Source: Saprospiraceae bacterium
Lineage (GTDB): Bacteria; Bacteroidota; Bacteroidia; Chitinophagales; Saprospiraceae
NCBI GenBank assembly: GCA_013214265.1
Contig: JABSSK010000006.1
Location: forward strand, 1 to 36,066
Reading direction: 5' to 3'
DNA: 36,066 nucleotides
The notes beneath the pieces were generated by a model. The model saw only the letters and a program-made list of their open reading frames with translations, searched no databases and had not been told where the DNA came from. A program made the translations under genes and the position numbers. Position 1 is the stretch's first letter; each line of letters opens with the position of its first letter. This document shows, one piece after another, positions 1 through 36,066 of this stretch.

Positions 1-2
1 GC

Positions 3-875
3 TATAATGATTCAGGCCCGCAGGGTGCTCGAATTAGTGAGAAAGAATGTATACAAATCATAGATCACCTTCCTGAGCGAATCGATAGGATCATATTATC
101 GGGTGGAGAACCACTAGCTGATCGAAAGAAGCTTTTTATTATTCTGAAAAACCTGCGCGATCGGTACGATAACCGTACACAAATTATGGTGCAAACAAAT
201 GGTGATCTCCTGACACCAGCACTGCTTGATCAAATGATAGCGGGTGGCGTTACTCGTTTTGATATCGCCAGTATAGATCGCTTTCATAAACATTCTGGAG
301 CCCGCCTAATGGAGCTAGCAGAACATTTTACATCTCGAGGTGTGAATGGTGATGATCGTGATCCCCGAATTGAAAAAGACACCTATCTCCATGGGCATGC
401 CTTGAGTTGGGGGGCATGGGGTGCAACCGAAGATATGTGGCTGGGGGCGAACTGGGCAAGAGGCAGAGCCTTGGATACCAACATTTGGAAACGAGAACCA
501 CAACATAATTTCTGTACCATTCTATCCGGCGCTCGAAATTTTTTGGGTGGATACCAAGATATCCCCCAAGAAATAAGTATTCAGCTTTGGAAAATCAACC
601 CGTGTTGTCCAGGCACAAAGTTCCCTATGGGAGACGCGAGGTCTGAGTATGTAGCTGACGTGCTTCAACGCGTGTCGCAAATGAAAGTATTTCGATATTT
701 AAATCAGGGTGAACCGTGGCAAATGGGAACCCACTTGGGTGTTTCTGAAAAAGAAGCTCGTTTAAAAACAAAAGAACTAGAGAATATCTGTTTGTATTGT
801 GACTCCTTCTTCGATGAGTATATGCAAGACTTCAACTCCAGTACCTTTCGGGAACTGCCGGTGGTGCCAAAATAA
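3..875 (+). CDS. Radical SAM superfamily protein, 5'-truncated by window edge
   Basis: Frame open from nt 3 through the 186..875 ORF; reads ...IDRIILSGGEPLADRKKLFIILKNLRDRYDNRTQIMVQTNGDLLTPALL..., with the GGEP motif and TNG strand typical of radical SAM barrels. The CxxxCxxC motif would lie upstream of the window. C-terminal Cys-rich part (NPCCPG..., ICLYC). Confidence 0.8.
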   Translation, partial: YNDSGPQGARISEKECIQIIDHLPERIDRIILSGGEPLADRKKLFIILKNLRDRYDNRTQIMVQTNGDLLTPALLDQMIAGGVTRFDIASIDRFHKHSGARLMELAEHFTSRGVNGDDRDPRIEKDTYLHGHALSWGAWGATEDMWLGANWARGRALDTNIWKREPQHNFCTILSGARNFLGGYQDIPQEISIQLWKINPCCPGTKFPMGDARSEYVADVLQRVSQMKVFRYLNQGEPWQMGTHLGVSEKEARLKTKELENICLYCDSFFDEYMQDFNSSTFRELPVVPK

Positions 876-1956
876 AAAAGTGGACCCCTCTCTCAAGCGT
901 CCACCATATACCAGTCTTGTTGTTTTTAAGTATAGGACGCCGTACAAAAGAAAGTATGGAATCTATCACAATTCGATGCTTTGAATTGGCAAGTGGGGTA
1001 GATGTCTCCGGAAGCTCCCGAATTGTCACACTGCCTATATGCTTGACTTTCTGTCTCCCCTTTATTGGTTTTTGGGATGGAAAAACAGATGCAAACAAAA
1101 CATCCAAATTCATGTAAACATTTAGCGTCTTAAACTTAGCCTGAGCTAGTATAGAAGTATACCCAACAGAATTATTTAAGACTTCATCATACTTACATTC
1201 TAGTGAATCAATGCCACACTCACTATTTTTACGAAGCAAATCCTGTTCAGTTTCTTCATTTTCAGAAGAACGTTGGAACGGTTCAATATCATAGGAAGCG
1301 TAATGATTAGCAACGTAAGTGGCGGCCTTAAATTTAGCTACATATTGCTGAGTCTGGCTCGGCAGGTATGGCCTTAAATCAATAAACCGATTCGAATTCG
1401 CTTTTCTAATGGCCTGCCTCAACCTCCCTGGACCACAATTGTACGCTGCCAACACAAGCTCCCAATCACAAAATTGACGGTGTAAATCACTTAGAAATTC
1501 AGCTGCCGCTGCGGAAGACCGATGGATATCATCTCGTTCATCTAAAGTATCGTTTACGGTAAGTCCATAAAATCTTGCCGTTTGAGCCATGAACTGCCAA
1601 GGTCCCGAAGCTCCAGCATAGGAATGGGCCTCTAAGCGTAGCCCTGATTCTATCATTGGAATATATTTCAGACCTAGTGGCAGACCTTTTTCACTCAAAT
1701 GGCGAGAAAAAACAGGAAAAAGCGTTATACCTCTTCCTAATATTTTGGCCGTTTCAATACGTCCTGGACCGGTATATTCCTTGACATATTTTTTCACCGT
1801 TTCGTTGAACTGATAACCCTTTTCCCATTCTTGTACATTGACAATATCCTCTTTCGCATTGATTCCCAATGCGGATACTTTAGCACTAAGGTTTACCTGT
1901 AAAAAAAGTAAACTGCCTAAAAGGACATAAAAAAAGGACTGGCTTTGATTATTCAT
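832..1956 (-). CDS. Lytic transglycosylase (SLT/MltD-like), secreted
   Basis: 374 aa with N-terminal signal sequence; motifs IPMIESGLRLEAHSYAGASGPWQFMAQTARFYGL and LVLAAYNCGPGRLRQAI typical of SLT-domain lysozyme-like fold with catalytic Glu (IES). Confidence 0.88.
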   Translation of the reverse strand: MNNQSQSFFYVLLGSLLFLQVNLSAKVSALGINAKEDIVNVQEWEKGYQFNETVKKYVKEYTGPGRIETAKILGRGITLFPVFSRHLSEKGLPLGLKYIPMIESGLRLEAHSYAGASGPWQFMAQTARFYGLTVNDTLDERDDIHRSSAAAAEFLSDLHRQFCDWELVLAAYNCGPGRLRQAIRKANSNRFIDLRPYLPSQTQQYVAKFKAATYVANHYASYDIEPFQRSSENEETEQDLLRKNSECGIDSLECKYDEVLNNSVGYTSILAQAKFKTLNVYMNLDVLFASVFPSQKPIKGRQKVKHIGSVTIRELPETSTPLANSKHRIVIDSILSFVRRPILKNNKTGIWWTLERGVHFFILAPPAVPERYWS

Positions 1957-1981
1957 GGCTTTAGGGATTTCCTTAAAAAGA

Positions 1982-2020
1982 TGGTTTTGATGTAATGGTA
2001 ATTTTATTACACCAAAACCA
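1982..2020 (-). promoter_or_regulatory. Leader hairpin upstream of lytic transglycosylase (possible attenuator)
   Basis: TGGTTTTG-A-TGTAAT / 9-nt loop / ATTACA-C-CAAAACCA: 15-nt arms with one mismatch, 25 nt upstream of the start codon at 1956; on the minus strand followed by TCTTTTTAAGG. Confidence 0.4.
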
Positions 2021-2501
2021 GCGTTAACAATGGTTTTATTTCGTTAACCTAATAGTTACTACTGGGGAAAGCATTTGTCAACTTCTTTGGGAAAATGGAA
2101 TACTAGAATATTCACTTCACTACTTTTAAGTAAATAGTGCAATGAAAATATTAGATGTGTAGATAGCCAAAAACATTACTAAGATACTGAAAACAGAGCT
2201 TGATGTTTCAGTTTTCTACGAAAATATTTACACCAAATGACTGGCAAACGGCATAAATACCCCTGTAAATGGTAGTAAACACCCAGAAAATGTGCCTAAA
2301 TCCATCTGGTGGAATAACCAGATAATTTTAGAAAATCAAAAGCCATAATTCGGGAAATCCTGCACAATAGCGATGCATACAAACCGGTAACCCATCACTT
2401 AATAGCTTACCAAAACCAACAGAACTCCTCCAGGAAAAACGAAGAAATAAGGATTTAAGACCGATAGGTGAATAAACGAGTAGCTATTGCTTTTATATGG
2501 A

Positions 2502-4367
2502 CTACCGTCCCATATGTACGAGCAAGACAGAAATATCAGAGGGTGAAACCCCGCTGATCCTGCTCGCTTGCCCAATCGTTCGGGGTCGAAGCTGCGAAAG
2601 TTTTTCCCTTGCTTCCGAAGACAAACTTTTCAACTCAGCATATTGAATTGAATCGCCCAACTTAACCTCCTCCAAACGGTTCATTTTATTCACCATTTCT
2701 TGTTCCTTACGAATATACCCTTCATACTTCATTTCAATTTCCGCTGTCTGGATAGATTCTGCCGTGTAACCATTTAAAAAAGCATCAAGCATGGGCAATT
2801 CAGCCTGTAAATCCACCATATTTACATGAGGCCTTAACAAAACTCCTTTAAGTTTTACCTGCTGCTTGAGCGGGGCACTTCCAATACGCCCCAAAAATCC
2901 ATTGATTTGATCAGGAGTAACGCTGGTCTTATTCAGAAACTTTTCAATATCAATACGCGCACACTTTTTAGTTTCTACCACTTCCATACGCTTATCCATA
3001 CCTTGCATTCCCAGATTCACCGCGAGAGGAGTAAGGCGTATATCTGCATTATCCTGACGGAGTAATATGCGATACTCTGCTCTTGAGGTAAACATTCTGT
3101 AGGGTTCCTTGGTGCCTTTATTTACCAAATCATCAATGAGAACACCAATGTACCCTTCGGAACGTTTTAGAACAAAAGGGTCCATTTCGTGAATAGCTAA
3201 ATGGGCATTAACTCCTGCCATTAAGCCCTGACAAGCAGCTTCCTCATACCCTGTTGTACCGTTAATTTGCCCCGCAAAAAATAGGTTCTTCACCAAATGA
3301 GTCTCAAGGTTAATCCCCAGTTGAGTCGGTTGAAAGAAGTCATACTCAATTGCATATCCTGGTCGGAACATTTTGGCATCCTCAAATCCTGGAATGCATT
3401 GTAAAGCCTTATACTGAACATCTTCCGGCAGCGAACTCGAGAAACCATTCACATAAATTTCACAAGTATCCCAACCCTCAGGCTCAACAAACAATTGGTG
3501 GCGATCTTTATCGGCAAAACGATCAATTTTATCTTCAATAGAAGGACAATAACGGGGGCCTTTAGCCTGAATACGCCCGGTAAACATTGGCGAACGATCA
3601 AATCCTGACCGGAGTATCTCATGTACTTTAGTATTGGTATATGTTACATGACATGCCATTTGCTTACTAGGAAGCTCCGTTGGTGTGTAACTGAATCGAC
3701 TCGGAATTTCGTCACCCGGTTGAATCTCCATCCGGTCATAATTAAGCGTCCGACCATCTACACGTGGCGGGGTGCCTGTTTTCATTCGACCTGATTCAAA
3801 CCCCAGTTGCACAAGTTGCTCCGTAACCCCTGTTGCTTCACGCTCTCCGGCTCGTCCCCCTCCAAATTGCTTTTCTCCAATATGAATTAAACCGTTAAGA
3901 AAAGTGCCACTCGTTAAAATTACAGCCTCACTCTCTATTTGCATACCCATACCTGTATACACGCCCTTCACTCGACCGTCCTTCACAACAACCCCTGTTA
4001 CCATTTCCTGCCAGAAATCAATATTGGGATGGGCCTCCAACATCAAACGCCATTTCTGCGCAAATAACCAACGATCTGACTGAGCCCTCGGACTCCACAT
4101 GGCCGGCCCTTTCGAAAGGTTTAGCATCCTAAACTGAATCATCGTCTCGTCGGTTACTATACCTGAATACCCTCCTAATGCATCTACTTCTCGGACAATC
4201 TGACCTTTTGCAACACCCCCCATAGCAGGGTTACAAGACATCTGACCAATCGTATTCATATTCATAGTCACCAAAAGAACTTTGGAACCCATGTTAGCAG
4301 CTCCAACTGCTGCCTCACTTCCGGCATGTCCGGCACCCACAACAATCACATCATATTTTGGAAACAT
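2502..4367 (-). CDS. mnmG: tRNA uridine-5-carboxymethylaminomethyl(34) synthesis enzyme MnmG (GidA)
   Basis: 621 aa; N-terminal FAD-binding YDVIVVGAGHAGSEAAVGAANMGSKVLLVTMNMNTIGQMSCNPAMGGVAKGQIVREVDALGG and C-terminal ...RPRTIGQASRISGVSPSDISVLLVHMGR are hallmark MnmG sequences. Confidence 0.98.
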   Translation of the reverse strand: MFPKYDVIVVGAGHAGSEAAVGAANMGSKVLLVTMNMNTIGQMSCNPAMGGVAKGQIVREVDALGGYSGIVTDETMIQFRMLNLSKGPAMWSPRAQSDRWLFAQKWRLMLEAHPNIDFWQEMVTGVVVKDGRVKGVYTGMGMQIESEAVILTSGTFLNGLIHIGEKQFGGGRAGEREATGVTEQLVQLGFESGRMKTGTPPRVDGRTLNYDRMEIQPGDEIPSRFSYTPTELPSKQMACHVTYTNTKVHEILRSGFDRSPMFTGRIQAKGPRYCPSIEDKIDRFADKDRHQLFVEPEGWDTCEIYVNGFSSSLPEDVQYKALQCIPGFEDAKMFRPGYAIEYDFFQPTQLGINLETHLVKNLFFAGQINGTTGYEEAACQGLMAGVNAHLAIHEMDPFVLKRSEGYIGVLIDDLVNKGTKEPYRMFTSRAEYRILLRQDNADIRLTPLAVNLGMQGMDKRMEVVETKKCARIDIEKFLNKTSVTPDQINGFLGRIGSAPLKQQVKLKGVLLRPHVNMVDLQAELPMLDAFLNGYTAESIQTAEIEMKYEGYIRKEQEMVNKMNRLEEVKLGDSIQYAELKSLSSEAREKLSQLRPRTIGQASRISGVSPSDISVLLVHMGR

Positions 4368-4858
4368 ATCCCAATGCTATTCTATACTGATAATCAATCT
4401 AATAAAAGCGGTGCAAAAATAGGCATTCCAAAACTTTAATGCCAGATTGCATTACATAATAACAACACCAACATCAGTTTAATCGTTACCACAACTGAAA
4501 TAATCGTTAATCGCCCTTAATCCTGACCTAATGTAAACCCAGCAATCGATTTGACGGATATTTAGCTCCCCAATAGTAAAAGCATAAGATCATCCTATAG
4601 AAAGGTAAAAACAGAGGTGTTAAAATGATCCAGATGGTAATCCTATAGCTGATTAACCACAAAAAGAAAGGAAAGAATCACAAATTGACTTGCAACCTAA
4701 CGTAGAATTTAAAAAATTGCCTCCAGTAAAGCTCAACCAACTTGCAGTATCGTTACCTGTACCCAAAGATTAATGCTTATTTATAGCCTCGAACGCAACT
4801 ACATAATATACCAAACAGGCCAGCGGCCTATTTCATAAATAATCTGTACTCTTTTCCC

Positions 4859-6277
4859 ATGCGCAAACTTCTCGAAACCGACCAGAAAGCCCTCGAAATT
4901 AATCTCGACCCTGCTATTTATGGTACTTTCGCCGAAATTGGAGCTGGACAAGAGGTCGCTAGGTACTTCTTTCAGGTTGGCGCAGCAGCAGGAACTATTG
5001 CCAAAACCATGTCAGCCTACGACAAAGTCTATTCAGACCAAATTTATGGTCCCGAACCAAGTGGGCGGTACGTTTGTGAACCTCGATTATATCGCATGCT
5101 GGATCATGAGTATAGCCTCATGGATGACCGCCTGCAACAGGAACGTCCCGACACCATGTTCTTTGTCTTCGCCGATACCGTTTCCGCAATCAACTATCAA
5201 CGCACCATCAAAGGTAATGGATGGTTAGGTATACGTTTCCAGATGACCCCAAATGGTCAACCTAATGATTTAGTCATTCACGTGCGTATGCTGGATGCAA
5301 GTAACCAACTACAACAACAAGCCATCGGCATCCTAGGTGTTAATCTGATTTATGCTTGCTTTCGGTATGGTCATGAACCCGAAACTATGATTGAATCCCT
5401 GATTGATAACCTAAGGGGACGCGTAAAAGTGGATATGGTACGGCTTACAGGCCCCGACTTCGAACATGTAGATAACCGATTGTTGAGCCTATACCTAGTA
5501 AAACATGGTCTATCCGATGTAGCTATGTTCGGTCCTGATCGAAAGAACGTTCATGGATCCGAATTTCTATATAAAAAAGACGTCATGATTGTACGAGGTA
5601 GTTTCCGCCCACCTACTTTGGTAAATATGGACATGATGGAGTCAGGCTTTCAACAACTTCGAACCGAGCCTGATCGCTCACCTAAGAAAAGCTTTTTGAT
5701 GACAGAAATTACACTCCGTAATTTACAGTCAGAAGGTGAACTGGATGAAAAAGACTTCCTCGACCGAGCAGAATTACTGAATTCACTAGGACAAACGGTA
5801 ATGGTTACAAGCTCCGACCAACAACACAAACTCGTAGAATATCTCCTTGATTTTAAAGTGCAAAGGGTAGGGCTGGTTATGGGCGTACAGACACTACTCG
5901 AGCTAATCAATAATAAATATGCTCAGAATATGGATGGGCGGCTATTAGCGGCTTTCGGCGAATTCTTTATCCACAATGTAAAAATATACACCTATCCCGC
6001 ATTACAAGAAGGAAGCGAAGAACTAATGACAACCCAAAATCTGCCTCTACCCGAAGGAGTAAAATTTTTGTATCAACATCTGTTGGAAAGCAAGCAAATA
6101 GTAGATATTACAGGATTTAATCCTAATATTTTACATATATTTTCCAAAGAAGTATTACGGCAAATTCGTGCTGGTCGAGCCGAATGGGAGAATATGGTTC
6201 CCCCTAAAGTTGCTCGTATCATCAAAGAAAAATTCTTGTTTGGTTACCCCGTAGAGCAAATGGAATTCGGATACTAA
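4859..6277 (+). CDS. Conserved protein of unknown function (homologs often carry unreliable names such as TonB-dependent receptor or nicotinate-nucleotide adenylyltransferase)
   Basis: 472 aa; recognisable conserved N-terminus KALEINLDPAIYGTFAEIGAGQEVARYFFQVGAAAGTIAKTMSAYDK; no signal peptide or beta-barrel/plug signature. Confidence 0.75.
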   Translation: MRKLLETDQKALEINLDPAIYGTFAEIGAGQEVARYFFQVGAAAGTIAKTMSAYDKVYSDQIYGPEPSGRYVCEPRLYRMLDHEYSLMDDRLQQERPDTMFFVFADTVSAINYQRTIKGNGWLGIRFQMTPNGQPNDLVIHVRMLDASNQLQQQAIGILGVNLIYACFRYGHEPETMIESLIDNLRGRVKVDMVRLTGPDFEHVDNRLLSLYLVKHGLSDVAMFGPDRKNVHGSEFLYKKDVMIVRGSFRPPTLVNMDMMESGFQQLRTEPDRSPKKSFLMTEITLRNLQSEGELDEKDFLDRAELLNSLGQTVMVTSSDQQHKLVEYLLDFKVQRVGLVMGVQTLLELINNKYAQNMDGRLLAAFGEFFIHNVKIYTYPALQEGSEELMTTQNLPLPEGVKFLYQHLLESKQIVDITGFNPNILHIFSKEVLRQIRAGRAEWENMVPPKVARIIKEKFLFGYPVEQMEFGY

Positions 6278-6346
6278 AAGACATTGCTTTTCAATAGCCT
6301 CACTTCTCCCTCTAGCTACGCACGTGTAGGTTTCATTGGTTAGTAA

Positions 6347-6360
6347 TGTATTGCAATACA
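6347..6360. repeat. Perfect 14-bp palindrome TGTATTGCAATACA upstream of tricorn-type protease gene
   Basis: Sequence equals its own reverse complement; located in the 6278-6564 intergenic region. Confidence 0.35.
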
Positions 6361-6564
6361 ACCATAAAAAATCACACATCTATAACCGCAAAGAAAGCTT
6401 TAGAAATACTACGGTTAAAATCAATCCCTTACAACATTTATTCGTCCGCACTCTTGCACAATCCATAATCTTTTAGGGTACAGAGTAATATAGAGTGATA
6501 AATTTTGTCTTATTTCGTTACTAACGTTTACGTAAGATCAATTCCCCAAATTAATAACAAAACT

Positions 6565-9500
6565 ATGCAAAAGGTACTCACCCTCTTTTTATCCCTATGG
6601 GTCACTATCAGTATTATGGCTCAAGATAGCCCTCAGTGGATCCGTCATGCGTCAATATCTCCTGATGGAAGTCAGATTGTATTTACGTATAAAGGTGACT
6701 TATATACTGTTGCTTCCAATGGTGGAGAAGCCCATCAGATTACTTTCCATGGAGCTCACGATTACATGGCTACTTGGAGTCCTGATGGCTCTAAAATTGC
6801 CTTTTCATCCAATCGCTATGGTAATTTCGATGTTTTTGTGATGTCTGTAAAAGGTGGAAATGCCACACGCCTCACGTTCCACTCTGCCAATGAAGTACCT
6901 TATGCCTTCTCCCCAGATGGAGAGCAGGTTATGTTTGGTGCTGCTCGTATGGACCTAGCTGAACATCGCCAATACCCAAGGTCTTATTTACCTGAATTAT
7001 ATCAGGTCCCCACATCAGGTGGACGGGTCGATCAGGTATTCACCATTCCTGCCGAATATGTAGCATTATCAGCCGATGGCCAAACTATGCTGTATCATGA
7101 TAAAAAGGGAGGTGAAAATGAATGGCGAAAACACCATACCTCTTCTGTTGCTCGTGACATATGGATGTATACCACATCCGATAATAAGCACCGGATGCTT
7201 ACCTCATTCGAAGGCGAAGACCGCCAGCCCATCTTTAGTGCTGACGAACAAAGCTTTTATTACTTAAGTGAAGCAGCAGGCTCTTTTAATGTATTTAAAA
7301 AAGATATCACCCCAAATAGTGAACCTGTTCAATTAACATCATTTGAACTCCATCCAGTACGTTTTCTGAGCCGAGGAGAAAATAAGTTATGTTTTACTTG
7401 GGATGGTGAGCTTTACACTATGATTGAAGGGCAACAACCCCAAAAGGTAGCTGTAACTATTCGAACACAATCCATTAAAAATAACGATGATATCATAAGT
7501 ATTAATGGCGGTGTACGCGAAATGGCTATCGCTCCTAATGGTAAAGAAATTGCCTTTATTGCCCGCGGTGAAGTATTCGTAACCAGTGCAGATGGTTCAA
7601 TGACTAAGCGTATCACCAACACGCCCGAACAGGAACGGTTTGTACAGTTTTCCCCTGATGGTGAAAAAATAGTTTATGCCAGTGAGCGCAATGGAAAATG
7701 GAGCATCTTCCAAACCAGTAAACAACGTAATGAAGAACCATTCTTTTTTGCGTCCACGCTACTTAACGAAACAGTACTAATAGCTAATGAAGTCGACAAC
7801 TACCTACCTGAGTTTTCCCCTGACGGAAAAAAAATAGCCTATATCAAAGATCGCCGTAATTTGATGGTACGCGATATAGAATCTGGTGACGAAATAACTC
7901 TTCTCAATGCAGATGACTTATACCATATGCGTGATGGTGATAAGTATTTTAAGTGGAGTCCTGATAGTAAATGGCTGCTCATCGACTGGGGTGTTAGCCT
8001 GAGTAATGATGATGTGTTACTGATGGCTGCTGACGGATCACAACGGGTCAATTTAACACAAAGTGGTTATTCAGATTCTGCCCCAATATGGGTTAATAAA
8101 GGAAAACAAATGCTCTGGCTAAGTAACCGAAATGGTTTGAAGAGCTATGCTACAAGTGGTCAGACACAGCGTGACGTATACAGTATGTTTTTCCCTCAGG
8201 AAGCCTGGGATAAATTCAATATGAGTAAGGAAGACTTCGACCTCATGAAAGAAATCGAAAAGGCTAATAAAACAAAAGATAAAAAAGACGATAAAGAGAG
8301 TGAAAAAGCAGAAAAGAAAGACTCTATCTTACATTTTGATTGGAATAATCTGGATGAAAGGGTAGCTCGTCTAACTATTCATTCTTCCAGTCTTGGGGGA
8401 GCTGTTCTATCAAAAGACAATGAAAAGCTGTATTACCTAGCTCGTTTCGAAAAAGGTATGAACCTCTGGGTTACAAATCTCCGTACTAAAGAAACCAAAC
8501 AAGCTATCAAACTCAATACCGGTTTTGGATCCTTAATGTGGGATAAAGACATGAAAAATCTTTATCTATTAAGTGGCGGACGTATCGCAAAAGTTGACCC
8601 TGATAAAGGGCAACGCAAGAGTATTAGCATTAAAGGGGAAATGACTTATGATGCTATTGCTGAAAGGGACTACCTGTTCAACCATGTATGGAATCGAACT
8701 AAGAATGTATTCTACCATTCCAACTTCCATGGTGTCGACTGGAACCAGATGCAAGTCGAATACAAAAAATACTTACCCCATGTGGGTAACTCTTATGAGT
8801 TTGCTGAGCTATTGTCGGAAATGCTTGGGGAACTTAACGTTTCACATGCAGGTGCACGATATAGAAGTACCATGGCAAATGCAGATGCTACTGCAGCCCT
8901 AGGGGTATTTGTAGATTATGATTTTGAAGGTACAGGAATTCGGATAACAGAAATCATAGAAGGTGGTCCTTTGGATAAAGCAAATCTGGATGTAACAGCA
9001 GGTATGATCATTGAAGAAATTGATGGCCAATCGTTATCACCAGATCACGATTACAGTAAGTTCTTGAATCGTAAAGCTGGCCAATTTACGTTACTAACAA
9101 TCCTTAACCCAGAGCATGGTAAACGCCAGCAAATTCGCGTTAAACCCATTACTCTAAATCAAGAGTCACGGCTATTATACGACCGTTGGGTAGAAAAGAA
9201 CCGAGAAGAAGTAGAAAAAGCATCCGACAATCAGCTAGGCTATGTGCATATACCTGGGATGAGTGATGGCCCTTATCGCAGTATCTATGAGGATATGATG
9301 GGTAAATATTTTTCCAAAAAAGGTGTGGTCGTTGATACCCGTTTTAATGGAGGTGGTGATTTAGTTGCTGACCTGGCTATGTTTTTCACTGGTGAACCGT
9401 TCCTCACCTATGCCACCGAAGCCAAAGTAGTGGGCGGAGAACCTACCAGTAGATGGACTAAGCCTACCTTAGCTATGTTCAACGAAGCCAATTATTCGGA

Positions 9501-9780
9501 TGGTCATTGTTTTGCTTGTGGATACACCGATTTAAAAATTGGAAAAACAGTAGGCATGCCCACGCCTGGTACATGCAGCTTTGCCGGTTGGGAAGGGCTA
9601 CCTGATGGTACCCGCTGGGGCGTAGTCCCAGTAAGTGCTAAAGATAAGGCAGGCAACTGGTTGGAAAACAACCAAACTGACCCAATCTTCGAAGTCAAAA
9701 ATATGCCTGGCATCATTGATCAAGGGCGAGATCAGCAATTGGAAAAAGCTATTGAAGAACTGCTAAAGGATGTGAAATAA
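6565..9780 (+). CDS. Tricorn-type S41 family peptidase (WD40-like beta-propeller, PDZ, S41 domains), secreted
   Basis: ORF 6505..9780 opens at a TTG; the ATG at 6565 gives MQKVLTLFLSLWVTISIMAQ signal peptide. Repeated SPDG(S/E)(Q/K)I propeller motifs; PDZ-like LGVFVDYDFEGTGIRITEIIEGGPLDKANLDVTAGMIIEEIDGQSL; S41 core GVVVDTRFNGGGDLVADL and TPGTCSFAGWEGLPDGTRWGVVP. Confidence 0.92.
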   Translation: MQKVLTLFLSLWVTISIMAQDSPQWIRHASISPDGSQIVFTYKGDLYTVASNGGEAHQITFHGAHDYMATWSPDGSKIAFSSNRYGNFDVFVMSVKGGNATRLTFHSANEVPYAFSPDGEQVMFGAARMDLAEHRQYPRSYLPELYQVPTSGGRVDQVFTIPAEYVALSADGQTMLYHDKKGGENEWRKHHTSSVARDIWMYTTSDNKHRMLTSFEGEDRQPIFSADEQSFYYLSEAAGSFNVFKKDITPNSEPVQLTSFELHPVRFLSRGENKLCFTWDGELYTMIEGQQPQKVAVTIRTQSIKNNDDIISINGGVREMAIAPNGKEIAFIARGEVFVTSADGSMTKRITNTPEQERFVQFSPDGEKIVYASERNGKWSIFQTSKQRNEEPFFFASTLLNETVLIANEVDNYLPEFSPDGKKIAYIKDRRNLMVRDIESGDEITLLNADDLYHMRDGDKYFKWSPDSKWLLIDWGVSLSNDDVLLMAADGSQRVNLTQSGYSDSAPIWVNKGKQMLWLSNRNGLKSYATSGQTQRDVYSMFFPQEAWDKFNMSKEDFDLMKEIEKANKTKDKKDDKESEKAEKKDSILHFDWNNLDERVARLTIHSSSLGGAVLSKDNEKLYYLARFEKGMNLWVTNLRTKETKQAIKLNTGFGSLMWDKDMKNLYLLSGGRIAKVDPDKGQRKSISIKGEMTYDAIAERDYLFNHVWNRTKNVFYHSNFHGVDWNQMQVEYKKYLPHVGNSYEFAELLSEMLGELNVSHAGARYRSTMANADATAALGVFVDYDFEGTGIRITEIIEGGPLDKANLDVTAGMIIEEIDGQSLSPDHDYSKFLNRKAGQFTLLTILNPEHGKRQQIRVKPITLNQESRLLYDRWVEKNREEVEKASDNQLGYVHIPGMSDGPYRSIYEDMMGKYFSKKGVVVDTRFNGGGDLVADLAMFFTGEPFLTYATEAKVVGGEPTSRWTKPTLAMFNEANYSDGHCFACGYTDLKIGKTVGMPTPGTCSFAGWEGLPDGTRWGVVPVSAKDKAGNWLENNQTDPIFEVKNMPGIIDQGRDQQLEKAIEELLKDVK

Positions 9781-9799
9781 TCATCTATCCTCTGCGTAG

Positions 9800-9840
9800 A
9801 AACGGCTTACAGTAATGATATACTGTAAGCCGTTTTTTAT
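9800..9840 (+). terminator. Rho-independent terminator after tricorn-type protease gene
   Basis: Perfect 15-bp stem AAACGGCTTACAGTA / ATGATA loop / TACTGTAAGCCGTTT followed by TTTATTTTTTT. Confidence 0.92.
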
Positions 9841-9897
9841 TTTTTTGGCATGGGTACTGGTCACCCCAATTGACTTAACCGACCCAGACAAATATAA

Positions 9898-10572
9898 TTA
9901 CCGAGAGACCTCAACTACAAGAACAATTTCTCCTTTTACAACGCCAGGTCCACCTTCTCCATAATATTCTATTAGCTCTGCTATTGTGCCGCGCTTTATT
10001 TCCTCGTGCATTTTGGTAAGTTCTCGACATACACAAGCTTTTCTGTCAAGTCCACAATGCTCTGACAATTGCATCAAGCATTTCACAAGTCGATGCGGTG
10101 ATTCAAAAAGGGCGAAAGTATGCGGTAAACCAGCCAGATATAAAAGCCTAGTCTGACGCCCTTTCTTATGAGGAAGAAAACCTTCAAAATGAAACCGATC
10201 ACAAGGCAAACCAGAAGCCACCAGAGCAAGAACAAATGAAGTTGCACCTGGTAAAACCTGAATCTTAACATTCGCTTCCACACAAGCTCGAAACAGAAGA
10301 TAACCAGGATCAGAAATACCCGGCATACCCGCATCCGATATCAAAGCCATCGACTGTCCACCTTTAAGTGCATCTACCAGAAAAGGAACAGTCTTATGTT
10401 CATTATGAGCATGATGGGCTTTTAGGTTAGTTTCAATACCAAAATGTTGAAGTAATTTACGACTTGTTCTAGTATCCTCAGCCAAGATAACGGTGACCTC
10501 CTTCAGCACATCTAAAGCACGAAGGGTGATATCCTGAAGATTACCAATTGGTGTGGGGACAATGTATAGCAA
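9898..10572 (-). CDS. rsmI: 16S rRNA (cytidine(1402)-2'-O)-methyltransferase RsmI
   Basis: 224 aa; MLYIVPTPIGNLQDITLRALDVLKEVTVILAEDTRTSRKLLQHFGI, ALISDAGMPGISDPGYLLFRAC, FEGFLPHKKGRQTRL, ALFESPHRLVKCL are family signatures. Confidence 0.97.
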   Translation of the reverse strand: MLYIVPTPIGNLQDITLRALDVLKEVTVILAEDTRTSRKLLQHFGIETNLKAHHAHNEHKTVPFLVDALKGGQSMALISDAGMPGISDPGYLLFRACVEANVKIQVLPGATSFVLALVASGLPCDRFHFEGFLPHKKGRQTRLLYLAGLPHTFALFESPHRLVKCLMQLSEHCGLDRKACVCRELTKMHEEIKRGTIAELIEYYGEGGPGVVKGEIVLVVEVSR

Positions 10573-10592
10573 ATCAAAAGTTTAAATCGACC

Positions 10593-10847
10593 TTATTCCG
10601 CTGCCTTAAGCTCAAAGGAATACGACTCCATAATCAGATTGGCTAATAACTTTTTGCACGCCGTATCAACTTTTTCGTGAGCACCATCTTCTGAATCAGC
10701 TGTTAGTTCCATCAGAATCCGCCTTCCGATTCGTACATCTTCGACACCTTCAATGTTGAGGTGTTTCATATTGTTAGCTACTGTTTTACCCTGTGGGTCA
10801 AGTAACTCTTTGTGGGGCATGATATCAATTTCAGCTATGAATTTCAT
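10593..10847 (-). CDS. purS: Phosphoribosylformylglycinamidine synthase subunit PurS
   Basis: 84 aa; MKFIAEIDIMPHKELLDPQGKTVANNMKHLNIEGVEDVRIGRRILMEL matches PurS size and pattern. Confidence 0.92.
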   Translation of the reverse strand: MKFIAEIDIMPHKELLDPQGKTVANNMKHLNIEGVEDVRIGRRILMELTADSEDGAHEKVDTACKKLLANLIMESYSFELKAAE

Positions 10848-11584
10848 GAGGAATATTTTGTGTTAAACCCATTCAGAATAATCGACAGAACAACATAAAT
10901 CAGTACAAGAGGCGCAATAGCCAAATCTTGTATAATTAGTAGACCCGTGATTATAATAGCTGCAAAGATATACTTTATCTCATTGCCACCCCATCCTGGG
11001 CCCTTGAATTTAAAGCTAAACATGGGTATTCCACTTACCATTAACCAGGATAATATGCCAATCAGGACATAAATAAATATTTGGCCTTGCAAAAAGCCAG
11101 CAAGCCCAAAAGCATTTGTATCTATCCAAATGATATAGCCAATAACAAATAAAGTACAAGCAGGTGTTGGTAAGCCAATAAATGAACTGGATTGCCGATC
11201 ATCTATATTAAACGTAGCTAGCCTAAAAGCTGCAAATGCAGTTAAAATAAACGCGGGCATAGCCATCCACTCCAGCGTGCCCGTATCACTCAATAATCGA
11301 TAAAAAATAACTCCAGGTACAAAGCCAAAAGAAATGATATCTGCTAATGAATCAAGTTGTTTACCTAGCGGAGATGTAACCTCTAATACCCGGGCAACTG
11401 CACCATCCAAAAAATCAGCTACAGCTGCACTCAACACCAAAAATATACCCAATTGGTTTTGGTTAAATATAAACGCTAAAACAGCGCCACAACCCAACCA
11501 CAAATTCAAAAGCGTGATAACATGTGGAATGTAAGAACGAATCATTTCTCGATTTTTTGCCATATTACCCAACCCTTCCCCCAT
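10844..11584 (-). CDS. pssA: CDP-diacylglycerol--serine O-phosphatidyltransferase
   Basis: CDP-alcohol phosphatidyltransferase motif DFLDGAVARVLEVTSPLGKQLDSLADIISFG (DG(x)2AR(x)8G(x)3D(x)3D) plus multiple TM segments. A more likely start is the ATG at 11563 (MAKNREMIRSYIPHVITLLNLW). Overlaps purS start by 4 bp (ATGA). Confidence 0.93.
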   Translation of the reverse strand: MGEGLGNMAKNREMIRSYIPHVITLLNLWLGCGAVLAFIFNQNQLGIFLVLSAAVADFLDGAVARVLEVTSPLGKQLDSLADIISFGFVPGVIFYRLLSDTGTLEWMAMPAFILTAFAAFRLATFNIDDRQSSSFIGLPTPACTLFVIGYIIWIDTNAFGLAGFLQGQIFIYVLIGILSWLMVSGIPMFSFKFKGPGWGGNEIKYIFAAIIITGLLIIQDLAIAPLVLIYVVLSIILNGFNTKYSS

Positions 11585-11760
11585 TTATATACTTCTATGA
11601 AGTAGATGGTTAATATTTGGTAACTAATAGACACTTAGCCTATTAAATAAACGTTAATCAAACAAGGGTACAATCTTTTTTCCAAAAAAATTGTCAATTA
11701 CATACTACTTACTCTTCGTAATAGCCGAATAGTGAATTTATAGAGAAAACGATACTAAGG

Positions 11761-14700
11761 ATGTATAAACATTTACTTCTTACTTTTTTCCTCTTTTTAA
11801 GTTTTACACACATTGCTCAAGCCCAATCCAGCAATGATGAGTGTTCCGGTGCAATTGATATTTCACAAGTAATCGACTTTTGTTCGGAAAAAGAAGCTTT
11901 CAACAATGCAGGTGCTTCTCTTTCGGACGTTGAACCACCAGGCTGTTTTCCCAGTGGAGAAGACTTTCGCGATGTGTGGTTTCGATTTACGGCTATTGCA
12001 TCAGATGTAAATATACGGGTAATTGGAGCTACTTCCCTCAACGCAGGTGGGACCCTGAGAAGTCCGCAACTGGCCATTTATTCAGGATTGTGTTCTGACC
12101 TTACCGAGCTCCAATGTATTTCAGATAATGCTAATAACCATGTTGTCCAAACATTTGAAAATGAGTTGATAATTGGAGAAACCTATTACATTCGTGTTAG
12201 TGCACGTAGTTTGAATACCGGTACTTTCCAATTGTGTATTAATAATTTCAATGCTATTCCGAGTGCATCAAGTGATTGCTCAACCGGAGTTGTACTGTGC
12301 GACAAAAGTCCTTTTACGGTTGATTTTGTTAATAACTTTGGTGCTGTTCGGGACGACATTCCGGGCGTATTTTGTGCTGGCCAGTTCCCTGTAATCGAAG
12401 AGCAGTCAACCTGGTTTAAATGGACCTGCGAACAAGCTGGATCATTAACATTTAGCATCACTCCACTCAATCCAGACGACGATATTGACTGGGCCTTATA
12501 CGAGCTGCCTAGCGGAATAAATGGCTGCAGTAACAAAGACTTGCTGCGGTTTAATATCTCCGGAGAGATCGTTGGCGCACCACTAAGTGATTGGCAAGCA
12601 TGTACGGGTTCAACTGGTCTTCGCGAGGGGGACGACGATGAAGGTGAAGACTGTGGTTGTGACCCTACCGACGATAATTTTTCTAGGTCTGTTGATATGG
12701 TGGAAGGCCGAGTTTATGCCTTAGTCATCATTAATTATAGTATGTCTGGATTTGGATATAATTTGTCCTTTGGTGGTACTGGAACGTTTAAAGGGCCGGA
12801 AGCTAACTTTATAGTTGACCCTAGCATCGACGGGCTATGCGTTGGAGAGCCTATCCGATTTACGGATGCATCTAGCTTCGCTGGTGGCCTAACAGATTGG
12901 GCGTGGAACTTTGGCCCAACTGCACGAACAACCAATACCATAGGAGAAGGACCACACGAAATTATCTTTGACCGCCCAGGTACAAAATCAGTTCTACTAC
13001 GTGTAACCAGTGTTGATGGATGTGTAGTCTCACGGGTAGGTACTATCGAAATAGAATGCTGCGAAAACCACTTTAGCGGATCAGGTTCAGTAACCAATCT
13101 ACTATGTCCTGACCAACCTCTTGGTGCCATTGACTTTAGCATATCTAGTAATTATCCAGTCGAGAGCTATACATGGAGCAACGGTGATTCCACTCAAGAT
13201 ATATCAAGCCTGTTGAATGGCACCTACTCTGTACAGGTAATCGATGAAGCTACCTGCGATTCCACTTTTACATTCCTTATTGATGCACCTGATAGTTTTG
13301 CATTAAATGCTGATATTATTATGCCTACTTGTAATGGTGGAACAGATGGAGCTGTCACCCTTTTCGGTACAGGAGCGACACCTCCTTATCAATTCAGCTT
13401 TAACGGTGGTAACTTTGGAAATACAACCCAATTCAGTAATCTATCTGTAGGCGACTACACCATATCGGTTACGGATGCAAATAACTGTAATTTTGATACT
13501 ATTTTGACCGTAAGTGAGCTGGAACTCCAACTCGATCCTTTTGTAGATGCTATTACACCACCCACATGTAATGGTTTTTCTAACGGAGCCATTCAAGTCA
13601 TTATTTCAAATGGAGAAGGACCTTACCAATTTAACTTCAATGATGGCAGAGGTTTCCAAAACGATAATTCATTGTTGAATATCTCATCCGGAACGTTTGA
13701 AGTAAATGTTTTAGACCAGAATCTTTGCGAAGGAAGTTTTATGTTTAGCGTAGAAGATTTTGCCACCATCGGAGCTGATATCGCTCAGGATAATGTAAGC
13801 TGTTTCGGGTTGATAGATGGTTCCTTATTAGTTGCTGCCACTGGTGGAACAGGTGTTTATACATACAGTTGGACAGATGGCAGCAATAACCCCGATCGAC
13901 TGGACCTTCCTGCCGGTACTTACACCTTACAAATCTCTGATGACAATAATTGTACGTTCGATACGATCTTACAAATCACGCAACCCCCTGAGATACTTAT
14001 TCAGGATATCGATATTTCTGATGCCATATGTTTTGGAGACTCAAATGCGCAGGTCCAGCTTTTAGGCGAAGGAGGCTCTCCGCCGTATCAATATGCAATC
14101 AACAACGGTAGCCTTCAGAACGACAATTTATTTCTAGGTCTGCGGGCTGGTTCCTATGTAGTTCGAATTGAAGACGTAGAAGGTTGTTCCATCACCGACA
14201 CCATTACAGTAAACCAACCCGATCAGTTAATGGTGGATGCTGGAAATGATCAAATTATACGATTAGGAGAAGAAGCTGACCTAAGAGCTATTGCAAGTCT
14301 TCTTCCGGTAACATACAACTGGACACCACTCGAAATCCTGAGTTGCTCGGATTGCTCAAGTCCAATTGCCTTTCCATTAGAAACAACCATTTTCCAAATT
14401 ACCATTGAAGACCTCACCGGTTGTATTGCTATAGATGAGGTCAAAGTGAGTGTGGCTAAGTTCCGCGACTTATACGCTCCTAATGTTTTCTCTCCTAACG
14501 GGGATGGTGATAATGACTTTTTTACACTTTATGGAGGTCCATCTGTCGAGCGCATAGAAAAACTACAAATTTTTGATCGATGGGGTAATTTAATTTACTT
14601 GGGCAATGATTTACCGCCAGGTAGTGAGGGGGAAGTATTAGGTTGGGATGGAACCCACAAAGGGCAAGAGTTATCGCCTGCAGTATTTACCTATGTTGCA

Positions 14701-14763
14701 AATGTTCGTTTTATTGACCAAGATGTTGTTTTATTCAAAGGGGACGTTACCCTGATGCGGTAA
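11761..14763 (+). CDS. Secreted adhesin-like protein with PKD-like region, about five SprB-type repeats and gliding motility-associated (CHU_C-type) C-terminal domain
   Basis: 1000 aa; signal peptide MYKHLLLTFFLFLSFTHIAQAQ; repeats with C(N/F)G..(N/D)GA or GS.. / ..PY(Q/T)(F/Y)(S/N).. / ..GTYTLQISDDNNC.. pattern; C-terminus YAPNVFSPNGDGDNDFFTLYGGPSVERIEKLQIFDRWGNLIY...GWDGTHKGQELSPAVFTYVANVRFIDQDVVLFKGDVTLMR. Confidence 0.92.
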   Translation: MYKHLLLTFFLFLSFTHIAQAQSSNDECSGAIDISQVIDFCSEKEAFNNAGASLSDVEPPGCFPSGEDFRDVWFRFTAIASDVNIRVIGATSLNAGGTLRSPQLAIYSGLCSDLTELQCISDNANNHVVQTFENELIIGETYYIRVSARSLNTGTFQLCINNFNAIPSASSDCSTGVVLCDKSPFTVDFVNNFGAVRDDIPGVFCAGQFPVIEEQSTWFKWTCEQAGSLTFSITPLNPDDDIDWALYELPSGINGCSNKDLLRFNISGEIVGAPLSDWQACTGSTGLREGDDDEGEDCGCDPTDDNFSRSVDMVEGRVYALVIINYSMSGFGYNLSFGGTGTFKGPEANFIVDPSIDGLCVGEPIRFTDASSFAGGLTDWAWNFGPTARTTNTIGEGPHEIIFDRPGTKSVLLRVTSVDGCVVSRVGTIEIECCENHFSGSGSVTNLLCPDQPLGAIDFSISSNYPVESYTWSNGDSTQDISSLLNGTYSVQVIDEATCDSTFTFLIDAPDSFALNADIIMPTCNGGTDGAVTLFGTGATPPYQFSFNGGNFGNTTQFSNLSVGDYTISVTDANNCNFDTILTVSELELQLDPFVDAITPPTCNGFSNGAIQVIISNGEGPYQFNFNDGRGFQNDNSLLNISSGTFEVNVLDQNLCEGSFMFSVEDFATIGADIAQDNVSCFGLIDGSLLVAATGGTGVYTYSWTDGSNNPDRLDLPAGTYTLQISDDNNCTFDTILQITQPPEILIQDIDISDAICFGDSNAQVQLLGEGGSPPYQYAINNGSLQNDNLFLGLRAGSYVVRIEDVEGCSITDTITVNQPDQLMVDAGNDQIIRLGEEADLRAIASLLPVTYNWTPLEILSCSDCSSPIAFPLETTIFQITIEDLTGCIAIDEVKVSVAKFRDLYAPNVFSPNGDGDNDFFTLYGGPSVERIEKLQIFDRWGNLIYLGNDLPPGSEGEVLGWDGTHKGQELSPAVFTYVANVRFIDQDVVLFKGDVTLMR

Positions 14764-14781
14764 AATACTACCTTTACGTCT

Positions 14782-15327
14782 ATGCGAATCATTCATTTTT
14801 TTAGTTTGGCAATATGCATCTTCATTATTGGTTGCCATAATGATGAAGCAAATTTTGATTTATCCATTGATGATATCAATCTAGATGCGGAAAGGGCAAC
14901 TTCTGTGAATATCACATATAGTGATTCTGCTCAAATTCAGGTTCAAATCAAAGGACCGGTTATGATCAACCACCTCTCTAATAACGAGCAATGGCAAGAA
15001 TTTCCAGATGGTATTCATGTTGATTTTTACGCACCTGATGGTCGAATAACGAGTATACTTACCGCTAAGGCTGCTACGAGATACAATAGTAAAGGAATGG
15101 TTGTTCTGCAAGATAGTGTCGTCTGGAAATCCGAGGACCAACGCATACTGGAAACTTCCGAATTGATCTGGGACGAAAACGAACAGAAAGTTTATAATAA
15201 TAAGTTTCTTGTTATAACATCGCCGCAGGATACTGTATTCGGAAAAGGGTTTACAGCCAATCAAAATTTCACCGATATTGTAATAATTGGAACTGATGGA
15301 CGCTTGCGAGTGGAATCAATGGAATGA
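14782..15327 (+). CDS. lptC: LPS export ABC transporter periplasmic protein LptC (lipoprotein)
   Basis: 181 aa with lipobox-like SLAICIFIIGC; body INHLSNNEQWQEFPDGIHVDFYAPDGRITSILTAKAATRYNSKGMVVLQDSVVW resembles LptC/LptA-type OstA folds; gene order with a CNNM gene is common in Bacteroidota. Confidence 0.82.
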   Translation: MRIIHFFSLAICIFIIGCHNDEANFDLSIDDINLDAERATSVNITYSDSAQIQVQIKGPVMINHLSNNEQWQEFPDGIHVDFYAPDGRITSILTAKAATRYNSKGMVVLQDSVVWKSEDQRILETSELIWDENEQKVYNNKFLVITSPQDTVFGKGFTANQNFTDIVIIGTDGRLRVESME

Positions 15328-15342
15328 TGAATTTTCTGTTCA

Positions 15343-16599
15343 ATGCTGATCACTTTTATTATCATATTTCTCTTTTTATCTGCGCTCTTTTCGGGTTCCG
15401 AAATTGCCTACGTTTCTGCGAATAAGCTAAAAATTGAATTACTCAAGAAAAGAGGGGGACGACGAGGAGATATCCTTGCTTATTTTTACGATCGACCTGC
15501 CGAGTTTTTGGGTACGATGCTCGTTGGTAATAATATCGCTTTAGTTGCCTTTACTGCGCTGACGGGACAATTGCTTACACCCTTTACGAGTTCCTTCATC
15601 GAGGCTCCTTTTTTACTTTTCCTAGCTAATACCATAATTATCACGGCCATTGTTCTGCTTTTTGGGGAGTTTCTTCCTAAGACCATTTTCAGGCTATTTT
15701 CAGATAATATTTTATATTTCCTAGCCCTACCACTTCGGTTCCTGCAGGCGGTTTTGGTTGCACCCGCCTGGATTATGACTCGGCTTTCAAACCTATTGTT
15801 ACAACGATTTTTTAAAATTCCATTAGAACAAACAGAGCAGGTATTCACTCGCCTTGACTTAGAAAACTTTGTCCGGAATAGTAATTCGGGTGAGGAAGAT
15901 GATGATATAGATAAAGAACTATTTGGCAAAGCACTTAACCTCAAAGAAATTCGGGTTAGAGAGTGTATGATACCCAGACCTGAAATTGAATATATCGATG
16001 TGAACGAAACGGTAGATGCTCTAATACAGATTATCGATGAAACTAAACTATCAAGGATTATAGTTACAGAAGATGATATTGATAATGTCCTTGGCTATGT
16101 GCATCACCAGCAGCTACTGCATAACCCAATAACGATTAGAAGCTTAATCATTGATATCCCGTTTGTTCCTGAAGTCATGCGCATCACAGACTTAATGAAT
16201 CAATTTATTAAGGATCGTACTTATATGGCCTGTGTAGTTGATGAGTTTGGGGGTGTTTCTGGTATTGTAACCTTGGAGGATATCTTAGAAGAATTGTTCG
16301 GTGAAATCGAAGATGAGCATGATCAGGAAGAGCATATCGAAACCAAAATCAGCGACAACGAATTTCTTTTTTCTGGAAGGCTGGAAATTGATTATCTCAA
16401 CGAAAAATACCCAAACCTAGCCTTCCCACAAGGCGACTATCATACCCTTTCTGGATACCTGGTCATGACCTGTGAACGTATTCCTGAAAAAGCATCTGAG
16501 ATCATCCTTCCACCCCATCGCTTTATACTTGAAATGGTAAGTGATACCAAAATTGAACTGATAAGGGTTTTGATACAGAAAGAAGCAGAGCCCAACTAA
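15343..16599 (+). CDS. CNNM-domain/CBS-pair/CorC_HlyC family transporter-like protein (hemolysin family; GldE-like architecture)
   Basis: 418 aa; N-terminal TM region LFSGSEIAYVSANKLKIELL...GEFLPKTIFR; CBS pair VRECMIPRPEIEYIDVNETVDALIQIIDETKLSRIIV..; ACVVDEFGGVSGIVTLEDILEELFGEIEDEHD. Confidence 0.93.
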   Translation: MLITFIIIFLFLSALFSGSEIAYVSANKLKIELLKKRGGRRGDILAYFYDRPAEFLGTMLVGNNIALVAFTALTGQLLTPFTSSFIEAPFLLFLANTIIITAIVLLFGEFLPKTIFRLFSDNILYFLALPLRFLQAVLVAPAWIMTRLSNLLLQRFFKIPLEQTEQVFTRLDLENFVRNSNSGEEDDDIDKELFGKALNLKEIRVRECMIPRPEIEYIDVNETVDALIQIIDETKLSRIIVTEDDIDNVLGYVHHQQLLHNPITIRSLIIDIPFVPEVMRITDLMNQFIKDRTYMACVVDEFGGVSGIVTLEDILEELFGEIEDEHDQEEHIETKISDNEFLFSGRLEIDYLNEKYPNLAFPQGDYHTLSGYLVMTCERIPEKASEIILPPHRFILEMVSDTKIELIRVLIQKEAEPN

Positions 16600-17360
16600 C
16601 TCACCAAATGATCCAGAATATCATCCTCCGTATTACCTTGCAGTTCTGTAACCTCAGCAAAAGAAACATACACGGCTACCATCGCAACCGGATAGGCAAC
16701 TAAAATCCCTATAAACAGTAAAAATAATCCCAACATCATTATTAAGCCTAAAACAATTATAAAGCTCATATAAGTCCACCATCTTTTGTGAATGATTCTT
16801 CGGCTCGCTTCCATCGCTTCCCAAAAGCCCATTTTATAAAACACAACAAATAAAGGGGCATAGATCCAACTAACACTTAGGTAAATAAAAGGAATCAAGA
16901 GACAACCTGCTACCGGCAATAGAAAGGCAGGAACTAAATTATCCAAATTCAAATCCGTAGTTAAAAAGGCGCCTAAGCCAAAACTAATTATGAGAGGAAC
17001 AAAAATTACTACAGCCGCTAATACTTGGATAAGGTAGATAAAACTGAGATTACCAAAGTATTCAAATCCTCGAAAAAATGTACTTAATTCAAGATTGTGG
17101 CCCTTCATGAGGTCATGACCCGCCAAATAGAAGCCTACTAACAGCGGATAAGTGATTAGAACCGAAGCTATAGTTCCAAGGACAGGAATAAATTGTGCAG
17201 AAAACGAAATCAAGAAACTCAAGATCGTATATGCTATAAATAAACCTGGAGTCATTTGAATTAGACAAAACGCTTTTCCAATAAATCCACGGATGGAGAA
17301 TGCATATCCCTGATCGACTAACTCCTCAATCTTTTTTGTACTAAAGCCAGACATGTCCAT
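16596..17360 (-). CDS. Polytopic membrane protein of unknown function
   Basis: 254 aa, multiple hydrophobic segments; stop codon interleaved with the convergent CNNM gene stop (CTAA at 16596-16599). Confidence 0.75.
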   Translation of the reverse strand: MDMSGFSTKKIEELVDQGYAFSIRGFIGKAFCLIQMTPGLFIAYTILSFLISFSAQFIPVLGTIASVLITYPLLVGFYLAGHDLMKGHNLELSTFFRGFEYFGNLSFIYLIQVLAAVVIFVPLIISFGLGAFLTTDLNLDNLVPAFLLPVAGCLLIPFIYLSVSWIYAPLFVVFYKMGFWEAMEASRRIIHKRWWTYMSFIIVLGLIMMLGLFLLFIGILVAYPVAMVAVYVSFAEVTELQGNTEDDILDHLVS

Positions 17361-17437
17361 AATTGTTGGTGATACCTTAAATTACGTAAATCGAAGAGAG
17401 TCTTACGCTTTTATGAAACGTTTTTTAGTACCTAATC

Positions 17438-18283
17438 TCACCGGTGACGTTCCAGATCATGCCATCTTTTCAGTGAAATTACTTGCCAGCTCCTCAAAAC
17501 CTCTCTAACGTGACGTGCTCTTCTTGCGCCAAATGCAATTATAACTTCACCTTCTTCATTCATAGCATGAGGTGTTGAAAAATATTCTGAACGATTACTT
17601 ATATCCATAGACTTACTAGCGTTGGACCAAATTTCAATACCTACTTTAGCTTCATCGGCTAGCTTTTCTAATATTTGTAAATCATGTTCTGTAGCGTTTT
17701 CCAACACACAGGACCAAGTCTGAAAGTGGGATCTCTTAAGCAGATCGAGCTCTTGAAAGATAGGCCATTTTTTATTGCCCGTAATTGTAGTTCCTATCCT
17801 GTTCTTATCGATTAAAATAATATCGCGATAGCTCCGATCGCTCTTAGGATGAGGAATGCTAATCAACATGGCCCGAGCAGGATCAATCTTTAATGCACCT
17901 ACTACTTCGAACATTCCATTATGCGTCAATTGAACAGCTATTTGAACTGGCTTTTGCCTAGGAGTAGAGGATATTCCAAATTTATTCCAGACCGTTCTTG
18001 CTAATCGAAAGCGTCCAGTAGCAGAGGCTCCAATACCTAGGTCCCACCAATTTTCCTTCCGCTTCGGATCGAGAGAAACAACCTTCTTATGGTAATAAAC
18101 AACTGCCTTCCACTCTTTTCGTCGTTTGTACAATTGCCCCAAAGCAGCATACGGTGAGATCCAAGAAGGTGCCAGACGAATAGCCCTTTTATAAAGCTTT
18201 ATCGCATTATAATCATCCCCTTGCTCGACATATACATCAGCTTTCAGCAAGAGCGCCCGACATTCTTCAGGTACAGATTCCAT
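17438..18283 (-). CDS. TPR-containing protein with uncharacterised C-terminal region
   Basis: 281 aa; N-terminal TPR-like DVYVEQGDDYNAIKLYKRAIRLAPSWISPYAALGQLYKRRKEWKAVVYYHKKVVSLDPKRKENWWDLGIGASATGRF. Confidence 0.75.
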   Translation of the reverse strand: MESVPEECRALLLKADVYVEQGDDYNAIKLYKRAIRLAPSWISPYAALGQLYKRRKEWKAVVYYHKKVVSLDPKRKENWWDLGIGASATGRFRLARTVWNKFGISSTPRQKPVQIAVQLTHNGMFEVVGALKIDPARAMLISIPHPKSDRSYRDIILIDKNRIGTTITGNKKWPIFQELDLLKRSHFQTWSCVLENATEHDLQILEKLADEAKVGIEIWSNASKSMDISNRSEYFSTPHAMNEEGEVIIAFGARRARHVREVLRSWQVISLKRWHDLERHR

Positions 18284-18409
18284 GCATTCACTATGATTAA
18301 AAGGGCCATGCAGGTGTTTTTTGTATATTTTACGAATCCGAAGTTAATCAGATATTACCAGAACGAATTTATCAAAGGATAATTATCCACTATTATCAAC
18401 ACAGAATTC

Positions 18410-21400
18410 ATGTGGAACATTTGGATCGATACCGGAGGTACATTTACCGACTGTTTTGCCAAGCCACCCCAAGGCACCATGCAAAGATTGAAGGTGCTCA
18501 GTAGTGGGCATTTACGCGGAACCATTACTTATCAGCCGGCACCTAACAAGGTTACCATTAAGCATAACTGGCCCGTTTCAAAAGATATATTCTCCGGATA
18601 TTCATTTGCAATTGAAGGGCACGCCTATGCAATAAATATAAAAAGTTATAGCCATCAGAATCAGACTTTTACATTAGATAGAGATATACCTAAAGGCGTC
18701 ACTGGCTCTGACTTCAGTATTACTGCAGCCGAAGAAGCTCCTATACTAGCCGCTCGTCTTGCGACCCAAACACCCCTAAGTCAAAAATTACCAACCATAA
18801 CCATGCGGCTGGGGTCTACCCGGGGTACGAATGCTTTATTGGAAAGAAAGGGTGCTAAAACCTTATTACTTATTACAGAAGGCTTTAAAGACTTAATGTA
18901 TATAGGTACACAGCAACGGCCTAATCTGTTTGAAATCGATATTCCTGAACCAAATGTGCTGTATGATGATGTTTTGGAAGTACCCGAAAGACTAGACGCC
19001 TCTGGTAATGTTATCATTCCTCTTACCAGTCTTTTTCTGGAAAACTGCATACAATACGTTAAGCAAAAAGGCTATGAATCCGTAGCTATAGTACTACTCC
19101 ATGCTTACCGAAACCCCATGCATGAACAAAGGATAGCTGAAGCGCTTGAACAGGCCGGAGTCAAATATATTTCAACGTCGCAAGCACTAAGTCCCACTAT
19201 TAAACTACTTCCCAGAGCTAGGACTACTTTAGTCAATGCTTATCTAAAGCCGATCATCCACGAATACCTCGGTAGTATCGCCCAGACGATAGGCGCCGAA
19301 AATGGAACAGGTAAACTACTGGTTATGACCAGTTCGGGTGGTTTAGTACCACACGCAAACTTTCAGCCAAAAGACAGCTTATTGAGTGGGCCGGCTGGTG
19401 GAGTAGTTGGTGCTGCTACAATCGGACACCAAATCGGTCTACATAAATTATTAACCTTAGATATGGGGGGTACCAGTACAGACACAGCCCGCTATGATCA
19501 AATCTACGACTACCAATTTCATACAACCATCGATAATATTGAAATGAATAGTCCTGCTCTGGCTATTGAAACCGTCGCTGCCGGTGGAGGATCTATTTGC
19601 TGGTTTGATGGCCAAAAGCTTCAAGTAGGCCCACATTCAGCTGGAGCCCAGCCTGGCCCAGCAGCTTATGGAGCAGGAGGTCCTCTAACCATTACTGATG
19701 TCAACCTATTGCTCGGAAAAATGCAACCCGAAAGGATGAGTATTCCACTTCGGCCAGAGCGATCAAGAGAAGCTCTAGAAAGACTTCGCCAACAAGTCGA
19801 AAAGAAAACAGGTCACAATTACGAACCAAAAGAAATTTTGGAAGGACTCGAAGCAATAGCAAATGAAAAAATGGCCGAAGCCATCCGTAGAATATCTGTT
19901 GCCAAAGGCTTTAACCCTTCAGAATATGCCCTCTTGGCCTTCGGGGGAGCTGGTGGGTTGCATGCTGCTCAGGTAGCAGAGCTACTCCAGATAAAAACCT
20001 TGATACTTCCTTTTGATGGAGGTCTATTAAGTGCCTACGGTATCGGTCATGCCGAAATAGAGCGTCTGGTTGAAATTCAAGTTCTTCAGAACTTACATGA
20101 TCCCAATTTAGACCTCGAATTGCTTTTGCAGAATGCATCAAAAACAGCTCAAAATAAATTATTAGATGAAGGATTCACCCACGCAGAAATATTCATTCGC
20201 CAGAAGCTTTTGTTCCTGCGTTTTGCTGGTCAGAACGCCACTTTAGAAATTGACTACACAGCTCCCTCCAATACTCCGGACACATTATTCAAAGAAGCCT
20301 ATATTCAGCTTTTTGGATACTACCCGCCAAACCGAACAATAGAACTAGAAAGTGTTCGTGTCATTGCCTCTAGTAAATCTGAAATCACACAACCCAATAC
20401 AAACCACCCTAAAAAGAATCACCTTGACCTACATGCTTCGGATAACCAATACCCAAATGTGTATTGGCCCGATTTAAGTGTAGGCAACTCATTTTCGGGT
20501 CCAGCCCTTATACTTAGTGATCACTCTAGTTTCTTTCTGCCTCGTGACTGGTCGGTTCTAACCTACCCCGAAAGGAACCTGATTGTACAAAAAGAAATAC
20601 AATCTGATCGAAAAGAAATAGCGGAGAAAGAAGCTATTGAACTGGAACTTTTCACCAACCGCTTCATGAGTATTGCGGAGGATATGGGCGCACAACTGCA
20701 ACGGACCGCCTTTTCTGTGAATGTAAAAGAGCGACTTGATTTTTCGTGTGCAATCCTGAACCCTAAAGCTGAGCTTTTGGTCAATGCTCCCCATATACCT
20801 GTTCATCTGGGGAGCTTGGGTATCTGTGCACGCCTCTGTTTGGAAGTACTTCCTTTACAACCTGGCGATGTTATTCTCACCAATCATCCAAAGTATGGTG
20901 GTTCTCACTTACCTGATGTAACTATACTCATGGGCACGTACACCGATCAAGGCGAGCTCATTGGTTACCTTATCAATCGAGCTCATCATGCTGAAATTGG
21001 AGGTAAACGCCCGGGGTCTATGCCTCCTGATGCCCGTACTCTGGCAGAAGAAGGGGTAGCCTTTTCTCCCGTATATCTGGTAAAAGATGGCTCCGTAAGA
21101 TGGGCTGAAATTGAAGCTATACTAAAAAGTGGAGATTACCCTACCCGATCAATCGCCGAAAATATAGCTGACCTAAGAGCCGCTCTAGCTAGCCTTCGTT
21201 ATGGGGCGGAAGCCCTAAAAAACTTGGTACAACTGCATAGCCTCGATAAAGTGCACAAGTACATGAAACGAGTACAGCAAACAGCCAGTACAACTTTAGA
21301 AGAGGGACTTAAAGCTTATTTAGGAAATGTATTTAGAGCAGAAGAATACCTTGATGATGGTCATCGATTAGCTGTTTGCATTGACTTTCGTCAAAAACCC

Positions 21401-22168
21401 TATATTTTTGACTTTTCAGGTACAGCAAAAGCTCATCCTTTTAACCTTAACGCCAATATATCCATCGTCTACAGTGCGGTACTTTATGTTTTACGTTTAC
21501 TCTGTACCAAACCTGTCCCTTTGAATGAAGGCTTAATGGCGTCGATACGCATCCGCGTTCCACCTTCTTTATTACATCCTCAATTTGAGGATGACCCAAA
21601 TGAATGTCCAGCGGTTGTAGGTGGCAATACGGAAGTAAGCCAGCGGTTGGTAGATACGCTGCTAAAGGCACTTTCTCTGGTAGCTTGTTCTCAAGGAACC
21701 ATGAATAACTTGTTATTCGGAAATGAACATTTCGGCTACTATGAAACTATTGGAGGTGGTACAGGTGCCGGAGATGGTTTCAATGGCCGGTCCGGTGTTC
21801 ATCAACATATGACAAATACCAGAATGACCGATCCGGAAGAACTTGAGCTGAAATACCCTGTAAGATTATGGGAATTTGGACTGCGTCTCAATTCTGGAGG
21901 CGATGGGCAGTGGAAAGGAGGGAACGGGATTATTCGCGAACTCGAGTTTCTGGAGCCCGTCGACTTTACCCTCATTAGCCAGCACAGAATTGTAGCACCC
22001 TATGGTATGAAAGGGGGAGAAAATGGAATGCCAGGACAGCAATGGCTACAAAAAAAGAATGGTACAATCGAACCAATAAAAGGAATAACAGACCAGTCAT
22101 TATCCTCAGGTGATCGAATTCGCCTTGAAACCCCCGGAGGGGGTGGGTACGGGAAAAAAGAATCATAA
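18410..22168 (+). CDS. Fused hydantoinase A/B (5-oxoprolinase-like) protein
   Basis: 1252 aa; HyuA part IDTGGTFTDCFAKP, TMRLGSTRGTNALLERKGAKTLLLITEGFKDLMYIGTQQRP, LTLDMGGTSTDTARYD; HyuB part MSIAEDMGAQLQRTAFSVNVKERLDFSCAILNPKAELLVNAPHIPVHLGSLG, LRLNSGGDGQWKGGNGIIRELEFLEP, ETPGGGGYG. Confidence 0.95.
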   Translation: MWNIWIDTGGTFTDCFAKPPQGTMQRLKVLSSGHLRGTITYQPAPNKVTIKHNWPVSKDIFSGYSFAIEGHAYAINIKSYSHQNQTFTLDRDIPKGVTGSDFSITAAEEAPILAARLATQTPLSQKLPTITMRLGSTRGTNALLERKGAKTLLLITEGFKDLMYIGTQQRPNLFEIDIPEPNVLYDDVLEVPERLDASGNVIIPLTSLFLENCIQYVKQKGYESVAIVLLHAYRNPMHEQRIAEALEQAGVKYISTSQALSPTIKLLPRARTTLVNAYLKPIIHEYLGSIAQTIGAENGTGKLLVMTSSGGLVPHANFQPKDSLLSGPAGGVVGAATIGHQIGLHKLLTLDMGGTSTDTARYDQIYDYQFHTTIDNIEMNSPALAIETVAAGGGSICWFDGQKLQVGPHSAGAQPGPAAYGAGGPLTITDVNLLLGKMQPERMSIPLRPERSREALERLRQQVEKKTGHNYEPKEILEGLEAIANEKMAEAIRRISVAKGFNPSEYALLAFGGAGGLHAAQVAELLQIKTLILPFDGGLLSAYGIGHAEIERLVEIQVLQNLHDPNLDLELLLQNASKTAQNKLLDEGFTHAEIFIRQKLLFLRFAGQNATLEIDYTAPSNTPDTLFKEAYIQLFGYYPPNRTIELESVRVIASSKSEITQPNTNHPKKNHLDLHASDNQYPNVYWPDLSVGNSFSGPALILSDHSSFFLPRDWSVLTYPERNLIVQKEIQSDRKEIAEKEAIELELFTNRFMSIAEDMGAQLQRTAFSVNVKERLDFSCAILNPKAELLVNAPHIPVHLGSLGICARLCLEVLPLQPGDVILTNHPKYGGSHLPDVTILMGTYTDQGELIGYLINRAHHAEIGGKRPGSMPPDARTLAEEGVAFSPVYLVKDGSVRWAEIEAILKSGDYPTRSIAENIADLRAALASLRYGAEALKNLVQLHSLDKVHKYMKRVQQTASTTLEEGLKAYLGNVFRAEEYLDDGHRLAVCIDFRQKPYIFDFSGTAKAHPFNLNANISIVYSAVLYVLRLLCTKPVPLNEGLMASIRIRVPPSLLHPQFEDDPNECPAVVGGNTEVSQRLVDTLLKALSLVACSQGTMNNLLFGNEHFGYYETIGGGTGAGDGFNGRSGVHQHMTNTRMTDPEELELKYPVRLWEFGLRLNSGGDGQWKGGNGIIRELEFLEPVDFTLISQHRIVAPYGMKGGENGMPGQQWLQKKNGTIEPIKGITDQSLSSGDRIRLETPGGGGYGKKES

Positions 22169-22286
22169 AAACTAGGTTAACTCCCTGATTTTGAGTATAC
22201 TTTTACACGTTTTAAACAACCAATGTGTATTAAAACTAACAATCAAAATAGAAGATAACACACTGAAAAAAAGCTACTTATCATGA

Positions 22287-22363
22287 TTTTCCACAATTTT
22301 ATATTGATTTAATGTGGAAAACTATACAAACGTCTGCTTATAAAGGCTCTCTGGTGTGGATAA
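22287..22363. promoter_or_regulatory. Cluster of three consensus DnaA boxes (TTWTNCACA), two forming an inverted repeat
   Basis: TTTTCCACA at 22287-22295 (+), TGTGGAAAA at 22313-22321 (reverse complement TTTTCCACA), TGTGGATAA at 22355-22363 (reverse complement TTATCCACA), all in an AT-rich convergent intergenic gap. Confidence 0.5.
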
Positions 22364-22382
22364 GCGATACGATTAACCCAGA

Positions 22383-23120
22383 TCAAGGATTTTTCGTTGG
22401 CTCATCAGAAGTAACCGCATGCTCTTGATCTTTACCAGCAAAATAGTTTTCGAGCTCCGTTAATGTTTCCGCTTCGGTAGTAATATCACGAATGACTTTA
22501 CCATGTTCCAGAACAACGATACGTTTGCATACTTCCGTAATATGGGTTAGATCATGACTCGAAATCAGGACCGTCATATCACTAGGTAAATCCTTAATCA
22601 GTTGTTTCAATTGTATTTGTGAGCTTGGATCCAAATTAGCGAAAGGCTCATCGAGTACGAGAAGTTCCGGTTGTCCAATCAAGGCGGCAGCGATACCCAC
22701 CTTCTTCTGGTTACCCTTAGATAAGTCTCGGATATATTTCTTTTTTTCCAAAATCTCACCATGGAAGAAATCCGAAAATTTACTTAAGCGTTCTTCCAGT
22801 TCTCCTGTATTAACAGCGTATAATTGGGCAACAAACTCAAAGTATTCCTGAGGTGTTAAAAAGCCAATTAGAAAACTCTCGTCCAGATAGGCACCCGTGT
22901 AAGGTTTCCAATGTTCAGAGCGTCCTACAGGTTTACCCTTCGATAAAACTTCACCGGAGCTAGGCTGAATCAGATCCATGATCAAACTAAACAAAGTGGT
23001 TTTACCTGCCCCGTTATTTCCTACCAGCCCAAAACTCTCTCCATCAGAAATGGATAAAGAAGGCACATCCAGTACAGAAACCCCTTTATACGATTTTGAT
23101 AATTTTTGTATTGACAGCAT
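22383..23120 (-). CDS. ABC transporter ATP-binding protein
   Basis: Walker A GLVGNNGAGKTTLFS, signature LSKGNQKKVGIAAALIG, Walker B LLVLDEPFANLD, H-loop ISSHDLTHI. Confidence 0.95.
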   Translation of the reverse strand: MLSIQKLSKSYKGVSVLDVPSLSISDGESFGLVGNNGAGKTTLFSLIMDLIQPSSGEVLSKGKPVGRSEHWKPYTGAYLDESFLIGFLTPQEYFEFVAQLYAVNTGELEERLSKFSDFFHGEILEKKKYIRDLSKGNQKKVGIAAALIGQPELLVLDEPFANLDPSSQIQLKQLIKDLPSDMTVLISSHDLTHITEVCKRIVVLEHGKVIRDITTEAETLTELENYFAGKDQEHAVTSDEPTKNP

Positions 23121-23128
23121 ATCTTTTT

Positions 23129-24601
23129 TTATTTCGATTTAAATCCAGCACTCATGATGTACTTACGTTTGTGAAACTGGTCTACTATCCGATCCATCAA
23201 GTAATTTTTTAGTACAATTCCAATAATCCCCAGAATAGCCAGCATAGCCAAGCCTACATATTTATTAAAAAAAATTCCAAAAGGTGCATAAATAACCATC
23301 GGAATAATTAAAAGTGGTACCAACATCACAAATTGATTCGCTCCCACACCTTCGTAGTTAAAAAAGGCCCCTTTAGTGAGTTCCACGCGCTTAACGTTAT
23401 ACGTAGCCGCATACATCAGCAGAAATGAGTTTATCCCTAAATTGAAAAGTGCACAAGCCACAAAAGCTAATGGCAGGTTAATATCGAGAAAACCATAAGC
23501 CAAAGAAAGAAGTGTGAATAAACCTGTGAAAAAAGCAAAGAGAAGATATTTAGCCTCAAAATATTCACGAATACTAAAATTACGAGTCAGCATGAAATCA
23601 AAAAACGTACTCTCCCAAGAAAACATAAACTGCCCATACTGAATCATGAGGAAACCCGAAATAAATATGCCTAAAAAGATTGCAGTTAGAAATGAAGATT
23701 GCAGTACTTCTGCAAATAACAATGGGTATGCAATGAAAATTAAGCCAACTATCATCATAGTACGTGGGCGTTTGTTGCGCCAAATGAGCTTGAGGTCTAA
23801 ACGCATCAAGTCACCCAAATTACCAAATCTGTCTAACCATGTAAATTGATTTAAGCTGACCGCTTCCGACCGATTGCTGACAAAAGCGTCCACATAGGCA
23901 TACTTTCGGAACCTTTGGTATATCATAATATACATTAAGGTAGCTACACCTCCCGGAATAATTAACCAAACTGGAGCAACCACCACCTTACCGAGTGCAA
24001 GCACGAAGGCATCAGAAAATCCTATTATATTTTCTATATCCAGATAAAAAATGCTTCCAATAACCACCAATAAGGCTAATATTAGTGCCGGCTTAATGCT
24101 AAACATTCTTTTCAACCAGAATACTAAATAGTGGTTAGCAATTACTATCCATACAAAAAACGTCAACCAAGCCAAGCCACCACCTAATCCAAATTCAGGT
24201 ATCACCACCTTTATCATAATCGGAATACCAAGCAATAGTGGTAACAAATTGAAAAAGTTGGGTAATGATCGAATCAGAATAAAATGAAATACCTTTCTAC
24301 GATCAATTGGCATGACCAGTAATGGCCGGATAGCCAATAAAGGAAAGGATTGTAGAAAAAATCTTAGGAGCAAATCTGACAGAAAGTAATAGCAGATTAA
24401 TTCATTAATAGATACAAAGACCGATACAGAATCGCTAGCCGAGTCTCCACGAATAATTTCAGGAAGGAATATGGCAAGTGCTAGTACATTGACTAACATA
24501 TACAGGGCAAAAAACGCCAAAATCAATGTGATAGCCAGATCTTTCCCTGAGAATGCTGATCTAATCCGCGATTTCCATTCATTGCGTAAAAGTGCTAGCA
24601 T
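23129..24601 (-). CDS. ABC transporter permease, DUF5687-like membrane protein
   Basis: Polytopic; MLALLRNEWKSRIRSAFSGKDLAITLILAFFALYMLVN..., 8 nt upstream of the ABC ATPase. ORF track extends to 24721, but the first 40 residues look untranslated; ATG at 24601 preferred. Confidence 0.8.
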   Translation of the reverse strand: MLALLRNEWKSRIRSAFSGKDLAITLILAFFALYMLVNVLALAIFLPEIIRGDSASDSVSVFVSINELICYYFLSDLLLRFFLQSFPLLAIRPLLVMPIDRRKVFHFILIRSLPNFFNLLPLLLGIPIMIKVVIPEFGLGGGLAWLTFFVWIVIANHYLVFWLKRMFSIKPALILALLVVIGSIFYLDIENIIGFSDAFVLALGKVVVAPVWLIIPGGVATLMYIMIYQRFRKYAYVDAFVSNRSEAVSLNQFTWLDRFGNLGDLMRLDLKLIWRNKRPRTMMIVGLIFIAYPLLFAEVLQSSFLTAIFLGIFISGFLMIQYGQFMFSWESTFFDFMLTRNFSIREYFEAKYLLFAFFTGLFTLLSLAYGFLDINLPLAFVACALFNLGINSFLLMYAATYNVKRVELTKGAFFNYEGVGANQFVMLVPLLIIPMVIYAPFGIFFNKYVGLAMLAILGIIGIVLKNYLMDRIVDQFHKRKYIMSAGFKSK

Positions 24602-24746
24602 AGCTAATTGTATTGATTTGAGAAAATGAGAAGTATCCTTATCCAGTACTTTATGAAATTGATAATATCCTAGTCGTTCCCCACTTTTTGTCGATTGACA
24701 TACACAAAAACTCGACGTCAACGCTACTTATGCAATGATAAGACAC

Positions 24747-27557
24747 TTAGTGTGCCTCGCGCCAATTATGCCCAATTCCTGCTTCTACTAAGATGGGAAC
24801 CGAAAGATTAGGCAAGGCATTTTTCATCAGATCCATGATCAAAGGCTTAACTTCTTCTAATTCGTTTTTGGGAACATCAAAAACCAATTCATCATGAACT
24901 TGAAGAATCATACGCGTGGCAAAACCTTTGTCAAGAAGCATATGATGTACATTGACCATAGCCATTTTAATCATGTCGGCTGCTGAACCCTGGATAGGTG
25001 TATTGATTGCCATACGCTCCGCATTACTTCTGGCCAGTGAGCTCTTTGAATTAATATCCCGCAAATGCCTGCGCCTGCCAATTAGCGTCTTTACAAAACC
25101 ATATTTACGGGCATGCTCTATCATATCATCCATATACTTCTTCAACCCGCTATACTGCTTAAAGTACTGGTCGATCAATTCTTTCGCCTCAACCCGCTTG
25201 ATATCCAATTGACGAGATAAATTAGTAGCTCCAGCTCCATAAATGATTGAGAAGTTGACCGTTTTTGCCCGGTAGCGTTGTTCACGCGTAACTTCTTCGT
25301 ATGGTACTTCAAAAACCCGAGCAGCTGTAGCTCGGTGAATATCCTTACCTTCCTGAAAAGCTTCTACCATAGCCTGGTCCTTGCTTATTTCTGCAATCAA
25401 CCGAAGTTCAATCTGAGAATAATCAGCTGCTAATAGTACATGTTCATCATCACGTGGAATGAAAGCTTCCCTAACTTTTGCACCTTCTTCAGAACGAATA
25501 GGTATATTCTGTAAATTAGGATTGTTGGAACTTAAACGGCCGGTGGCCGTTAAAGCCTGATTAAAAGAAGAATGAATGCGGCCTGTATGGGGATGTATCA
25601 TTTTTGGTAAAGCCTCTACATAAGTAGATAGTAGTTTTGTCAGGCCTCTATAGTCTAAAATATCATTGACAATAGGAAACGCTGTGGATAGGTCAATGAG
25701 CTTATCCTCACTAGTCGAATACTGACCCGATTTTGTTTTACGTCCCTTGTAGGGTAAACCCATTTTATCAAATAAAACCTCACCTACCTGTTTTGGTGAA
25801 CCAATATTAAAGGGTACACCTGCCGTTTCATGAATCTTCTTTTCAAGTAATGCGATTTTGTCTTTTAACAATACAGCATATTCTTGCAAATAACGGCTAT
25901 CCAGATTAATACCCTCATGCTCCATAGCAACTAATACAGGAACCAGTGGTGCCTCGACCTTATTGTATAATTCGTGAAGAACCGGCTCTTCTTTCAACTT
26001 AGGCTCCAAAAATGTTTTTAGCTGAAAGGTAATATCAGCGTCCTCGGCAGCGTAATCCGTCACCAAAGCTGGTTCAATATCCCCCATATTCTTCTGGTTC
26101 TTACCTTTTTTACCGATAAGGTTTTCAATTGGAATGGGTTTATACTGCAAATAGGTCTCTGCCAGATAGTTCATATTATGTCGCAATTCCGGCTCCAACA
26201 GATAATGTACAATCATCGTGTCAAAGCAATATCCTGCAACCTGTATACCATATCTGAGCATTACTAATGCATCATATTTCAGGTTTTGGGCAATTTTAGT
26301 AATACCTGCATGCTCAAAAAAAGCACGAAACTCTTCAATGATAGTTTGGGCTTCGTCCTGATTAGCCGGAACAGGTACGTAGAAACCTTCATGCGCTTTC
26401 CAGGAAAAGGCGATACCCACTAATTTCGCTAGAGTCGCATCAATGTTCGTTGTTTCCGTATCAAAACACACCTCTTTTTGTACCAGCAATTTTTCTAGTA
26501 ACGTTCTGCGCTTTTCAGGCGTATCTACCAGAACATAGTCATGCGGCGTGTTTTCTATTGTATTTTTTGCAATTGAATGTTGTTCAAGTTGGGGTGCCTT
26601 GGTCTCAAGTAGTGAATCTGTAAGGAACAAAGAACCTTGCTGACCTTCGCTATGTGATGATAATTCACCTCCGGTATCCCCGGCTCCCAGAATTGATTTG
26701 GCCAATGTTCTAAACTCAAGTTCAACAAAAAGGTCACTTAGCGCCTCCCTGTTCATAGGGTCTAACTGGAGTGATGTGGGTTCAAAAGCTATGGGAACAT
26801 CAATATCAATAGTTGCCAATGTTTTTGATAAACGCGCTTGATCCGCATTATCTCTTACCTTCTCCTGCTGTTTTCCTTTAAGCTGATCAATATTATCCAA
26901 TAATCCTTCAACAGTATCGAACCTGCTCAATAGCTTTGCGGCTGTCTTTGCACCAATGCCAGGAACACCCGGAATATTATCAACAGAATCCCCCTGCAAA
27001 GCTAGGATATCAATAACCTGTTCCGGCCGCTCAATAGCCCACTTTTCGCATACTTCTTTAGGGCCCTGAACCTCAACACCATTCCCCTGCCGGGATGGCT
27101 TATAAATGTAAATATGATCCGAAACAAGCTGACCAAAATCTTTATCTGGCGTGACCATATATGTTGTGTAGCCCGCTTGTTCTGCCTTTACGGCTAATGT
27201 ACCAATTACATCATCTGCTTCGTATCCATCAACAGTAACAATAGGAATATTAAATCCCTCTACAATTTTCCGGATGTAAGGAAATGCAATAGCAATATCC
27301 TCCGGCTGCTCTTCCCGGTTAGCGTTGTATGGTGCATACATATCATGCCGAAACGTAGGCCCCGATGGATCAAAAGCCACTGCAATATGGGTAGGTTTTT
27401 CATTCTTCAGCAAGTCCCATAAAGTTCGAGTAAAACCCGTGATAGCCGAAGTATTAATGCCTTTCGAATTGATCAGGGGACGCGTAATAAAAGCAAAATG
27501 AGCCCGGTAAACTAAGGCATGTCCATCTAGTAGGAACAATTTTTTGTCGGAAGACAT
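24747..27557 (-). CDS. polA: DNA polymerase I
   Basis: 936 aa; 5'-3' nuclease domain (LFLLDGHALVYRAHFAF..., GYEADDVIGTLA), 3'-5' exonuclease DxE (VCFDTETTNID), pol motifs A/B/C (LLAADYSQIELRL, YRAKTVNFSIIYGAGATNLS, LQVHDELVFDV). Confidence 0.98.
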   Translation of the reverse strand: MSSDKKLFLLDGHALVYRAHFAFITRPLINSKGINTSAITGFTRTLWDLLKNEKPTHIAVAFDPSGPTFRHDMYAPYNANREEQPEDIAIAFPYIRKIVEGFNIPIVTVDGYEADDVIGTLAVKAEQAGYTTYMVTPDKDFGQLVSDHIYIYKPSRQGNGVEVQGPKEVCEKWAIERPEQVIDILALQGDSVDNIPGVPGIGAKTAAKLLSRFDTVEGLLDNIDQLKGKQQEKVRDNADQARLSKTLATIDIDVPIAFEPTSLQLDPMNREALSDLFVELEFRTLAKSILGAGDTGGELSSHSEGQQGSLFLTDSLLETKAPQLEQHSIAKNTIENTPHDYVLVDTPEKRRTLLEKLLVQKEVCFDTETTNIDATLAKLVGIAFSWKAHEGFYVPVPANQDEAQTIIEEFRAFFEHAGITKIAQNLKYDALVMLRYGIQVAGYCFDTMIVHYLLEPELRHNMNYLAETYLQYKPIPIENLIGKKGKNQKNMGDIEPALVTDYAAEDADITFQLKTFLEPKLKEEPVLHELYNKVEAPLVPVLVAMEHEGINLDSRYLQEYAVLLKDKIALLEKKIHETAGVPFNIGSPKQVGEVLFDKMGLPYKGRKTKSGQYSTSEDKLIDLSTAFPIVNDILDYRGLTKLLSTYVEALPKMIHPHTGRIHSSFNQALTATGRLSSNNPNLQNIPIRSEEGAKVREAFIPRDDEHVLLAADYSQIELRLIAEISKDQAMVEAFQEGKDIHRATAARVFEVPYEEVTREQRYRAKTVNFSIIYGAGATNLSRQLDIKRVEAKELIDQYFKQYSGLKKYMDDMIEHARKYGFVKTLIGRRRHLRDINSKSSLARSNAERMAINTPIQGSAADMIKMAMVNVHHMLLDKGFATRMILQVHDELVFDVPKNELEEVKPLIMDLMKNALPNLSVPILVEAGIGHNWREAH

Positions 27558-27710
27558 AATAAAAGCTTTTCAGTCAAAAAGCGCAGGGCAGCTCAATGAT
27601 CAGGGTTAGTAGTAAAAGATATGATTCCTTAAAGTACAAAAGACAAGAATAAGGCTTCTCAAAAATACAAAGAAATGGTTAAGCACGACATGTCGACTCA
27701 GGAAATTACC

Positions 27711-28730
27711 CTAGCTGCTTAAGTTATATTTCAATAATAATTGTTGGGTTACGCTAACACGCTTTCCTAATCCGTTTACCCCGTTCGGCTGGTTGAAATC
27801 TGTAATTTGGACTCGGACGTCATCATCATAAAAAACATTGAGATTTAACCCAAATTGAAAATTTTTAATAATAGCAACGCCAATATCAGTTCCCCAGTTT
27901 ATATCAACATTTTCAGGCTTAACCAGATAGTTGGAAAAAAGGAGAATATTACTGCTAATCGTTGCTTTATCATTCCAAAATTTATCGGTAAGTCCCAACC
28001 GTAGAGTTTGCCCCATCGCCTGGAAAATATTATCGAAATCCATATACAGACCCGTATCAGGGTCACGGTCACCACGCACCGGATTTCCATGAACACCCAG
28101 AGCTGCGATACCGTCATCGGCCACAAAAATGAACTTAGCACCCAGAGGAGAATAGTACACAGATATAATGTCACTAGGCTTAAAATCAATCCCGATAGAA
28201 ATATTTAAAGTTGCAGGATTTAAAAAGCGGGATTGCTGTTGATTTTTTCCTGTTAGATCATCTAAAAAATTACCTGGAAACTCATCTGTCCCCATATAAG
28301 CAGGCAGCAGAACGGTAATGAGATCAAAGTTAGCCGCATAGAACCATTTCGATTCTTTGGATGTCCGATAACCAGACTTGATATTATATCTAAATTCATC
28401 ATTAGTCTTTTGGAAAGGAATTTTTCGCGTTCTGTTTTGCGCAATAATGCCTGAACCCAACTTTTGAATACCAAACTGCCAAGAAATAAACTGATCGAGA
28501 TCCAATCGTTTTTTCCGAAACTTAGCATAACCATTTGCGGCTATGCCAAACCCCAGACGGTTCTGGCCTGCACCTTGCTTTGGATTAATCTGTAGAAGCT
28601 GCACAAAATCAAAACCAAAGCCTGCACCGTAGTGCCAGCCGTTCGACAAGGTATCATTCTTAGTTTGACTAAATACATGCATTGGGTATAAGAAAGCCAA
28701 CATAAGGCCAATCAGGATGGGTTGCTTCAT
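27711..28730 (-). CDS. DUF3078-like protein, secreted (copy 1)
   Basis: 339 aa with signal peptide; WHYGAGFGFDFVQLLQINPKQGAGQNRLGFG...; clear full-length paralog of the adjacent ORF. Confidence 0.82.
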   Translation of the reverse strand: MKQPILIGLMLAFLYPMHVFSQTKNDTLSNGWHYGAGFGFDFVQLLQINPKQGAGQNRLGFGIAANGYAKFRKKRLDLDQFISWQFGIQKLGSGIIAQNRTRKIPFQKTNDEFRYNIKSGYRTSKESKWFYAANFDLITVLLPAYMGTDEFPGNFLDDLTGKNQQQSRFLNPATLNISIGIDFKPSDIISVYYSPLGAKFIFVADDGIAALGVHGNPVRGDRDPDTGLYMDFDNIFQAMGQTLRLGLTDKFWNDKATISSNILLFSNYLVKPENVDINWGTDIGVAIIKNFQFGLNLNVFYDDDVRVQITDFNQPNGVNGLGKRVSVTQQLLLKYNLSS

Positions 28731-28739
28731 TTTCGTTTT

Positions 28740-28825
28740 GTTTGGATACTGTTAAGTAAATAAACATAATTGGATTTTACCCATACATTCAAATCTGAAT
28801 TTTACAGTCCCTACAGTATCCAAAC
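28740..28825. repeat. 13-bp perfect inverted repeat with 60-nt spacer in leader of DUF3078-like copy 1
   Basis: GTTTGGATACTGT (28740-28752) and ACAGTATCCAAAC (28813-28825). Confidence 0.6.
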
Positions 28826-28871
28826 CATTGATCTATTTTGATTGTCTTACGCAAAATGACACCATCACCAA

Positions 28872-28906
28872 TAAAATCCCGTACCAACACTTGCTGATAC
28901 GGGATC
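28872..28906 (-). terminator. Possible intrinsic terminator after DUF3078-like copy 2
   Basis: ATCCCGTA (28876-28883) / TACGGGAT (28898-28905) 8-bp stem; on the minus strand the hairpin is followed by TTTATT; lies just downstream of the 28929 stop. Confidence 0.55.
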
Positions 28907-28928
28907 TGGTTATCCGACAGATACGATA

Positions 28929-29954
28929 TTAAAAAGTTACGTTATACTTAAGTAAGAACTGCTGGGTTACACTTACTCGCTTTCCAACTCCATTAATCCC
29001 ATTTGGCTGATCCCAGTCCGTAATTTGAACAAGAACATCATCGTCATAAAAAATATTTACCGTTACTGCTGCTTGCAAACCAGCAACAATGGTAAACGCG
29101 AGTTCATTGTTCCAATCAATATCAATATTTTGTGGCTTTTCCAAATAATTAGAGAACAATAGCAAAGAAGATGTTATTGTACCCTTTTCGTTGAGAAATT
29201 TATTTGTGTAATTAGCTCTTAGCGTCTGCCCTAAAGCTGAAAAGGTATTATCAAATTCCCGGTACAAGCCTGTATTAGGATCCGGATCCCCTTCAACCGG
29301 ATTACCATGAACACCAAGCGCCGCAATATCGTCATTAGGCACAAAAATGAATTTGGCACCAATAGGTGAGTAGTATAAGCTAAAGTTAGCATTTGGTTTG
29401 TAATCGATACCGGCTGAAAGGTTTAACGTTCCTGGGTTAAAGAATGATGACAACAGATTATCCTCACCCGAAACATCCGACAAAAAATTACCCGGATACG
29501 TTTCTGAACCCTGATAAGTAGGTGTAAGTTGAGTCAAAAAAGATACATCCGCAGCATAGAAAAATTTAGAGGTTTCCGATAATTGATAACCTACTTTTGA
29601 ATTGAACCGTAGATCGTCAATAGCTTTTTGAAAAGGAATTCTTTGCTCTTGCGAACCCTGAGCGATGATACCAGAACCCAGACGCTGAATTCCAAATTGC
29701 CAAGTGGCCAAATTATCCCAGGCTAATTTGTCTTTTCTGTATTTGGCAAAAGTGTTAATCGCTCCTCCAAAACCAACACGGTTCTGCCCCGCTCCCTGAC
29801 GAGGGTTAATCTGTAACAATTGGGCAAAATCAAGGCCAAGCCCTGCTCCGGATTCCCACCCTTCTGGCTGTTCTTGTGTGTCCTCCTGAGCATATAAAGA
29901 TACGTTTACGCCCAATGCCAGTAAAAGAAAAAGAGCTACATGTCTGACTATCAT
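28929..29954 (-). CDS. DUF3078-like protein, secreted (copy 2)
   Basis: 341 aa with signal peptide MIVRHVALFLLLALGVNVSLYAQ; shares e.g. LLQINP(R/K)QGAGQNR(V/L)GFG, YYSP(I/L)GAKFIFV, IAALGVHGNPV, NVFYDDDV.VQITD..QPNG.NG.GKRVSVTQQ with copy 1. Confidence 0.82.
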   Translation of the reverse strand: MIVRHVALFLLLALGVNVSLYAQEDTQEQPEGWESGAGLGLDFAQLLQINPRQGAGQNRVGFGGAINTFAKYRKDKLAWDNLATWQFGIQRLGSGIIAQGSQEQRIPFQKAIDDLRFNSKVGYQLSETSKFFYAADVSFLTQLTPTYQGSETYPGNFLSDVSGEDNLLSSFFNPGTLNLSAGIDYKPNANFSLYYSPIGAKFIFVPNDDIAALGVHGNPVEGDPDPNTGLYREFDNTFSALGQTLRANYTNKFLNEKGTITSSLLLFSNYLEKPQNIDIDWNNELAFTIVAGLQAAVTVNIFYDDDVLVQITDWDQPNGINGVGKRVSVTQQFLLKYNVTF

Positions 29955-29999
29955 AATTTTTAATTGTTAAGTGTAATATCCATATGTAATACCAAAAAC

Positions 30000-30019
30000 T
30001 GCCATGTACTTGCATGGCA
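30000..30019 (-). terminator. Hairpin between MscS-like and DUF3078-like genes (weak terminator or leader element)
   Basis: TGCCATG / 6-nt loop / CATGGCA; on the minus strand followed by GTTTTTGG. Confidence 0.35.
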
Positions 30020-30151
30020 TCAGTAATATATCCAATGTGAAAATATACCAAATTTTAGGCCCTATCACATGTAGAACTTGCACATCCATTGGATGTTCTC
30101 ATCTCATTTGAAAAGAACATCACCTGACCATTATCAGAGGGAGACTGTTAT

Positions 30152-31027
30152 TTATTTACGGAGTTCGTAACGCTCTGTTATCAGTTTATTTAATGGGAAT
30201 ACAACCAACTTATCATCCGTTTCTAATGTGATGGAAGTATTATTAAGCTTTACTACTTTGCCTTCGACACCTTCAATTGTAATCTGATCGCCCACTTGTA
30301 TACGATTCCGGTTATAATAAGCAGCCAACATATTGCTCAATACCGGACGAGAAGCATAGCCATACCCAATGGCGAAAGCTGCGACAACACCTGCTAAGAT
30401 TATAGAAATATTATCTTCTATAGATTCTGTCCTGATCCCGGCTTGAGCAAGTGTTATCATCGCTACATTAATAAATAAAAAATAAAAGACCAGATTCGCA
30501 ATCAAATTAGCTGCCGGAATATTGAGTGATTTTGTTGCTGTTAGTACAATATTTTTTAAAAAGTCAGCTAGAAAAATACCAGCTATAAAGACAACTAGCG
30601 CTGAGGTAAGAACCGGGAGATAATCAAATATCTTGGATATCATATCCGATAAAGCCTCTATGCGAAGCATATCCGTCGCCACCCACACGAAAATAAAGAA
30701 AATGATGTAGTATAGCGCTTTACCTATTGCCTCACTCGGGGTTATCTTGATCCGAGACTTTTGGAAAAGATCAATTTGGCCCAGTCGATCAGCCAATGTA
30801 TCCACACCTATCTTTTTGAATAGCTTAGTAAGCGCTCGACCCATACTTTTAGCTATTAACCGGCCAATAAAGACAACCAAAAGGGCACCAAGTAAGCGAG
30901 CGACAAAGAAAAGCCCATTGGTTAACAAGTCGTTGATAAAAGGCAACCGCTCCTGAAGGTTTGCTAAACTTGACTGTTGTAAAAATATCCAATTCATACT
31001 TCTTGTATTACTTGATGTATTCGACAC
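30152..31027 (-). CDS. Small-conductance mechanosensitive channel-like protein (conserved TM helix plus MscS-like beta domain)
   Basis: 291 aa; TM helices followed by GYASRPVLSNMLAAYYNRNRIQVGDQITIEGVEGKVVKLNNTSITLETDDKLVVFPLNKLITERYELR. Confidence 0.82.
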   Translation of the reverse strand: MSNTSSNTRSMNWIFLQQSSLANLQERLPFINDLLTNGLFFVARLLGALLVVFIGRLIAKSMGRALTKLFKKIGVDTLADRLGQIDLFQKSRIKITPSEAIGKALYYIIFFIFVWVATDMLRIEALSDMISKIFDYLPVLTSALVVFIAGIFLADFLKNIVLTATKSLNIPAANLIANLVFYFLFINVAMITLAQAGIRTESIEDNISIILAGVVAAFAIGYGYASRPVLSNMLAAYYNRNRIQVGDQITIEGVEGKVVKLNNTSITLETDDKLVVFPLNKLITERYELRK

Positions 31028-31038
31028 GTCATAAGTGG

Positions 31039-31308
31039 TTAAGGTTTGGGTTCAGATGGACCTCTGGGCTCAGTACCGTCAGTAGGGCGATCCGGAGCAC
31101 TTGCGTTCGGCCCACGAGGTCTAATCTCTTCTGCAGGACCAGCTGCCGACGAAAGTACGTCTATCATACCTGTCAGATAAACTTCAGCAACATCCCCAAG
31201 CATACGAAAAAATTGCATAGTACTATGTACTTTGTTAAATACCTCATTCCGCCTTTGCTCTTCAAAGGAAGCTTTCTCTTCTTCAAATAATTGCTGAAAA
31301 TTGTTCAT
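31039..31308 (-). CDS. Small hypothetical protein with Pro/Arg-rich C-terminal tail
   Basis: 89 aa, packed between sigma factor (1 nt gap) and MscS-like gene (11 nt gap), same strand; MNNFQQLFEEEKASFEEQRRNEVFNKVHSTMQFFRMLGDVAEVYLTGMIDVLSSAAG... tail EEIRPRGPNASAPDRPTDGTEPRGPSEPKP. Confidence 0.7.
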   Translation of the reverse strand: MNNFQQLFEEEKASFEEQRRNEVFNKVHSTMQFFRMLGDVAEVYLTGMIDVLSSAAGPAEEIRPRGPNASAPDRPTDGTEPRGPSEPKP

Positions 31309-31309
31309 A

Positions 31310-31891
31310 TTATTCCGGGATCGAAGCCATCAGGCTTTTTTTACTTTCAAGCGCTTTTAATTTCGCTCTTTTAATTTTCATCTTGATTGCACTTTCCGAT
31401 TTATTCAGAACAGACGACATTTCCTTAATAGACATCTCATCCTGATATTTCATAAGTAAAACGGCTTTGTCACCAACTGGAATCCTATCCAATACCTGTT
31501 TTAAAACCTTTACTTCGAGTTCCAGTAGCTCATAATCAGGCACCTCCTGATCAGAAATATCTGGCGGGTTAGCCATTTCTTCCGAGAAGAGCGCTTGTTT
31601 TTTCTGTTGCTTTCGCAAAAAATCAATGCAGTAATTATAGGAAATAGAGTACACCCAAGTTGAAAACCTCGACCTTTGACCAAACTTGGAAAGGTTTAGA
31701 AAGATTTTCATGAAAATCTCCTGAGTAGCGTCTCTGGCCTGTACTTCGTTCTTTAATAAAGCAATACATTTAGCATATACTTTGGACGAATACCGACTGT
31801 AAATTAAAGTAAAACATAGATCAGCCTGAGTATTCAGATACGTCTGAATTACGTCTGCATCATCCATTCCTTGATGGCAGTGTTCTTGCAC
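31310..31891 (-). CDS. ECF-type RNA polymerase sigma factor
   Basis: 193 aa; region 2 ARDATQEIFMKIFLNLSKFGQRSRFSTWVYSISYNYCIDFLRKQQKK; region 4 VLLMKYQDEMSIKEMSSVLNKSESAIKMKIKRAKLKAL. Confidence 0.94.
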   Translation of the reverse strand: MQEHCHQGMDDADVIQTYLNTQADLCFTLIYSRYSSKVYAKCIALLKNEVQARDATQEIFMKIFLNLSKFGQRSRFSTWVYSISYNYCIDFLRKQQKKQALFSEEMANPPDISDQEVPDYELLELEVKVLKQVLDRIPVGDKAVLLMKYQDEMSIKEMSSVLNKSESAIKMKIKRAKLKALESKKSLMASIPE

Positions 31892-32036
31892 AGGCTAATT
31901 TTAAGGTTTAAGACTGCCCCTTATCGAACAAGACACCGATAATGAACCAGCTTTAAAGTGTTAATTTTTTCTTAAGACGACAGAAAGAGGCAAAAGACAC
32001 ACTTTTTTTGAATCTAGTAATACTTTTTCATGGCCA

Positions 32037-33515
32037 TTACTCTTTCCATGCCACAGAATCCACAACAATATACTTTGCTTTCGGAAGATTGAAAAAAGGG
32101 GAGTTGTTTATCGTACTAATATCATGGGCGCCATGGAATTGGATAAACCCATCACTCTGCAAAAAACCTGACCCTTGTGGTGAATCGATATCTACATAAA
32201 TGGTACGCATATCCTCAGGTGATTCCAGTGCAGTTAGCATAAGAGATTCGTGCGCTACTTCATAAGGGAACCACATATTTTCCCAATCAAAAAGATGACG
32301 TGGTACAATTAATTTCTTTTGATCCACCTCTGGGTACATATCCAGTGTTTCTTGTATAAATGTTAGACGCTGGCGATAGAATTGTCGAGTATCCACCATT
32401 TTCCAAGTACTAAACCCTACTAATACAATAGCCACACAAGCAAAAACTGGCTTATAATTATCTCGAAGAAAGAAATAGAATGGAGTCGCCCAAATTAGTC
32501 CAAAAACTGCAAGATAGCCATCTAACATGATGTAGAGTGGTCCGCCAAGGTCGGCGTAAGTAAGTATGTTGATCAGCAACCAAATCACTGAAGCGCAAAC
32601 AATAAATATAGCAGCAAGCCATTTTTTCTGAAAGAGTAGCCATGCCAAAACAACCGTAAATAAGAATAAAACCAACCAATATTGCTGGGTAGCATATTCC
32701 TGGAGTGCGCTGAAAATAAAATAATCAGCTTGATTAGTGAACATCTCCCTTAAGGTCGAATACTCAAGTAAAGCACTCATTCTATCTGATTCATAATCAT
32801 CACCCTGAACCAACATAAATTTGAGAAAAAAGACCCCAACGATAAAAGTTGGCATAATCCATTGCCGTAGGTTCTTCCAAGTATTTTCATATAAATACTG
32901 AAAGACCAAAAAGACCAGAATTGGATATACCAGAATAATATGAGCACCAAAAAGCGCAATTAAACACAAAAGAACTACACTATAATCAATCCAGGTAGGC
33001 AAATATTTTGCTCCTTTTCGGGTAAGCCAACCGATCAGAAAACCAGCAATAGCCACCCCGAAGAAAAGTTCTGAGATGGCTGCGTAAAATTTGTACCGCA
33101 TAGCCAAGCATAGACCAAAGATCAGTACAACCCCTCCCAATACATTCTTAGCCCCATGTACAATTAGTACATAAAACAAATAAAACCATATATAAAATGA
33201 AGCTGAAAATGCTTTTAAGACACTAGCGAACGCCCATCCCTGATGCATACCAAATAAAGGAACCCATTGCGTTAGGTAGCTGATGTAGCGGTTATGTTTA
33301 ATGAAATAATCATCAAATGTGACCACATGGAATATATAATAGGCCGTATCAAAAGCTAGAACTCGTGCTTGATAAAATACTAGGCAAACCATGATCAATA
33401 CCCAAAAAAACAGATGTCCACCCCAAATAAATATGCGGTCGGTAGTAGAATTAGTATTTGGGTGGTGCATAGAGCGCACATTTTTTTGAGCCAAAAAAAC
33501 CAAATTTTGTGACAC
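32037..33515 (-). CDS. Polytopic membrane protein of unknown function
   Basis: Up to 492 aa with many hydrophobic segments and a soluble C-terminal region; probable start at 33470 (MHHPNTNSTTDRIFIWGGHLFFW). Confidence 0.75.
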   Translation of the reverse strand: MSQNLVFLAQKNVRSMHHPNTNSTTDRIFIWGGHLFFWVLIMVCLVFYQARVLAFDTAYYIFHVVTFDDYFIKHNRYISYLTQWVPLFGMHQGWAFASVLKAFSASFYIWFYLFYVLIVHGAKNVLGGVVLIFGLCLAMRYKFYAAISELFFGVAIAGFLIGWLTRKGAKYLPTWIDYSVVLLCLIALFGAHIILVYPILVFLVFQYLYENTWKNLRQWIMPTFIVGVFFLKFMLVQGDDYESDRMSALLEYSTLREMFTNQADYFIFSALQEYATQQYWLVLFLFTVVLAWLLFQKKWLAAIFIVCASVIWLLINILTYADLGGPLYIMLDGYLAVFGLIWATPFYFFLRDNYKPVFACVAIVLVGFSTWKMVDTRQFYRQRLTFIQETLDMYPEVDQKKLIVPRHLFDWENMWFPYEVAHESLMLTALESPEDMRTIYVDIDSPQGSGFLQSDGFIQFHGAHDISTINNSPFFNLPKAKYIVVDSVAWKE

Positions 33516-33641
33516 TTGGATTTAAATAGGGTAATAATACACAATCTATTCTATCCTGTAGTTAACAAGACGAATAAGGAATATCATTATACCGTATGTA
33601 CATCATAATTTCACTATTTTCCTGATAAAATTCACCTCCTT

Positions 33642-35837
33642 ATGTCCAGATTATTCTTGTTTGTTTTCACATATATTTTCCTATCACCACTTTACAGTCA
33701 AACAATTTTCACGCCCGCTGATGCACTGAAAGTCGTTTCTATCCGAAATGTACGTATTAGCCCAAATGGTGAATATGTGGCAGGAATTACAAATAAAAGT
33801 ACAGCAAATCGCTTAGATGTTGACCACTTTCGTTTTCGTGATCCTAACTATGTCAGACCATTTACAGGTCAAATCGTGCTTTACAAGACAGCTGATGGCA
33901 CTAAAAAACAAATTGGTAAGCCTGGGCATGTAAGCAATCCTGTTTGGTCGCCAAATAGTGATCAATTAGCCTTTTTCGAATGGCATGATGGAAAGTGTGC
34001 CATTTATACATACAATCTAACTAATGGAAACCTGAATATAGTTCCAATCGGAAATGAAGTGGCACTAGTGGGTACTAGTGAATTAATATGGTTTCCAGAT
34101 GGCTTGTCTTTGATAGCAAGAATAAGAACGGATGATTGGTTAGATAAGACTACAGAAATGTATAAAGAGGCTACAGAAGGGCCCATAACTGTCTATAACG
34201 CAGAAGAACCTTTTTTAAAATGGGATGCTATTAGTAATCAAAACAATAAAGCCAAAGTCGTTCGTATACAAGTCGATAATGGAGAAATAACTTCCCTTTT
34301 ACCAGAAGGTATATATCAAAATCTAACCTTAGATGATGAGGCCGAATTTCTAGCATACCAAGTTCGTAACCCCCAAAAAACAAGCTACAACCGACGCACA
34401 GGTAATACCTATACTTGGACTGTTCAGTCTCTTACTGAGAATAAGGAATCTCGTACTTTAGTGGATACCATGGATCAATCCCGCAACCTAAAATGGACTA
34501 AAGACCGTTCTTGGATAGCATGGTCTGATTCTGGTCATGTTTTTGTTCAATCCGTTGAAACTGAAGATCCCATCAAACTCACCGACGGAGCAAATGAATT
34601 GGTAGAAAATGGAGATACTACAGTAGTCAAATTTTCGGTTGATCGTTGGAATAAAGACGGCACACAGTTGATAGCCCGTTCATCAGAAGGACTTTGGCTG
34701 ATTGATCGAGTAACCCGAACGGTCGAAAGGTTCATTACTATTCCAGAAGAGAATGAACGCTCCGTAAATTTACAACCAGTAGCTTGGCATCCTGATGGAC
34801 GCTTTTTATATCTAAGTTCTTCCGCCACTAAAGAATGGAACCGAGGTCTGGTCCAATATGATTTTGAATTGGGTGAACAAAAGGTATTGGTACTGGATGG
34901 AAATCTTTATCGAGGCTGGCAGTTATCTGAAGATGGAAGTCAGATCGTTTATTCTGTATCCGACGGGGATCACCCAGATAATCTCTTTACCGCTAAACAT
35001 GATTATTCTGGCGTTCGACAACTCAGTGACTTAAACCCTTGGATTACTCAAAAAAAGATGACAAGAACCGAGTTGGTCACTTATCTAGATTCAGACGGTG
35101 AAGAGCTCTTTGGCATCCTGTACTATCCTGTAGATTACAATCCAAACAAAAAGTACCCTCTCGTTTGTGAGATATACGAGTCGTTCTTTAACAATGGCTA
35201 TCGTAGTTCCATGAATATCATTGCTAATGCAGGCTATTTTGGATTTCGTCCTTCCGTACGATTGGAAACAGGCCGTCCAGGTGAGGCTTGGATCAAAGGT
35301 GTGACAGCAGGTATCAATAAATTAATAGAGCGTGGCTTGATCGATCCAAAAAAAATTGGGGTACATGGCGTAAGCTATGGTGGTTATGCAACCTCCTTAC
35401 TCATAGCACAAACCAATCGTTTCGCAGCGGCTATTAATATTTCTGGTAAAACGAATGTGATTAGTTTTCTCGGTGATAGTCCGCGCATAGGTACGCGTAA
35501 CTATGCCGCCGCTGAAGTAGGTCAGGATCGGTTGGGAGAAACTTTATGGGAAGCTCCAATGACTTATATTGATCATTCTGCTGTCTTTTTTGCGGATAAA
35601 ATGAATACCCCACACCTCTTACTAACGGGAGCTGGTGACTGGAACGTTCCTGCTGCTAATACCAGGGAGTTGTATTATGCACTAAGACGTCTGGGCAAGA
35701 AGGTTGTTTGGGTTGATTATCAGCGAGCTGGACATGGAGGAGGATGGGCTGGTACCCACGAAGACTTCCATGACCAATGGAACCGTGTACTTTCTTGGTA
35801 TGAAGAGCATTTTAAGGAGGATAAGATGAAGGAATAA
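33642..35837 (+). CDS. S9 family peptidase (prolyl oligopeptidase type), secreted
   Basis: 731 aa; signal peptide MSRLFLFVFTYIFLSPLYSQ; beta-propeller N-terminal part; nucleophile motif IGVHGVSYGGYATSLL; LLLTGAGDWNVPAANT and YQRAGHGG for the Asp and His. Confidence 0.93.
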   Translation: MSRLFLFVFTYIFLSPLYSQTIFTPADALKVVSIRNVRISPNGEYVAGITNKSTANRLDVDHFRFRDPNYVRPFTGQIVLYKTADGTKKQIGKPGHVSNPVWSPNSDQLAFFEWHDGKCAIYTYNLTNGNLNIVPIGNEVALVGTSELIWFPDGLSLIARIRTDDWLDKTTEMYKEATEGPITVYNAEEPFLKWDAISNQNNKAKVVRIQVDNGEITSLLPEGIYQNLTLDDEAEFLAYQVRNPQKTSYNRRTGNTYTWTVQSLTENKESRTLVDTMDQSRNLKWTKDRSWIAWSDSGHVFVQSVETEDPIKLTDGANELVENGDTTVVKFSVDRWNKDGTQLIARSSEGLWLIDRVTRTVERFITIPEENERSVNLQPVAWHPDGRFLYLSSSATKEWNRGLVQYDFELGEQKVLVLDGNLYRGWQLSEDGSQIVYSVSDGDHPDNLFTAKHDYSGVRQLSDLNPWITQKKMTRTELVTYLDSDGEELFGILYYPVDYNPNKKYPLVCEIYESFFNNGYRSSMNIIANAGYFGFRPSVRLETGRPGEAWIKGVTAGINKLIERGLIDPKKIGVHGVSYGGYATSLLIAQTNRFAAAINISGKTNVISFLGDSPRIGTRNYAAAEVGQDRLGETLWEAPMTYIDHSAVFFADKMNTPHLLLTGAGDWNVPAANTRELYYALRRLGKKVVWVDYQRAGHGGGWAGTHEDFHDQWNRVLSWYEEHFKEDKMKE

Positions 35838-35988
35838 AGCCTGAACTAACAGCGTATTATCAGTTCTTTAATAACAGATTGTACATAATATATGTAATGG
35901 GTACCATTACGGTTGGTCTTAGTGCTTGGTATGAGTTGCAAACACTTTAAAATGATACTTCGACTCCCATATACCCTACTTGGATAAT

Positions 35989-36021
35989 AAAAAAAAGGCT
36001 ATCCGCGATTGCGGATAGCCT
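35989..36021 (-). terminator. Rho-independent terminator of the rRNA operon
   Basis: Perfect 11-bp stem AGGCTATCCGC / GATT / GCGGATAGCCT with an A tract on the plus strand (T tract on the minus strand), directly downstream of the 5S 3' end. Confidence 0.92.
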
Positions 36022-36035
36022 ATGTTGATTTGGGT

Positions 36036-36066
36036 TGGCGGCGACCTACTCTCCCACCAGGGGCAG
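36036..36066 (-). rRNA. rrf: 5S ribosomal RNA, 3' end only (truncated by window edge)
   Basis: Reverse complement reads CTGCCCCTGGTGGGAGAGTAGGTCGCCGCCA, matching the conserved 5S 3' segment (GGGAGAGTAGGTCGCCGCC). Confidence 0.9.

Follow-up and report, generated by a model that had tools for sequence, protein, structure and literature searches.

DnaA boxes in a convergent intergenic gap

The window, that is, the whole stretch of DNA analysed (36,066 nucleotides), is the entire contig C556 of the Saprospiraceae genome G000, a fragmented assembly of 5.07 Mb in 676 contigs with a completeness of 88.6%; both a T9SS type B sorting domain and the relatives located through the ABC protein point to Bacteroidota. 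Two convergent genes in this window enclose an intergenic gap of 214 bp with 69% AT (22169-22382), and the minus-strand genes to the right of the gap encode DUF5687, PolA, two DUF3078 proteins, a channel protein and a sigma factor. The initial annotation had also placed an rRNA operon to the right of the gap, but Rfam at gathering cut-offs found none anywhere in the window. The features that concern us here are the following:

18410-22168, plus strand: left flanking gene, hydantoinase/oxoprolinase family protein; its 3' end abuts the gap
22201-22209, plus strand: DnaA box with one mismatch, TTTTACACG
22210-22218, plus strand: DnaA box with one mismatch, TTTTAAACA
22224-22232, minus strand: DnaA box with one mismatch, TAATACACA, a weaker match also given as TGTGTATTA
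22287-22295, plus strand: DnaA-box 9-mer TTTTCCACA, exact TTWTNCACA, left arm of a 9-bp inverted repeat
22313-22321, minus strand: DnaA-box 9-mer TTTTCCACA, exact TTWTNCACA, right arm of the inverted repeat
22355-22363, minus strand: DnaA-box 9-mer TTATCCACA, exact TTWTNCACA
22383-23120, minus strand: right flanking gene, ABC transporter ATPase; its 3' end abuts the gap
23513-23533, minus strand: tandem double box TTTTTCACA-GGT-TTATTCACA with 3-bp spacing, within the DUF5687 permease gene

The three exact boxes in the gap span 77 bp, with 17 and 33 bp between them, and the first two form a perfect 9-bp inverted repeat around the 17-nt spacer ATTTTATATTGATTTAA; in both respects the earlier description was confirmed (22287 on the plus strand, 22313 and 22355 on the minus strand). 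Weaker matches nearby, which it had also reported, do exist, but they lie at 22201-22209 and 22224-22232 and not where they had been placed. Its statement that only isolated matches occur elsewhere did not hold: the window contains seven exact boxes and not four, the box at 11802 and the tandem pair at 23513/23525 having been overlooked. Five of these seven fall within 1.25 kb (the trio in the gap and the double box 1.2 kb away).

We compared the number of boxes with that expected from composition. The three exact boxes in the gap stand against a mean of 0.056 in dinucleotide shuffles, none of 1000 shuffles reached three, and the six boxes with at most one mismatch compare with a shuffle mean of 0.94. 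Among 279 intergenic gaps (∼0.61 Mb of sampled G000 sequence) the gap ranked second for boxes, after the putative origin gap on contig C390 described below. The counts of clusters come from pattern searches and from the sampled contigs, some of which were chosen for carrying boxes. Genome-wide, TTWTCCACA is not enriched in G000 (137 occurrences versus 149 for the reversed control). From this genome-wide count, three TTWTCCACA within 77 bp would be expected ∼3e-4 times per genome, a rough uniform Poisson estimate that is perhaps several-fold too low because the density of boxes is higher in intergenic DNA. G000 has three strict doublets in which two boxes on one strand are 2-3 bp apart, and the pair at 23513/23525 is the sole one outside the ctaA origin region. 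A further box pair in G000, on contig C20, was discarded as loose, with one box close to the end of a coding frame.

Comparison with relatives and the nature of the cluster

Relatives within the family were located via matches to the ABC protein, and the syntenic comparison of the gap covers one of them, G001, the only relative of the same genus, which has the same order of oxoprolinase gene, gap, ABC gene and DUF5687 gene (79% identity for the ABC protein and about 74% for DUF5687). The gaps of the two genomes are homologous (alignment score 93.5 versus 63 ± 7 for shuffles), and none of the three exact boxes (0/3) has an exact copy in the G001 gap. Six of the nine bases of 22287-22295 fall in an alignment gap, the bases aligned to 22313-22321 read TTTACCACA, and those aligned to 22355-22363 read TTTTCCACC and lie within a G001 terminator hairpin; the stretch aligned to 22224-22232 holds an exact box, TTTTTCACA. 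These remnants match no better than in a neutral-decay simulation. We had considered five box-like positions that line up between the two gaps as a sign of conservation, and rejected them because the simulation reproduces the line-up. The alignment to related genomes that the initial annotation had suggested finds the boxes unconserved in the one syntenic relative. The double box at 23513-23533 is likewise not conserved in the DUF5687 gene of G001, and a convergent box pair near the ABC gene was found in none of the 18 further relatives with a good ABC match and listed box pairs (G002, G005, G014, G021 and 14 more).

The G001 gap itself contains one exact box; boxes with up to one mismatch number five there, compared to 1.15 expected (p=0.007). 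This near-box enrichment could reflect weak selection for DnaA binding, and it is the sole hint of such selection. G001 has a three-box cluster of its own in a different intergenic gap, just after an FGE-sulfatase gene (locus L060 9412-9457, contig C226 of G001), and therefore clusters away from the origin come and go within the genus. The last two boxes of that G001 cluster form a perfect hairpin, TTTTCCACAG-TTTAC-CTGTGGAAAA.

We favour the reading, with a probability of roughly 0.55, that the gap holds a minor, lineage-specific extra-origin DnaA-box cluster on a replichore arm. DnaA would be able to bind the boxes, which would take up a little initiator protein by passive titration at most, while the cluster presumably starts no replication and regulates neither flanking gene; nothing in it points to a conserved dedicated function. 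The excess of boxes over composition counts for this reading, as do the skew of like sign on both sides of the gap, the skew switch on C390 with its counterparts at ctaA in relatives, the degraded boxes in the homologous G001 gap, the lack of box pairs beside the ABC gene in the 18 further relatives and the separate cluster of G001; the near-box enrichment in G001 and the strict tandem double box 1.2 kb from the gap count against it. An operator role for the flanking genes is excluded because both genes end in the gap; with both 3' ends facing it, a DnaA-regulated promoter of either gene was ruled out, and the DnaA-regulated site that had been listed among the candidates falls for these genes. 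The mechanisms that remain would be passive DnaA binding or chance. The titration site, another of the original candidates, survives as a predicted passive uptake of DnaA, but the exact boxes and their spacing are unconserved in G001. In E. coli, a titration role of chromosomal boxes in general has recently been supported (PMC12371093). By itself, the gap cluster matters little, being extra-origin and in one fragmented genome.

It is considerably less probable that the 9-mers cluster by chance in AT-rich non-coding DNA under weak constraint, and that DnaA does not functionally bind them. The absence of genome-wide enrichment of TTWTCCACA agrees with chance, as does the retention of boxes in G001 at no more than the neutral expectation, and a coding region on contig C115 also contains three grouped boxes. 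In addition, E. coli DnaA in vivo mainly occupies double boxes 2-3 bp apart (PMC11317965), and the 17- and 33-nt spacings in the gap differ from this preference; the pair at 23513/23525 does have the tandem 3-bp geometry of the E. coli double boxes but, unlike them, lies in a coding gene and is unconserved in G001. Against chance stand the failure of any of the 1000 gap shuffles to reach three boxes and the rarity of a triple within 77 bp under the rough Poisson estimate.

A dedicated datA- or DARS-like locus, which would sequester DnaA or alter its nucleotide state and so time initiation, is unlikely. datA and the DARS loci of E. coli carry three to six DnaA boxes, which are conserved among strains; an IHF site accompanies datA and DARS2, and in datA, with five boxes and an IHF site, the spacing is required (PMC4585315). 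Like datA, DARS1 and DARS2, the gap has several DnaA boxes in non-coding DNA away from oriC; its three exact boxes form an extra-origin intergenic cluster that resembles the DARS1 core, five exact boxes lie within 1.25 kb, and the syntenic G001 gap is also enriched in box-like sites. Unlike E. coli datA, the gap has three boxes and no match to the IHF consensus, its boxes and spacing are unconserved in the one relative compared (G001), and no link to the ABC gene was seen in the 18 further relatives. The exact IHF consensus WATCAANNNNTTR is absent from the gap, which contains one site with a single mismatch (22178-22190), although this is the E. coli consensus and may not transfer to Bacteroidota; with the same consensus, and so with limited force in Bacteroidota, IHF-like matches in the window showed no excess over chance. 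An IHF-associated datA was rejected on the lack of an exact IHF consensus, and we classed the gap as a minor extra-origin cluster rather than as a member of the datA kind because neither the conservation nor the IHF site of datA was found. A dedicated datA-like role of the gap is thus possible but unsupported. It is very improbable that the gap cluster and the double box 1.2 kb off would together form a datA-like DnaA-sequestering locus that helps to time the ctaA-linked origin in this Bacteroidota lineage.

Very unlikely, too, is an RNA 3'-end hairpin between the convergent genes, with an inverted repeat that spells DnaA boxes by coincidence. Compared with shuffles, the inverted repeat folds more stably (−11 kcal/mol on the minus strand, z −2.96), and in the G001 gap an A-tract and a T-tract border a strong hairpin (−23.7 kcal/mol, z −6.1). 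However, in G000 neither arm is followed by a T-tract, the loop is 17 nt long, and the third box is left unexplained. A search of the gap for an intrinsic terminator (a GC-rich stem followed by a T-tract) found no terminator-like site, the inverted repeat having a modest hairpin potential, and we discarded the terminator reading for want of such a site and of a T-tract.

Strand composition and the replication origin

That the gap is the chromosomal replication origin is extremely improbable: an AT-rich intergenic gap with a box cluster speaks for it, but the skew does not switch there, and a skew switch with a DnaA-box-rich region is found instead at ctaA on contig C390 and recurs across the family. 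Since gene direction biases raw skew, skew was taken at fourfold-degenerate sites for each gene strand separately. Plus-strand genes had a skew of −0.28 to the left of the gap and −0.39 to the right, and minus-strand genes −0.15 and −0.20, so that both sides have the same sign and the change at the gap is not significant (p 0.48 and 0.51). An origin at 22.3 kb that sends forks in both directions should reverse the sign of the skew. The cumulative skew falls on through the gap as far as 33.7 kb, and the strand bias of G000 is strong, with sampled contigs ranging from −0.30 to +0.23 (mean over the two gene strands).

On C390 (locus L194), the whole-base skew changes from −0.096 to +0.115. Its cumulative curve is lowest at 7431, inside a divergent gap of 798 bp with 70% AT (7221-8018) that separates ctaA (COX15/CtaA family) from an SRAP gene; at fourfold sites the change is significant on each gene strand (p 2.5e-4 and 1.6e-4). 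Exact boxes number four in this gap, and boxes with up to one mismatch 14, compared to a shuffle mean of 4.1; two strict same-strand double boxes lie just 3' of ctaA and inside ctaA, respectively. From the skew of like sign at the window's gap, the switch and the boxes on C390 and the recurrence of this layout at ctaA in relatives, we conclude that the predicted oriC of G000 lies on C390 beside ctaA and not in the window. On the contigs sampled, the GC-skew analysis proposed at the outset thus returned a cumulative minimum on C390 and none at the gap, and the oriC candidate was rejected; the doubt that the initial annotation had itself raised against oriC was sound, but its premise of an rRNA operon was not. 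Like the window's gap, the ctaA-linked region is intergenic and AT-rich and contains TTWTNCACA boxes; it differs from that gap in the skew switch and in its denser, family-conserved boxes.

Does this arrangement extend to the family? We examined 28 ctaA loci, G000 among them; the region concerned is 6138-8018 of L194 in G000, and the ctaA loci bear the numbers L214-L243. At least two boxes were present in the 700 bp upstream of ctaA in 17 of the 28 loci, at least one box lay inside ctaA in 19, and at least one within 60 bp of the ctaA 3' end in 11, several of these being a tandem pair at matching positions. It is thus the ctaA loci, and not the counterpart of the window's gap, that keep the boxes in relatives. 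Skew at fourfold sites climbs across ctaA in a common direction in G000, G007, G015, G017, G024 and G031, each with p<0.05 for one gene strand or both; in the long loci of G002, G003, G019 and G032 no change across ctaA was significant. Judged from these boxes and skews, the replication origin of the family is likely to lie beside ctaA. The neighbourhood of dnaA (contig C36) was rejected as the origin, the single exact box near dnaA being located within the gene. In Bacteroidota, as in G000, the origin need not adjoin dnaA. Among the relatives, G023 (L071) has as many as 32 boxes in 13 kb.

A DnaA-box element upstream of ribonucleotide reductase

The follow-up of the gap cluster placed the likely family origin at ctaA and also exposed a DnaA-box element upstream of ribonucleotide reductase (RNR) genes; these two matter more than the gap cluster, and together they provide testable anchors for replication control in Bacteroidota. 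The element is a conserved stretch of ∼108 bp in which inverted DnaA boxes surround a core resembling TTGATTATCAG; many family members have it upstream of nrdB (L061, L063-L066, L080-L087 and L149-L155). It is intergenic, usually in the order corA, element, nrdB; in G029 it lies upstream of an RNR large-chain gene, and in G027 its neighbour is a SpoIIE-family gene. Held-out genomes are recovered by a sequence profile of the element with E-values down to 3.6e-15, and this profile (R1) does not single out the gap of the window (genome-wide E 0.36). The corA/nrdB cluster had been a candidate for the family origin, but its flanks have no clear skew switch whereas ctaA has one, and it was reclassed as a separate element. 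Possibly, it serves a control of dNTP supply by DnaA.

A class I nrdB query gave no match in G000 or in G001, which may reflect absence or assembly gaps. In many loci (for example L062, L063, L066, L080, L081 and L089) a second conserved motif near TTAATTTAGTGYTAACA is seen on the nrdB side, after the last box pair. The best G001 match of the RNR-element profile is L187 (contig C70 of G001), where positions 2288-2345, in an intergenic stretch with a DinB-family gene on one side and an M16 peptidase gene on the other, carry TTATACACA followed by TTATCCACA-AAA-TGTGCATAA.
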